This document shows, piece after piece, positions 1 to 64,000 of a stretch of DNA of 64,000 nucleotides (within the stretch, counting starts at the first letter, position 1; each line of letters opens with the position of its first letter). The stretch is taken from the NCBI RefSeq assembly GCF_029457495.1, contig NZ_CP120361.1, positions 2,496,001-2,560,000 on the forward strand. Direction: 5' to 3'. The notes beneath the pieces are model-generated. The model did no database searches. It was not told the DNA's origin and worked only from the letters and a program-made list of their open reading frames with translations. The position numbers and the translations under genes are program-made. The DNA comes from Chelativorans sp. AA-79 (GTDB lineage Bacteria; Pseudomonadota; Alphaproteobacteria; Rhizobiales; Rhizobiaceae).

Positions 1-299
1 CTTTTGTCCATCTCGGGAAAGCCATAGGCCCAGCCCTCCGCCACGCGGTGGGCGGTAGAGGCATCGATCACGCGCGTCGTGTCGTTCCCGACCAGCGAGA
101 CGCTCTCGCGCGCCGCATCGTCCGGCAGGCAGAGAATGGCGATGTCGGCCGCGTTCAGGAACTCGGCGCGTGCGGCAGCGTCCTTGCGCCGCTCCAAGGG
201 AATGGAGAGGAGCTCGATGTCGCCGCGTTCGGCGAGCCGTGCGCGGATCTGCAGCCCCGTGGTGCCGTGTTCGCCGTCGATGAAGATCTTTGCCGTCAT
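1..299 (-). CDS. argC: N-acetyl-gamma-glutamyl-phosphate reductase, 5' part (ArgC, short type)
   Basis: NADPH-dependent reduction of N-acetylglutamyl-5-phosphate to the semialdehyde, the third step of arginine synthesis, in the cytoplasm. Only the first ~99 codons are present; the gene runs off the left edge. The ATG is at 299 and the protein opens with an [15 protein letters not shown] stretch, the nucleotide-binding start of the short (about 310 aa) ArgC type found in alphaproteobacteria, followed by [18 protein letters not shown] and VIDASTAHR. These segments are characteristic and leave little doubt. It lies 88 nt downstream of the agmatinase gene on the same strand and may be co-transcribed with it, which would place arginine synthesis and agmatine breakdown side by side. 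The catalytic cysteine region lies outside the window. Confidence 0.93.
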
Positions 300-387
300 G
301 TCGTCCGTGCCCGAAAGAGTCTGTCTTCAAATGGTCGAGAAGCGGTCCGGAATCAATCCGGAAAATCCTTGAATCGCAATGTGAGGA

Positions 388-1335
388 TCAAGGCCGCCGC
401 TTCTCGGCCAGAAGTCCCAGATAGTGCATGGCGACCGAGGCGCCGGCCACCGCCGTGATATCGGCATGGTCGTAGGGCGGCGAGACCTCCACGACATCCG
501 CGCCCACGATATCGAGCCCGCCGAGATGGCGGATGACGGAGAGCATCCTGGCCGAGGAGGGCCCGCCCGCGACCGGCGTGCCCGTGCCAGGCGCGAAGGC
601 CGGGTCCAGGCAGTCTATGTCGAAGGTGACGTAGGCCGGCGCGTCTCCCACCCGCTCGGCGATGATGCGGGCGATCTCCGCGGCCCTGATCTCCTCCAGG
701 TCGTAGCCGTGCACGATCTTGATGCCGCAATCGTCAGGCGCGTGGGTGCGGACGCCCACCTGGATGGAGCGGGCGGGATCGATCACCCCGTCGCGCACCG
801 CCCGCCCGACGAAGGAGCCGTGATCGATGCGCCTGCCGTCATCGTCCCAGGTGTCCTGGTGCGCGTCGAACTGGACGAGGGCGAGCTTGCCGTGCCTGGC
901 CGCATGCGCTTTCAAGAGCGGCCAGGTGACGAAATGGTCGCCGCCAAGCGTCACGAGGAAAGCGCCCGAACCGAGGATCTTCGCCGCCTCGCGTTCGATG
1001 GTTTGAGGTGTCTTGTCGTGCCGCCCGTAGTCGAGCAGGCAGTCGCCATAATCGACCACCGCGAGCGCCTCGAAGAGGTCGCGGTGGAAGGGATATTGCG
1101 GATCGTTGTCGAAGATCACGGAGGCGCGGCGGATGGCCTGCGGGCCGAAGCGCGCGCCCGGCCGGTTCGAGACGGCCGCGTCGAAGGGGATGCCCCACAC
1201 CACGGCATCCGCGCCTCTCACGTCCTTGGTGAATTTCCGGCGCATGAAGGAGAGCGCGCCCGCATAGGTCGGATCGCCTGCAGCGCCCGTGATCTGCCGC
1301 GCGGTGAAGGCATGGTCGATGGTCTTGGATGGCAT
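388..1335 (-). CDS. speB: Agmatinase / ureohydrolase family protein
   Basis: Hydrolyses a guanidino compound, most likely agmatine, to putrescine and urea using a binuclear Mn centre. 315 aa, typical family length. All six metal ligands are visible: H134 in GGDH, D157, H159 and D161 in DAHQD, and D239 and D241 in DIDCLDP. The N-terminal WGIPFDAAVSNRPG and ARFGPQAIR segments are the usual substrate-side loop of bacterial agmatinases. Arginase or guanidinobutyrase cannot be excluded from sequence alone, because substrate choice depends on a few loop residues. It lies upstream of argC on the same strand. The ATG at 1335 is preceded by 500 nt without a convincing gene, so it probably has its own promoter. 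Confidence 0.88.
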   Translation of the reverse strand: MPSKTIDHAFTARQITGAAGDPTYAGALSFMRRKFTKDVRGADAVVWGIPFDAAVSNRPGARFGPQAIRRASVIFDNDPQYPFHRDLFEALAVVDYGDCLLDYGRHDKTPQTIEREAAKILGSGAFLVTLGGDHFVTWPLLKAHAARHGKLALVQFDAHQDTWDDDGRRIDHGSFVGRAVRDGVIDPARSIQVGVRTHAPDDCGIKIVHGYDLEEIRAAEIARIIAERVGDAPAYVTFDIDCLDPAFAPGTGTPVAGGPSSARMLSVIRHLGGLDIVGADVVEVSPPYDHADITAVAGASVAMHYLGLLAEKRRP

Positions 1336-1422
1336 CGTGTGTGTTTCCTGAGGTCGTTAAAATGGCGGACGGTGGGGATTTTCGCCTGGGAAGACAGCTT
1401 CGACCAGCGGTGACGTTTCGAT

Positions 1423-1558
1423 GTTCAGGCATGGATCCTCGGGTCAAGCCCGAGGATGACGAGGAGGAGGTGTCATCGCCACTCGCCAGTGTTGGGGATT
1501 TGCGGAGACTTCACCAGTTCGTCATCCTCGGGCTTGACCCGAGGATCCATGCCTGAAC
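1423..1558. repeat. Pair of perfect 40-bp inverted repeats (REP/MITE-like)
   Basis: Positions 1423-1462 and 1519-1558 are exact reverse complements over 40 bp, separated by 56 bp. Each arm also contains an internal palindrome, CCTCGGGTCAAGCCCGAGG, so it can fold by itself. Arms read in frame give the peptide GMDPRVKPEDDE, a sequence often met as a spurious C-terminus in annotated alphaproteobacterial genomes (from memory), which suggests a dispersed repeat family. The pair sits in the 507-nt gap between the agmatinase gene and rpsI (1336-1842). Apart from this pair and the rpsI terminator I see nothing clear there; 1600-1757 carries a weak minus-strand reading frame, discussed as rejected. 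Likely a non-autonomous mobile or REP-type element, also able to act as a bidirectional transcription stop. Confidence 0.85.
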
Positions 1559-1786
1559 GTTTCCAGGTCCAAAACGGTCGACTGAAAAGGCTGCAGACAT
1601 AGGTTATGTGCCCAGGCCTGAACAGTATCGTGCTCAATGACGCGTCAGTGTCGGCATCTTTTAGGGCTTCAAGCGCGAGCCTAAGCCGCTCAGTTTCAAA
1701 GCGGGGACCTTCAGTCATGGGCATGGCAGTGCGAACAGGCGGCCATTCGTAGCTCAATGATGGAGCCTTCCGATTATCTCAGCAAC

Positions 1787-1813
1787 AAAAAAGCGGGCCC
1801 GAAGGCCCGCTTT
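1787..1813 (-). terminator. Rho-independent terminator of rplM-rpsI
   Basis: On the minus strand a GC-rich stem (GCGGGCC at 1804-1810 pairing with 1793-1799) around a UUCG-type loop (read CGAA on plus) is followed by six T residues, 30 nt after the rpsI stop. A textbook intrinsic terminator. Confidence 0.9.
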
Positions 1814-1842
1814 CCCCGTCCCGTACCGTACAGTACGGTGTA

Positions 1843-2322
1843 TCAGCGCTTGGAGAACTGGAAGGAACGGCGGGCCTTGGCGCGGCCGTATTTCTTGCGC
1901 TCCACCACGCGGCTGTCGCGGGTGAGGAAGCCGCCCTTCTTGAGCACGGGACGCAGGTCCGGCTCGAAGAAGGTCAGCGCCCGCGAGATGCCGTGGCGCA
2001 CCGCGCCCGCCTGGCCCGAAAGACCGCCGCCCACGACAGTGGCGACGATATCGTACTGGCCGTTACGGTTGGCCGCCACGATCGGCTGCTGCAGCACCAT
2101 CTGCAGGACCGGCCGCGCGAAATACTGGGCGAATTCCTTGCCGTTCACCGTGATCTTGCCGGAGCCGGGCTTCACCCACACGCGGGCGATCGCGTTCTTG
2201 CGCTTGCCGGTGGCATAGGCGCGGCCTTGGGCATCGAGCTTCTGCACGTGGACGGGAGCTTCGGCCTCCGCCGTCTCACGCGTCGCCGCGCCCAGCTCCT
2301 GGAGGGAATTGATTTCAGCCAT
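1843..2322 (-). CDS. rpsI: 30S ribosomal protein S9
   Basis: Small-subunit protein whose C-terminal tail reaches the P-site tRNA. 159 aa; the alphaproteobacterial type with an extra N-terminal ~30 residues ([16 protein letters not shown]) before the conserved core [18 protein letters not shown], with [28 protein letters not shown] and the basic C-terminus ending [11 protein letters not shown]. Its start overlaps the end of rplM by 8 nt, so the two are translationally coupled. A strong intrinsic terminator follows. rplM-rpsI is the universal bacterial order. Confidence 0.98.
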
Positions 2323-2788
2323 ATGCCTGGACCCTTACATTCTTCTTGCTCATGGCGGCGACATCCAGCTTTTCGGGCTGCTGCGCCTCATGAGGGTGTT
2401 CTGCGCCCGCGTAGACACGCAGGTTCTTCATCTGGCGGCGTCCGAGTGGCCCGCGCGGGATCATGCGCTCCACGGCCTTCTCGACGACGCGCTCGGGGAA
2501 CCGGCCCTCGAGGATCTGGCGCGCCGTGCGCTCCTTGATGCCGCCGGCATGGCCCGTATGCCAGTAATAGGTCTTGTCCTGGTACTTCTTGCCGGTGAAG
2601 ACCACCTTGTCCGCGTTGATGATGATGACATTGTCGCCATCGTCCACATGGGGCGTGAAGGTGGGCTTGTGCTTGCCGCGCAGGCGGTTGGCGACGATGG
2701 TGGCGAGACGGCCGACGACGAGACCCTCGGCGTCGATCAGCACCCACTTCTTCGTCACCTCCGCAGGCTTCTGCGAGAAGGTTTTCAT
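2315..2788 (-). CDS. rplM: 50S ribosomal protein L13
   Basis: Early-assembly large-subunit protein, 157 aa. The frame is open further upstream, but the conserved start is [20 protein letters not shown] at 2788. The residues before it are rich in R and P and unlike any L13. Family motifs visible: [53 protein letters not shown] and [14 protein letters not shown]. First gene of the rplM-rpsI operon, driven by the promoter at 2894-2922 with a leader of about 100 nt. That is long enough for a regulatory RNA structure of the kind known for L13 in other bacteria, although I did not identify one. Confidence 0.98.
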
Positions 2789-2893
2789 GATTCCGTCCGT
2801 TGTCCTGGACCTTGCACGAGGCAAGGCGTTTCTTGTTGCTTCAACCGATGGCCGAAAGACCCTCGAAACCGGGGCAAATGCCGCAGTCGGGCG

Positions 2894-2922
2894 CTTATAC
2901 GGGCGCTCCAAGGGCAAGTCAA
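2894..2922 (-). promoter_or_regulatory. Sigma70-type promoter of rplM-rpsI
   Basis: Read on the minus strand: TTGACT (2922-2917), 17-nt spacer, TATAAG (2899-2894). Near-consensus elements with ideal spacing, just upstream of a ribosomal protein operon. Predicted transcription start is near 2887, giving a leader of about 100 nt. The region upstream (2923-2994) is strikingly AT-rich for this genome, as expected for an UP element of a ribosomal promoter. Confidence 0.8.
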
Positions 2923-2994
2923 GGAAAGAAAATCGACTATGTCGAAAAAATATTAAGTAAAATCAGTTGGTTATCAAATAGGTATCATAATACC

Positions 2995-3453
2995 TCACAG
3001 ATTCCGGCGCGGTGGAATGGCGTAGGTGCCCGTTGCATGGGCGACCAGCGACTTGTCCCGCCCCGCCGTGATGGCGACGTCGAACACCATGAGGCGCTTG
3101 CCGAGCTTCAGGATGCGGCAGGCGCCGTCGATCGCGCCGGCTTCCGCCTTGCGCATGAAATTGATGTTGAGATTGGTGGTGACCGCCAGCGCCTCGCGCC
3201 CGATATGGGAGAGGGCGCAGACATACCCGCCGATATCGGCGAGCGTGAAGAGCGACGGCCCGGACACGGTGTTCCCGGGCCTCAGGTGATGCTCTGCGGC
3301 CTCCAGCCGCACGACACAGCCGCCGGGCCGGACCTCGATTGCGCTGTAGGCGCGAAGCTCCTCGTTGAGCTGCGGATAAACCTCATCGAGGAAGGCGTTC
3401 ACCTCGTCCGCGCCCATCACCGGCGACAGGCCTGCCGCTCCGTTCGTATCCAT
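2995..3453 (-). CDS. PaaI-family (hotdog-fold) acyl-CoA thioesterase
   Basis: Probable hydrolysis of acyl- or aryl-CoA thioesters in the cytoplasm. 152 aa from the ATG at 3453, which has a GGGAGGGA ribosome site; a longer frame upstream is arginine/serine-rich and not protein-like. Hotdog signature: RPGNTVSGPSLFTLADIGGYV (the helix bearing the catalytic acidic residue, here D in LADIG), then ALAVTTNLNINFMRKAEAG and the last strands with VFDVAITAG and LVAHATGTYAIPP. Substrate unknown. Divergent from the crotonase-like gene at 3590, with which it shares a 136-nt promoter region, so a common role in acyl-CoA handling is plausible. Confidence 0.85.
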   Translation of the reverse strand: MDTNGAAGLSPVMGADEVNAFLDEVYPQLNEELRAYSAIEVRPGGCVVRLEAAEHHLRPGNTVSGPSLFTLADIGGYVCALSHIGREALAVTTNLNINFMRKAEAGAIDGACRILKLGKRLMVFDVAITAGRDKSLVAHATGTYAIPPRRNL

Positions 3454-3589
3454 ACCGGCGTCCCTCCCGCGCTTGACCCTTATGCCAGCGGAAGGCGACG
3501 ATGGCCTTTTCGTGGCTGATCCGCAAGCCGCGCTGTGGTAGGGTCCGCCCGCGGATCGCACCGCCGCCCGATGCAGGAGGACGACACCG

Positions 3590-4411
3590 ATGGCCGAGAC
3601 GATCGCCCACGCGCGCGGCGAAGCGTTGGAGTTGGTGGGAACCCGGCAGGAGGAGGGCGTGCTCACGCTTATCCTGCAGAACCCGCCCGCCAATGCGCTT
3701 TCCATCGCCATGATGGACGCGCTGAAGGATGCGCTCGACCGCGCCCGCGACGATCATGCCGTGCGTGTGATCGTGATCGCGCATGAGGGGACGGTCTTTT
3801 CCGCCGGCCATGATCTCAAGGAGATGACGGCGCATCGCAGGGATGCCGACGGGGGCAGGGCGTTCTTCGCCCGGACGATGGCGCTCTGCGCCGACCTCAT
3901 GCAGGCGATCGTGCACCATCCGAAGCCGGTGATCGCGGCGGTGGACGGCGTGGCGACGGCGGCCGGCTGTCAACTCGTCGCCTCCTGCGATCTGGCGGTG
4001 GCGTCCGGCCATGCACGCTTCGCCACCCCCGGCGTCAATATCGGCCTCTTCTGCTCCACGCCGATGGTGGCGCTTTCGCGCAACATCTCGCGCAAGCATG
4101 CGATGGAGATGCTGCTTGCCGGCGAGATGATCGACGCCGAGACGGCGCTCGTCTTCGGCCTCGTCAACCGCGTGGTGACGCGCGAGGAGCTGAACCGGAC
4201 TGTCGTGAAGATGGCACGAGTCATCGCGTCCAAATCGCCTTTGACGATCAGGACCGGCAAGGAGGCATTTTACCGGCAGGCCGAGATGCGGCTGGCGGAC
4301 GCCTATGAATACACCCAGCACGTGATGGTGGAGAACATGATGGCCCGCGACGCGGAAGAAGGCATCGGCGCATTCATAGAGAAGCGCGAACCGGAGTGGA
4401 GAGGCGAATGA
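3590..4411 (+). CDS. Crotonase-superfamily protein, ECHDC3-like, lacking catalytic glutamates
   Basis: 273 aa crotonase fold. The oxyanion-hole elements are present (SAGHDLKE at ~71-78 and the GCQLVASCD helix at ~126-134), so acyl-CoA can still be bound. However, the two glutamates that hydrate enoyl-CoA in true crotonases are replaced by Q128 and G148. The segment FATPGVNIGLFCSTP and the C-terminal EAFYRQ and AFIEKREPEW pattern match the ECHDC3 group, whose reaction is not settled. Strong GGAGG ribosome site. The stop codon overlaps the next ATG (ATGA), and the following two genes are coupled the same way. Often annotated simply as enoyl-CoA hydratase; that activity is doubtful here. Confidence 0.88.
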   Translation: MAETIAHARGEALELVGTRQEEGVLTLILQNPPANALSIAMMDALKDALDRARDDHAVRVIVIAHEGTVFSAGHDLKEMTAHRRDADGGRAFFARTMALCADLMQAIVHHPKPVIAAVDGVATAAGCQLVASCDLAVASGHARFATPGVNIGLFCSTPMVALSRNISRKHAMEMLLAGEMIDAETALVFGLVNRVVTREELNRTVVKMARVIASKSPLTIRTGKEAFYRQAEMRLADAYEYTQHVMVENMMARDAEEGIGAFIEKREPEWRGE

Positions 4412-4863
4412 AACTCGAACCGCGCATCTCGATCATCACCCTTGGTGTGGACGATCTCGACCGGGCGATCCGCTTCTACGAGGCCATGGGCCTGGAAAGG
4501 AGCAAGCGGATCACCGAGGGCGTGGCCTTCTTCCAGATGGGAGGCATGATCCTGGCATTGTGGCCGCGCGACCATCTGGCCGCCGACATCGCCAACGACA
4601 ATTTCCGCCCGGCGAGGGGCGCCAACGGCAAGCCGGGATTCTCCGGCGTGGCGCTCGCCTACAACACGCGCTCCGAAGCCGAGGTGAGTCTCGTCCTCGA
4701 CCAGGTGGACAAGGCGGGCGGCCGCGTTCTGAAACCCGCGCAGCGCGCCTTCTGGGGCGGTGTGCAGGGCTATTTTGCCGATACGGAGGGCAATCTCTGG
4801 GAAGTCGCGCACAATCCCGACTTTCCCATCGACGCCGAAGGCCGTATTACGCTGCCCGAATGA
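4408..4863 (+). CDS. VOC-family (glyoxalase/bleomycin-resistance fold) protein
   Basis: 151 aa metal-dependent VOC superfamily protein of unknown substrate. The start at 4408 overlaps the previous stop as ATGA and is preceded by GGAGAGG; a start 12 nt upstream is possible but has poorer context. Two beta-alpha-beta-beta-beta modules: ISIITLGVDDLDRAIRFYEAMGLE (1-30) and the second ending GYFADTEGNLWEVAHNP, with the E of LWEVA in the usual metal-ligand position. It overlaps the next gene by 4 nt. Translational coupling to an acyl-CoA-binding crotonase and a CoA-binding protein suggests one small metabolic unit. Confidence 0.85.
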   Translation: MKLEPRISIITLGVDDLDRAIRFYEAMGLERSKRITEGVAFFQMGGMILALWPRDHLAADIANDNFRPARGANGKPGFSGVALAYNTRSEAEVSLVLDQVDKAGGRVLKPAQRAFWGGVQGYFADTEGNLWEVAHNPDFPIDAEGRITLPE

Positions 4864-5321
4864 ACCACGACACCTACGACAACGCCTATATCGCCGGTAT
4901 CCTGGGCAGCGTGAGAAGCATCGCGGTGCTCGGCGCATCTCCGAAAGCCGACCGGCCGAGTTTCTCCGTCATGAGCTTCCTCATGCGCAGGGGATACCGC
5001 GTTTTCCCGGTCAATCCCGGCCAGGCGGGCAAGGAAATCGCCGGCGCGATGACCTACGCCCGGCTGGCCGAGCTTCCCGAGCCTGTGGACATGGTCGATG
5101 TCTTCCGCTCGTCCGCCGCGATTCCCGGCGTGGCGAATGAAGTCCTCGCCATGGACCCGCTGCCCAGGGTGGTCTGGATGCAACTCCGTATCCGCGACGA
5201 TGCCTCCGCCGCGCGGCTTGAGGAAAGTGGCATCAAGGTGGTGATGAACCGCTGCCCGGCGATCGAAATCCCGCGTCTCGAGCGCGAAATCGGCTGGAAG
5301 GGACCTTCCACCGGCGGGTAG
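4860..5321 (+). CDS. CoA-binding domain protein (YccU family)
   Basis: 153 aa Rossmann-fold protein of the single-domain CoA-binding family (PF13380). N-terminal IAVLGASPKADRPSFSVMSFL, then GYRVFPVNPGQAGKEIAG and the segment DMVDVFR that binds the nucleotide. C-terminal VVMNRCPAIEIPRL, conserved in YccU homologues. Function unknown; in related proteins CoA can be bound through a disulfide. The ATG overlaps the VOC gene stop as ATGA, so translation is coupled. Last gene of the three-gene set; metY follows after 149 nt with its own likely promoter. Confidence 0.9.
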   Translation: MNHDTYDNAYIAGILGSVRSIAVLGASPKADRPSFSVMSFLMRRGYRVFPVNPGQAGKEIAGAMTYARLAELPEPVDMVDVFRSSAAIPGVANEVLAMDPLPRVVWMQLRIRDDASAARLEESGIKVVMNRCPAIEIPRLEREIGWKGPSTGG

Positions 5322-5406
5322 GCTTCGCCGTGTCTGCGCTCCGGCTCCCGATCGGCTTGGCTGGCCATGATTTTCCCCGCGCGCCCGGAAATCAGGCAAA
5401 TCTTCT

Positions 5407-5434
5407 TTGCCTTGGCCCGGCGGCTCTGTATTGA
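5407..5434 (+). promoter_or_regulatory. Possible sigma70 promoter of metY
   Basis: TTGCCT (5407-5412), 16-nt spacer, TATTGA (5429-5434), about 37 nt upstream of the metY ATG. Moderate match. I looked for a SAM-II riboswitch in 5322-5470, as alphaproteobacterial methionine genes often carry one, and did not find its conserved core. Confidence 0.4.
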
Positions 5435-5470
5435 TTGGCGCGGTTCTGATTGTCGAACGGAGGAGATTCC

Positions 5471-6754
5471 ATGACCGAGCGCACACCCGGTTTCAACACG
5501 CTTGCGATCCATGCCGGCGCTCAGGCCGACCCGGCGACCGGCGCCCGCGCCACGCCGATCTATCAGACGACCTCCTATGTGTTCGACGATGCGGAGCATG
5601 CGGCCTCGCTTTTCGGCCTGAAGGCCTTCGGCAACATCTACACCCGCATCATGAACCCCACGCAGGCGGTGCTGGAGGAGCGGGTGGCCGCGCTCGAGGG
5701 CGGCACGGCGGCGCTCGCGACCGCCTCGGGCCACGCGGCGCAGCTCCTCGTCTTCCACACGCTCATGCAGCCGGGCTGCAACTTCATCGCCGCCAGGAAG
5801 CTCTATGGCGGCTCGATCAACCAGTTCGGCCACGCCTTCAAGAACTTCAATTGGGAGGTTCGCTGGGCCGATCCGGAAGACATCTCCTCCTTCGAAAGCC
5901 AGATCGACGGCAACACCCGCGCGATCTTCGTGGAAAGCCTCGCCAATCCCGGCGGTACATTCGTGGATCTGGAGAAGATCTCGGAGGTGGCGAAGCTGCA
6001 CGGATTGCCCTTCATCGTCGACAACACCATGGCCTCGCCCTATCTGCTGCGGCCCATCGAATACGGTGCCGACATCATCGTCCATTCGCTTACGAAGTTC
6101 ATGGGCGGCCACGGCAACTCGATCGGCGGCATCCTGGTGGATTGCGGCACGTTCGACTGGTCGAAGTCGGGCAACTATCCCATGCTGTCGGAGCCGCGCC
6201 CGGAATATGGCGGCATGGTGCTGCACGAGACCTTCGGCAATTTCGCCTTCGCGATCGCCGCGCGCGTGCTCGGCCTGCGCGATTTCGGCCCGGCGATATC
6301 GCCGTTCAACGCCTTCCTGGTCCTCACCGGCATCGAGACCCTGCCGCTCAGGATGCAGCGCCACTGCGACAACGCGCTCGAGGTGGCCGAGTGGCTGAAG
6401 GGACATCCGGCCGTGGATTGGGTGTCCTATCCAGGCCTGCCCGAGGACCCGAATCACGCCCTCATGCGGAAATATTCGCCCAAGGGTGCGGGCGCCGTCT
6501 TCACCTTCGGGCTCAAGGGCGGTTACGACGCGGGCGTGAAGGTGGTGGAAGGCGTCGAGCTCTTCTCCCACCTCGCCAATATCGGCGACACGAAATCGCT
6601 GATCATCCACCCGGCCTCCACGACGCACCGCCAGCTCTCCGACGAACAGAAGGTGGCGGCAGGCGCCGGGCCGGACGTCGTCCGGCTCTCCGTGGGCATC
6701 GAGGATGTGGGCGACATCATCGCCGACCTGGAGCAGGCGCTGGCGAAGGTCTGA
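5471..6754 (+). CDS. metY: O-acetylhomoserine sulfhydrylase (aminocarboxypropyltransferase)
   Basis: PLP enzyme joining O-acetylhomoserine with sulfide (or methanethiol) to give homocysteine (or methionine). 427 aa from the ATG at 5471, preceded by GGAGGAG; an in-frame start 21 nt upstream lies across the ribosome site. Cys/Met-metabolism PLP fold: GARATPIYQTTSYVF, NIYTRIMNPT, LEGGTAALATASGHAAQ, and the Schiff-base lysine in HSLTKFMGGHG. The C-terminal LIIHPASTTHRQL and VRLSVGIED are standard. The PLP domain and the length exclude the shorter cystathionine lyases. It likely forms its own transcript after the three-gene crotonase/VOC/CoA-binding unit. Confidence 0.95.
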   Translation: MTERTPGFNTLAIHAGAQADPATGARATPIYQTTSYVFDDAEHAASLFGLKAFGNIYTRIMNPTQAVLEERVAALEGGTAALATASGHAAQLLVFHTLMQPGCNFIAARKLYGGSINQFGHAFKNFNWEVRWADPEDISSFESQIDGNTRAIFVESLANPGGTFVDLEKISEVAKLHGLPFIVDNTMASPYLLRPIEYGADIIVHSLTKFMGGHGNSIGGILVDCGTFDWSKSGNYPMLSEPRPEYGGMVLHETFGNFAFAIAARVLGLRDFGPAISPFNAFLVLTGIETLPLRMQRHCDNALEVAEWLKGHPAVDWVSYPGLPEDPNHALMRKYSPKGAGAVFTFGLKGGYDAGVKVVEGVELFSHLANIGDTKSLIIHPASTTHRQLSDEQKVAAGAGPDVVRLSVGIEDVGDIIADLEQALAKV

Positions 6755-6962
6755 GCCCCCCACGCGCGGTGGGTGAGCCGTTCCTAGCCCACGGCGTGAC
6801 AGGTGTCGCGCAACGCGTCGCCTTTGCGAGCCGGAGCGTAGGCACGCGCTCGAAGCACCTTGAGCGCCACCAGGGGGCCGGGCCGGGCAAGAGCTGTGCC
6901 TATGCGTAAAAAGCGCCCGCGCCGCAGGGGAGGCTCTTCTGGCCGGCCGCTGCTTCATCGCG

Positions 6963-7020
6963 GAATATTACGAGTGGATTCCCACAATTGAAGGCCGTTT
7001 CCGCGGCCTTCGTAATATTC
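6963..7020. repeat. Nested inverted repeat in the metY-acyltransferase gap
   Basis: An outer perfect 11-bp inverted repeat (GAATATTACGA at 6963-6973 with 7010-7020) encloses an inner perfect 8-bp stem (GAAGGCCG at 6990-6997 with 7004-7011) around a 6-nt loop. The two share the residues at 7010-7011, so they are alternatives or stack as a cruciform. No T-run follows, so it is not an obvious terminator. The surrounding 392-nt gap (6755-7146) holds nothing else I can identify. Confidence 0.7.
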
Positions 7021-7146
7021 ATGAAACAGAGGGGGATAACCCTGGCCTTCCGCTTGGGGATCGACTGTGCCGGTGAGGAGATCAGCGCCTCGACGATGCG
7101 GCGGCTGCCGTAGCGCCGGAGATAATCAACCTTGCGAGGGGGTGGA

Positions 7147-9036
7147 ATGAAATACCGTGCCGATATTGACGGCCTCAGGGCCGTTGCAGTCATCCCGGTC
7201 GTGCTGTTTCACGCGGGCCTGTCGCAATTCTCCGGCGGTTTCGTCGGTGTCGATGTCTTCTTCGTCATCTCCGGATACGTGATCTCCCAGAGCCTGCTGG
7301 GTGATATCGCACGAGGGGAATTCTCCATCCTCAACTTCTATGCCCGGCGTGTGAGGCGCATTTTCCCGGCGCTGTTCGCCGTGATGATCGCCACTTTCAT
7401 CTACGCGTATTTCGTCTTGCTGCCCTCCCACTTCGCGGCTTTCTCCGAAAGCCTCCTTGCCGCGGCGACCTTCGTCTCGAACATCTATTTCTGGAAGGAC
7501 TCCGGATATTTCGCCGCGGAAGCCGTCTACAGGCCGCTGCTTCACACATGGTCGCTGTCGGTAGAGGAGCAGTTCTATATCTTCATGCCGGTGGCGGTCT
7601 ATCTGGTGGCGCGCTTCTTCGGGTCGCGATGGCTGGTCGTCTTCCTCCCTGTCCTTCTGGTCAGCCTCGCACTCAGCATCTATGCGATGGGAACCGCGCC
7701 CACCGCCAATTTCTATCTCCTGCCGACCAGGGCCTGGGAACTCCTTGTGGGGGCGCTGCTCGCCCTGGCTCCCCCGCCGCCGATGCGCAGCCGGGCGGCG
7801 AACGAGGTGATCGCGGCCCTGGGCCTCGCGCTGATCCTCTTTGCGGTTTTTGCCTTCGATGAATCGACGCCCTTCCCGGGCTACAACGCGCTTTATCCTT
7901 GTCTCGGCAGCGCGCTGCTCATCTATGCGGGCACCGGTGCCGGCTCGCTCGTCACCTCGCTCCTTTCGATGAGGCTGCTCGTGGCGGTAGGGCTGATCTC
8001 TTACTCGCTCTATCTCATCCACTGGCCCATCGTGGTCTTCGTCAACTACCAGAGCCTGGCGAGCCCGACCCTTCCGCAGACGGCCGGCATCGTCGCAGCC
8101 AGCGTCCTTCTGGCCGCGTTTTCCTGGCGGTATATCGAGCAGCCCTTCCGGCGTCCGGCTCCCCACCTCACGCGGCCGCGCCTGCTTACCGGTGGTGTTG
8201 CGGCGATCGCGGTCTTCGCCACCCTGGGTGCCATCGGCGCCCGCGCGCAGGGCTTTCCCGGCCGATTCCCCGATTTCGCGGAACAGAAGATCGCAGGCAA
8301 CGAGCAGTGGCGGCTCAAGGACTGCTTCCGGATCAACGACATCAATGCGCGTCCCTGGGATGCGAAGGCCTGCACGCTCACGAGCGGCGGCACGCGCAAG
8401 GTTCTGCTGTGGGGCGATTCGTTCGCCGCTCAATATGTTCCCGGGATCGTGGGAAATGCCGACCGGATCGATGCGACCGTCATTCAGTACACGGGTCCCG
8501 GATGCCCGCCGGTGCTGTCCTACATGTCCTACGGCCGGCCGCTTTGTAAGGACTTCAACGCCAAGGCGCTCGAGTTCATCGAGAAGGAGGGCGTCGACGC
8601 GGTGATTCTGGGCGCACGCTGGACCGACCTCCAGTCGCGCGGGCTTGAGGAGCTGCGGAGCACGCTCGATGCCCTGAAGAAGATGGGTAGGGAAGTCTAT
8701 ATCCTCGGCCAGTCTCCCGAATTCTCGATGGATGTGCAGGTCATCGCCTATATGCAGGGCAGCCGTGATCCCGCCGCCCTCGACCGCTGGGACGTGTTCT
8801 TCGATCCCGAGATCAACGACGAACTCCAGGGCCTTGCGGAGGGAGCCGTGTTCATCAACCCCATGGCGGAACTCTGCGCCGGGCGGTCCTGTGTCTACCG
8901 CGACAAGGGCGTTTTCCTCTTCGAAGACTACGGACATTTCTCCGCGGAGGGCGCAAAGCGGGCGGTGGAGGCGTATTTTCCGTTCATGGATCCGAGCAGG
9001 AAGGCCATAGCTACCGAAGGGGGCACCAAGTCGTAG
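7147..9036 (+). CDS. Membrane O-acyltransferase with SGNH domain (OafA/YrhL type)
   Basis: 629 aa inner-membrane enzyme predicted to transfer acyl (often acetyl) groups onto a surface polysaccharide. The ATG at 7147 follows GAGGGGGTGG. N-terminal acyltransferase-3 domain (~1-360) with about ten membrane segments, opening [20 protein letters not shown], with [23 protein letters not shown] and the diagnostic [12 protein letters not shown]. The C-terminal periplasmic SGNH hydrolase domain (~385-629) has the nucleophile S425 in [10 protein letters not shown] and a D-x-x-H pair in [10 protein letters not shown]. Both halves appear intact. It stands alone without neighbouring glycosyltransferases, so the acceptor cannot be deduced; lipopolysaccharide O-antigen, exopolysaccharide or cyclic glucan are all possible. 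Confidence 0.93.
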
Positions 9037-9064
9037 GGAGTTCCTTCGACGGGCCTGCTGCGGT

Positions 9065-9094
9065 CTTGCGCAATGCGGAGTCGCCGTCCTATCT
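9065..9094 (+). promoter_or_regulatory. Possible heat-shock (RpoH-type) promoter of clpP
   Basis: CTTGCG (9065-9070), a 17-nt spacer (9071-9087), CCTATCT (9088-9094). This fits the alphaproteobacterial RpoH pattern CTTG...CYTATNT as I recall it, and clpP is a classic heat-shock gene. The same bases also give a mediocre sigma70 match (TTGCGC-N18-TATCTA). Confidence 0.45.
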
Positions 9095-9154
9095 AGAGGG
9101 CAATCCCAAGATTCCGTCATTTGGCGTGATGGATCCAGCGTTAAAGGAACCTCC

Positions 9155-9787
9155 ATGAAGAATCCCGTCGAGACCGCGATGAATCTGGTGCCCATGGTCG
9201 TCGAGCAGACGAACCGTGGCGAACGCGCCTACGACATCTTCTCGCGTCTCCTCAAGGAACGAATCATCTTCATCACCGGGCCGATCGAGGACGGCGTCGC
9301 GACCCTTGTCTGCGCGCAGCTTCTCTTCCTCGAGGCGGAAAACCCGAAGAAGGAGATCGCGCTCTACATCAACTCGCCGGGCGGCGTGGTGACGAGCGGC
9401 ATGGCGATCTACGACACCATGCAGTTCATCCAGCCGGCGGTCTCCACGCTCTGCATCGGCCAGGCGGCCTCCATGGGCTCGCTGCTTCTCTGCGCCGGGC
9501 ACAAGGATATGCGTTTCGCCACGCCGAACGCGCGCATCATGGTGCACCAGCCCTCGGGCGGCTTTTCCGGCCAGGCCTCCGACATCGAGCGGCATGCACA
9601 GGACATCATCAAGCTGAAGCGGCGCCTGAACGAGGTCTATGTCAAGCACACGGGCCAGGATTACGAAGTGATCGAGCGCACGCTCGACCGCGATCACTTC
9701 ATGAACTCGGACGAAGCGAAGGAATTCGGCCTGATCGACAGGGTGATCACCGAACGCGAGGCGATTGAGGCGCCGGGCGGCTCGTGA
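9155..9787 (+). CDS. clpP: ATP-dependent Clp protease proteolytic subunit
   Basis: Serine protease that forms a double heptamer ring and degrades proteins fed in by ClpX or ClpA. 210 aa. The catalytic triad is complete: S106 in GQAASMGS, H131 in MVHQPSGG, D180 in LDRDHFM. The N-terminal [25 protein letters not shown] and the IYINSPGG-type strand (here [20 protein letters not shown]) are canonical. The ~11 residues before LVPMV would be a short propeptide. Ribosome site AAAGGA. It is followed by clpX and lon, forming a quality-control block. Confidence 0.98.
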
Positions 9788-9908
9788 TCGGCGGGGAACG
9801 GCGCTGCTCCTGATCCGGCAGGGGAGAACACCGGACTCCCAAGCCCAAAAATGCTGGGTGCTGCGTCATTTCCGTCACATTTTCCTGTTCCCTAAGCGCT
9901 GGCAACCG

Positions 9909-9945
9909 CCTAGGTTAAGCCTATGTTGAGTTTCAACAGCCTAGG
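9909..9945. repeat. Repeated CCTAGG motif upstream of clpX
   Basis: CCTAGGTT occurs at 9909-9916 and 9940-9947, with a short GTTGA/TCAAC hairpin between them. It lies in the 317-nt clpP-clpX gap (9788-10104), otherwise without recognisable content. Spacing of 31 bp between copies (three helical turns) is compatible with a protein-binding site, but no known regulator is assigned. Confidence 0.35.
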
Positions 9946-10104
9946 TTTTCCTGGGAACCAGAATCGTTGCCGCGCTTTCAGATTTGTGTTTCGTTCTGAA
10001 GACGCGGATGAGAGAAGGCGGCGAACGAGCTTGCGGTCCGTCGTTTCCTGCTCTCGCGGCGCCGTCGTGGACGGGTGCCGACAGTACTGAAAGGAAAGTG
10101 AAAC

Positions 10105-11379
10105 ATGAGCAAGATCAGCAACAGCGGCGGTGATTCCAAGAACACGCTGTACTGCTCGTTCTGCGGCAAGAGCCAGCATGAGGTCCGTAAGCTGATCGCC
10201 GGCCCGACCGTCTTCATCTGCGATGAATGCGTCGAGCTGTGCATGGACATCATCCGCGAGGAGAACAAGTCCTCGATGGTGAAGTCGCGTGAAGGGGTTC
10301 CGACGCCGCAGGAGATCCTGAAGGTTCTGGACGATTATGTGATCGGTCAGCCCTACGCCAAGCGCGTGCTGTCGGTGGCGGTCCACAACCATTACAAGCG
10401 GCTGGCCCATGCCGGCAAGAACGCCGATGTGGAACTGTCGAAATCGAACATCCTGCTGATCGGGCCGACCGGCTGCGGCAAGACGCTGCTTGCCCAGACG
10501 CTCGCCCGCATCATCGACGTGCCCTTCACCATGGCCGACGCCACCACGCTGACGGAAGCCGGCTATGTGGGCGAGGATGTGGAGAACATCATCCTGAAGC
10601 TGCTGCAGTCGGCAGACTACAATGTCGAGCGGGCGCAGCGCGGCATCGTCTATATCGACGAGATCGACAAGATCTCGCGCAAGTCCGACAACCCCTCGAT
10701 CACGCGCGACGTGTCGGGCGAGGGCGTGCAGCAGGCCCTGCTCAAGATCATGGAAGGCACCGTCGCCTCCGTGCCACCCCAGGGCGGGCGCAAGCATCCG
10801 CAGCAGGAATTCCTGCAGGTCGACACGTCCTCGATCCTGTTCATCTGCGGCGGCGCCTTCGCGGGGCTGGAGAAGATCATCTCCGACCGCGGCCGCAAGA
10901 CCTCGATCGGCTTCGGCGCAAGCGTCTCCTCGCTGGAGGATCGGCGGGCGGGCGAACTCCTGCGCCAGGTCGAGCCGGAGGATCTTCTGAAATTCGGGCT
11001 CATTCCGGAATTCGTCGGCCGCCTGCCGATCCTGGCGACCCTCGAGGACCTCGACGAGGACGCGCTGGTGCAGATCCTCACCGAGCCCAAGAACGCGCTG
11101 GTGAAGCAGTACCAGCGCCTGTTCGAGATGGAGAATGTGGAACTGACCTTCCACGAGAACGCGCTGCGGGCGATCGCCCGCAAAGCCATCGAGCGCAAGA
11201 CGGGCGCGCGCGGCCTGCGTTCCATCATGGAGTCGATCCTGCTCGACACCATGTTCGATCTGCCGGCCCTGGAAGGCGTTCAGGAGGTCGTGATTTCGGA
11301 CGAGGTGGTGGCCGGCAATGCCCGGCCCCTCTACATCTACGCGGAACGCGAGAAGGAAAAGGGCAGCGTCAGCGCGTGA
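10105..11379 (+). CDS. clpX: ATP-dependent Clp protease ATP-binding subunit ClpX
   Basis: Hexameric AAA+ unfoldase that recognises tagged substrates and threads them into ClpP; in alphaproteobacteria also central to cell-cycle proteolysis. 424 aa. N-terminal zinc domain with four cysteines in [10 protein letters not shown] and FICDEC, Walker A GPTGCGKT, Walker B VYIDEIDK, pore motif GYVGEDVEN, sensor region and the IGFGA loop (the IGF tripeptide that docks on ClpP). A good AAGGAAAG ribosome site precedes the ATG. It lies 317 nt after clpP and 253 nt before lon, so each may have its own promoter. Confidence 0.98.
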
Positions 11380-11468
11380 TTGAAGGCCGGCGGCATGGAG
11401 GGATTTCCACTGGCGGGCTGCACCGCCGGCCCCCCGCGGATTTGGCCGCCGATCGGTTCGCCCGCGGG

Positions 11469-11499
11469 CTTGATATTGCCCCCCCATGCCTCCACCTAA
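11469..11499 (+). promoter_or_regulatory. Weak candidate heat-shock promoter of lon
   Basis: CTTGAT at 11469-11474 and CCTAA at 11495-11499, about 135 nt before the lon ATG. The -35 half is good for RpoH, but the spacing (20 nt) and the -10 half are off, so this is only a suggestion prompted by the known heat inducibility of lon. Confidence 0.2.
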
Positions 11500-11632
11500 G
11501 GAGCAAGCGGTGGCGGGTTCCGTATCCAGGATCGGTGTTGCGAGAGACAAGCCCTTCCCGGGCGGAACGACGTCCCAAAACGGTAAGGTCCGCGGTTGGC
11601 TCTCGGGCGGCCGCGGCTGAAAGGCTGATAAA

Positions 11633-14035
<2,403 letters not shown>

Positions 14036-14061
14036 GCGATCTCATTTTCGCCACAAACACG

Positions 14062-14091
14062 AAAAGCCGGCCCAAACGGGCCGGCTTTTTT
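14062..14091 (+). terminator. Rho-independent terminator of lon
   Basis: A 12-bp stem (AAAAGCCGGCCC at 14062-14073 with 14078-14089) around an AAAC loop, running into a T-tract (14086-14091), directly after lon. Confidence 0.95.
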
Positions 14092-14230
14092 GCTGAAACC
14101 CGCAGAAAACCGGGGATTTTATGATGTGGCGGCGCATTTGTCGCTTGGTGGCACGGCCACTTCTTCATAAAGTGCGGGCCTTGCCGGTTGAGTCGCTCTC
14201 CGGCCATAATCAGGAAGGGGTTTGTTGTTT

Positions 14231-14503
14231 ATGAACAAGAACGAACTGGTATCCGCCGTTGCCGAGAAGGCCGGCATTTCCAAGGGTGATGCTCAGTCTG
14301 CCGTGGATGCGGTCTTCTCCGTGATCACCGGCGAGCTCAAGAATGGCGGTGACGTTCGGCTGGTGGGCTTCGGCAATTTCAGCGTGTCGCGGCGCGAGGC
14401 CTCCACGGGCCGCAACCCGCAGACCGGCGCCGAGGTGAAGATCCCGGCCCGCAACGTGCCGAAATTCTCCGCCGGCAAGGGCCTGAAGGACGCGATCAAC
14501 TGA
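14231..14503 (+). CDS. hupB: DNA-binding protein HU
   Basis: Small nucleoid protein, 90 aa, binding and bending DNA as a dimer. The ATG at 14231 begins MNKNELVSAVAEKAGISKGDA; TTG codons just upstream belong to the leader, and AGGAAGGGG sits at the right distance. The beta-arm tip RNPQTG and the motifs GFGNFSV and PARNVPKFSAGKGLKDAIN are diagnostic of HU rather than IHF. It follows lon after a terminator, so it has its own promoter in 14092-14230, and is itself closed by an intrinsic terminator. Confidence 0.97.
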   Translation: MNKNELVSAVAEKAGISKGDAQSAVDAVFSVITGELKNGGDVRLVGFGNFSVSRREASTGRNPQTGAEVKIPARNVPKFSAGKGLKDAIN

Positions 14504-14526
14504 TTGCGCCATAAAGACGCTTTCGC

Positions 14527-14552
14527 GAAAGGCCGGGCTTTGCCCGGCTTTT
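14527..14552 (+). terminator. Rho-independent terminator of hupB
   Basis: GCCGGGC (14532-14538), TTT loop, GCCCGGC (14542-14548), TTTT, with A residues on the left arm, 24 nt after the hupB stop. Confidence 0.85.
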
Positions 14553-14621
14553 CCGTTTCGGGGCTGCCGCAATCATCCGGCTGGTGACCGTCACGTCTCT
14601 CCGGCCTGCCGATACATGGCG

Positions 14622-15560
14622 TCAAACCATCCGGCCCCGTGCCGTTGCCTCTGCAAGCAGGCGGTCGCCATGGAATTCATGTGCTGCCCGCGCCGCCTCC
14701 GCATGGATGAAGCCGGTGAGCATGCGGATGCGCGGGGCGACCGTCAGGTCCTTGTGGCAGATCGCCCAGTAGTGGCGCTCCAGATGCACCTCGCGCGGAA
14801 TCACCGGCTGCAGTTCGGGATGGTGGCAGGCCATGTAGTGCGGCAGCACGCAGAGCCCCAGTCCGCTGCGCACGGCGGCAAGCTGGGCATGGATGCTCGA
14901 GCACTGATAGGCTGCGCGCACGCCCGGCAGGAGTTCACGGTGATAGTCCAGCCCCGGTGTGAAGACCGTGTCTTCGATATAGCCGATGAAGTAATGGTTC
15001 GCGAGGTCGGCCCGGGAGGCCACGGTCGCATGGCGCGCCAGATAGTCGCGGTGGCCGTAGACGAACAGCCGGTAAAGTGTGATCTTCTCATAATGGTACG
15101 GTCCGGCTTTGGGTGCGTTGAGCGTGATGGTGATGTCGGCCTCGCGGCGTGAAAGCGACACGATCTGCTGGATCGTCAGCACCTCTATCGAAAGCCCGGG
15201 CTGCGACTGGGCGAGCAGCGGCAGCCTGTCGGCCAGGAAGTAGTTGCCGAAGCCTTCCAGCGTGCTGATGCGTACCACGCCGCTCACCGGGGCGGCCCCG
15301 CTCATCGCCTCATTGTGGAAGTTGGAAGCCTCCCGCTCCATGACCTCCGCGCTCTCGACCAGCCGCTCGCCCAGCGCCGTCAGCGTGTAGCCGCGCGGGC
15401 TGCGCTCGAAGAGCTTCGTGGCGAGGGCCTGTTCCAGCCGGTCGATGCGGCGCGATACCGTCGCGTGGTTGGTCCTGAGCTTGCGCGCGGCAGCCGAAAG
15501 CTGGCCGGTGCGCGCCACGGCGAGGAAGAATTGCAGGTCGTCCCAGGTGAAGCGGTGCAT
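14622..15560 (-). CDS. LysR-family transcriptional regulator
   Basis: 312 aa. N-terminal winged helix-turn-helix (WDDLQFFLAVARTGQLSAAARKLRTNHATVSRRIDRLE, about residues 5-42, shown here in pieces: LQFFLAV, LSAAARKL, NHATVSRRI), then a periplasmic-binding-type effector domain starting ~90. The start at 15560 matches family length. Transcribed away from the ABC importer operon that begins at 15765, the classical arrangement for a LysR activator of the divergent operon and repressor of itself. The 204-nt spacer holds an imperfect dyad (15575-15595) of the T-N11-A class. The effector is unknown, presumably the transported compound or a product of the GMC oxidoreductase. Confidence 0.93.
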   Translation of the reverse strand: MHRFTWDDLQFFLAVARTGQLSAAARKLRTNHATVSRRIDRLEQALATKLFERSPRGYTLTALGERLVESAEVMEREASNFHNEAMSGAAPVSGVVRISTLEGFGNYFLADRLPLLAQSQPGLSIEVLTIQQIVSLSRREADITITLNAPKAGPYHYEKITLYRLFVYGHRDYLARHATVASRADLANHYFIGYIEDTVFTPGLDYHRELLPGVRAAYQCSSIHAQLAAVRSGLGLCVLPHYMACHHPELQPVIPREVHLERHYWAICHKDLTVAPRIRMLTGFIHAEAARAAHEFHGDRLLAEATARGRMV

Positions 15561-15574
15561 GACCTTGTGCGTAT

Positions 15575-15595
15575 TTCTACAAAACTTGTGCAGAA
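15575..15595. promoter_or_regulatory. Candidate LysR operator
   Basis: Imperfect dyad beginning TTCTACA and ending TGCAGAA, centred 25 nt upstream of the LysR start and about 180 nt upstream of the ABC operon. A direct repeat CTTGTGC at 15564 and 15585 brackets the area. The interrupted-dyad form and the position between divergent genes are typical of LysR sites. Confidence 0.45.
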
Positions 15596-15764
15596 TTGGA
15601 CGTTTGTGTGCGCCAGCGTCAATGCTACTTTCCGCTCATGCTGCATTGCGGTTCGCCGCAGGGCACCTTCCCCGGCCTCGTGGAGGAGAACCGGAGACCG
15701 GGAGAGAAGAAGGGCCGGGGAGCAGCCATGGGCCTGGCGCCCGAGTTCAAGATGGGAGGAATAG

Positions 15765-16970
15765 ATGAGACTATTGGCACTCGTTTCCGCCGCGCTGCTG
15801 GCGGCAACCGCGATTCCCGCCGCCGCGCAGGTTTCCGACGACAAGGTCAAGATCGGCATCCTGAACGACCAGTCCGGCGTCTATGCCGATTTCGGCGGCA
15901 AGTGGTCCTTCGAGGCGGCCAAGATGGCGGCCGAGGATTTTGGCGGCGAGGTTCTGGGTGCCCCGATCGAGGTGATCACGGCCGACCACCAGAACAAGCC
16001 GGACATCGCGTCGAACATCGCGCGCCAGTGGTACGACACCGAGCAGGTGGATTCCATCATGGAACTCACGACCTCCTCCGTGGCGCTGGCCGTCCAGGGC
16101 ATCTCCAAGGAAAAGAAGAAGATCGATATCGTCACGGGTGCGGCGACGACGGAGCTCACCGGCGCCCAGTGCTCGCCCTACGGCTTCCACTGGGCCTATG
16201 ACACCCATGCGCTGGCCGTGGGCACCGGCGGTGCGCTCGTCGAGCAGGGCGGCGACACATGGTTCTTCCTCACCGCCGACTACGCCTTCGGCTATTCGCT
16301 GGAGGAACAGACCTCGGAATTCGTGAAGTCGAAGGGGGGCGAGGTGCTTGGCGCCGTGCGCCATCCGCTCGCCACCACGGATTTCTCCTCCTTCCTGCTT
16401 CAGGCGCAGTCGTCCGGCGCCAAGGTGATCGGGCTCGCCAATGCCGGCCTGGACACCTCCAACGCCATCAAGCAGGCGGCCGAGTTCGGCATCGTCGCCG
16501 GCGGACAGCGGCTCGCCGCTCTTCTTTTCACGCTGTCGGAGGTGCACGGGCTGGGCCTCGAGGCCGCGCAGGGGCTGACACTGACGGAAGGCTATTACTG
16601 GGATCGCGACGACACCTCGCGCGAGTTCGCCCAACGCTTCTTCGAGCGCACGCAGCGCATGCCGAACATGATCCATGCCGGCACCTATTCCGCCGTCACG
16701 CAGTATCTGAAGGCCGTCGAGGCGGCGGGCACGGACGAGACCGAAGCGGTGGCCACGAAGCTGCACGAAATGCCCGTCGACGACATCTTCGCCCAGGGCG
16801 GCAAGGTGGGCGCCAATGGCCGCATGATCAAGGACATGTATCTGCTCGAGGTGAAGTCGCCCGACGAAAGCCAGGAGCCCTGGGACTATTTCAAGGTGCT
16901 GGCCACGATCCCGGGCGACGAAGCCTATATCGATCCGGCCGAGAGCGGCTGCCCGCTGGTCAGCCAGTAA
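15765..16970 (+). CDS. ABC transporter periplasmic substrate-binding protein (Leu/Ile/Val-type family)
   Basis: 401 aa secreted binding protein of the Peripla_BP_6 class. Signal peptide 1-21 (MRLLALVSAALLAATAIPAAAQ with AxA cleavage before Q). Mature part: KIGILNDQSGVYADFGGKW (first strand and ligand loop), QWYDTEQVDSIMELTTSS, FFLTADYAFG and VGANGRMIKDMYLLEVK. This family binds branched-chain amino acids, amides, aromatic acids or urea; the long SMELTTSS-type loop rather than the classic LIVBP motif suggests a non-amino-acid ligand, but that is inference. First gene of an operon with both ATPases, both permeases and a GMC oxidoreductase. Ribosome site GGGAGGA. Confidence 0.9.
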   Translation: MRLLALVSAALLAATAIPAAAQVSDDKVKIGILNDQSGVYADFGGKWSFEAAKMAAEDFGGEVLGAPIEVITADHQNKPDIASNIARQWYDTEQVDSIMELTTSSVALAVQGISKEKKKIDIVTGAATTELTGAQCSPYGFHWAYDTHALAVGTGGALVEQGGDTWFFLTADYAFGYSLEEQTSEFVKSKGGEVLGAVRHPLATTDFSSFLLQAQSSGAKVIGLANAGLDTSNAIKQAAEFGIVAGGQRLAALLFTLSEVHGLGLEAAQGLTLTEGYYWDRDDTSREFAQRFFERTQRMPNMIHAGTYSAVTQYLKAVEAAGTDETEAVATKLHEMPVDDIFAQGGKVGANGRMIKDMYLLEVKSPDESQEPWDYFKVLATIPGDEAYIDPAESGCPLVSQ

Positions 16971-16975
16971 AGCCG

Positions 16976-17779
16976 ATGACCGATGTGCTTACGGCGGCCG
17001 CGCCCGGCCGCCAGGCCGATGCACAGGGGGCGCGGGCGGTGCTTTCCGCCCGTGGCCTTCGGCGTGAGTTCGGCGGCTTCATCGCCGTCAACAATGTCGA
17101 TATCGATGCCCATCATGCACAGATCCATGCGCTCATCGGCCCGAACGGCGCCGGCAAGACGACCGTCTTCAACCTGCTCACCAAATTCCTGGTGCCCACC
17201 AGCGGCACGATCCATCTGGAAGGCCGCGACATCACCAGGCTCTCGCCGGCGCGCGTGGCGCGCATGGGGCTGGTGCGCTCGTTCCAGATCTCGGCCACCT
17301 TCCCGCATCTGACCGTGCTCGACAATGTGCGCGTGGCGCTCCAGCGCCCGGGAGGGCTCGGCTACCAGTTCTGGCTGCCGCTCTCTTCGCTCGGCCGCCT
17401 CGACGCCCGCGCAGACGAACTGCTGGAATCGGTCGGCCTCGAGGACGAGCGGCACAAGCTTGCCGCCGATCTCTCCTATGGGCGCAAGCGCGTGCTGGAA
17501 ATCGCCACCACGCTGGCGCTCGATCCCAAGGTGCTGCTGCTCGACGAGCCGATGGCCGGCATGGGCCAGGAGGATATCGGCAAGGTCTCCGAGATCATCC
17601 GCGCCGTGGCGAAGGATCGGGCGGTGCTGATGGTCGAGCACAATCTCAAGGTCGTGGCCGACCTTTGCGACCGTATCACCGTGCTCCAGCGCGGCGAAGT
17701 GATCGCGACCGGCGACTACGCCACCGTGAGCGAGAACGAGCAGGTGAGGCTTGCCTATATGGGGACGGCCCATGACTGA
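16976..17779 (+). CDS. Branched-chain-type ABC transporter ATP-binding protein (LivG-like)
   Basis: 267 aa from the ATG at 16976, 5 nt after the binding-protein stop; the frame is open far upstream, but that part overlaps the preceding gene and is not protein-like. Walker A GPNGAGKTT, the LivG-type FQISATFPHLTVLDNV segment, signature LSYGRKRVLEIA, Walker B VLLLDEPMAGM, switch H in VMVEHNLKVV. LivG proteins pair with a LivF partner, which follows with an 8-nt overlap. The extra ~25 N-terminal residues before VLSARGL are unusual but common in Rhizobiales members. Confidence 0.92.
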   Translation: MTDVLTAAAPGRQADAQGARAVLSARGLRREFGGFIAVNNVDIDAHHAQIHALIGPNGAGKTTVFNLLTKFLVPTSGTIHLEGRDITRLSPARVARMGLVRSFQISATFPHLTVLDNVRVALQRPGGLGYQFWLPLSSLGRLDARADELLESVGLEDERHKLAADLSYGRKRVLEIATTLALDPKVLLLDEPMAGMGQEDIGKVSEIIRAVAKDRAVLMVEHNLKVVADLCDRITVLQRGEVIATGDYATVSENEQVRLAYMGTAHD

Positions 17780-18485
17780 GCACGCGCCGCTGCTTTCCAT
17801 CTCGGACCTTCACGCCTGGTATGGCGAAAGCCACGTGCTGCACGGCGTGAATCTCGACGTCCATCCCGGCGAGACGGTTACGCTGCTCGGCCGCAACGGC
17901 GTCGGCAAGACGACGACGCTCAGGGCCGTCATGGGCATCCTCCGCAAGCGCACGGGCCGGATCGCCTTCGACGGCAAGGACCTGACGCGCCTGCCGCTCC
18001 ACCGCACGGCGCATATGGGCATCGGCTTCGTGCCGGAGGAGCGCGGCATCTTCTCCACGCTTTCCGTCGAGGAGAACCTCCTTCTCCCGCCCGTGGTCTC
18101 GCGGAATGGCGGCATGAGCATCGAAGAGATCTTCAAGCTCTTCCCCAACCTGAAGGAGCGCCGCAACAGCCAGGGCACGAAGCTTTCCGGCGGCGAGCAG
18201 CAGATGCTCGCCATCGCCCGCATGCTGCGCACCGGCGTGCGCCTCCTCCTCCTCGACGAGCCCACGGAGGGCCTCGCGCCCGTGATCGTCCAGCGCATCG
18301 GCGAGGTGCTGACGGCATTGAAGGAACGCGGCATGACCATCCTGCTGGTCGAGCAGAATTTCCATTTCGCCCGCCGCATCGCCGATCGCTTCTATCTCAT
18401 GGAGCACGGGCAGGTGACGGCAAGCTTCCCCGTCTCCGAGCTAGACAGCCGGATGGAGGCTCTGCATGAGACGCTGGGGGTCTGA
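17772..18485 (+). CDS. Branched-chain-type ABC transporter ATP-binding protein (LivF-like)
   Basis: 237 aa. Starts at 17772, overlapping the LivG-like stop by 8 nt. Walker A GRNGVGKTTTLRAVMG, the LivF-typical GIGFVPEERGIFSTLSVEENL, signature LSGGEQQMLAIARML, Walker B LLLLDEPTEGLAPV, switch H or Q region LVEQNFHFA. Works as a heterodimer with the preceding ATPase to drive the LivH/LivM-like permease pair encoded downstream. Confidence 0.93.
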   Translation: MTEHAPLLSISDLHAWYGESHVLHGVNLDVHPGETVTLLGRNGVGKTTTLRAVMGILRKRTGRIAFDGKDLTRLPLHRTAHMGIGFVPEERGIFSTLSVEENLLLPPVVSRNGGMSIEEIFKLFPNLKERRNSQGTKLSGGEQQMLAIARMLRTGVRLLLLDEPTEGLAPVIVQRIGEVLTALKERGMTILLVEQNFHFARRIADRFYLMEHGQVTASFPVSELDSRMEALHETLGV

Positions 18486-18488
18486 CCT

Positions 18489-19376
18489 ATGACGATGATC
18501 TTCGGGATTCCGATCCAGGCCTTCCTCGGCCAGCTGCTCGTGGGTCTCATCAACGGCTCCTTCTACGCGATGCTGAGCCTGGGCCTCGCCATCATCTTCG
18601 GCATGCTGCGTATCATCAATTTCGCCCATGGCGCGCAGTATATGCTGGGCGCCTTCGTGGGCTACCTGCTGCTTAGCCATTTCGGCATCGGCTATTGGCC
18701 GGCGCTCATCCTGGCGCCGCTCGTCGTGGCCATCTTCGGCATGGTCGTGGAGCGGCTGGCGCTCTCGCGCCTCTATGATCTCGATCATCTCTACGGCCTG
18801 CTCTTCACATTCGGCCTCGCGCTGGTGATCGAGGGCACGTTCCGCTATTTCTACGGCGTCTCCGGTCAGGCCTACACGCCGCCGCCCGCGCTCACCGGCG
18901 CGGTCAATCTCGGCTTCATGTTCCTGCCGGTCTATCGCGGCTGGGCCGTCATCGCCTCGCTTGTGATCTGCATCGGCACATGGCTCCTGATCGAGAAGAC
19001 GAAGCTCGGCTCGTATCTGCGCGCGGCGACGGAGAACCCGACGCTCGTTCAGGCCTTCGGCGTCAATGTCCCGTTGCTCCTGACGCTCACCTACGGCATC
19101 GGCGCCGGGCTCGCCGGACTTGCCGGCATCATGGCTGCGCCGGTCTACCAGGTGAGCCCGCTGATGGGCTCGAACCTCATCATCATCGTCTTCGCCGTGG
19201 TGGTGGTGGGCGGCATGGGGTCCATCCTCGGCGCCATCGTCACCGGCTACATGCTGGGGCTGGCGGAGGGGCTCACCAAGGTTTTCTACCCCGAGGCGTC
19301 CAACATCGTGATCTTCGTCATCATGGCGATCGTGCTTCTCGTCCGGCCCGCGGGCCTCTTCGGAAAGGACGCCTGA
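18489..19376 (+). CDS. Branched-chain-type ABC transporter permease (LivH-like)
   Basis: 295 aa inner-membrane permease with about eight hydrophobic helices. Family features: GLINGSFYAMLSLGLAIIFGMLRIINFAHGA at the N-terminus (pieces LVGLINGSFYAMLS and IINFAHGAQYMLGA), VERLALSRLY, and the EAA-like cytoplasmic loop around RAATENPTLVQAFGVNV that touches the ATPase. It begins 3 nt after the LivF-like stop. Forms the translocation pore with the LivM-like protein. Confidence 0.93.
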   Translation: MTMIFGIPIQAFLGQLLVGLINGSFYAMLSLGLAIIFGMLRIINFAHGAQYMLGAFVGYLLLSHFGIGYWPALILAPLVVAIFGMVVERLALSRLYDLDHLYGLLFTFGLALVIEGTFRYFYGVSGQAYTPPPALTGAVNLGFMFLPVYRGWAVIASLVICIGTWLLIEKTKLGSYLRAATENPTLVQAFGVNVPLLLTLTYGIGAGLAGLAGIMAAPVYQVSPLMGSNLIIIVFAVVVVGGMGSILGAIVTGYMLGLAEGLTKVFYPEASNIVIFVIMAIVLLVRPAGLFGKDA

Positions 19377-19377
19377 G

Positions 19378-20343
19378 ATGGCGGATATGACTCTTTCCGG
19401 AGCCGAAGCCCGCCGCGCAACACGCCTGGATTTCATCCTGCTTCTCGTGGCCGTGGCGGGCCTGCTTGCCGCACCCTTCTTCTTCTACCCCATCTTCCTG
19501 ATGAAGATGCTGTGCTTCGCGCTCTTCGCCTGCGCCTTCAACCTGCTGCTCGGTTTCACGGGGCTGCTCTCCTTCGGCCACGCGGCTTTCTTCGGCGGCG
19601 CTGCCTATTTCACCGCCCATGCGGTGAAGGAGTGGGGCTGGACGCCGGAAGCGGGCGTGCTGCTGGGCCTCGTGGGCGCTGCCGCCATGGGAGCGGTGAT
19701 GGGTTTCCTCGCCATCCGCCGCCAGGGCATCTATTTCGCCATGGTCACGCTGGCGCTGGCACAGATGTTCTTCTTCTTCTGTCTCCAGGCGCCCTTCACC
19801 AGGGGCGAGGACGGCATCCAAGGCGTGCCGCGCGGCCATCTTTTCGGTTTCGTCGATCTCAATCAGCCGCTCAACATCTATTATTTCGTGCTCGCGGTGT
19901 TCCTGATCGGCGTTTTTGCCATCTGGCGCATCGTCAACTCACCCTTCGGCATGATCCTCAAGTCCATCCGCGAGAACGAGAACCGTGCGATCTCGCTGGG
20001 TTACAGCGTGCAGCGCTACAAGCTCGCCGCCTTCGTGATGTCGGCGGCGCTCGCGGGTCTCGCCGGCGCGTTGAAATCACTCGTTTTCCAGTTCGCCACG
20101 CTCACCGACGTGGGCTGGCAGATGTCGGGCGAGGTGATCCTCATGACGCTTCTCGGCGGCATCGGCACCATGGTGGGGCCGATCGTGGGGGCAGGGCTGG
20201 TGGTGGCGCTGCAGAACTATCTCGCCACCTCGCCGCTGCCGGTCACCATCGTCACCGGCGCGATCTTCATGATCTGCGTGCTCATCTTCCGTCGCGGCAT
20301 CGTGGGCGAGATCCAGGCCCTCCTGCAGCGGCGGGGCGGGTAG
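19378..20343 (+). CDS. Branched-chain-type ABC transporter permease (LivM-like)
   Basis: 321 aa, about nine membrane helices. LivM features: FNLLLGFTGLLSFGHAAFFGGAAY, RRQGIYFAMVTLALAQM, and the coupling loop SPFGMILKSIRENENRAISLGYSVQRYKLAAFV (key residues RENE..AISLGY). Starts directly after the LivH-like stop. Completes the importer. A short 80-nt gap separates it from the GMC oxidoreductase. Confidence 0.93.
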   Translation: MADMTLSGAEARRATRLDFILLLVAVAGLLAAPFFFYPIFLMKMLCFALFACAFNLLLGFTGLLSFGHAAFFGGAAYFTAHAVKEWGWTPEAGVLLGLVGAAAMGAVMGFLAIRRQGIYFAMVTLALAQMFFFFCLQAPFTRGEDGIQGVPRGHLFGFVDLNQPLNIYYFVLAVFLIGVFAIWRIVNSPFGMILKSIRENENRAISLGYSVQRYKLAAFVMSAALAGLAGALKSLVFQFATLTDVGWQMSGEVILMTLLGGIGTMVGPIVGAGLVVALQNYLATSPLPVTIVTGAIFMICVLIFRRGIVGEIQALLQRRGG

Positions 20344-20423
20344 GGGCGTGGCAATGGCTGGAAACGCCGGCAGCAGAACGCGGGCCACTCCAACCTTTCA
20401 GGCTTTTCGGGCCTATACCGCCC

Positions 20424-22022
20424 ATGCCTGAGACCTACGACTATATCATCGTCGGCGCGGGAACGGCGGGCTGCCTGCTCGCCAACCGGCTCTCGGCGGA
20501 CCCGAATGTCTCCGTCCTGCTGCTCGAAGCCGGCGGCAGCGACAACTATCACTGGATACACATCCCGGTCGGCTATCTCTACTGCATCTCCAACCCACGC
20601 ACGGACTGGTGCTTCACCACGCAGGCCGAGCCGGGGCTGGCCGGCCGCTCGCTCGCCTATCCGCGCGGCAGGGTGCTGGGCGGCTGCTCCTCCATCAACG
20701 GCATGATCTATATGCGCGGGCAGGCCCGCGATTATGACCTTTGGCGCCAGATGGGCTGCGCCGGCTGGGGCTGGGACGACGTGCTGCCCTACTTCCGGAA
20801 GACCGAGGACTATCATCTCGGCCCGGACGCGTACCACGGGGCCGGCGGCGAGTGGCGCGTGGAGGAGGCGCGCGTGCGCTGGGAGATCCTGGATGCCTTC
20901 CAGGCTGCCGCGGAGGCCGCCGGCATCCCGCGCACGGACGATTTCAACCGCGGCGACAACGAGGGCTCTTCCTATTTCAAGGTGAACCAGCGCCGCGGCA
21001 TCCGCTGGAACGCATCGAAAGCCTTCCTGCGGCCGGTCCGCCACCGTCGCAATCTCAAGGTCGAGACCAATGCCCATGCGCGCCGGCTCCTGATCGAGGA
21101 GCTGACGGCCAAGGGTGTCGAGTTCGACCAGCGCGGCACCACGCGCACGGTTCATGCGCGCCGCGAAGTGATCCTGGCCGCCGGCGCCATCGGCTCGCCG
21201 CATCTTCTGGAACTTTCCGGCATCGGCAAGGGCGAGGCGCTTCGGAAAGCGGGCATCGACGTTCTTCTTGAGCGGCGGGATGTCGGCGGGAACCTGCAGG
21301 ATCATCTGCAACTGCGCTGCGCCTACAAGGTCTCGGGCATCCGCACACTCAACGAGCGGGCAGGGCGCCTCATGGGCAAGATGGCGATCGCGGTGGAGTA
21401 TGCGCTGAGCCGATCGGGCGCGATGTCCATGGCGCCGAGCCAGCTCGGCCTCTTCACGCGCTCCGACCCCTCCTACGAGACGCCCAATCTCCAGTACCAC
21501 GTGCAGCCGCTGACGCTGGAAAGATTTGGCGAGCCGCTGCACGCTTTCCCGGCCTTCACGGCGAGCGTGTGCAATCTAAGGCCCGAAAGCCGGGGCTCCG
21601 TGCATGCCCTCTCGCCCGACTTCCGCCAGCATCCGGCGATCCAGCCGAACTATCTGTCGGCCGAGGCCGACAAGCATGTGGCGGCCGACGCAATCCGCCT
21701 CACCCGGCACATCGTGGCGCAGGAGCCGCTGAAGCCTTACAAGCCGGAAGAGTTCAAACCTGGGCCGGAGTTTCAGACCGAGGATCAGCTGGTGGAGGCT
21801 GCGGCCCTCATCGGCACCACGATCTTCCACCCCGTGGGCACCTGCCGCATGGGCGCGGACGAGGAGGCGGTCGTCGATCCGGCGCTGAAAATGCGCGGCA
21901 TTTCGCGCCTGCGCATAGCGGATGCCTCTGTGATGCCCACGATCACTTCGGGCAACACGAATTCCCCCACGCTGATGATCGCGGAGAAGGCCGCCGACCT
22001 GATCCTTTCCGATGCGCGCTGA
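20424..22022 (+). CDS. GMC-family FAD oxidoreductase (choline/alcohol dehydrogenase-like)
   Basis: 532 aa from the ATG at 20424 (the frame is open upstream into livM but lacks sense). Oxidises an alcohol group using FAD. Rossmann motif IIVGAGTAGCLLANRLS (residues 7-23), LLLEAGG, the GMC signature PRGRVLGGCSSINGMIYMRG (pieces YPRGRVLGG, SSINGMIYMRG), AGAIGSPHLLELSGIG, and at the C-terminus HPVGTCRMG and TSGNTNSPTLMIAEKAADLI. Although usually named choline dehydrogenase, it lies in an importer operon rather than with betB/betI, so the substrate is more likely the imported alcohol. The key catalytic HPVGTCRMG and NTNSP positions are intact. Confidence 0.9.
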   Translation: MPETYDYIIVGAGTAGCLLANRLSADPNVSVLLLEAGGSDNYHWIHIPVGYLYCISNPRTDWCFTTQAEPGLAGRSLAYPRGRVLGGCSSINGMIYMRGQARDYDLWRQMGCAGWGWDDVLPYFRKTEDYHLGPDAYHGAGGEWRVEEARVRWEILDAFQAAAEAAGIPRTDDFNRGDNEGSSYFKVNQRRGIRWNASKAFLRPVRHRRNLKVETNAHARRLLIEELTAKGVEFDQRGTTRTVHARREVILAAGAIGSPHLLELSGIGKGEALRKAGIDVLLERRDVGGNLQDHLQLRCAYKVSGIRTLNERAGRLMGKMAIAVEYALSRSGAMSMAPSQLGLFTRSDPSYETPNLQYHVQPLTLERFGEPLHAFPAFTASVCNLRPESRGSVHALSPDFRQHPAIQPNYLSAEADKHVAADAIRLTRHIVAQEPLKPYKPEEFKPGPEFQTEDQLVEAAALIGTTIFHPVGTCRMGADEEAVVDPALKMRGISRLRIADASVMPTITSGNTNSPTLMIAEKAADLILSDAR

Positions 22023-22039
22023 GACCGGCGCCTTGTGCC

Positions 22040-22285
22040 CTACTCCGACAGGACCCTGGCTTCCGACGCTGCATCGACAAAGGCGGTTCGGGCGATCTCC
22101 GCGGGCATGTCGCCGTGCATCGCCCGCTGACAGGCGCGCAGCGCCGCCTGATGTTTCATGCTCCCTCGTTCACGCCAGTTGCCGCTCAGCACGTCGATCG
22201 CTTGCCGCGCGCTCGACACGTAGCGGATGTCGCCGGTGATGCATTCGGAAACGGGCACCGGTCTGGAAAACCAACCTTCGTTCAT
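22040..22285 (-). CDS. DUF982 domain protein
   Basis: 81 aa, cytoplasmic, function unknown. Start at 22285 with a GGGAGATC ribosome site. Matches the DUF982 pattern common in Rhizobiales: a short N-terminal strand (WFSRPVPV), a middle helix around VSSARQAIDVLSGNWRERG and a C-terminal helix ending EIARTAFVDAASEARVL. Convergent with the GMC gene, only 17 nt from its stop. Recognised from pattern memory, so moderately sure. Confidence 0.75.
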   Translation of the reverse strand: MNEGWFSRPVPVSECITGDIRYVSSARQAIDVLSGNWRERGSMKHQAALRACQRAMHGDMPAEIARTAFVDAASEARVLSE

Positions 22286-22587
22286 GGTCGGATCTCCCTT
22301 GAAGATCAAAGAAAAATCCTATCACAAAAAGCATGCCGCATGAAGGAAAACCCCGTTGACCCGACCGGCAGCGGTGAGGCGTGCCCAGGAGCCGGCGCGG
22401 TGCATGCCGACTTTCAGGCTGGACACATCTCTGCAAGGGCACACGGCCGGGAGGAGGAAGCCGAGCAGGAGAAAACGGGCGGCAAGATACGCCGCGAGAC
22501 GGCCCGGCTTGAGCCGCCGTCGACCTGTGAAGGGGAGAGGATGCTAAAAGTCTGGAAAAACAGCGATGCCAAAGCCTTGGAAGGCAA
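22286..22587. other. Gap without recognised features between DUF982 gene and tRNA-Asp
   Basis: 302 nt. It must contain the DUF982 promoter on the minus strand and the 3' trailer of tRNA-Asp. Short reading frames here are arginine/alanine-rich and end inside the tRNA; no repeat, terminator or small-RNA-like structure stands out. Confidence 0.5.
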
Positions 22588-22664
22588 TGGCGCGAGTGAC
22601 GGGGCTCGAACCCGCGACCTCCGGCGTGACAGGCCGGCACTCTAACCAACTGAGCTACACCCGC
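22588..22664 (-). tRNA. tRNA-Asp (GTC)
   Basis: Reads on the minus strand as a complete cloverleaf: acceptor GCGGGTG with CACTCGC (one G-T pair), D-arm GCTC..GAGT, anticodon arm CCGGC-CTGTCAC-GCCGG with anticodon GTC, T-arm GCGGG-TTCGAGC-CCCGT. The 3' CCA is encoded (22588-22590). Confidence 0.97.
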
Positions 22665-22856
22665 GCTTCCGATATGCGCAACCGCATGTCGTGGCGGTCA
22701 ATTAGGCGGTTCGCATTGACCTGTCAAGCAGGTCCGGGCCATTTGCCGGATGAATTCACGACGCCGTCTCCGGAGGCTTCGGCACGCTGATTTTCCCTTG
22801 CGGTCAAGCGCCGAACCGCCTAAACGGACGGGCTTGAAACCGGCCGACGGCCGCGC

Positions 22857-22932
<76 letters not shown>

Positions 22933-23100
22933 GCCTTTCCCATTTGAATGTCTTGCATTTTCTTGGCCCGCAGGGCGTCCGCGCCGACACCGGGTTACAG
23001 CGCCTGTGGAATGGGTGCTTTCGGTTACATCCATGATTTCCCGAGCCCGACCGGCGTGCTTCCCTCGTCGCCCACCGGCCGCCACAGCAGCCCCGGCGTT

Positions 23101-23601
23101 CTACTGGCCGCTGAGATGGCGCCTGGCCACCCACCCCTGCCAGCCGTCCACACGGATCTTCTGCCAGTTGCCGACGGAGTAGGGCAGGAAGGCGATCCCG
23201 CATTGCCGGCGGCCGCGGCGCGTGAGCACGCGCGACCGCGGCGAAGGGAAGGCCCGCAGATTGAGGCGGTCCCCCGGCGCCACGCCGGTGACGCAGTACA
23301 TGGCAGGCGAGACCATGGCTATATAGTGCCCGTGCACCCAGCCGCGATTGTGCCCGTCCTCCACCAGGCACCAGTCTCCCCGGCATTCCCTCTGCACGAC
23401 GATCCCGCAGGTGCCGTAGCGGAGCCGGCTCAATATCGGCGCGCTCGTGCCGGGCCGTTCGCGCATGTTGAGCGCGTCGTCGCTGCGGACATTGACGACG
23501 CAATGCTCCTCCCCCGGCACCACCTGGCCTGCACTGGCGGCATTCGCCGCAAACAGAAGAAAACCGGCGACTCCCGCCGCTTTCAGGAACCGATTGATCA
23601 T
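23101..23601 (-). CDS. Secreted double-SH3 (bacterial SH3b) domain protein
   Basis: 166 aa. Signal peptide 1-24 (MINRFLKAAGVAGFLLFAANAASA). Two bacterial SH3-like repeats follow: ~33-92 (VNVRSDDALNMRERPG ... DWCLVEDGHNRGWVHGHYI) and ~100-163 (CVTGVAPGDRLNLRAFPSP ... WQKIRVDGWQGWVARRHL). Such periplasmic proteins usually bind peptidoglycan or associate with wall enzymes. The cysteines (six in the mature part) could make disulfides. Stands alone between tRNA-Val and the SDR gene; no partner enzyme is adjacent. Confidence 0.8.
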   Translation of the reverse strand: MINRFLKAAGVAGFLLFAANAASAGQVVPGEEHCVVNVRSDDALNMRERPGTSAPILSRLRYGTCGIVVQRECRGDWCLVEDGHNRGWVHGHYIAMVSPAMYCVTGVAPGDRLNLRAFPSPRSRVLTRRGRRQCGIAFLPYSVGNWQKIRVDGWQGWVARRHLSGQ

Positions 23602-23687
23602 GTATCTCTCTCCAGCCTCATGGAGAGTGCTTCTAGCGCCCGTGAGATGAACGGCCGATGTATGCCGGCCGGCCCCGGTTACGGACG

Positions 23688-24431
23688 CTAGCGCCCGCCC
23701 GACACGTCGATGAAGCCGCCCGTCACATAGGAGGAGGCATCGCCGAGGAGCCAGAGAATGGCTTCCGCCACTTCCTCGGCCCGTCCGGCGCGGCCGAGCG
23801 GGGAGCCAACGCCGAGCCGCCGCGCGCGGTCGGGTTGCCCGCCGCTTGCATGGATCTCCGTCTCGATCAGGCCGGGCCGGACGGCGTTCACGCGCACGCC
23901 TTCGCCGCCCATCTCCTTGGCCAGCCCGATGGTCAGCGTATCCACGGCCGCCTTGGAGCCCGCATAGTCCACATATTCGAACGGCGAGCCCAGACGGGCA
24001 GCCATGGACGAGACCAGCACGATGGATCCGCCAGGGCCGCCGCGGCTCTTCGCCAGCCGGCGTGCGGCCTCGCGCGCGGTGAGATAGGCGCCGATCGTGT
24101 TCACCTCGAAGATGCGCCGCATGCGGTCGAGCCCGATCTCCACCAGCGGCCGGGAAGGGGCGACGATGCCGGCATTGGCCACCACGCCCGTGAGCGGGCC
24201 CAGTTCCCGCTCGGCCGCATCATAGATGGCGACGACGTCGGCTTCGTCTGCCACGTCGCCTCGCACGGCGGCGGCCTTGCCGCCCGCGGCGGTGATCTCC
24301 GTCACCACATCCTCCGCGGCGCCGGCATTGCCGACATAGTTGACCGCCACCGACCACCCCTTCGCCGCTGCCAACAGCGCCGTTGCGCGGCCGATGCCCC
24401 GGCTTCCGCCGGTGACCAGAACCGAATGCAT
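23688..24431 (-). CDS. Short-chain dehydrogenase/reductase (glucose 1-dehydrogenase-like)
   Basis: 247 aa NAD(P)-dependent oxidoreductase; start at 24431 after GGGAGGGG, an earlier in-frame start adds a non-homologous R-rich stretch. Classical SDR: TGGSRGIG cofactor motif (7-14), VANAGIV (84-90), catalytic S141/S142, Y156 and K160 in YAGSK, and the C-terminal YVTGGFIDVSGG. Substrate unknown; SDRs of this form act on sugars, acetoacetyl groups or steroids. Divergent from the histidine kinase at 24597. Confidence 0.9.
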   Translation of the reverse strand: MHSVLVTGGSRGIGRATALLAAAKGWSVAVNYVGNAGAAEDVVTEITAAGGKAAAVRGDVADEADVVAIYDAAERELGPLTGVVANAGIVAPSRPLVEIGLDRMRRIFEVNTIGAYLTAREAARRLAKSRGGPGGSIVLVSSMAARLGSPFEYVDYAGSKAAVDTLTIGLAKEMGGEGVRVNAVRPGLIETEIHASGGQPDRARRLGVGSPLGRAGRAEEVAEAILWLLGDASSYVTGGFIDVSGGR

Positions 24432-24596
24432 GAACCCCTCCCTGAGCCTGACGATCCTTCGTTCAGGATGGAGGCAAAGGGCCGCCGCGACAATGCGCAT
24501 GGCTGCATCGCTGCCATGCGCCCGGTGTCGGCCGGGGACTCGAGGGAACGCCACGCCTGCCTCGAGAATTAACAATTACGAGCGGAGGAACAGACA

Positions 24597-25814
24597 TTGG
24601 CATCCGGATCGTCAGGAAACGACGATATTGTCCCCGAACGGGCAACTGTGGCGGAGGAACTGGCATACCGGCTGCGCCAGCAGCAGATTTCCGCGGAATA
24701 TGCACTCTTCGCCCTGAAGACGCACGATGTGCAGGCGCTGCTGCAACAGGCGTCGAAGCTCTGCGCGCAAGGCTTGCAGAGCAAATTGTGCAAGGTGATG
24801 GAATACATCCCGGAAGAACATCAGTTTATCGTACGGGCTGGTGTCGGCTGGAAGCCGGGCGTCGTCGGGCAGGTGAAGACAGGGGCCGATGCCGAAAGTC
24901 CGACCGGCTATGCGTTCATGACCGGGCTATCGATCATCTCCAATCACCTCCAAGGAGAGAGCCGCTTCCGGACCCCGCGGATCCTCGCCGACCACGGCGT
25001 GAAGCGGGCGATCAACACGCTGATCCAGTGCAGCGGGGAGCGCTTCGGCGTGCTCGAGGTGGACAGCCCCATCAATGGCCGGTTCACCGAGGCCGATCTG
25101 GTTTTCGTGACGGGTATGGCCAATCTCTTGGGCGTGGCGCTGGAGCGGCAGCGGGTGGAAGAGACGTTGAAGCGGAAGGAAGAGTTGCTGCAGCAAGCGC
25201 TCAGGCATGAGGAGATGCTGTCCCGCGAAATCAACCACCGGGTCAAGAACAGCCTTGCCATCGTGAGCGGGCTCCTGAATGCGCAGGGTCGTACGATATC
25301 CGACCCGCATTTGCGGCAAGCTCTGGCGGACGCCGAGGCGCGCGTCCATGCGATTGGACGGATCCATGAACTGCTCGGCCGCAAAAAGGGCGTCGAATCC
25401 GTCAGCCTCCCCGTATTCCTGGGCGATCTTTGCGCTTATCTGCAGGCCTCCGCGCCGGGGCACGACCTTGTTCTCGATGTCGCCCCCGTGATGCTCGCCA
25501 CCGGGCAAGCCATATCGCTCGGGCTCTTGGTCAACGAGCTCATCACCAATGCGTTGAAGCATGCCTACGCGGACGGATCCGGCCCGGTTCTCGTCAAGGT
25601 GGCCCGCGAAGGCGGCATGCTGCGCCTCGAGGTCGCCGACCGGGGTGTGGGGATGCCAGCAGAGGGCGCGCCGCTCAAGGGCCATGGGCTCGGCAGGAAG
25701 GTCATCGCGAGTTTGAGCGCGCATCTCGGAGGGACGGCCGAATGGCGGGATGCGAATCCCGGAACCATGTTCGTACTGACGTTCCGGCCCGATCAAGTGT
25801 CGGCTGACGAATAG
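24597..25814 (+). CDS. GAF-domain sensor histidine kinase (HisKA_2/HWE-like)
   Basis: 405 aa, no membrane segment, so a cytoplasmic sensor. TTG start chosen because AGCGGAGGAA lies 7 nt before it and the next ATG would cut into the GAF domain. GAF domain ~40-185 (CAQGLQSKLCKVMEYIPEEHQF ... FGVLEVDSP, with TEADLVFVTGMANLLGVALE), a coiled linker 187-208, the phosphorylation site H214 in REINHRVKNSLAIVSGLL (HisKA_2), and the ATPase domain with NELITNALKHA, DRGVGMP and HGLGRKVI. This kinase family in Rhizobiales often works with the general stress response or is an orphan. No response regulator is adjacent. Confidence 0.88.
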   Translation: MASGSSGNDDIVPERATVAEELAYRLRQQQISAEYALFALKTHDVQALLQQASKLCAQGLQSKLCKVMEYIPEEHQFIVRAGVGWKPGVVGQVKTGADAESPTGYAFMTGLSIISNHLQGESRFRTPRILADHGVKRAINTLIQCSGERFGVLEVDSPINGRFTEADLVFVTGMANLLGVALERQRVEETLKRKEELLQQALRHEEMLSREINHRVKNSLAIVSGLLNAQGRTISDPHLRQALADAEARVHAIGRIHELLGRKKGVESVSLPVFLGDLCAYLQASAPGHDLVLDVAPVMLATGQAISLGLLVNELITNALKHAYADGSGPVLVKVAREGGMLRLEVADRGVGMPAEGAPLKGHGLGRKVIASLSAHLGGTAEWRDANPGTMFVLTFRPDQVSADE

Positions 25815-25908
25815 TCCGCCGGCCCGGCGACACGCTTCCGCTTGCTCACGCAAAAAGGCGGCGGATCGGCCTCGTCCGATTCCGCCGCCGCTTGAGCGCC
25901 TTGGGCTA

Positions 25909-26220
25909 CTATTGGATGATGTGCACGATGCGCCTGGTTTCCGGCTCGACGAGCACCGTGCGTCCGTCCACCACCACATACCGGTATTCGGCCTCGAGGT
26001 CCGGCGCCTCGAGAGGATGGAGCTCGATCGTGTCGGGCAGCGTGGTGCCCACCTCGATCGTCACGTCGGCAGGAGGCGCTACCGGCTCCACCTGATGCTC
26101 GACCACATATTCGCGGATGACGGTCTCCTGCTCGGGAGAAATGACCACGGTGGTCTGCGCGTAGCCAGCCCCGCCCGTGAGCAGGAAGGCGGTAACGGTG
26201 GCGGTAAGTAAGGCTTTCAT
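25909..26220 (-). CDS. DUF1236-type small secreted protein
   Basis: 103 aa from the ATG at 26220 (ribosome site TTGGAGGAA). Signal peptide 1-21 (MKALLTATVTAFLLTGGAGYA). The mature part has the DUF1236 pattern: ISPEQETVIREYVVEHQ, VGTTLPDTIELHPL, YRYVVVDGRTVLVEPETRRIVHII. This periplasmic family is widespread in Rhizobiales and of unknown function. Convergent with the histidine kinase, divergent from dnaE. Confidence 0.85.
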   Translation of the reverse strand: MKALLTATVTAFLLTGGAGYAQTTVVISPEQETVIREYVVEHQVEPVAPPADVTIEVGTTLPDTIELHPLEAPDLEAEYRYVVVDGRTVLVEPETRRIVHIIQ

Positions 26221-26307
26221 GATTTCCTCCAAAGGGGTTTGGGTTTCCACAGAAATTCACGAGAGGCCTACTCGTTCCCGAGTTCCGCCACCCTCCCTTG
26301 TTTTCGT

Positions 26308-26331
26308 GGCAAGGCCCATGGCGGCCTTGCC
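26308..26331. other. 9-bp hairpin between DUF1236 gene and dnaE
   Basis: GGCAAGGCC (26308-26316) and GGCCTTGCC (26323-26331) around a 6-nt loop. No T-run on either side. Could be part of the dnaE leader or a regulatory dyad between the two divergent genes. Confidence 0.4.
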
Positions 26332-26397
26332 GTCTCGGGCGCACCGGCGCTACATGGGCGGATCGGCCACACGAATCTCACGAGGAAGCGATAGGAC

Positions 26398-29916
<3,519 letters not shown>

Positions 29917-30061
29917 GCTGGCTGCTGGATAGGCGAGATTTTTTCTCCGGCCCCGATCGCCCCATCCGCCGTTGGCAGGTCGATGCAGCCGAGCGCGGCG
30001 AGACGATCAATCCCAGCTGCACAGATTTGCGACGACAAGAACCTGTCGATTCCATTGCATC

Positions 30062-30090
30062 TTGTCTAGCGAGCAGCGCTGCGCTAGATA
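30062..30090 (+). promoter_or_regulatory. Sigma70-type promoter of the repair cassette
   Basis: TTGTCT (30062-30067), exactly 17 nt, TAGATA (30085-30090). The spacer holds a near-perfect inverted repeat (TCTAGCG 30065-30071 with CGCTAGA 30082-30088, inner CAGCGCTG palindrome). The LexA box begins 2 nt after the -10 element, the expected layout for a LexA-repressed promoter. Confidence 0.7.
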
Positions 30091-30091
30091 A

Positions 30092-30106
30092 GAACAAAAG
30101 AAGAAC
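30092..30106 (+). promoter_or_regulatory. LexA (SOS) box, perfect GAAC-N7-GAAC
   Basis: GAAC (30092-30095), AAAAGAA, GAAC (30103-30106). This is the exact alphaproteobacterial LexA consensus (GTTC-N7-GTTC on the other strand). It lies over the predicted transcription start and 15 nt before the GTG of the radical SAM gene, so bound LexA would block transcription. Confidence 0.85.
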
Positions 30107-30120
30107 AATGGAGTTTCGCC

Positions 30121-31353
30121 GTGCCCCTCACACTGCTGCAGAAGCTGGAGATACTGGCCGACGCCGCCAAATACGACGCCTCCTGCGTCTCGTCGGGCGG
30201 AGAGAAGCGCAGGGCCGGCAAGGGCATCGGCTCGGTCACGGGGCAGGGCATCTGCCACGCTTTCACCCCGGATGGCCGCTGCGTTTCGCTCCTGAAGGTG
30301 CTGCTCACCAATTTCTGTATGTATGACTGCGTCTATTGCGTCAGCCGGCGATCCAGCAACGTGCCGCGCGCCCGGTTCAGCGTGGACGAGGTGGTCAAGC
30401 TCACCCTCGACCTGTACCGGCGCAATTGCATCGAGGGGCTGTTCCTGTCCTCCGGGATCGTGCGCTCGGCCGACGATACGATGGCGGATCTGGTCCGCGT
30501 CGCGAAGGCGCTTCGGGAGGAGCATGGCTTTCGCGGCTACATACATCTGAAGACCATTCCGGGTGCGAGCGCGGAGCTCCTCAACGAGGCGGGGCTTTAT
30601 GCCGACCGGCTGTCGATGAATGTCGAACTTCCGGCCGAAGCCGCGCTTGAAAAACTGGCGCCGGAAAAATCGGCCGCCGATATCAAGCGAGGGCTCGCCC
30701 GCACCCGCGCGCAGATCGAGGCGTTCAGCGAGCCGGCGCGCGCGGGGCGCGCCGGGCCGCCGCGTTTCGCCCCGGCAGGGCAGAGCACGCAGATGGTGGT
30801 GGGGGCGGATATGTCTTCGGATCGTGACATTCTCCGCGCAAGCAGCCGTCTTTATGCCTCGTATGCGCTGCAGCGCGTCTATTATTCTGCATTCAGCCCG
30901 ACCGGCCACCCTTCCGCGGGCCTGCCGGACGAACCCACGCCGCTCCTGCGCGAACATCGCCTCTATCAGGCCGATTGGCTGCTCCGCTTCTACGAGTTCT
31001 CGCTTCCGGAGGTGGAGGAGGCCATGCCCGGCGGCATGCTGGACCTGTCGATCGATCCCAAGCTCGCTTGGGCGCTTGCCCATCGCGATGCGTTTCCCGT
31101 CGATGTCAACCGGGCCAGCCGCGAAATGCTTTTGCGTGTGCCTGGCCTTGGCACACGGGCGGTGGACCGCATCGTCGCATCGCGCCGGTACGCCACGCTT
31201 CGCATGGGCGAGCTTGCACGTTTGACCGGCTCCATCCAGCGTATCAGACCCTTCGTCGTGACGCCGGATTGGCGCCCGGGCGGGCTGCTGGAGGCGGAGC
31301 GGCTGAAACAACGGTTTACGCCGAAGCCGCGGCAGCTTTCGCTGGCACTTTGA
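30121..31353 (+). CDS. Radical SAM protein linked to UDG (putative DNA modification/repair, TIGR03916-like)
   Basis: 410 aa. GTG start at 30121 with TGGAG 7 nt upstream; an ATG at 30108 is out of frame. Radical SAM 4Fe-4S motif C66, C70, C73 (CMYDCVYC), which binds S-adenosylmethionine, within a TIM-barrel (SLLKVLLTNFC ... LFLSSGIVRS ... GYIHLKTIPGAS). The C-terminal ~325-360 is a helix-hairpin-helix (VDVNRASREMLLRVPGLGTRAVDRI), a non-specific DNA-binding element. The family is known by its constant linkage to a UdgX-family gene and is assumed to act on damaged or modified DNA, like spore photoproduct lyase; its reaction is not established. LexA-controlled here, and the next gene begins 1 nt after its stop. 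Confidence 0.9.
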   Translation: MPLTLLQKLEILADAAKYDASCVSSGGEKRRAGKGIGSVTGQGICHAFTPDGRCVSLLKVLLTNFCMYDCVYCVSRRSSNVPRARFSVDEVVKLTLDLYRRNCIEGLFLSSGIVRSADDTMADLVRVAKALREEHGFRGYIHLKTIPGASAELLNEAGLYADRLSMNVELPAEAALEKLAPEKSAADIKRGLARTRAQIEAFSEPARAGRAGPPRFAPAGQSTQMVVGADMSSDRDILRASSRLYASYALQRVYYSAFSPTGHPSAGLPDEPTPLLREHRLYQADWLLRFYEFSLPEVEEAMPGGMLDLSIDPKLAWALAHRDAFPVDVNRASREMLLRVPGLGTRAVDRIVASRRYATLRMGELARLTGSIQRIRPFVVTPDWRPGGLLEAERLKQRFTPKPRQLSLAL

Positions 31354-31354
31354 G

Positions 31355-32782
31355 ATGCTTACGGTTCCGCTCCCGGAGGATTGCGTCCCGGAGGAATTCC
31401 GGGACGCGGCGCGGAGATGCCTGGCGCGCGGGCTCGCACCCGAACAGGTGATGTTTTCAACCGGTGAGGAGCTTTCCCTGTTCAGCGAAGACGGTGGAGA
31501 AGAACTGGAGCCTCTGGCCGTCAAGGTCCCGCGCGCGTACCCGAAACTGGTCGCAAAAGTCATCTGTCACAACGCGCCAGACCGGTTTGCGCTGCTTTAT
31601 CGGCTTCTCTGGCGCATACACAGCGGTGAGCGCCACGTTCTGCAAATCTCCGCCGACCCGGATGTCATCTGCGCAATGCGCTATGCCAGGGCGGTCGACA
31701 AGGTTGTCTATCGTATGCATGCCTATGTGCGCTTTGCGGAACGTGAGATCGAGGGGGAGAAGGTTTTCGCGGCTTGGCACGAGCCGCAGCATCGGGTTCT
31801 GCGCCTTGCGGCTCCCTTTTTCGTCGACCGCTTCAGCAATATGGAATGGCTGATCGCCACGCCTTTCGGCACCATCGCATGGCGCAGGGGCGAACTGATT
31901 TTCGGTCCGCCGGCAGCGCGGCCTGCGGAGCGAGGCGACGAGGTGTTGGACGAGCTTTGGACGGCTTACTACCGGACCACCTTCAACCCGGCCCGCCTTC
32001 GCGTGAAGGCAATGGTGGCGCAGATGCCGAAGCGGCACTGGAACACGATGCCCGAGACCGCGCTGATCCCCGATATGGTGCAGACTGCAGGCCTTCGGGT
32101 GGAGGCGATGCAGAGCCGAACGCCCGACACGCCGCCGCGCTTTGCCGCGGCGGTTACCCAGCGCATTGCGGCAAAGCCGCCGGAAACCGGGCACGCACCG
32201 CTCGACGTCCTGCGCCGCGAGGTGCAGGAGTGCCGCTTGTGTCCCTTGCATGGGCCGGCGACGCAGGCCGTGTTCGGGGAGGGAGCGCCGGAGGCATCCA
32301 TCATGTTTGTCGGCGAACAGCCGGGCGATCAGGAGGATCTGAACGGACGGCCTTTTGTCGGGCCTGCCGGCCAGATTTTCGATCGGGCTTTGGCGGAAGC
32401 AGGAATCGAGCGCGCGAAAGCCTATGTCACGAATGCGGTGAAGCACTTCAAGTTCGAGCCTCGCGGCAAGCGCCGCGTCCACATGAAGCCCAGCGCCGGA
32501 GAGATTACAAAGTGCCGCTTCTGGCTGCGACGCGAGATCGTGGCCGTCAGGCCGAAGCTGGTGGTGGCGCTCGGCGCCACCGCGATGCTGGGCCTCACCG
32601 GCCAGTCGGTAGCCGTTACGAAAGAGAGGGGGAATGTCCTGTTTTTCGATGGCCTTTCGATCCTGGTCACCGTTCACCCGTCCTACATTCTGCGATTGCC
32701 GGAACCGGACATGGCGGAACTGGAGTATGGCCGCTTCGTCGCGGATTTGAAAACCGCCGGGCAGCGGCTCGCAGCGGCTTGA
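31355..32782 (+). CDS. DUF4130 - UdgX uracil-DNA binding fusion protein
   Basis: 475 aa in two parts. Residues ~1-250 are the DUF4130/TIGR03915 domain (VPRAYPKLVAKVICH, DRFALLYRLLWRIHSGERH, MHAYVRF, FAAWHEPQHRVL, FFVDRF, WTAYYRTTFNPAR, AMVAQMPKRHW), function unknown. Residues ~280-472 are a family-4-like uracil-DNA glycosylase of the UdgX subgroup: Fe-S cysteines C293, C296, C387, the GEQPGDQEDLNGRPFVGPAGQ pocket, NAVKHFKFEPRG, and the insertion loop KRRVH with H376, which in Mycobacterium UdgX attacks the deoxyribose and leaves the enzyme covalently bound to the uracil site. C-terminal VTVHPSYILR motif. Translated 1 nt after the radical SAM gene, under the same LexA box. Confidence 0.92.
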   Translation: MLTVPLPEDCVPEEFRDAARRCLARGLAPEQVMFSTGEELSLFSEDGGEELEPLAVKVPRAYPKLVAKVICHNAPDRFALLYRLLWRIHSGERHVLQISADPDVICAMRYARAVDKVVYRMHAYVRFAEREIEGEKVFAAWHEPQHRVLRLAAPFFVDRFSNMEWLIATPFGTIAWRRGELIFGPPAARPAERGDEVLDELWTAYYRTTFNPARLRVKAMVAQMPKRHWNTMPETALIPDMVQTAGLRVEAMQSRTPDTPPRFAAAVTQRIAAKPPETGHAPLDVLRREVQECRLCPLHGPATQAVFGEGAPEASIMFVGEQPGDQEDLNGRPFVGPAGQIFDRALAEAGIERAKAYVTNAVKHFKFEPRGKRRVHMKPSAGEITKCRFWLRREIVAVRPKLVVALGATAMLGLTGQSVAVTKERGNVLFFDGLSILVTVHPSYILRLPEPDMAELEYGRFVADLKTAGQRLAAA

Positions 32783-32820
32783 GAATGGACGCTGCTCCCG
32801 CTGAGGAACAGGACCGGGAA

Positions 32821-32850
32821 TTGACTTTTACGTAAATCCGGTGACAGTGT
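32821..32850 (+). promoter_or_regulatory. Promoter with palindromic operator for the MerR gene
   Basis: TTGACT at 32821-32826 followed by a perfect palindrome TTTACGTAAA (32827-32836) in the spacer and a weak -10 (CAGTGT, 32845-32850). A dyad between -35 and -10 is the hallmark of MerR-family autoregulation, and an ACGTAAA-type core is what I recall for LiuR/GnyR sites. Confidence 0.6.
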
Positions 32851-32880
32851 TCCCTCCAGCATGAGACAGCCGGTGAGGGG

Positions 32881-33267
32881 ATGCGGGACTATTACACGAT
32901 CACGGAGCTGACGCGGGAATTCGGGATCTCGACGCGCACGCTCCGCTTCTACGAGGACGAGGGCCTGATCCACCCGGTGCGCCGCGGCCGCACGCGCCTC
33001 TACCGCCCTTCTGACCGCCATCTCGTCCGCCAGATCCTGCGCGGGCGCCGGCTCGGCTTCTCGATCCACGAGATCCGCGAGATCATCCAGGTCTACAAGA
33101 CGCCTCCGGGCGAGGTCGCGCAGTTGCATCTCCTCATCGGGAAGATCGAGGAGAAGCGGCAGACCCTGCGCCAGAAGCGCCGCGACCTCGAGGATACGCT
33201 GCAGGAACTCGATCAGGCCGAGGAGGCCTGCGTGGAGCGCCTCGCCGAACTCGGCGTGAAGACGTGA
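32881..33267 (+). CDS. MerR-family regulator, GnyR/LiuR-like
   Basis: 128 aa. MerR winged HTH at the N-terminus (YTITELTREFGISTRTLRFYEDEGLI, residues ~5-30; RRGRTRLY wing) and a long coiled-coil dimerisation helix (~75-125, IEEKRQTLRQKRRDLEDTLQEL). No metal-binding cysteines except one near the C-terminus, so not a metal sensor. It most resembles GnyR/LiuR, which control leucine/isovalerate and terpenoid catabolism. The expected isovaleryl-CoA dehydrogenase operon is not adjacent; the target is probably elsewhere. It is preceded by its own palindromic operator. Confidence 0.85.
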   Translation: MRDYYTITELTREFGISTRTLRFYEDEGLIHPVRRGRTRLYRPSDRHLVRQILRGRRLGFSIHEIREIIQVYKTPPGEVAQLHLLIGKIEEKRQTLRQKRRDLEDTLQELDQAEEACVERLAELGVKT

Positions 33268-33283
33268 GGCTGTCCCAAGCTGT

Positions 33284-33763
33284 TCAGAACCAGCGCCGCG
33301 CCCTCTTCTGGTAGTCCCGGTAATGCTTGCCGAAGCGCTGCGCCAGGTGCCGCTCCTCGGGCTCGACGGCGAGCTTTTGCGTAGCGAATGCCGCAAGGAT
33401 GGCGAAAAGGAAGAACCAGGGATTACCTGTGATCAGCCCGATGCCGATCACGAGCATGGTGTTGCCGAGATAGATCGGGTTGCGGCTGAAGGCGTAGGGA
33501 CCTCCGGTCACCAGATGCGCGGAGGTCCGGGTGGGCAGGATGGTGGTCCCGGCGCGGCGCAAGGCTCTCAGCGCGGCGATATCCATCGCGAGTGCCGCGA
33601 TCACCATGAGCCAGCCGGCGGCAAAGAGGATGTCGGCGAGGGGGGAGCCGAACCAGGGCGACGGCAAGAGCACCCCCGCAAGGATTCCGAGCGCCACGGC
33701 CACGAGATAGAGGATCGGCGGCCAGGGTATGCGGCTCGGTGGGGCATCGGTTGGCTGGCTCAT
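33284..33763 (-). CDS. Isoprenylcysteine/phospholipid methyltransferase-like membrane protein
   Basis: 159 aa from the ATG at 33763 (AGGAAAG ribosome site); the frame stays open upstream into the next gene's region, which is shadow. Four membrane helices (~15-32, 38-62, ~105-135), then the ICMT/PEMT C-terminal S-adenosylmethionine motif: LVTGGPYAFSRNPIYLGN (H-x-P-like RNPxYLG), EPEERHLAQRFGKHYRDYQKRARR. Probably a methyltransferase of lipids or small substrates. Convergent with merR, 16 nt from its stop; upstream on the same strand is the DUF1624 protein. Confidence 0.88.
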   Translation of the reverse strand: MSQPTDAPPSRIPWPPILYLVAVALGILAGVLLPSPWFGSPLADILFAAGWLMVIAALAMDIAALRALRRAGTTILPTRTSAHLVTGGPYAFSRNPIYLGNTMLVIGIGLITGNPWFFLFAILAAFATQKLAVEPEERHLAQRFGKHYRDYQKRARRWF

Positions 33764-33804
33764 CCTTTTCTTTCCTCCCTGTCCGCTTGCCCGCGTGGGC
33801 GGCG

Positions 33805-34743
33805 TTACCCATTGTTTTCCACGGAGCACTGCAAGGCAAGGTCCTCCAGCCATGCGCGCGTCTGCGCGTCCGGGTCCGCGACGAAGATATCGCCGAGCCG
33901 ATCCTGCGCAGCGGCTTCCTCGACCACGCAGCCGCAATAGGCGCGGCAGAAGATCTCTTCCCGCTGGGGGATGCACTGCGCTGTGCAGGCCTGCATGAAG
34001 GCCGCGCTCCGGTCGGGCGGCATCACCTGGGCAAAGAGCCAGACGCAGGCGATCAGGATCGGCTGGTGCAGCAGATAAAAGGCGAGGCTGTGCCGCCCGG
34101 TCGCCGCCAGAAGCGGCAGTTTCCTTCCCGGCCGGATTTCGGCAAGGCGGGCGAGGAGCCCCGCCGCGCCCATGATCTTGGCCGTGGCGATCCCCAGCAG
34201 GACCGCCCCGAACCAGGGGAAGATCGGGATGAAGTCGTTGCTCGCCGGAACGTTGCGGGAAAGGCCCGTCCACCAGAACATCGGATGGTCGAGGAAGGGA
34301 GCATGGACGAAATGCGGCGCGGCGATCACCCCCGCCGCGACGAGGAGGATCACGACCGCCGGCAGCCGCAGCACGGCCACGCCCAGCACCGTGGCCAGCG
34401 CGATGTGGTGGAGGATGCCGAAAAAGATGAAGGATTCCGGGAAGATGACATAGGTGACGATGGTGATCGCCGCCGCCGCGGCCGCGATCACCGCCAAGCG
34501 CTTCAGGAAGGAGCGGGCGCGGAAGCCCCCGCCATGGGCGAGATAGAGGCTGAAGCCCACGAGGAAGAGGAACGAGCAGGCGATCGAGCGGGCGAAGATC
34601 TTCCACCCGCCGATGACCGAGATGCCGGGCTCGATATAGCCGAAGAAATCGAGATCCCAGGTGAAGTGGTAGATCGCCATCGCGATCAGGGCGACCCCGC
34701 GGGCGACATCGATGAGCTCGATTCTGGCTTGGCTGGGCAGCAT
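33805..34743 (-). CDS. DUF1624 / heparan-alpha-glucosaminide N-acetyltransferase-like membrane protein with Cys-rich tail
   Basis: 312 aa, start at 34743 (MLPSQARIELIDVARGVAL). The N-terminal ~235 residues contain seven or so membrane helices of the DUF1624 family (IDVARGVALIAMAIYHFTWDLDFFGY, with H and D of the putative acetyl-transfer site; RHSLAFYLLHQPIL). The C-terminal ~60 residues form a separate soluble tail with the cysteine pattern C-x3-C-x9-C-x3-C-x-C (CTAQC ... CRAYCGC). The tail would sit on one face of the membrane and could bind a metal or Fe-S cluster. Transported acyl groups and the sugar acceptor are unknown. Likely co-transcribed with the methyltransferase-like gene 41 nt downstream. 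Confidence 0.85.
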   Translation of the reverse strand: MLPSQARIELIDVARGVALIAMAIYHFTWDLDFFGYIEPGISVIGGWKIFARSIACSFLFLVGFSLYLAHGGGFRARSFLKRLAVIAAAAAAITIVTYVIFPESFIFFGILHHIALATVLGVAVLRLPAVVILLVAAGVIAAPHFVHAPFLDHPMFWWTGLSRNVPASNDFIPIFPWFGAVLLGIATAKIMGAAGLLARLAEIRPGRKLPLLAATGRHSLAFYLLHQPILIACVWLFAQVMPPDRSAAFMQACTAQCIPQREEIFCRAYCGCVVEEAAAQDRLGDIFVADPDAQTRAWLEDLALQCSVENNG

Positions 34744-34904
34744 TCTCTTTGCCTCGATTCGATCCTGATCGTCGGTGACGATTCCGGCGGGGCGGTTGCG
34801 GAACACGAAACGCACATTATGTCCCTGGGATCAATGGCCGCCGGCGGGCAAGGGGGACCTCCATTGCTTGCCCCTCCGGCGCGGAAGAAGGAGAGGACCT
34901 CGCG

Positions 34905-35729
34905 ATGAAAACCCTCAATGCAAACGGTGCGGACATCCCCGTGCTCGGGCTTGGAACCTGGACGCTGCGCGGCGGCGCCTGCGTCGATCTGGTGGCCCAC
35001 GCGCTGGAGATCGGCTATCGCCATATCGATACCGCCGCCGCCTACGAGAACGAGAGCGAGGTGGGCGAAGGCATGAGGCGCTCCGGCCTGCCGCGCGAGG
35101 AGGTCTTCCTCACCACCAAGGTCTGGTGGACCGATCTCGCCCCCGCCGATCTGGAGCGCTCCGCAGCCCGGAGCCTGGAAAAGCTCGGCGTCGACCATGT
35201 GGATCTTCTGCTCATCCACTGGCCGAACCCGGAGATTCCTCTTGGGGAGACCATCGCCGCGCTGAACCGGGTCCGCGAGCGCGGCCTCACGCGCCATGTC
35301 GGCGTCTCCAACTTCCCGACCGGTCTCCTCGCCGAGGCCGTCGAACTTTCCGAAGCGCCGCTCGTCGCCAACGAGGTCGAATACCATCCCTATCTCGGCC
35401 AGGAGAAGGTGTATGCGGCCTGCCGCGCGAACGGCATGGCGATGATCGCCTATTGCCCGCTCTATCGCGGCGGTGCCCTCCTTGCAGAGCCCGCAGTCAC
35501 CGCCGCCGCCGAAAGGCACGGCAAGACCCCGGGGCAGGTCGTGCTTCGCTGGCACATCCAGCAGGAAGGCGTGGTGGCGATCCCGCGCACGAGCCGGCGG
35601 GAGCGGCTGGCCGAGAACGCCGACATCTTCGATTTCGAGCTCGGCGCGGACGAGATGGCGGCGATCGGCAGCCTGAGGGAGGCGGGACGGCGCCTTTGCG
35701 ATTTCGGCTTCTCGCCCCGCTGGGACTGA
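34905..35729 (+). CDS. Aldo/keto reductase
   Basis: 274 aa (alpha/beta)8 barrel, NADPH-dependent carbonyl reductase. The catalytic tetrad is complete: D42, Y47 (HIDTAAAYENE), K72 (LTTKVWW), H105 (LLIHWPN). The C-terminal IPRTSRRERLAENADIF binds the 2'-phosphate of NADPH. Resembles the 2,5-diketo-D-gluconate reductase/YvgN subgroup; the natural substrate may be methylglyoxal or other aldehydes. The ATG at 34905 has GGAGAGGA upstream. Divergent from the DUF1624 gene. Confidence 0.93.
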   Translation: MKTLNANGADIPVLGLGTWTLRGGACVDLVAHALEIGYRHIDTAAAYENESEVGEGMRRSGLPREEVFLTTKVWWTDLAPADLERSAARSLEKLGVDHVDLLLIHWPNPEIPLGETIAALNRVRERGLTRHVGVSNFPTGLLAEAVELSEAPLVANEVEYHPYLGQEKVYAACRANGMAMIAYCPLYRGGALLAEPAVTAAAERHGKTPGQVVLRWHIQQEGVVAIPRTSRRERLAENADIFDFELGADEMAAIGSLREAGRRLCDFGFSPRWD

Positions 35730-35904
35730 ACCCTCGCAAGCATTCCCTGCGATCCGCGCGCGCCCCGCGCGCGGTCGGGAGGGCGGCCGCTTTCATCGGG
35801 GCGCCCGCCTTGGCCGGATTTCGCTTCATTTTGTGCTAAAAGCGCGGGGCATGACTGATTCTCCGCTGGCGGGGCGGAGGACGAGCGAGCAGGAGAGGAT
35901 GCCT

Positions 35905-36561
35905 ATGCTTAAGAAAGTAATCGCCGCTGCGGTGCTGGGTGGTCTCGTGGCAGGGTGCACCACCGATCCCTATACAGGCCAGCAGAAGATGTCCAACACG
36001 GCAGGCGGGGCCGCCCTCGGCGCGCTTGCGGGCGCGGGCCTGGGCATGCTTGCCGGCGGGGACGACCGGCGCAATGCCCTGATCGGCGCCGGCATCGGCG
36101 CGCTCGCGGGCGGCGGCATCGGCGCCTATATGGACCAGCAGGAGGCACAGCTGCGCGGCCAGCTCCAGGGCACCGGCGTCAGCGTCACCCGCGTCGGCGA
36201 CCAGATCGTCCTCAACATGCCGTCAAACATCACCTTCGCGACCGATTCGTCCGCCATCCAGCCGGCCTTCTATCCGACGCTGAACTCCGTGGCGCTGGTC
36301 TTGAAGAAGTACAACCAGACGCTGGTCGACGTGTACGGCCACACGGATTCCACCGGCAGCTACGAGCACAACATGCAGCTCTCGCAGCGCCGTGCGGCCG
36401 CGGTTGCCGATTACCTCGTCGCCCAGGGCACCGACGGCCGCCGTTTCGCCGTCATCGGCCAGGGTCCGTCCCAGCCGGTCGCCTCCAACGCCACGCCGGA
36501 GGGCAGGGCGCAGAACCGGCGGGTGGAGATCCGCCTCTCGCCGCTCACCGCCGCCAACTGA
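35905..36561 (+). CDS. OmpA-family lipoprotein with glycine-zipper
   Basis: 218 aa from the ATG at 35905, spaced 9 nt after AGGAG; ATGs at 35833 and 35899 are less suitable. Lipoprotein signal with lipobox LVAGC, lipidated C18. Residues ~30-85 form a glycine-zipper (GGAALGALAGAGLGMLAGG ... GAGIGALAGGGIGAYMD) that inserts in or against the membrane. C-terminal OmpA domain 110-215 with the peptidoglycan-binding GHTDSTG and NRRVEI segments. It anchors the outer membrane to peptidoglycan; close to YiaD/ArfA-type proteins. Monocistronic, convergent with the PfkB-like gene. Confidence 0.93.
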   Translation: MLKKVIAAAVLGGLVAGCTTDPYTGQQKMSNTAGGAALGALAGAGLGMLAGGDDRRNALIGAGIGALAGGGIGAYMDQQEAQLRGQLQGTGVSVTRVGDQIVLNMPSNITFATDSSAIQPAFYPTLNSVALVLKKYNQTLVDVYGHTDSTGSYEHNMQLSQRRAAAVADYLVAQGTDGRRFAVIGQGPSQPVASNATPEGRAQNRRVEIRLSPLTAAN

Positions 36562-36629
36562 TCTGGGGCCGCCGCTTTGGGCGGTGCTTTGTCGGCAGGG
36601 AATGCGCTACCAACGGCGCTCCCTGCTGT

Positions 36630-37565
36630 TCAGGAAAGCGCCTGTGGCGGCGGCACCTGATCGAGGGCCGCCCGGAAGGCACGAACGCCCGGTTTCGGCG
36701 CTGTCTTGCCGCCGACTGGCATCAGCTTCGCCGCGGCCGTGCCCTCGCGGATGGCTTCCGGCAGCTGCAGCCCGCGCATCAGCGCGGCGATTGCAGCGCC
36801 TGCAAGCACATTGCTCGAGCCGCCCTCGTCGGTGTTTGCTTGGAACGGCGCGATCTCGTGAAATCTCGCCGTCTCGAAGCACAGCACCGGCTTCCCGCCA
36901 TCCGTGATCACGCCTGCGGCGAGCCCGTGCGCGGCCAGCGCTTCGGCCGCCGCGCGCGCCGGCATCTCGGGCGGCAGCCCGGCCAAGCGGCAGGCTTCCT
37001 GCCGGTTCATGAAGAGGTAGGAAAGGCGACCGAGAACGGGCATCAGACGTACGGACTTGGCCGCGGAGACGGCGAGGGCGAAGATCGGCTTCGCTCCGGC
37101 GAGCCCTGCCAGCAGTTCGAGTGCTTGAGAGGGCATCTCGGCCTCGCAGAGCACCGCATCGGCCTCCGCCACCCCGTCGCGGATCCTGCGCGGCCTAAGC
37201 AGCTTCGGGAAGCCGAACTCGTAGAGCGCCATGTCGTCGAGACCGGCGGCGAGGCTGCCGTCCTGTGTCAGTATCGCCGTGCTGCTCGGCGTCGCGCGGT
37301 CGAGGAAGACCGCCGAACAGTCCTCGATGCCCGCGTTCTCGATCGCCGCCGCGACCTGAAGGCCCGCGGCGTCTCCACCCCGGAGGGACATGAGCTTCAC
37401 CCGAAGGCCACGCTGCGCGGCCGCCCGCGCCGCCAGGAGAGCGCTGCCACCCACCGACTCGCGCATGGTGCCGGGATTGAAGGCGTCGGGTGCATAGGTG
37501 CCGCGGATATGCCCGAAGCGCTCGATATGCGCCCCTCCGAACGCGAAGAGAAGTGGCTCCGTCAT
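36630..37565 (-). CDS. PfkB-family carbohydrate/nucleoside kinase-like protein, catalytic Asp replaced
   Basis: 311 aa ribokinase fold: GGSALLAARAAAQRGLRVKLMS (N-terminal PfkB-like segment), VITDGGKPVLCFE, and the second signature ANTDEGGSSNVLAGAAIAAL. In active kinases this reads D-T-x-G-A-G-D with the last aspartate as base; here that position is N252 and the anion-hole GAG is GSS. The first signature also lacks the usual GGNxxN pattern. It is therefore likely inactive as a sugar kinase or uses another mechanism; a binding or regulatory role is possible. Divergent from recA. The frame is intact, codon use normal, so the change is not recent decay. Confidence 0.85.
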   Translation of the reverse strand: MTEPLLFAFGGAHIERFGHIRGTYAPDAFNPGTMRESVGGSALLAARAAAQRGLRVKLMSLRGGDAAGLQVAAAIENAGIEDCSAVFLDRATPSSTAILTQDGSLAAGLDDMALYEFGFPKLLRPRRIRDGVAEADAVLCEAEMPSQALELLAGLAGAKPIFALAVSAAKSVRLMPVLGRLSYLFMNRQEACRLAGLPPEMPARAAAEALAAHGLAAGVITDGGKPVLCFETARFHEIAPFQANTDEGGSSNVLAGAAIAALMRGLQLPEAIREGTAAAKLMPVGGKTAPKPGVRAFRAALDQVPPPQALS

Positions 37566-37724
37566 CGCGCGCTCCGAATCGCGGTTGCCTTCTTTTCGCC
37601 GGAAAGCCGCCGGGTCACTCCGTCGCGGTGGCGGCGGCCGAATCCGATGAAGGAGAAAAACAAAAATGGAACATTTGAGAAATCATGCTTTGATATCAAT
37701 GCATTGTTTCCTATTGCCAAAAGG

Positions 37725-37739
37725 GAACAAAAAGGGTAC
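37725..37739 (+). promoter_or_regulatory. LexA (SOS) box of recA, GAAC-N7-GTAC
   Basis: GAAC (37725-37728), AAAAAGG, GTAC (37736-37739), 58 nt before the recA start; 7 of 8 consensus positions match. A -35/-10 pair (TTGATA 37690-37695, TATTGC 37712-37717) precedes it, so the box would cover the transcription start. Confidence 0.75.
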
Positions 37740-37797
37740 ATAAAACCCAGGGAGATTGGCCGGCGCGGCCTCCATTGAGGACAAGGGGTATTGTATC

Positions 37798-38880
<1,083 letters not shown>

Positions 38881-38921
38881 GCCGCTGTTCCGGCGGTGGT
38901 GACGCGTTCCAGTAACGGATG

Positions 38922-38956
38922 AAAACGGCGGCGCTGCCCAAAGGCGCTGCCGTTTT
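38922..38956 (+). terminator. Likely terminator of recA
   Basis: AAAACGGC-x-GCGC pairing with GCGC-x-GCCGTTTT around a ~7-nt loop, 41 nt after the recA stop, with only four T residues at the end. Probably functional. Confidence 0.65.
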
Positions 38957-39311
38957 GCCGAGTGCCGTCGGATTCGGCGCCCTGGTTATCGGCGTTGGTG
39001 ATGATCGGGCGCGCTCCGGGCCTTCGTCTTTCTCGGCGTGGCAATGGTGAGGCGCGCCTTCTTCTCCGTGTTTTCACGAGGCCGGCCTTTGTGGGGATTT
39101 CTGGACAGGTCCCGGCGCGGGCGCTAAAAGGCGGCGATCCTTTCCGCGAAAGGAAGTGTGAGATTCAGGTCACGACACGGCGAATCCTGGTGGTTCCGAG
39201 GGCTGCAGCGGTGTGTACATCCCCGTACATGAGCCCGGAAAGCCCCATTTTCAGCCCGCCTTAGCCTGAAGATCGAGGCTTTCTCGGCGGATTTCTCGCA
39301 AAGGTTACTAC
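38957..39311. other. recA-alaS spacer without recognised genes
   Basis: 355 nt. Must contain the alaS promoter and leader. No T-box (not expected here), no open frame with protein-like composition, no tRNA. A GTACAT repeat occurs at 39216 and 39225 (both within 39210-39235), of unknown meaning. Confidence 0.5.
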
Positions 39312-41975
<2,664 letters not shown>

Positions 41976-42027
41976 AGCTCTGGGCGCGGTTGTCGGTATC
42001 GCCCGCGCGTCAGCTACGGCCGCGCGT

Positions 42028-42903
42028 TCACGCGCGTGCTTCATCCCGTTGGGTGCGCCTAATGAAGTCGAGCATGAGCGGGGCGGCTGCGGCTGCGTGG
42101 GTCTCGAGCAGCTTGTGGCCGGCGTCGAGAACATGGGCTTCCATCCTCGGCAGCGCCCGCATCCACGACAGGACCTCGTCGAGATCGAAGAAGGGGTCGT
42201 GGCGTGCCCAGACCATCAGAGAAGGCGGCTGCCGGCGCGCGAGATATTCGGCGAGTTCGTCGAACCGGGCGACATAGTTCCCATAGTCCTTGACGAGCGC
42301 TCGCTGCGTGTCCAGCCGGCCCGGCAACTGCATCACCCGCCAGTCCTCCTCCCAGACTTCGGCCGGGATCCGCGCGGCGACGTCCGGCGGCATCCCGCCG
42401 AGATACCCGTTGCGCGTGCCCTCGAATGTCAGATGCGCGGTCGCAGCCGCCTCGTTGTCCGGGTTTGGATGCGACCAGTAGGCGATCACCGGGTCCCACT
42501 GCGGCCCGAGCCCGGCTCGATGAGCGTTGGCGTTCTGAACGATGAGGCCCAGGACTTGTTCCGGCGCCTGCATGGCGATCTGAAAACCCGCCGGCGCGCC
42601 GAAATCATGAAGGTAGATGTAGCGCGGTCCGACCGCGAGCCGATCCAGGAGCTCCGAGATCGCCCGGCCAAAGGCGGGAAACGAAGGCGCCGGCAGAACG
42701 TCCGACTCGCCGAACCCAGGCAGATCCGGCGCGATGACATATGCGGCCTGCGATAGCTCGGGCACGACGTCACGAAAGTAGTCCGCCGAGCCCGGAAAGC
42801 CGTGCAGGAGCAGCACCGCCGGCTTAGAGGGGTCACCTGCCGTCGTGAAGGACAATCCCGTGCCGGTGGACAAGCGAAGTCGTTGACGGGTCGCCGGGCG
42901 CAT
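42028..42903 (-). CDS. Alpha/beta hydrolase with Asp nucleophile (haloalkane dehalogenase/epoxide hydrolase-like)
   Basis: 291 aa from the ATG at 42903 (GAGAGGAGA ribosome site). Oxyanion HGFPGS (34-39), nucleophile elbow YLHDFGAPAG with D100 rather than serine, so the reaction goes by an alkyl-enzyme ester as in haloalkane dehalogenases, epoxide hydrolases and fluoroacetate dehalogenases. Cap domain ~130-210, acid in ARHDPFFD and catalytic H in DAGHKLLETH. No signal peptide, cytoplasmic. Which of the three activities applies cannot be told without the cap-domain residues being compared. Confidence 0.88.
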   Translation of the reverse strand: MRPATRQRLRLSTGTGLSFTTAGDPSKPAVLLLHGFPGSADYFRDVVPELSQAAYVIAPDLPGFGESDVLPAPSFPAFGRAISELLDRLAVGPRYIYLHDFGAPAGFQIAMQAPEQVLGLIVQNANAHRAGLGPQWDPVIAYWSHPNPDNEAAATAHLTFEGTRNGYLGGMPPDVAARIPAEVWEEDWRVMQLPGRLDTQRALVKDYGNYVARFDELAEYLARRQPPSLMVWARHDPFFDLDEVLSWMRALPRMEAHVLDAGHKLLETHAAAAAPLMLDFIRRTQRDEARA

Positions 42904-43056
42904 GTCCGGTCTCCTCTCTCGTTCGAAATGTCTACGCAGAAGCAATCCTGCCCGCTGGGGCAGTCAGCCCGTAGGCATTCCAGCCGCCGCCCCTCCGCCA
43001 GGCTCGGTAATAAATTCTAGGCGCGCGGGCGTGCCGATCAAGGCGCAGTCGGTAAG

Positions 43057-43081
43057 AAAAAGGCGGCCGAAGCCGCCTTTT
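43057..43081 (-). terminator. Rho-independent terminator of icd
   Basis: On the minus strand AAAGGCGGC stem around a TTCG loop followed by TTTTT, 20 nt beyond the icd stop. Confidence 0.9.
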
Positions 43082-43100
43082 CGCCAGTCTTGAAGGCCGT

Positions 43101-44312
43101 TCAGGCCATCGCCTTCTGCAGGTTCTCGTCGATCTTGTCGAGGAAGCCGGTGGTGGAAAGCCAGGGCTGGTCGGGCCCGATTAGGAGCGCGAGGTCCTTG
43201 GTCATGGAGCCTGATTCGACCGTATCCACGCAGACCTTCTCCAGCGTCTCGGCGAACCGCTTCAGCTCTGCATTGTCGTCGAGCTTGGCGCGGTGGGCGA
43301 GCCCGCGTGTCCAGGCGAAGATCGAGGCGATGGAGTTGGTGGAGGTCTCCTCGCCCTTCTGGTGCTGGCGGTAGTGGCGCGTGACGGTGCCGTGTGCGGC
43401 CTCCGCTTCCACGGTCTTTCCGTCCGGCGTCATCAGCACCGAGGTCATCAGGCCCAGCGAGCCGAAGCCTTGCGCCACCGTGTCCGACTGTACGTCGCCG
43501 TCATAGTTCTTGCAGGCCCAGACATAACCGCCCGACCATTTCAGGCTCGAGGCCACCATGTCGTCGATCAGGCGGTGCTCGTACCAGATCTTCTTTTCCT
43601 TGAAGGCGGCCTCGAACTCGGCCTCGTACACCTCCTGGAAGAGATCCTTGAAACGGCCGTCATAAGCCTTCAGAATCGTGTTCTTGGTGGAGAGATAGAC
43701 CGGGAAGCCGCGCTGCAGGCCGTAGTTGAAGGAGGCGCGGGCGAAGTCGCGGATCGAATCGTCCAGGTTGTACATGGCCATCGCCACGCCGGAACCCGGC
43801 GCGTCGAACACCTCGTGTTCGATCACCTGGCCGTCCTCGCCGACGAACCTGATCGAGAGCTTGCCCTTGCCGGGGAACTTGAAGTCCGTGGCGCGGTACT
43901 GGTCGCCGAAGGCATGGCGGCCGACGATGATCGGCTTCGTCCAGCCGGGCACGAGACGCGGCACGTTGCGGCAGATGATCGGCTCGCGGAAGATCACGCC
44001 GCCCAGGATGTTGCGGATCGTGCCGTTGGGCGACTTCCACATCTTCTTGAGCTTGAATTCCTCCACACGCGCCTCGTCCGGCGTGATGGTGGCGCACTTC
44101 ACGCCGACGCCGTGCTTCTTGATCGCATTGGCCGCATCGATGGTGATCTGGTCGTCGGTGGCATCGCGCGATTCGACCCCGAGGTCGTAATATTCGAGGT
44201 CGATGTCCAGATAGGGGTGGATCAGCTTCTCCTTGATGAACTGCCAGATGATGCGCGTCATCTCGTCGCCGTCCAGTTCGACGACGGGATTGTCCACCTT
44301 GATCTTCGCCAT
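43101..44312 (-). CDS. icd: NADP-dependent isocitrate dehydrogenase
   Basis: Oxidative decarboxylation of isocitrate to 2-oxoglutarate in the citric acid cycle, producing NADPH. 403 aa from the ATG at 44312; a TTG six nt upstream is inside the ribosome site GAGAGG. Eukaryote-like homodimeric subfamily [37 protein letters not shown], the metal site in [46 protein letters not shown] (NADP-binding, key residues HGTVTRH). The length and the TRHYR segment show NADP specificity. A strong promoter and terminator frame it as a single-gene unit. Confidence 0.98.
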
Positions 44313-44374
44313 TGCCAACCTCTCTTCGGAAAAGGCGGACCACGCCGCCGACAGACATACTAGGAAGTGGCGCC

Positions 44375-44402
44375 CCTATAGCATTGCCGCGCCGCTTGGC
44401 AA
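44375..44402 (-). promoter_or_regulatory. Sigma70-type promoter of icd
   Basis: On the minus strand TTGCCA (44402-44397), 16 nt, TATAGG (44380-44375). Predicted start near 44368, giving a ~56-nt leader. Confidence 0.6.
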
Positions 44403-44457
44403 AGGCGGGCGGACGCCCCTGCTTTACCGGATGATGATAAGGCGCTAACAGCGGCCT

Positions 44458-45246
44458 ATGGCAGGCACGGACAAACACCGCGAACTGCTCGCCGAGGGGC
44501 CAGCGATCATCCTCGTCGAGCCGCAACTGGGCGAAAACATCGGCATGGTGGCGCGTGCCATGGCCAATTTCGGCTTGGGCGAACTGCGCCTCGTCAACCC
44601 GCGCGACGGCTGGCCGAACGAAAAGGCCAGGGCGGCTGCAAGCCGCGCCGATCATGTAATCGATGGGGTGCAGGTGTTCGACGGCCTTGCGGCGGCGGCG
44701 GCCGACCTTCAATTCATCTATGCCACGACGGCGCGCCCGCGCGACAATTTCAAGCCCGTACGCGGACCGGTGGAGGCGACGCTGGAACTGCGCGCGCGCC
44801 ATGGGGGCGGGCAGAAGACGGGCATCCTCTTCGGCCGTGAGCGCTGGGGCCTCACGAACGAGGAGGTGGCGATGGCAGACGAGATCGTCACCTTTCCGGT
44901 CAACCCCGCTTTCGCCTCGCTCAACGTCGCGCAGGCGGTCCTGCTCATGTCCTATGAATGGATGAAGGCGGGAGGCGAGGGGGTGGCGCCCGTCTCGCCG
45001 GAGCGGACGCCGGCAACCCGCGAGCACCTTGATAGCCTGATGGACTATCTCGACCATGTGCTTTCCGTGCGCGGCTATTTCCGCACCGACGAGAAAAAGC
45101 CTAAGATGATGGACAATCTTAGGGCGCTCTTTACCCGGCCCGGCTTTACTGTGGAGGAGCTTGCCGTACTGCGCGGAGTGCTCGTCTCGCTGGAGAAGTT
45201 TTCGCCCGCGAAGCCGCGCGGGGCAGGCAGCCCGGAAACGGATTGA
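44458..45246 (+). CDS. trmJ: tRNA (cytidine/uridine-2'-O-)-methyltransferase, TrmJ-like
   Basis: SPOUT (SpoU) family ribose methyltransferase acting on position 32 of tRNA anticodon loops in E. coli. 262 aa: knot motif 1 ([21 protein letters not shown]), motif 2 ([17 protein letters not shown]), motif 3 ([19 protein letters not shown]), then a C-terminal helical extension containing [10 protein letters not shown] and [10 protein letters not shown] typical of TrmJ. tRNA specificity (Cm32/Um32) is inferred from the family. Convergent neighbour none; divergent from icd. It ends as murI begins. Confidence 0.88.
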
Positions 45247-45293
45247 CCGCCTATGCCGAGCCCTTGGGCGCAACATCCTCCACTCGGACCGAG

Positions 45294-46106
45294 ATGACCG
45301 CGCGCGCGAACCCCATCCTCTTCTTCGATTCCGGCATCGGCGGGCTTTCCGTGGTGAAGGAAGCGCGGGTGCTCCTGCCGGAGCACCCTTACGTCTACGT
45401 GGCCGACGACGCCGCCTTCCCCTACGGCGCCTGGGAAGAGGATGCGCTGAGGGCGCGACTCGTGGAACTGTTCGGGCAATTGATCGACCGCTTTTCGCCT
45501 TCGCTCATCGTCATTGCCTGCAACACCGCATCCACCCTCGCCATCGCCGATCTGCGTGCGGCCTATCCCGGTGCGCTTTTCGTCGGCACGGTCCCGGCGG
45601 TGAAGCCGGCAGCCGAGCGCACGCACTCGGGTCTCGTGTCGGTGCTCGCCACGCCGGGCACGGTGAGGCGGCAATACACTCGCGACCTGATCAGCGCCTA
45701 TGCGGGCAAGTGCCACGTGCGGCTGGTGGGAAGCGAGAACCTCGCGCGGCTCGCCGAGCAGTATATGCGCGAGGGATTCGTCGATGAAGAGGCGGTGCGT
45801 GTGGAGATCTCCCCCTGCTTCATCGAGCAGGACGCGAGGCGCACGGACATCGTCGTGCTCGCCTGCACGCACTACCCGTTCCTGGTCAACCGCATGCGCA
45901 AGACCGCGCCATGGCCGGTGGACTGGATCGACACGTCGGAAGCCATCGCAAGGCGGGCTCTGACCCTGGCGGAAACCCTGCCGCCGCCCGTCAGGGCGGA
46001 AGCACCGGACAGCGCCTTTTTCACCTCGGGAAATCCGCCCGCGAGCCTGCGCCGGCTCGTCTCCGGATTCGGGTTCCGCCTGGAAGGGTTTCCGGCCTTC
46101 GTCTAG
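45294..46106 (+). CDS. murI: Glutamate racemase
   Basis: Supplies D-glutamate for peptidoglycan; cofactor-free, two-cysteine mechanism. 270 aa from the ATG at 45294, matching homologues which start just before [14 protein letters not shown]; a TTG at 45243 overlapping the trmJ stop (TTGA) would add 17 atypical residues and remains a formal alternative. Both catalytic cysteines are seen: C76 in IACNTAS and C191 in LACTHYPF. Probably co-transcribed with trmJ (48 nt apart). Confidence 0.95.
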
Positions 46107-46152
46107 CGGGTATCGGCGCGGCGCCCAAGCTTGCGCCGCCGGGAACCGCGGC

Positions 46153-46181
46153 TTGACTCCCGTGGTGTTTGTCTCTAAGTG
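46153..46181 (+). promoter_or_regulatory. Candidate rpsD promoter upstream of the attenuator
   Basis: TTGACT (46153-46158), 17 nt, TAAGTG (46176-46181). A perfect -35 with a mediocre -10. If used, transcription would begin near 46188, at the left arm of the terminator hairpin. Confidence 0.5.
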
Positions 46182-46188
46182 CCGGGCC

Positions 46189-46222
46189 AGCGCGATGGCG
46201 TGATCCGCCGCCGCGCTTTTTT
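46189..46222 (+). terminator. Rho-independent terminator: murI end or rpsD attenuator
   Basis: Twelve-position stem (46189-46200 with 46206-46217; one A-C mismatch, one T-G pair) around a TGATC loop, followed by T6 (46217-46222). Clearly a terminator in form. It is 83 nt after murI and 134 nt before rpsD, and overlaps the start of the transcript from the candidate promoter at 46153. Confidence 0.85.
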
Positions 46223-46234
46223 GACGTGTCCCGT

Positions 46235-46264
46235 GGACATCGCCTCAAGCGTGCGGCGATGTCC
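46235..46264 (+). other. Perfect 10-bp hairpin in the rpsD leader
   Basis: GGACATCGCC (46235-46244) with GGCGATGTCC (46255-46264) and a 10-nt loop, without a T-run. Could be an antiterminator partner, an S4-binding structure or an RNase site in the leader of rpsD. Confidence 0.6.
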
Positions 46265-46356
46265 TGTCAGGTCTCGAAAACGGAGGCCAGAGGAGGGCGC
46301 GTTTCCTTCATCCGGGACACGAGGTTCCGGATGTAATCTGTTGTAAGGGAAATGCG

Positions 46357-46974
46357 ATGAGCAAACGCCAATCCGCGAAGTACAAGATCGATCGCCGCAT
46401 GGGCGAGAACATCTGGGGCCGGCCGAAGTCGCCGGTCAACCGCCGTGAATACGGTCCGGGCCAGCACGGACAGCGCCGCAAGGGCAAGCTGTCGGACTTC
46501 GGCCAGCAGCTGCGCGCCAAGCAGAAGCTGAAGGGCTATTACGGCGATCTCTCCGAAAAGCAGTTCCGCCGCATCTATGACGAGGCGAACCGCCGCAAGG
46601 GCGAGACCACCGAGAACCTGATCGGCCTTCTGGAGTCGCGCCTCGATGCGATCGTCTTCCGCGCCAAATTCGTGCCGACGCCCTTCGCCGCGCGCCAGTT
46701 CGTGAATCACGGCCATGTGAAGGTGAACGGCCGCCGCGTCAACATCCCGTCCTTCCGCTGCAAGCCGGGCGACGTGATCGAGGTGCGCGAGAAGTCGAAG
46801 CAGCTCGTGCTGGTGCTGGAATCCGTGGGGTTGCCGGAGCGCGACGTGCCCGACTATATCGAGGCCGACCACAACAAGATGACCGCGAAATATGTGCGCA
46901 TGCCGGCGCTGGCCGACGTGCCGTATGCGGTGCAGATGGAGCCGAATCTCGTCATCGAGTTCTATTCGCGCTGA
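46357..46974 (+). CDS. rpsD: 30S ribosomal protein S4
   Basis: Primary 16S rRNA-binding protein, nucleating the small subunit, and in E. coli a translational autoregulator. 205 aa. [58 protein letters not shown] (key GPGQHG), S4 domain [12 protein letters not shown] and [21 protein letters not shown]. It is the zinc-free form (no cysteine knot near the N-terminus). In alphaproteobacteria rpsD stands outside the main ribosomal cluster, as here. Confidence 0.98.
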
Positions 46975-46995
46975 CGCGTGGATTTCCGACAAACG

Positions 46996-47025
46996 AAAGG
47001 CCGTCCTCGGGCGGCCTTTTTCTTT
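46996..47025 (+). terminator. Rho-independent terminator of rpsD
   Basis: AAAGGCCG (46996-47003) with CGGCCTTTT (47012-47020) followed by T-rich sequence, 22 nt after the rpsD stop. Confidence 0.88.
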
Positions 47026-47050
47026 TGGCGCGGTGGCGTTATGGAAGGGC

Positions 47051-47935
47051 ATGACGATCCATCAGACGCCGCCGCAAACCACCGAACAGGAAGACACAGC
47101 CGGCCATCCGCTTTTTGCCGATGCCCCGTCCTCGGTGGAGTTCAACAAGCTGAGGAAGCGCCTGCTGCGCCAGACGAGGCAGGCGCTGGACGATTTTGCC
47201 ATGGTCAGGCCTGGAGAGCGCTGGCTGGTGGCGCTTTCGGGCGGCAAGGACTCCTACGGCCTCCTGGCGATGCTGATGGAACTCCGATGGCGCGGGCTTC
47301 TGCCCGTCGAGCTTCTTGCCTGCAATCTCGACCAGGGGCAGCCGAACTTCCCGAAGCATATCCTGCCGGATTATCTCGGCCGACTCGGCGTGCCGCACCG
47401 CATCGAATACCAGGACACTTACTCTGTCGTGACGGAGAAGATCCCGGAAAACCGCACCTACTGCTCCCTCTGTTCGCGTCTGCGCCGCGGCCACCTCTAT
47501 CGCATCGCGCGGGAGGAGGGTTGCTCCGCGCTGGTGCTCGGCCATCACCGCGAGGACATCCTCGAGACCTTTTTCATGAACCTGTTCCACGGAGGGCGAC
47601 TCGCAGCCATGCCGCCAAAGCTTTTGAACGACGAGGGCGACATGTTGGTGCTGCGCCCGCTCGCCTATTGCGCGGAGGCCGATCTGGCGAAGTTTGCCGA
47701 AGCGATGCGTTTCCCCATCATCCCCTGTGATCTCTGCGGCAGCCAGGACGGCCTGCAGCGCAATGCGATGAAGGCGATGCTGGCCGATATCGAGAAGCGG
47801 ATGCCGGGCCGCAAGGACACGATGATCCGCGCGCTCACCAATGTGCGCCCCTCGCATCTGCTCGACCGGAAGCTCTTCGATTTCGCCGGTCTTGGCGGTT
47901 CTGCGCCGGAAAAGGTTTCCGCTGATGCGTTTTGA
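47051..47935 (+). CDS. ttcA: tRNA 2-thiocytidine biosynthesis protein TtcA
   Basis: ATP- and Fe-S-dependent thiolation of cytidine 32 in tRNA. 294 aa from the ATG at 47051. PP-loop SGGKDS (63-68), cysteines C138 and C141 (CSLC) and C226/C229 (CDLC), of which three hold the 4Fe-4S cluster in the E. coli enzyme. [20 protein letters not shown] is the standard motif. It overlaps the next gene by 11 nt. A trmJ-like gene, which modifies the ribose of the same nucleotide 32, is only 2.6 kb away. Confidence 0.95.
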
Positions 47936-48752
47936 CGAGCGACAGGTCGAGTGGCTGGCGGATCTTCTCCGCAGCGCCGCCATATCCGAGATCATGCCGC
48001 GCTTCCGCCGGCTCGAAGAGGGTGCCGTACGCCAGAAGACATCGCCCACCGATCTGGTGACGGAGGCCGACGTCAATGCCGAGCGCGTCATCACAAAGGC
48101 ACTGCAGGAGCGCTATCCCGGCGCGCTGATCGTGGGCGAGGAAGCCTGCGCGGATGAACCGTCGCTTCTGTCCGGGCTCGGGGAGGCGGAACTCGCCTTC
48201 GTCGTCGATCCGGTGGACGGAACGTTCAATTTCGCCTCCGGCGTGCCGCTCTTCGGCGTTATGCTCGGCGTTGTCGTCAAAGGCGAGACAGTCGCAGGCA
48301 TCATCCATGATCCCGTGGGCGACGATTGGCTGATCGGCGTGAAAGGGGCGGGCAGCCACATTCGGAGTGCGGACGGAACGGTTTCTGCGGCACGGGTGGC
48401 CGAACCCGTTCCGGTCTCCCGGATGACTGGCTCCATCTCGTGGCAGTTCATGACCGAGCCGGAGCGTTTCCGCCTCGCCAGAAACCACGCCAAGTGCCTC
48501 TCGCATATCGGCTATCGCTGCGCGGCCCATGAATACCGGTTGATCGCCAGGGGCCATGCGCATTTCGCCGTCTATGCGAAGCTGATGCCGTGGGATCACC
48601 TGCCCGGCACGCTGATCCATCAGGAAGCGGGCGGCCATGTCGCCCGCTTCGACGGCAGCGCCTACCGGCCGTTCCATACCGATGGCGGGCTCCTCGTCGC
48701 GCCGGACTCGGAGAGCTGGCAGCGTCTGCGGGAAGAGCTCTGGGCCGCCTGA
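47925..48752 (+). CDS. Inositol monophosphatase family phosphatase
   Basis: 275 aa. Start at 47925 inside the ttcA end (11-nt overlap). Mg-dependent phosphatase fold: metal ligands in VGEEAC and [12 protein letters not shown], the third motif as [17 protein letters not shown] near the C-terminus. Substrate uncertain: inositol phosphate, 3'-phosphoadenosine 5'-phosphate (CysQ) or histidinol phosphate. The [11 protein letters not shown]-terminal motif fits any of them. Translational coupling to ttcA suggests a role in nucleotide or sulfur metabolism but this is only inference. Confidence 0.88.
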
Positions 48753-48759
48753 AGCCCGC

Positions 48760-50007
48760 CTAGACCTGCGGGCTCACCTGCTGGAACAGGCGTCCGCGCT
48801 CGCCGATCAGCACCAGGATGAGCCCGATCGCGCCCAGCGTGAAATAGCCGGCGGCAAGCGGCACGAGGGTGCCGTCGAAAGCCTGGCCGATCAGCGCGCC
48901 GAAAAGCCCGCCGCCGATTGTGGTCACGAAGCCCAGCACGGCGGCCGCTGTGCCCGCCACACGGCCGAGCGGCTCCATCGCGATCGAGTTGAAATTCGGT
49001 CCGACCCAGCCGAACTGGAACATCGCCAGCGAGAAGAGCACGAAGAACAGCGGGAACGGTACAGGGCCGGAGAGCGCCAGCGCGAGCCACACGCCGTTGA
49101 CGAGCAGGAAGCCCACGAGCGCCCCATGCGACAGGCGGCGCATGCCGAAGCGGCCCACGAAACGCGAGTTTGTGAAGGAGGACAGCGCCATCAATCCCGC
49201 GCCGAGCGCGAACATCAGCGGGAAGAGATCGCCCATGTGGTAGATCTCCACATAGATCTGTTGTGCGGAGTTGATGAAGCCGAACAGCGCACCGAAGATG
49301 GCGGTGGTCGCCAGTGCGTAGCAGAGCGCCACCCGGTTCGTCACCACAAGCCGGAACCCCTCGACGATCGTGCGGAGGGAGAGCGAGCGCTGCATCTCCG
49401 GTGCGAGCGTTTCGGGAAGCCGGAAAAGAACCCACATCGTGACGAGGAAGGACATGACGCCGATCAGCAGGAAAATGCTCGGCCATCCCCCGAAGAACAT
49501 CGCCACCTGGCCGAGGCTGGGCGCGACCACCGGGATGATCATGAAGACCATCATGACCATCGACATGACCTCGGCCATGCGACGGCCGCCATAGACGTCG
49601 CGTATCATGGAGATCGCGATCACCCGCGTTGCGGCCGCACCGACCCCCTGCACGAGGCGGAACGCGAGCAGGGTGCCGAAGCTCGGCGCGAATGCGCAGG
49701 CGAAGGCGGTGACGACATAGATGGCGAGACCGAAAAGCAGGGGATTGCGGCGCCCGAAACGGTCGGTGACCGGTCCGTAGAAGAGCTGTGCAACACCCAG
49801 GCCCGCGACATAGGCGCTGATGATGAACTGCCGGCTGTTCTCGTCGGCCACGCCGAGGGCGGCGCCGATCTGCTGCAGTCCAGGCAGCATCACGTCGATC
49901 GCCATCGCATTGAGCGCCATCAGGGCCGCAGCAAGTGCAATGAATTCCGCCTTTCCGATCGATAAGGCAGGCGAAGAGGGCTCTTCTCTTACAATCGATT
50001 CGTCCAT
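48760..50007 (-). CDS. Bcr/CflA-type MFS multidrug transporter
   Basis: 415 aa from the ATG at 50007 (GGAGCAAG ribosome site). Twelve membrane helices. Drug/H+ antiporter signs: NAMAIDVMLPGLQQI in helix 1, GPVTDRFGRRNPLLFGL after helix 2, LVQGVGAAATRVIAISMIRDVYGG in helix 4, and VAPSLGQVAMFFGGWPSIF in helix 5 region. Bcr/CflA members export bicyclomycin, chloramphenicol or other compounds; the actual substrate is unknown. Convergent with the IMPase gene (7 nt apart). Confidence 0.9.
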   Translation of the reverse strand: MDESIVREEPSSPALSIGKAEFIALAAALMALNAMAIDVMLPGLQQIGAALGVADENSRQFIISAYVAGLGVAQLFYGPVTDRFGRRNPLLFGLAIYVVTAFACAFAPSFGTLLAFRLVQGVGAAATRVIAISMIRDVYGGRRMAEVMSMVMMVFMIIPVVAPSLGQVAMFFGGWPSIFLLIGVMSFLVTMWVLFRLPETLAPEMQRSLSLRTIVEGFRLVVTNRVALCYALATTAIFGALFGFINSAQQIYVEIYHMGDLFPLMFALGAGLMALSSFTNSRFVGRFGMRRLSHGALVGFLLVNGVWLALALSGPVPFPLFFVLFSLAMFQFGWVGPNFNSIAMEPLGRVAGTAAAVLGFVTTIGGGLFGALIGQAFDGTLVPLAAGYFTLGAIGLILVLIGERGRLFQQVSPQV

Positions 50008-50223
50008 TGTGCTTGCTCCGGCAACCGACGCACCATGGGAGAGCGGCACGCCACATCGATCAAATATCGCCCGATCCGGAGCAAGGATGCCTCAGGATTC
50101 CCAGGCAACGGCAAAAAATGCGCCGGCCCGGGCCAGCGCATCATCAGTCAAATGATTTCAGCAGCCGCCCGGTCCGTCAGTTTGCGGAAGCGGACGTCTG
50201 TGCCGGCCGGAGCCGGCGGAGGG

Positions 50224-50559
50224 TCAGGCCGCGCCGCGGGCGCTCACCTCTTTTTCTTCCAGGAACGACTGCAGTTCGCCCGCCTGGAACATCTCGCGCA
50301 CGATGTCGCAGCCGCCGACAAACTCGCCCTTCACGTAAAGCTGGGGAATGGTCGGCCAGTTGGAGTATTCCTTGATCCCCTGGCGCAGCTCGTCGGAAGT
50401 AAGCACGTTGATGCCCTTATAATCGACATTGAGATAGTCGAGGATCTGCACGAGCTGGCCGGAAAATCCGCACTGCGGGAAGCCTGGCGTACCCTTCATG
50501 AAGAGAACCACGTCGTTCGTCTTCACTTCGTTTTCGATGAATTCGCTGATGCCGCTCAT
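50224..50559 (-). CDS. grxD: Monothiol glutaredoxin (Grx4 type)
   Basis: 111 aa, start at 50559. Active site CGFS with C30, [37 protein letters not shown]. The CGFS class carries a 2Fe-2S cluster between two monomers with glutathione and takes part in Fe-S distribution. The bolA gene, whose product forms a heterodimer with CGFS glutaredoxins, is 252 nt upstream on the same strand. Confidence 0.96.
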
Positions 50560-50811
50560 GGCGTCTTCCTTTCAGTGCCGACCCGGAGGCCGGCTACGTA
50601 AGCTTTGCTTACCGATATCTATTGCACGATCCGCCGTGGTGCAATGCGGGGAGGGGAGAAATCCTGACAGGATCGGAAACGGTGCTGCCCTTCCGTGGTC
50701 GCAAGGCGCGTCATGAACGAGGCGATGCGGCGAGCCTGTGGAACCCCTTCGGTGGCGGTCGTCCGTGCATTTCCCCGGCGCTCCAAGCGGACGCGGCAGC
50801 GGCGCGAAGCC

Positions 50812-51045
50812 CTACTCCGGCACGCTCGTCTGCAGGGCGAGCGCATGGAGCACGCCGCCCATATTGCCCTTGAGCGCGTCATAGACCATCTGGTGCTGCT
50901 GAACGCGGCTCTTGCCCCGGAAACTCTCGGCCACGACTTCCGCCGCGTAATGGTCGCCGTCACCCGCAAGATCGCGGATGGTGACTTTGGCGTCGGGTAT
51001 GGATTCCTTGATGAGGCGCTCGATGTCGCCGGCACGCATCGCCAT
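50812..51045 (-). CDS. bolA: BolA-family protein
   Basis: 77 aa, class II KH-like fold: MAMRAGDIERLIKESIPDAKVTIRDL, GDGDHYAAEVV, FRGKSRVQQHQMVYDAL, GGVLHALALQT. The histidines in HYAAEVV and in LHALAL are the Fe-S ligands used with a CGFS glutaredoxin. Close to the IbaG/Fra2 type. It follows purL by 39 nt, so it probably shares the purine operon transcript. Confidence 0.94.
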   Translation of the reverse strand: MAMRAGDIERLIKESIPDAKVTIRDLAGDGDHYAAEVVAESFRGKSRVQQHQMVYDALKGNMGGVLHALALQTSVPE

Positions 51046-51084
51046 TCTCGCTCTCCCCTTCGGCCCGCCCGTTCAGCAGGGCCC

Positions 51085-53307
51085 TCAGCCCTGCATGAAT
51101 CGGGGAAACCAGCCCTCATGGGCTTCTTTGAGTTCTGAAACGGATATGGCACGCGCTTCGCCCAGTTTCAATTCGTGCCCGCCGGTCATGCCGATCGCGG
51201 CGAGGGATACCCCCGCTTTTCCGGCTTCGTCGAAAAGCGCATCCAGCGTCCCGTCCTCCCGGCCCGCCGACACGGTGAGCACATAGCGGCCCTGGTCCTC
51301 GCCGAAGAAGGCAGCCGCGGCGTTTCCTGCCGGTGTGTCGATCTCCGCTCCGATCCCGGAAGCGATCGCCATTTCCGCCAGCGCGACGGCGAGCCCGCCG
51401 TCGGAGCAGTCATGAACCACGGTGGTCCTGCCCGAGCGGATCAGCCCGCGCACGAAATCGCCGACCCGCCTTTCATGCCCGAGATCGACCGGCGGCGGCG
51501 CGCCTTCGGCGCGTCCATGGATCTCGCGCAGATAGGCGGATTGGCCGAGATGGCTGCCCCAGCCTTCCGGTGCGCCCGCGAGCAGGATCATCTGGCCCTC
51601 ACCGGCGAAGGCGATGCGCGCCATCTTCGTCCAGTCCGGGATGAGGCCGACGCCGGCAATGGTGGGCGTGGGCGGGATCGCTTCGCCCAGCGTCTCGTTG
51701 TAGAGCGAGACATTGCCGGAGACGATGGGAAAGCCGAGCGTGCGGCAGGCCTCGCCCACACCTTCGATGGCGCGCACGAGCTGACCCATGATCTCCGGCC
51801 GCTCCGGATTGCCGAAATTGAGATTGTCGGTGGCCGCCAGCGGCTCCGCCCCGGTGGCGGTGAGGTTGCGCCAGCACTCTGCCACGGCCTGCTTTCCGCC
51901 CTCGAAGGGGTCGGCTTCGCAATAGCGCGGCGTCACATCCGAAGAGAAGGCAAGGGCCTTGGCCGGATGGTCCTCGACGCGCACCACACCCGCGTCCCCG
52001 CCGGGGATCTGCAGGGAATTGCCCTGGATCAGCGTGTCGTACTGCTCCCACACCCAGCGGCGCGAGGAGAGATCCGGCGAGCCGATGAGCTTCAGGAGCG
52101 AATCCGCGATGTCGCCCTCGGGCACGGAGGCGGGATCGAGGGCCGGCGGCGCCTTCGGCACCACCCAGGGCCGGTCATATTCCGGCGCCTCGTCGCCGAG
52201 TTCCTTGATGGGAAGGTCGGCCACCTCGTCGCCCTGGTGGCGGATGCGGAAGCGCAGGTCGTCCGTCGTGTGGCCGACCACCGCGAAGTCGAGACCCCAT
52301 TTGCGGAAGATCGCCTCGGCTTCCTCGCGCTTCTCGGGCCTCAGCACCATGAGCATGCGCTCCTGGCTTTCCGAGAGCATCATCTCATAGGCCGTCATGC
52401 GCTCCTCGCGCACGGGCACCTTGTCGAGGTCGAGTTCGATGCCGAGATCGCCCTTGGCGCCCATTTCCACCGCCGAGCAGGTGAGGCCGGCTGCCCCCAT
52501 GTCCTGGATGGCGATGACGGCGCCGGTCGCCATCAGTTCGAGGCAGGCTTCGAGCAGGCACTTTTCCGTGAAGGGATCGCCCACCTGCACGGTCGGACGC
52601 TTCTCGTCGATGTCGGCGTCGAACTCGGCGGACGCCATGGTCGCACCGCCGACGCCGTCGCGCCCGGTCTTGGCGCCGAGATAGACGACGGGCAGGCCGA
52701 CGCCCTCGGCTTTCGAGTAGAATATCGCGTCGGTGCGTGCGAGGCCCGCGGCGAAGGCGTTGACCAGGCAGTTGCCGTTGTAGCGCGGATCGAAATTGAC
52801 CTCGCCGCCCACCGTCGGCACGCCGAAGGAATTGCCGTAGCCGCCGATGCCGGCCACTACGCCCGCCACGAGATGCCGCGTCTTCGCATGGTCCGGCGCG
52901 CCGAAGCGCAGCGCGTTCATGGCGGCGATCGGTCGCGCGCCCATGGTGAAGACATCGCGCAGGATGCCGCCCACGCCCGTCGCCGCGCCCTGATAGGGCT
53001 CGATATAGGAGGGATGGTTGTGGCTCTCCATCTTGAAGACGACGCACTGGCCATCGCCGATATCCACCACGCCGGCGTTCTCGCCGGGGCCCTGGATCAC
53101 CCGCGGGCCGGAGGTGGGCAGCGTGCGCAGCCACTTCTTGGAGCTTTTATACGAGCAATGCTCGTTCCACATGGCGGAGAAGATGCCGAGCTCGGTGAAG
53201 GTCGGCTCGCGGCCGATGAGGTCGAGGATGCGCCGATATTCGTCCGGTTTCAGCCCATGGGCGGAGACAAGCTCGTCGGTGATGGGAATGGAATTGGGTA
53301 TCGTCAT
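51085..53307 (-). CDS. purL: Phosphoribosylformylglycinamidine synthase subunit PurL
   Basis: ATP-dependent amidation of FGAR to FGAM, the fourth step of purine synthesis. 740 aa: the small, three-component type that works with PurS and PurQ, encoded upstream. [59 protein letters not shown] and [12 protein letters not shown] are the AIRS-type ATP-binding segments; the C-terminal [15 protein letters not shown] is also conserved. No glutaminase domain, as expected. Confidence 0.98.
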
Positions 53308-53337
53308 GCCCCTCGTGCTCTCCAGGCGCGCATCGTC

Positions 53338-53781
53338 TTAGCTGCAGCTCACATGTCCACCCGACCACCGTGCAATATCGTCGTTCACACGGGCTCCCGT
53401 CCGGGTGCCGGCCAGCGGACCATAGGTTTCGATCGTTACCGGCGAGCCGCTCGCCTCGATCACCATCACCGGCAGGCCGCTCGTATTGCCTTTCTCGAGG
53501 ACCAGAAGGCGAGGGCGCCCGGCGCTGGTGTCGAGTTCGGGCACCAGCCGCAGATCGCGGAAATCCGGGTCGGACGAGCGCATCCAGCATTCCGCACCGG
53601 CCTGATTGACCCGTTGAAGCACGCTCACCGGATTCCGGGCATCCGCTTGCAGCGACAGCGGCCCGGGCTCACCGCGGCAGGCGGCAAGGGCGCCGACCAG
53701 ACCCGCCGCTGCAAAGATACGAATGGCGGGAAAACCGGTCCGGCCTTTGCTGGAGGCGCGGTCCGGCGCGCCGCGCGTCAC
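53338..53781 (-). CDS. Putative lipoprotein embedded in the purine operon
   Basis: 147 aa from a GTG at 53781 that overlaps the purQ stop as GTGA, so translation is coupled to purQ. N-terminal basic start, hydrophobic stretch [14 protein letters not shown] with a lipobox and probable lipidated C35. The mature part ([78 protein letters not shown], shown here by key words [24 protein letters not shown]) has no family I recognise. Two pairs of cysteines could form a disulfide. A periplasmic lipoprotein inside a purine operon is unexpected; it may merely use the promoter. Confidence 0.7.
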
Positions 53782-54446
53782 GCCGCCTTCCCCAGAAGGC
53801 CCTCGAAAAGCGGCCGCCCGTCCAAACCGCCATGGGCTGCCTCGACGAGGTTTTCCGGATGCGGCATGAGGCCCAGCACATTGCCGCCCTTGTTCACGAT
53901 GCCGGCAATATCGTTGATCGAGCCGTTCGGGTTCGTGCCCTCCGCATAGCGGAAGACCACCTGGCCTTCGCCCTCGATGCGCGCGAGCGTCTCGGCATCG
54001 GCGAAGAAATTGCCGTCGTGGTGGGCGACCGGGCAGCGGATCACCTGGCCCGGCGCATAGGCGCGGGTGAAGGCCGTGTTGGCGTTCGCCACCTGGAGCT
54101 TCACCTCGCGGCAGACGAATTTGAGCGAGGCGTTGCGCATCAGGGCGCCAGGAAGCAGGCCGGCCTCGAGCAGGATCTGGAACCCGTTGCACACGCCCAT
54201 CACGAGCACGCCCTTGGCCGCTTTTTTGGCCACGGCATGCATGACCGGCATGCGCGCCGCGATCGCCCCGCAGCGCAGATAATCGCCATAGGAGAAGCCG
54301 CCGGGGATGACGATCAGGTCGACATCGGGCAGTTCCGTCTCGGTCTGCCAGACGGTGACCGGTGCCTTGCCGGAAATCTTCGTGAGCGCGGCGATCATAT
54401 CGCGGTCGCGATTGAGGCCGGGAAGCTGGATGACGGCTGATTTCAT
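53778..54446 (-). CDS. purQ: Phosphoribosylformylglycinamidine synthase glutaminase subunit PurQ
   Basis: 222 aa class I glutamine amidotransferase supplying ammonia to PurL. Nucleophile C86 in [27 protein letters not shown], and the C-terminal [15 protein letters not shown] with the catalytic His and Glu. Start at 54446. It is 10 nt downstream of a small coiled-coil gene and its stop overlaps the lipoprotein gene. Confidence 0.97.
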
Positions 54447-54456
54447 GCGTTCGGTT

Positions 54457-54699
54457 CTAAGGTTTCTCGGTCTCGGCGAGTTCGCGCGGTTCCAGACGGC
54501 GCTCGATGCGGCCGAGCCGCTCGTCGTGGCGTGCGAGGATCATATAGAGGTTGGGGGTATCGCTTTGAAGGGCAACCATGGCTCCGCGCAGATTGGTTAC
54601 CTCGGACTTGAGTTCGAGCAGCGCGAAATCGACCTTGTCAAACCGATCCTGCATCTTCTTCAGAAACTGGTACATGAACTCGCTGTTCGCCTCAGCCAT
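54457..54699 (-). CDS. Small coiled-coil protein between purS and purQ
   Basis: 80 aa from the ATG at 54699 (GGAGGGC ribosome site; a start 18 nt upstream is less likely). Highly charged and almost wholly helical: [44 protein letters not shown], then [19 protein letters not shown], with heptad spacing of L, V, I suggesting a coiled coil. No family recognised with certainty; similar small proteins are met in Rhizobiales. It sits between the two FGAM synthetase accessory subunits, so it may assist that complex or simply share the operon. Confidence 0.7.
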
Positions 54700-54719
54700 T
54701 CCCGCCCTCCAGCACAACT

Positions 54720-54962
54720 TCAGGTGATGGAGATACTATAGTTCTCAATCACCGTGTTCGCCAGCAAGCGCTCGCACATTTCCTTCAGCTCGGCTTCCGC
54801 CTTGGCCCTGTCGGCGCCGTCGAGTTCGATGTCGAACACCTTGCCCTGGCGCACGGAGCCGACGCCGGAAAAGCTCAAGCCCTCGAGTGCGCCCTCGATG
54901 GCTTTGCCCTGCGGGTCGAGCACGCCGTTCTTGAGTGTGACGATGACGCGTGCCTTGATCAC
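54720..54962 (-). CDS. purS: Phosphoribosylformylglycinamidine synthase subunit PurS
   Basis: 80 aa bridging subunit that joins PurL and PurQ. GTG start at 54962 (MIKARVIVTLKNGVLDPQGKAIEGAL). KARVIVTLKNGVLDPQG and GVGSVRQGKVFDIEL are diagnostic; the C-terminal MCERLLANTVIENYSI is typical. It begins 21 nt after the purC stop. Confidence 0.96.
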   Translation of the reverse strand: MIKARVIVTLKNGVLDPQGKAIEGALEGLSFSGVGSVRQGKVFDIELDGADRAKAEAELKEMCERLLANTVIENYSISIT

Positions 54963-54983
54963 CTTCTTCTGCCCCCATGTTGA

Positions 54984-55772
54984 TCAGTGGCGGGTTTCGT
55001 CGGGTTTCGACGAGACGAGCACGGGCCCGGCGGGTTTCGGCGGTTCGTTCTCGTTCATGATGCCCAGCCTGCGCGCGACTTCCTGGTAGGCCTCGACGAG
55101 GCCGCCCATGTCGCGGCGGAAACGGTCCTTGTCCAGCTTGTCGCGCGTGTTGATGTCCCACAGGCGGCAGGAATCGGGCGAGATCTCGTCGGCCACGACG
55201 ATGCGCATCATGTCGCCTTCCCAGAGGCGGCCGCACTCGATCTTGAAGTCGACGAGCTGGATGCCCACTCCCAGGAAGAGCCCCGAGAGGAAGTCGTTGA
55301 CGCGGATGGCGAGCGCCATGATGTCGTCGATCTCCTGGGGGCTCGCCCAGCCAAAGGCCGTGACGTGCTCCTCCGACACCATCGGATCGTCAAGCGCATC
55401 GGCCTTGTAGTAGAATTCGATGATGGAGCGCGGCAGCACCGTGCCTTCCTCGATGCCGAGCCTCTTGGCCAGCGAACCTGCGGCAATATTGCGCACGACG
55501 ATTTCGAGCGGGATGATCTCCACTTCCTTGATGAGCTGCTCGCGCATGTTGAGGCGGCGGATGAAGTGGGTGGGAATGCCCATCCGGTTCAGATGTTCGA
55601 AGATATACTCCGAAATGCGGTTGTTCAGCACGCCCTTGCCATCGACGACTTCGTGCTTCTTCTTGTTGAAGGCGGTCGCATCGTCCTTGAAGAACTGGAT
55701 CAGTGTACCGGGTTCAGGACCTTCGTAAAGAATCTTGGCCTTGCCCTCATAAATACGGCGGCGACGGTTCAT
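54984..55772 (-). CDS. purC: Phosphoribosylaminoimidazole-succinocarboxamide synthase (SAICAR synthetase)
   Basis: ATP-dependent joining of CAIR and aspartate, the eighth step of purine synthesis. 262 aa. [71 protein letters not shown] and [13 protein letters not shown] are the family blocks. First gene of purC-purS-(coiled coil)-purQ-(lipoprotein)-purL-bolA, divergent from the DUF1476 gene across 262 nt. Confidence 0.98.
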
Positions 55773-55939
55773 GGCTTTCTCTGGGTTTCATATGCCGGTC
55801 CCAAGGTGGTGATCATCGGCCCGACTCGGCAAGATGGGGAGGAGCCAGCTGGCTTCTGCGGTCTCTAGCGCAAACACGCCGCCACCTCAATGCGCATTTC
55901 TTCTCCTCAACGGGATTCGCAGTACCGCGCGCGCTGCTA

Positions 55940-55968
55940 TTGACCCGGCCCAAAGCTTCTGGTCTCTA
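55940..55968 (+). promoter_or_regulatory. Candidate promoter of the DUF1476 gene
   Basis: TTGACC (55940-55945), 17 nt, TCTCTA (55963-55968), leader of ~60 nt. Good -35, poor -10. Confidence 0.35.
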
Positions 55969-56034
55969 AAGCGAAATCTTGTCGGGCATGCCGCATCTTC
56001 GTGGTATGCGTCGCTGCCAGAGCCGGAGGGTAGG

Positions 56035-56355
56035 ATGAGCAACATGAGAGAGCGCGAGGAAACATTCGAGCGGATGTTCGTGCGCGACGAGGAACTGAAG
56101 TTCAAGGCCACCGTGCGGCGCAACAAGCTGCTGGGCCTTTGGGCCGCTGAAAAGCTCGGCAGAACGGGCGATCAGGCCGATGCCTACGCGAAGGAGGTCG
56201 TCAAGGCCGATTTCGAGGAAGCGGGCGACGAGGACGTGTTCCGCAAGATACGCAGTGACTTCGACGCCTCCGGCGTGACCGAGACTGATGATGCGATCCG
56301 CAACAAGATGGTGGAGCTGCTTGCCGAGGCCATTGCCCAGGTGAAAGGCGAATAG
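56035..56355 (+). CDS. DUF1476 protein (F1-ATPase zeta-subunit-like inhibitor)
   Basis: 106 aa, start at 56035 with GGAGGG upstream (56044 is an alternative). MSNMREREETFERMFVRDEELKFKATVRRNKLLGLWAAEKLG (key pieces RERE, FVRDEE, KLLGLWAAEKLG) and DDAIRNKMVELLAEAI match DUF1476, the all-helical family whose Paracoccus member is the zeta subunit that blocks ATP hydrolysis by the F1Fo ATPase. The equivalent role here is inferred. Divergent from purC, a conserved pairing in Rhizobiales. Confidence 0.9.
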   Translation: MSNMREREETFERMFVRDEELKFKATVRRNKLLGLWAAEKLGRTGDQADAYAKEVVKADFEEAGDEDVFRKIRSDFDASGVTETDDAIRNKMVELLAEAIAQVKGE

Positions 56356-56360
56356 CGGCC

Positions 56361-57134
56361 ATGCGCCGGCTTTCCGATCGGCTGGCGGCCGGCGAGACGA
56401 TCCTCAGCGGCTGGTCCGGCATTCCGGACGCGCTCACCGTGGAGGCGATCGCTTGCACGGAATTCGATGCCGTCACCCTCGATATGCAGCATGGCGGCCA
56501 TCATGAGGACAGCGTGCTGCGGAGCATCGTGCCGCTGATGCTGCGCGAACGGCACGCGATCGTGCGCATACCGGTGGGCCGTTTCGACATGGCGAGCCGG
56601 TCGCTCGACTTCGGCGCCGAGGCGGTGATCGCGCCCATGATCAATTCGGTGGAGGATGCGCGCCGTTTCGCCGCCGCCATGAACTATCCCCCGCGCGGAG
56701 AGCGCTCGTGGGGGCCGACCTTCGCCCTCCCGCGCTCGCGCGAGGCGGGCGGGCAGCACTGGCTGGAGAGCAGCAGGGGCCGCACGCTGGCTTTCGCCAT
56801 GATCGAGACACGCGCCGCCCTTGCCGTTGTCGACGAGATCGCCGGGACGGAAGGCATCGACGGCATCTTCGTCGGCCCGTCGGATTTCTCGATTGCATGG
56901 ACGGAAGGCCGCACCATCGATCCCTCGCTTGCCGGGATGATGGACGCCATTGCCCATATCGCCGAGCGGACGAAGGCGGCCGGCAAGCTCCTTGCCGTCT
57001 ATTCGGTCGATCCGGGGCTGGTCGGCCGGTATCACGCGATGGGATACAGGCTCTTCGCTCTCGGCAGCGATTATGGCTACATCCAGAACGGTGCGGCCGG
57101 CATGATTGCCAAAGCCAGGGAAAGCATCGCCTAG
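56361..57134 (+). CDS. HpcH/HpaI-family aldolase
   Basis: 257 aa class II pyruvate aldolase (2-keto-3-deoxy-glucarate / 4-hydroxy-2-oxoheptanedioate aldolase group). GETILSGWSGIPDALTVEAIAC, LDMQHGGHHEDSV (metal and substrate loop), RIPVGRF, SVEDARRFAAAMNYPPRGERSWGP (typical RYPPRG segment), AFAMIETRAALAVVDEIAGT (metal-ligand E in MIET) and FVGPSDFSIA. Cleaves 4-hydroxy-2-oxoacids to pyruvate and an aldehyde. Starts 5 nt after the DUF1476 gene. Confidence 0.92.
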   Translation: MRRLSDRLAAGETILSGWSGIPDALTVEAIACTEFDAVTLDMQHGGHHEDSVLRSIVPLMLRERHAIVRIPVGRFDMASRSLDFGAEAVIAPMINSVEDARRFAAAMNYPPRGERSWGPTFALPRSREAGGQHWLESSRGRTLAFAMIETRAALAVVDEIAGTEGIDGIFVGPSDFSIAWTEGRTIDPSLAGMMDAIAHIAERTKAAGKLLAVYSVDPGLVGRYHAMGYRLFALGSDYGYIQNGAAGMIAKARESIA

Positions 57135-57135
57135 C

Positions 57136-57684
57136 TTAGAGCCGCCCCAGGAACTTTGCGAAGGCGAGGGAGCCTTCCGGCCATGGGCCGAAGCCCGCTT
57201 CGGCATTGATGTGCCCGGCGTCTCCCGCATCGAGCAGAAGCGAGCCCCAGGCGGCCGCGATGTCCTCCGCCTGCTCGAAGCTTCCGAAATGGTCGTTGCG
57301 GCTCGCCACCACGACGGAGGGAAAGGGCAGCGGCGCGCGCGGGTAGGGCCCGAAGGTCATCAGGTGCTTCGGCCTGATCCCCGGGTTGGCGACGTCCGGC
57401 GGCGCGACGAAGAAGGCCCCGGCCACGCGTCTGCAGAAACGCGGAATGCCGTGGATGGCCGAGGCTATTCCCAGCGAGTGGGCGACGAGCACCACCGGCT
57501 TTTCGGACTCGTTGACGGCCTCCACCACCTTGTCCACCCAGTCCTCGCGCACCGGTTTGGACCACTCCGCCTGCTCGACGCGGCGTGCGGTCGAAATCCG
57601 CGCTTGCCAGCGGCTCTGCCAGTGGTCCGGCCCTGAATTGGTGTATCCGGGAATGATGAGGATGTCGGCGTCCTTGGCTTTCAT
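57136..57684 (-). CDS. RBBP9/YdeN-family serine esterase
   Basis: 182 aa from the ATG at 57684. Small alpha/beta hydrolase without cap. DILIIPGYTNSGPDHWQSRW, nucleophile S70 in VLVAHSLG, FFVAPPDV, acid in VASRNDHFGS, catalytic H in DAGDAGHINAEAGFGPWPEG. The RBBP9 family (PF06821) hydrolyses short esters; the natural substrate is unknown. Convergent with the aldolase (1 nt between stops), divergent from the VOC gene. Confidence 0.92.
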   Translation of the reverse strand: MKAKDADILIIPGYTNSGPDHWQSRWQARISTARRVEQAEWSKPVREDWVDKVVEAVNESEKPVVLVAHSLGIASAIHGIPRFCRRVAGAFFVAPPDVANPGIRPKHLMTFGPYPRAPLPFPSVVVASRNDHFGSFEQAEDIAAAWGSLLLDAGDAGHINAEAGFGPWPEGSLAFAKFLGRL

Positions 57685-57874
57685 GGCGGTGCATCTAGCC
57701 AGCAAGGCTGCTCGATGCAACCCGCTTCCACGATGTGCGAATGGTGAACACGGCGTTCTCCTTTCCGCGCTTGTGCGCCGAGGGGTGCATGGTCACATTC
57801 AAGACAGCGAATGGCGCATCGAGATGATGCATATGGTGCTGTGCCGGGCACTCCGGCGGGCCGGGAGATGCAAG

Positions 57875-58681
57875 ATGACCGAACTTCCCTTTGCCGCGAC
57901 GACGCCGATCAGCGTGGCTGCCGTCGGCCTCACGTCACGCGATTCGGAGGCGCTGGCGCGGTATTACCGCGACGTCGTCGGCCTCCACGAATTGTCGCGC
58001 GGGAGCGGGGCGATCGTGCTCGGCGCCGGCGAACGGCCGCTTTTGACCATCGAGCAGTATGCGTCTGCCAAGCCGGACGATACGCGCGAGGCAGGCTTGT
58101 TCCACACCGCCTTTCTTCTGCCTTCCCGTGCGGCCCTTGCGCGCTGGACGCGCTATGCGATGGAGCGTCGGATCGGCATAGACGGCGCCTCGGACCATCT
58201 CGTGAGCGAGGCGATCTACCTGAACGATCCGGAAGGCAACGGGATCGAGATCTATGCGGACCGCCCGCGTGAGCGCTGGCAGTGGGAGAACGGTGAGATC
58301 GCCATGAAGACGCTCCGGCTCGACTTCCGCGACCTGCTGGAGGCGGCAGGCGACGAGACCTGGAATGGAGTACCGGACGGTACGGTCATCGGCCATGTGC
58401 ACCTGCGCGTCGGCGATCCGGCGGAAGCGGAGACATGGTGGCACGAGGCGCTCGGCCTCGAAACCATGGCGCGTTACGGCCCGAGCGCGGTGTTCCTCGC
58501 GTCGGGCGGCTATCACCACCATGTCGGCGCCAATGCCTGGCACAGCGCCGGTGCCGAGCGCCGCGACCCCGCGAGGGCGGGGCTTTCATGGGTGACGTTC
58601 AACGACACGCGCGCGCCGGGCGAGCGCACGCTCGAAGACCCTTGGGGCACCGTCATTCGGATATCGCCGCGTTCAAGTTGA
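57875..58681 (+). CDS. Double VOC-domain protein (catechol-2,3-dioxygenase-like)
   Basis: 268 aa from the ATG at 57875 (GGGAGATG upstream); the open frame before it is a shadow of the esterase gene. Two VOC modules: ~14-125 (ISVAAVGLTSRDSEALARYYRDVVGL ... LNDPEGNGIEIYADRP) and ~163-266 (IGHVHLRVGDPAEAETWWHEALGLE ... SGGYHHHVGANAW ... EDPWGTVIRI). H16x-type and E ligands of the metal are visible in the first (GIEIY) and second (GHVHL) modules. Resembles CatE-type ring-cleavage dioxygenases but substrate is unassigned. Confidence 0.88.
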   Translation: MTELPFAATTPISVAAVGLTSRDSEALARYYRDVVGLHELSRGSGAIVLGAGERPLLTIEQYASAKPDDTREAGLFHTAFLLPSRAALARWTRYAMERRIGIDGASDHLVSEAIYLNDPEGNGIEIYADRPRERWQWENGEIAMKTLRLDFRDLLEAAGDETWNGVPDGTVIGHVHLRVGDPAEAETWWHEALGLETMARYGPSAVFLASGGYHHHVGANAWHSAGAERRDPARAGLSWVTFNDTRAPGERTLEDPWGTVIRISPRSS

Positions 58682-58697
58682 GAGCCGCAGTCCCTAT

Positions 58698-58752
58698 CAC
58701 TTGCGATTTCCAAATCTTAGCTGGAGCGCAGCGGAAGCTGAAATCGCAAGTG
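58698..58752. repeat. Perfect 13-bp inverted repeat between converging genes
   Basis: CACTTGCGATTTC (58698-58710) and GAAATCGCAAGTG (58740-58752) with a 29-nt middle. It occupies most of the 86-nt space between the VOC gene and purB, which face each other. No T-run beyond the stem, so either a structure-based bidirectional terminator or a dispersed palindrome family. Confidence 0.75.
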
Positions 58753-58767
58753 GGGTAAATCAGCCCC

Positions 58768-60075
58768 CTAAATCTTCCCGAACACCCGCCTGAAGATCGT
58801 GTCCACATGCTTGGTGTGATAGCCGAGATCGAATTTTTCGCGGATATCTTTCTCCGACAGGGCCGCACGCACATCCTGGTCGGCGAGCAATTCCTGCAGG
58901 AAATCGGCGCCGTGCTCCCACACCTTCATCGCGTTGCGCTGTACCAGACGGTACGCATCCTCCCGGCTCACGCCCGTCTGGGTCAGTGCGAGCAGCACGC
59001 GCTGCGAATGGACGAGCCCGCGGAACCGGTCGAGATTCCTCTGCATGCTTTCGGGATAGACGACCAGCTTCTCCATCATGCCGGTCAGCCGCGCGAGCGC
59101 GAAGTCGAGCGTCACGGTGGCGTCCGGTCCGATCATCCGTTCCACGGAGGAATGCGAGATGTCGCGCTCGTGCCAGAGCGCTACGTTCTCCATCGCCGGC
59201 ATCGCGTAGGCGCGCACCATGCGGGCGAGGCCCGTGAGGTTCTCCGACAGCACGGGGTTGCGCTTGTGCGGCATGGCCGAGGAGCCCTTCTGTCCCGGCG
59301 AGAAATACTCCTCCGCCTCCAGCACCTCCGTGCGCTGCAGGTGCCGCACCTCCGTGGCCAGCCGCTCGATGGAGGAGGCGATCACGGCGAGCGTGGCGAA
59401 GAACATGGCGTGCCGGTCGCGCGGGATCACCTGGGTCGAGACCGGTTCGGGCTTAAGCCCCATCTTGGCCGCGACATGCTCCTCCACGCGCGGGTCGATA
59501 TTGGCGAAGGTGCCGACCGCGCCGGAGATGGCGCAGGTCGCCACCTCCTCGCGGGCATGCACCAGCCGCTCACGGCAGCGGGAGAATTCCGCATAGGCTT
59601 GCGCGAGCTTCAGCCCGAAGGTGGTGGGCTCCGCGTGGATGCCGTGGCTGCGCCCGATGGTGACCGTGTCCTTGTGCTCGAAGGCGCGCGCCTTCAGCGT
59701 CTCCAGGAGCTTGTCCAGATCGGAAAGCAGGATGTCGCTCGCTCGCACGAGCTGCACGTTGAAGCAGGTGTCGAGCACGTCGGAGGAGGTCATGCCCTGA
59801 TGCACGAAGCGCGCCTCCGGTCCGACGATCTCGGCCAGATGCGTCAGGAAAGCGATCACGTCATGCTTGGTCTCGCGCTCGATCTCGTCGATGCGGTCGA
59901 TGTCGAATTTGGCATTGCCCGCCTTTTCCCAGACCGTCCTGGCGGCCTCCTTCGGCACGATGCCGAGCTCGGCCATGGCGTCGGCCGCATGGGCCTCGAT
60001 CTCGAACCAGATGCGGAATTTCGTCTCGGGGGACCAGATGGCGGCCATCTCGGGCCGCGAGTAGCGCGGGATCAT
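58768..60075 (-). CDS. purB: Adenylosuccinate lyase
   Basis: Two steps of purine synthesis (SAICAR to AICAR, adenylosuccinate to AMP). 435 aa. MIPRYSRPEMAAIWSPETKFRIWFEIE, HQGMTSSDVLDTCFNVQL, TVTIGRSHGIHAEPTTFGLKLA, the signature loop GSSAMPHKRNPVLSENL with the catalytic serine, and WHERDISHSSVERM. Purine gene but separated from the main purine cluster by 3 kb. Confidence 0.98.
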   Translation of the reverse strand: MIPRYSRPEMAAIWSPETKFRIWFEIEAHAADAMAELGIVPKEAARTVWEKAGNAKFDIDRIDEIERETKHDVIAFLTHLAEIVGPEARFVHQGMTSSDVLDTCFNVQLVRASDILLSDLDKLLETLKARAFEHKDTVTIGRSHGIHAEPTTFGLKLAQAYAEFSRCRERLVHAREEVATCAISGAVGTFANIDPRVEEHVAAKMGLKPEPVSTQVIPRDRHAMFFATLAVIASSIERLATEVRHLQRTEVLEAEEYFSPGQKGSSAMPHKRNPVLSENLTGLARMVRAYAMPAMENVALWHERDISHSSVERMIGPDATVTLDFALARLTGMMEKLVVYPESMQRNLDRFRGLVHSQRVLLALTQTGVSREDAYRLVQRNAMKVWEHGADFLQELLADQDVRAALSEKDIREKFDLGYHTKHVDTIFRRVFGKI

Positions 60076-60132
60076 GGGCTTGCCTTGTTTTCGTAGAAGC
60101 CGGTCGGGTCCTATCAGACGGTGTTGCGAAGC

Positions 60133-60663
60133 TCAACGCGCACGGACCGCAAACCACAGGCTGACGGCAAAAAGTCCTATTAAACCGTACGGGAAATAGA
60201 GGCGCAGCCCGAGGACCGCGAACTGGTAGAATGCGCTCAGGACCGTACCGGCGAACTGCAGCACCCAGACGGGGGAGAACGCCTCCTCGTGCCAGTGCGC
60301 ATAATAGGCGCGGTAGATCACGGCGAAGAGGAGGGCGGTGACGCCCACCGTCGTCAGCGCCAGGAGCAGGAAGGCGCTAGCGAAACGCTGGGTCGGCATT
60401 TTCTCGCCCGCGACCGCCTCTGTCATGAACATCGCCAGCGGAAAGGCCGCCGCCGCGCCGGCTGCATATATCAAGAGGACGGTGAGGATATGCGAAGGGT
60501 TCGCCCAGTGGGCAACGCCCCAATATGCGCCGCCCGCCATGAGGACGGACCAGAGGAAAGCGCCGGCGGAAGCCGCACGCGGGGAGGGGACCGCCCGCCT
60601 GAGGCGGCCGCCCAGCAGCCTGCCGGGCCCGGCAATGGCGGGGGAACGCGCGGCGCCGGTCAC
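60133..60663 (-). CDS. Small integral membrane protein of unknown function
   Basis: 176 aa. GTG start at 60663 overlapping the preceding stop as GTGA. N-terminal ~30 residues are basic and low-complexity, then four membrane helices (~33-52, 60-80, 92-115, ~130-168; e.g. ILTVLLIYAAGAAAAFPLAMFM and FLLLALTTVGVTALLFAVIYRAYY). No family recognised. It is translated with the DUF2259 gene, so the two products probably act together at the envelope. Confidence 0.75.
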   Translation of the reverse strand: MTGAARSPAIAGPGRLLGGRLRRAVPSPRAASAGAFLWSVLMAGGAYWGVAHWANPSHILTVLLIYAAGAAAAFPLAMFMTEAVAGEKMPTQRFASAFLLLALTTVGVTALLFAVIYRAYYAHWHEEAFSPVWVLQFAGTVLSAFYQFAVLGLRLYFPYGLIGLFAVSLWFAVRAR

Positions 60664-61382
60664 AATTTGCCCGTCACGGCAAGGAAGCGGTGGTCCGGCC
60701 CCTCGAAGCCCACGCGGCGGATAGCGACGAGCACGGCGAAGACCGGCTCACCGCCATCGGGATGGAAGGTCTGCACCCCCGCAATGCGGTAGCCGAGTGG
60801 GCAGCCGCGGCTTGAAGGCACTTCCTGGTCCTCGTGCACCAGCTCCGTCTGGGCGCCTGCCGTCGTGGCGACGCGAAGCAGGCGGAAGCCGACGATCATC
60901 CCCATGCCCTGGCAGTTTTCCGGCTGCGCCGCCGCCATCTCCTCGAGACGGAACTCGACCGGCTCGTCGAGGGGCGGGATGACGGGCCGCGGATTGACCA
61001 TCATCCTCCGCGGATCCGCGGAAAGCTCCGTCACCGCATTCCATCCCGCCCGGAAGCCTTGGTGCTCCGTCAACTCTTCGTCGGAGATGATTGATTGCGC
61101 TTCCATTTTTGCCTGCTGCCGCGCATCCTCAACAGTGGCTTGCTCGTCGTCGAGCCGTACGCGGATCGGGGTATCGGGAAGGAATTTGTCCGTGTCCGTG
61201 TCGATGTAGAACCGGCTGGCATAGGGAAAGCCCGAGCCGTCCTGCACTCCGTATTCCTCGAAGGCGAAGATACCGCCATCGGTGCTGAAGCCGAGAACTT
61301 CCACGGCAGCCATATCCCCCGCGCGGGCGGAAGGCGCGAGCAAGAACGTGAACGCGATGATCAGGCGGCAGATCGGCGGCAT
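60660..61382 (-). CDS. DUF2259 predicted secreted protein
   Basis: 240 aa from the ATG at 61382 with GAGGGA upstream. Signal peptide 1-22 (MPPICRLIIAFTFLLAPSARAG). Then the DUF2259 pattern: AVEVLGFSTDGGIFAFEEYGVQDGSGFPYA, FYIDTDTDKFLPDTPIRVRL, GFRLLRVATT, LGYRIAGVQTFHPDGG, AVLVAIRRVGFEGPDHRFLAVTG. Related to the predicted secreted proteins of COG5497; the strand pattern suggests a beta-propeller or beta-sheet fold. Function unknown. Four-nt overlap with the membrane protein gene. Confidence 0.85.
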   Translation of the reverse strand: MPPICRLIIAFTFLLAPSARAGDMAAVEVLGFSTDGGIFAFEEYGVQDGSGFPYASRFYIDTDTDKFLPDTPIRVRLDDEQATVEDARQQAKMEAQSIISDEELTEHQGFRAGWNAVTELSADPRRMMVNPRPVIPPLDEPVEFRLEEMAAAQPENCQGMGMIVGFRLLRVATTAGAQTELVHEDQEVPSSRGCPLGYRIAGVQTFHPDGGEPVFAVLVAIRRVGFEGPDHRFLAVTGKL

Positions 61383-61410
61383 GGTTGTTCCCTCATGATC
61401 GTGCTTGTGC

Positions 61411-62430
61411 TCAGGCGTCGCGGCTTCCGGCAAGGCGCTCCTCCCAGGCGGGCATGAGGTCGCCTTCGGCCGGTTTCGCCGCATGCACTCCACGGGCGAT
61501 CGCCCGCGCCATGGTCGCGGCCGCCGCGGCGTACACTTCGATCGCAGTTTGCCGGTCGGATGTCATTTCCTTGCGGCCGGTGGCAAGCGCAAAGACCAGG
61601 TCTCCGTCCACGGGCGTGTGTGAGGGCCAGATCGCCCGGGCGAAACCGTCATGGGCGGCGACGGCGAGCCGCTGCGCCGCGGCCTTGTCGAGCCTGGCAT
61701 CGGTTGCGATCACGGCGATGGTCGTGTTTCCCGAAAGCCCGCCGACTTTCTTCCTGGCGATCCGGCGAGCCTCGGGCGGGATAGGTGAGGGGAGGCCGAG
61801 GCCGCCGAACTCCGCCTCGATCTCGAAGGGCGCAGCCCAGAAATGGGTGGTCTCACCCACGGTGACGGAGCCGGCGGCGTTCACGGCGGCAAGCGCGCCC
61901 ACCGTGATCCCGTTGGAAAGCAGGGTGGAGGCCGAGCCGAGGCCGCCTTTCAGGCCCGCCGTGAGCGCGCCCATGCCCGCACCGTGGGTGCCGAGGGCGA
62001 ATTGCAGGGAGGCTTGCCGGCATGCCTCGTAGCCGAGTTCCCGGTACGGCGGGTAGCGGCCCCAGTCCTTGTCGCCGCCATTGGCGAGATCGAAGAGGAT
62101 CGCGGCCGGCACGATGGGCACGCGGTGGCCGGCCGCCTCGAAGCCTTGCCCCGTCTCCCTGAGCGCCGCCTGCACGCCGGAGGCGGCATCGAGGCCGAAG
62201 GCGGAGCCGCCGGACAGCACGATGGCGTTCACCCTTTCCACGAGCGCCTGTGGAGCGAGCAGGTCGGTCTCGCGCGTGCCGGGCGCGCCGCCCAGGACCT
62301 GGACCCCCGCCACGGCAGGTTCATCGCAGAGCACGACCGTGACGCCGGACTTCAGCCGGCCATCATCGCTGTTGCCGACGGTCAGGCCGGCAACGTCGGT
62401 GATGAGATTTCCGGGACCGGTCTGTATCAT
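61411..62430 (-). CDS. P1-family peptidase (DmpA/NylC-like, self-processing)
   Basis: 339 aa Ntn-type hydrolase. VLSGGSAFGLDAASGV, GTHGAGMGALTAGLKGGLGSAS and the cleavage site SGNTTIAVIATDARLDKA: the precursor is expected to cut between N235 and T236, leaving T236 as the N-terminal nucleophile, as in nylon oligomer hydrolase NylC; DmpA itself uses serine. Releases N-terminal amino acids, especially D- or beta-residues, or amides. No signal peptide. It overlaps the upstream binding protein gene as TGATG. Possible link: breakdown of peptides taken up by that binding protein's transporter. Confidence 0.9.
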   Translation of the reverse strand: MIQTGPGNLITDVAGLTVGNSDDGRLKSGVTVVLCDEPAVAGVQVLGGAPGTRETDLLAPQALVERVNAIVLSGGSAFGLDAASGVQAALRETGQGFEAAGHRVPIVPAAILFDLANGGDKDWGRYPPYRELGYEACRQASLQFALGTHGAGMGALTAGLKGGLGSASTLLSNGITVGALAAVNAAGSVTVGETTHFWAAPFEIEAEFGGLGLPSPIPPEARRIARKKVGGLSGNTTIAVIATDARLDKAAAQRLAVAAHDGFARAIWPSHTPVDGDLVFALATGRKEMTSDRQTAIEVYAAAAATMARAIARGVHAAKPAEGDLMPAWEERLAGSRDA

Positions 62431-63491
62431 CAGTCCGCCTCGACGAATTGTTCGCCGTCATAGCGGAAGAGGCGGTAGAGATTGCCGGCAAGATCGCCCT
62501 TTTCATCGAAGCGGATTTCGCCGATGCCGGTGCCGAAGGAAAGGCGCGAGAGCGCGTCCGCCACCGGCAGTCCGGCCTGCGCGGCTTCCTGGCTTGCCGT
62601 TTCCGCGATCTGGAAGGCGGCGAAGCCCGGAAGCACATAGCCTTCCGGGAGAATGCCGGCCTCGTCCAGCACGGCATTCGCTTCGGGCGTCGCCAGATCC
62701 TGCCATCGCGGGAGGCCGACCATCAGGACACCGGCGGGGAGGGGAACGGGGCCGTCTTCCGCCCTCAATGCCTCACCGCCGGCGAAGGTGACCTGGTAAC
62801 CGAGCCCCTCGGCATCGCGCGCCATGATGGCGATGTCGCTCCTGTCGCCACCGACGAACACACGCGTCGCGCCCGCGCGCCGCAGCCGGCCCACCAGCCC
62901 GATCTGGTTGTCGAGCTGGGGCCGGAACGTATCGACAAGAACGGGCTCCAGTTTGGCGAGCTCGGCCTCGGCGCGCAGCGTCTCCGCCAGCTCGCGGCCA
63001 TGGATCGTGCCGTCGTCGACGATGGCGAAGAACTCCCGGCGCCAGAGCGGCACGAGGATCGCGGCCACGGCCTCGCTTTCGTCGTCCGCACGCGGCCCCA
63101 GGCGGAAGACCGGCCACCCGGTGCGGTCCTTCTGGTCCGTCAGGCTGTTGGTCCTGACCGGCGTTATCACCGGAATGCCGGCTTCCTTCAGGATCGGCAT
63201 GGCGGCTTCGATCGCGGGCGTGCACAGGAAGCCGATGACAACGGAGGCGTTCGCCGCTGCAAGTTGTCGTGCCGCCGCCGCACCCCCTTCCTCCGTGCAG
63301 GCGCTGTCCGCCTCGGCGAGGCGCGCCGTACCGCCTTGCGCCGCCGCGCGCGCGCCGTTCGCCCATTGCTGTCCCAAAAGCCGGAAATCGCCGCTGAGCG
63401 GGGCGGCAAGCCCGATCGTAAGCTCCTGCGCACGGGCCGGGGGGCTCGCCATGAAGGTGAGGAACAGCAGGGGAATGGTGACAAAACGCAT
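62430..63491 (-). CDS. Orphan ABC transporter substrate-binding protein (amino-acid/amide type)
   Basis: 353 aa from the ATG at 63491; the frame is open upstream but lacks a signal peptide there. Signal peptide 1-21 (MRFVTIPLLFLTFMASPPARA). Peripla_BP_6 fold: LTIGLAAPLSGDFRLLGQQWANGARAA (typical LAAPLSG-xxxxGQ), ASVVIGFLCTPAIEAAMPILKEAGIPVITP, VFRLGPRADDE, GATRVFVGGDRSDIAIMARDAEGLGY. No permease or ATPase gene in reach, so it serves a remote transporter or acts as a sensor. It overlaps the P1 peptidase gene by one base (TGATG). Divergent from the flavin reductase. Confidence 0.88.
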   Translation of the reverse strand: MRFVTIPLLFLTFMASPPARAQELTIGLAAPLSGDFRLLGQQWANGARAAAQGGTARLAEADSACTEEGGAAAARQLAAANASVVIGFLCTPAIEAAMPILKEAGIPVITPVRTNSLTDQKDRTGWPVFRLGPRADDESEAVAAILVPLWRREFFAIVDDGTIHGRELAETLRAEAELAKLEPVLVDTFRPQLDNQIGLVGRLRRAGATRVFVGGDRSDIAIMARDAEGLGYQVTFAGGEALRAEDGPVPLPAGVLMVGLPRWQDLATPEANAVLDEAGILPEGYVLPGFAAFQIAETASQEAAQAGLPVADALSRLSFGTGIGEIRFDEKGDLAGNLYRLFRYDGEQFVEAD

Positions 63492-63641
63492 CAATCGACG
63501 AACGCCGCGGCTCTTGTGCAGCAAACAGGTTACAGCACTGGTAAAGCTTGGCAGTGCCGGGTGCAACACGCTATCGAGCCCCAGGCGGTTGCTTGCAAGC
63601 GACGGGACCATACCTATATCGAGGCGGGCGAGGAATTTCTT

Positions 63642-64000
63642 GTGCTGAAGACGAACGACGTAGCTCCCCAGGATTACCGGAACGCGATGGCCCGCTTTGC
63701 GGGCGCCGTGCATGTGATCACGACCGACGGTGCCGCCGGCCGGCGTGGCGTGACGGTGATCGCCGCCTGTTCGGTCTCGGACAGTCCGCCCATCGTTCTC
63801 GCCTGCCTGAACCGGGATAACGTCAACAACGACCTCTTTCTTCAAAACGGCGTCTTCGCGCTGAACACGCTCGCGGCCGGGCATGAGAACCTGTCGAACG
63901 CCTTTTCCGGCCTGACCGGCCTTCCACAGGACGAGCGCTTCGCGCTGGGCGAGTGGGATACGCTTTCCTCGGGCGCGCCCACCCTGCTCGGCGCCATGGC
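63642..64000 (+). CDS. Flavin reductase family protein, 5' part (RutF-like)
   Basis: Reads to the right edge; 119 codons are present. GTG start at 63642 with GAGGAAT upstream; homologues start 10-15 residues before DYRNAMARFAGAVHVIT as here. Flavin reductase-like FMN-binding fold: RRGVTVIAACSVSDSPPIVLACLNRDN (pieces GVTVIAACSVS, LACLNRDN), FALNTLAAGHENLSNAFSGLTGL. RutF supplies reduced FMN to pyrimidine-oxygenase RutA, but many relatives serve other monooxygenases; the partner lies outside the window. Confidence 0.85.
   Translation, partial: MLKTNDVAPQDYRNAMARFAGAVHVITTDGAAGRRGVTVIAACSVSDSPPIVLACLNRDNVNNDLFLQNGVFALNTLAAGHENLSNAFSGLTGLPQDERFALGEWDTLSSGAPTLLGAM

Follow-up and report, generated by a model that had tools for sequence, protein, structure and literature searches.

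A predicted LexA-controlled radical SAM-DUF4130 operon carrying a UdgX domain in Chelativorans sp. AA-79

Genes and predicted control elements of the locus

The window analysed here is a stretch of 64,000 nucleotides of contig NZ_CP120361.1 from Chelativorans sp. AA-79. Within it lie a gene for a radical SAM protein (rSAM) and a second gene, spanning positions 31355-32782, in which a DUF4130 domain is fused to a UdgX domain (Table 1). As the original prediction had stated, the two genes are separated by a single base (31354), and the fusion is confirmed by matches of both of its parts above the curated NCBIfam cut-offs: 177.5 bits against 112.25 for TIGR03915 on the DUF4130 domain, which is also matched by PF13566 (116 bits), and 307 bits against 189.95 for TIGR03914 on the UdgX domain. 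TIGR03916 matches rSAM with 538.2 bits (cut-off 343.5, NCBIfam). With all three models matched, the locus is a plain member of these families, from which no departure was seen, and the named homologues closest to it are those of Chelativorans.

Table 1. Features of the locus, in positions of the window
Feature	Position	Strand	Basis or remark
Putative sigma70-type promoter, TTGTCT-N17-TAGATA	30062..30090	+	Read directly; weak consensus match
Predicted LexA operator, GAACAAAAGAAGAAC, which overlaps the expected start of transcription	30092..30106	+	Pattern GAAC-N7-GAAC; conservation
Radical SAM gene (rSAM)	30121..31353	+	TIGR03916; 410 aa; GTG start
DUF4130 domain, residues 1-236 of the second gene	31355..32062	+	TIGR03915
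UdgX domain of the second gene	32063..32782	+	TIGR03914

The locus is real and correctly annotated, a predicted operon of the SOS type, and its kind is already in print. We take COG4277 to be the radical SAM family to which rSAM belongs. On this identity, the SOS operon of COG1573 and COG4277 has two gene families and its regulator in common with our locus. For Bacteroidetes, comparative genomics placed LexA-type motifs in front of a two-gene COG1573-COG4277 operon; earlier reports of SOS control over a system of this kind are mentioned for Verrucomicrobia and Alphaproteobacteria, and both SOS control and a DNA-repair role are proposed for the operon type (PMC8565304).

The putative promoter had been described as having a perfect 17-nt spacer. 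The spacer stands; the promoter itself is no more than a fair match, as only four of six and three of six bases agree with the consensus by count, and a promoter scan gave no match at these positions. It remains plausible because similar bases (CTTGCC and a CTAT-like stretch) occupy the same position in most of the aligned same-genus rows. The predicted LexA operator is a perfect GAAC-N7-GAAC box, as claimed. One copy of this pattern was found in the window, where 1.56 would be expected by chance, so the box on its own proves nothing, and its significance lies in position and conservation rather than in mere occurrence. In an upstream alignment of eight rows, representing seven genomes of the same genus, the box is the sole long invariant block.

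Conservation of the LexA box across genomes

Among 61 near genomes, rSAM was found in 20, our own included (19 of them above the cut-off), a patchy distribution which indicates that the gene is dispensable. All 20 loci, again including our own, carry a perfect GAAC-N7-GAAC box within 150 bases upstream, compared with 0 of 493 control windows, from which the 300 bases before the gene were excluded. A second set of 82 loci, two of them repeats (L111 and L128 duplicate L046 and L087, also in the 154-row set used below), comprised 80 loci from named genomes, Alphaproteobacteria by title with one labelled only 'Proteobacteria', and two from viral contigs. In this set, a perfect box lies within 200 bases upstream in 76 of the 82 loci, and one with at most one mismatch in 79, compared with 17 of 3319 control windows, for which the 500 bases before the gene were excluded.

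The comparison was extended to Pseudomonadota rSAM loci fetched from 51 of 52 non-own genomes (G253 was left out, and L059 came without upstream sequence). The alphaproteobacterial box is present in all 33 loci of the class that have upstream sequence, and in none of the 17 that fall outside it; in these 17, CTGT-N8-ACAG, the LexA box of other proteobacteria, occurs perfectly in ten and with one mismatch in three, while four have neither. Half of the ten loci with the perfect CTGT-N8-ACAG box (L075, L084, L088, L096, and L097) have no UdgX, so SOS control appears to track the rSAM-DUF4130 core. The LexA control proposed for this locus is borne out by these comparisons, in the 20 near-genome loci, in 76 of the 82, and through a second box type outside the class. 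Judged from such conservation, predicted LexA control of the operon is very well supported, and DNA damage very probably induces the operon. Together, LexA control and the families present support the DNA-repair role that had been put forward.

In the genome of Chelativorans sp. AA-79 itself, the same box lies directly upstream of lexA and close to the starts of dinB, uvrA, ssb, and a gene matched weakly by ImuA (43 bits, cut-off 150). A genome-wide count gave 147 copies of the pattern and 93 of its reversed form, used as a control; many of the copies are thus due to chance. Three further observations concern such boxes. A radical SAM gene of the PA0069 family (G000:C1:3826348-3827400, L202) lies directly behind its own perfect LexA box; in the window, a LexA-like box with one mismatch, GAACAAAAAGGGTAC (37725-37739), precedes a gene at 37756-38880 that by eye encodes RecA; and a 300-aa frame without a family match (L198:898-1797) diverges from dinB over a common LexA box.

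The boxes before dinB and the ImuA-like gene speak for a mutagenic reading of the operon. According to the accessible text of PMC3765255, DUF4130 and the radical SAM protein are suggested to modify bases, thymines being proposed, for translesion synthesis; the two proteins would then support mutagenesis and not repair. This is quite unlikely in our view, since matches to dnaE, the polymerase gene that was searched for, lie near just five of the 82 loci. The dnaE gene upstream in the window matches the replicative subunit model PRK05673, and its adjacency had been taken as a hint of replication coupling. We reject this coupling, as the arrangement is local: besides the five of 82 loci, dnaE matches lie at three of seven same-genus loci checked, our own included, with 1500 bases upstream in view.

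Domains of the two proteins and the constant partner of rSAM

The predicted radical SAM core is present in rSAM as a CX3CX2C motif formed by C66, C70, and C73. In the alignment, C22, C45, H46, and C54 are invariant as well, giving six invariant cysteines instead of three (the rSAM and DUF4130 sequence sets exclude our own locus L047, together with L050 and L059). These four residues suggest a second Fe-S cluster; in the model of the protein, residues 23-44, the stretch lying between C22 and C45, have a pLDDT below 50. The modelled fold is nearest to lipoyl synthase (4u0o, 5exi, LIAS) and HydE, with HydE and other radical SAM enzymes scoring equal to lipoyl synthase. Lipoyl synthase has additional cysteines of its own, and rSAM resembles it in bearing three extra invariant cysteines shortly N-terminal to CX3CX2C; it differs in their spacing, C-X22-C-X8-C, and in the addition of a helix-hairpin-helix domain. 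Spore photoproduct lyase (SPL, SplB) was absent among the fold matches listed for the model, which show other radical SAM enzymes, an absence that carries no weight alone. Searching the solved structures by sequence gave no close relative of rSAM, and a profile comparison with the lipA, miaB, and PA0069 families gave no similarity; because this comparison should have worked for radical SAM families, the method was too weak here. The helix-hairpin-helix that had been predicted is present at the C-terminus, where ComEA and RuvA chains match weakly, and its Pfam score stays below the threshold (23.2 versus a gathering score of 27).

For the DUF4130 domain, an AlphaFold2 model (pLDDT 86.9) predicts a DHH/DHHA1-like fold of the RecJ/Cdc45 type, a likeness that extends to family II pyrophosphatase, with middling scores (best Foldseek E-value against the PDB, 0.015). 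Visual inspection of every second row of the DUF4130 alignment showed none of the metal-binding motifs of DHH proteins. A profile comparison with RecJ gave no match and is uninformative, as the method also missed radical SAM families, and a sequence search of solved structures found no close relative of DUF4130. The tail of the domain, residues 196-234, is very conserved.

The UdgX domain contains the motifs GEQPG (320-324), which supplies the Q expected in motif A, KRRVH (372-376), and HPS (441), and cysteines at 293, 296, and 387; the uracil-trapping histidine, H376, is in place as the original prediction had it. Solved UdgX chains in the PDB match the domain at 3e-50. The KRRxH loop, GEQPG, and the trap histidine are common to the locus and these Mycobacterium structures (6ajo, 6iod, 8iie, and others), whereas here UdgX is fused behind DUF4130 and its operon has a LexA box. 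The trap histidine is kept in 125 of the 126 R-loops found, standalone UdgX included, in a search that required a conserved NAVKH stretch and thus leans to conserved copies.

Which of the partners is constant was judged from 299 Pseudomonadota genomes, where rSAM was found above the cut-off in 53, DUF4130 in 56, and UdgX in 52. The Caulobacter vibrioides genome included as a control gave hits to all three families, above the cut-off for TIGR03915. DUF4130 is present in all 53 rSAM genomes. UdgX exceeds the cut-off in 40 of the 53 and is missing in 13 (G083, G106, G134, G142, G159, G242, G249, G255, G284, G296, G319, G344, and G356), in some of which sub-threshold hits occur, such as would be expected from other uracil glycosylases. 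Conversely, UdgX occurs without rSAM in 12 of the 299 genomes, and DUF4130 without rSAM in three of its 56 (G259, G276, and G345), two of which lack the domain end. At the level of loci, DUF4130 lies downstream of rSAM in 151 of the 153 loci besides the window, in L070 and L073 at a distance of about 2.8 kb; of the two loci where it was not seen, the record of L188 stops 120 bases on, and that of L191 stops after a hemerythrin-like gene. Of 149 scorable rows, counting the window, 128 have UdgX and 21 lack it; among 20 near-genome loci, L039 alone has no UdgX motif in the stretch examined.

On a FastTree tree of rSAM, which excludes L047 and matches shorter than 300 residues and in which five of 154 rows have no UdgX label, the distribution of UdgX needs 11 changes, at least six of them forced by starred branches, compared with a mean of 20 after shuffling; two long rows, L195 and L196, are joined in this tree, a pairing that is often false. 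The genome tables, the loci, and the tree together indicate that UdgX is a module gained and lost while rSAM and DUF4130 stay paired. By this comparison of sequences, we conclude that the constant partner of rSAM is DUF4130 and not UdgX. In contrast, the accessible account of the COG1573-COG4277 operon centres on the glycosylase and gives DUF4130 no role (PMC8565304).

These distributions bear on the mechanism first proposed for the locus, in which UdgX tags uracil or abasic lesions covalently, leaving rSAM to repair or release the adduct. The retained trap histidine and the single base between the genes are consistent with it. As a general function it is not borne out, given the 13 rSAM-DUF4130 genomes with no UdgX above the cut-off and the 12 UdgX genomes with no rSAM; for the fused proteins it may still hold. 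A standalone UdgX paralogue on the main contig of our own genome (G000:C1:813122-813709, L105), with the trap motif KRRIH, lacks a perfect LexA box in the 300 bases before it, and the accessible text of PMC10359453, which calls the physiological role of UdgX largely unknown, states that its adducts may be resolved via RecA-dependent pathways or proteases. Both points count against the proposal, and we consider it highly unlikely.

Five of the six UdgX genes that have no rSAM in the genome or no adjoining DUF4130 lack a perfect box within 300 bases. The exception, L106 of genome G131, has a perfect LexA box and a UdgX frame; its DUF4130 is a fragment with an internal stop, no rSAM was found in the genome, and the locus is a probable remnant operon. 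SRAP/HMCES proteins crosslink to abasic sites and thereby protect stalled forks. UdgX could act likewise, crosslinking abasic sites during the SOS response to protect stalled forks, with the rSAM pair performing a separate base repair and being merely co-regulated. The retention of UdgX and its box in G131 would agree with this, as would the gain and loss of UdgX as a module and the chemistry known from proteins whose structures match the domain so closely. The fusion of UdgX in most loci seen to DUF4130, the constant partner of rSAM, argues for joint action instead, and the shielding role is in our judgement unlikely.

Proposed function and further observations

The reading we prefer, with confidence evenly balanced, is that of an SOS-induced lesion-processing operon in which rSAM and DUF4130 form the core as one enzyme and UdgX is an optional arm. 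LexA seated on the start site would repress the operon until DNA damage occurs, a step well supported by comparison. The rSAM and DUF4130 proteins would then act jointly as a radical DNA-lesion processor. In rSAM, C66, C70, and C73 would hold the SAM-cleaving cluster, and C22, C45, and C54, with H46 as a possible fourth ligand, may hold an auxiliary Fe-S cluster; the C-terminal helix-hairpin-helix would grip DNA, and the 5'-deoxyadenosyl radical may attack the damaged nucleotide. DUF4130 would be a catalytically dead or altered domain of the DHH/DHHA1 fold (RecJ, Cdc45) whose task would be to present the lesion or the DNA end, and its residues 196-234 may form a docking surface. The UdgX arm, part of a fusion in most alphaproteobacterial loci observed, may recognise uracil or abasic sites and, through the covalent DNA adduct that it would form, could hold the core there.

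A bolder version, that an rSAM with a lipoyl-synthase-like second cluster, a degenerate subunit of RecJ/Cdc45 fold, and a bolt-on UdgX for steering make up a new class of SOS repair enzyme, we regard as doubtful. The invariant C22, C45, H46, and C54 and the modelled DUF4130 fold are new here, while the pairing and SOS control were already known. The pair occurs in 53 of 299 Pseudomonadota genomes, under two unrelated LexA box types inside and outside the class. No paper assigning a reaction to rSAM or DUF4130 was found in the literature accessible, with subscription papers mostly outside that scope.

A defence system was rejected, as PADLOC gave no match. A phage origin was likewise rejected: two of the 82 loci come from viral contigs, and phage-collection records with a homologue may be bacterial. 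One record named as an Acinetobacter phage (CAKLQH020000003.1, L194) looks like a bacterial chromosome, with glyQ, glyS, and further housekeeping genes in the stretch examined. Desiccation is reported to up-regulate a gene bearing the annotation of this radical SAM protein in Acinetobacter sp. Tol 5 (PMC13130816); an Acinetobacter record other than Tol 5 has rSAM with DUF4130 and no UdgX match in the stretch examined.

In a few loci, extra genes lie between rSAM and DUF4130-UdgX and were read by eye as insertions. A hemerythrin-like HHE gene, recognised by eye, follows rSAM in L069, L073, and L191, and in the first two it sits between rSAM and DUF4130-UdgX; its product might serve an oxygen-sensitive enzyme.
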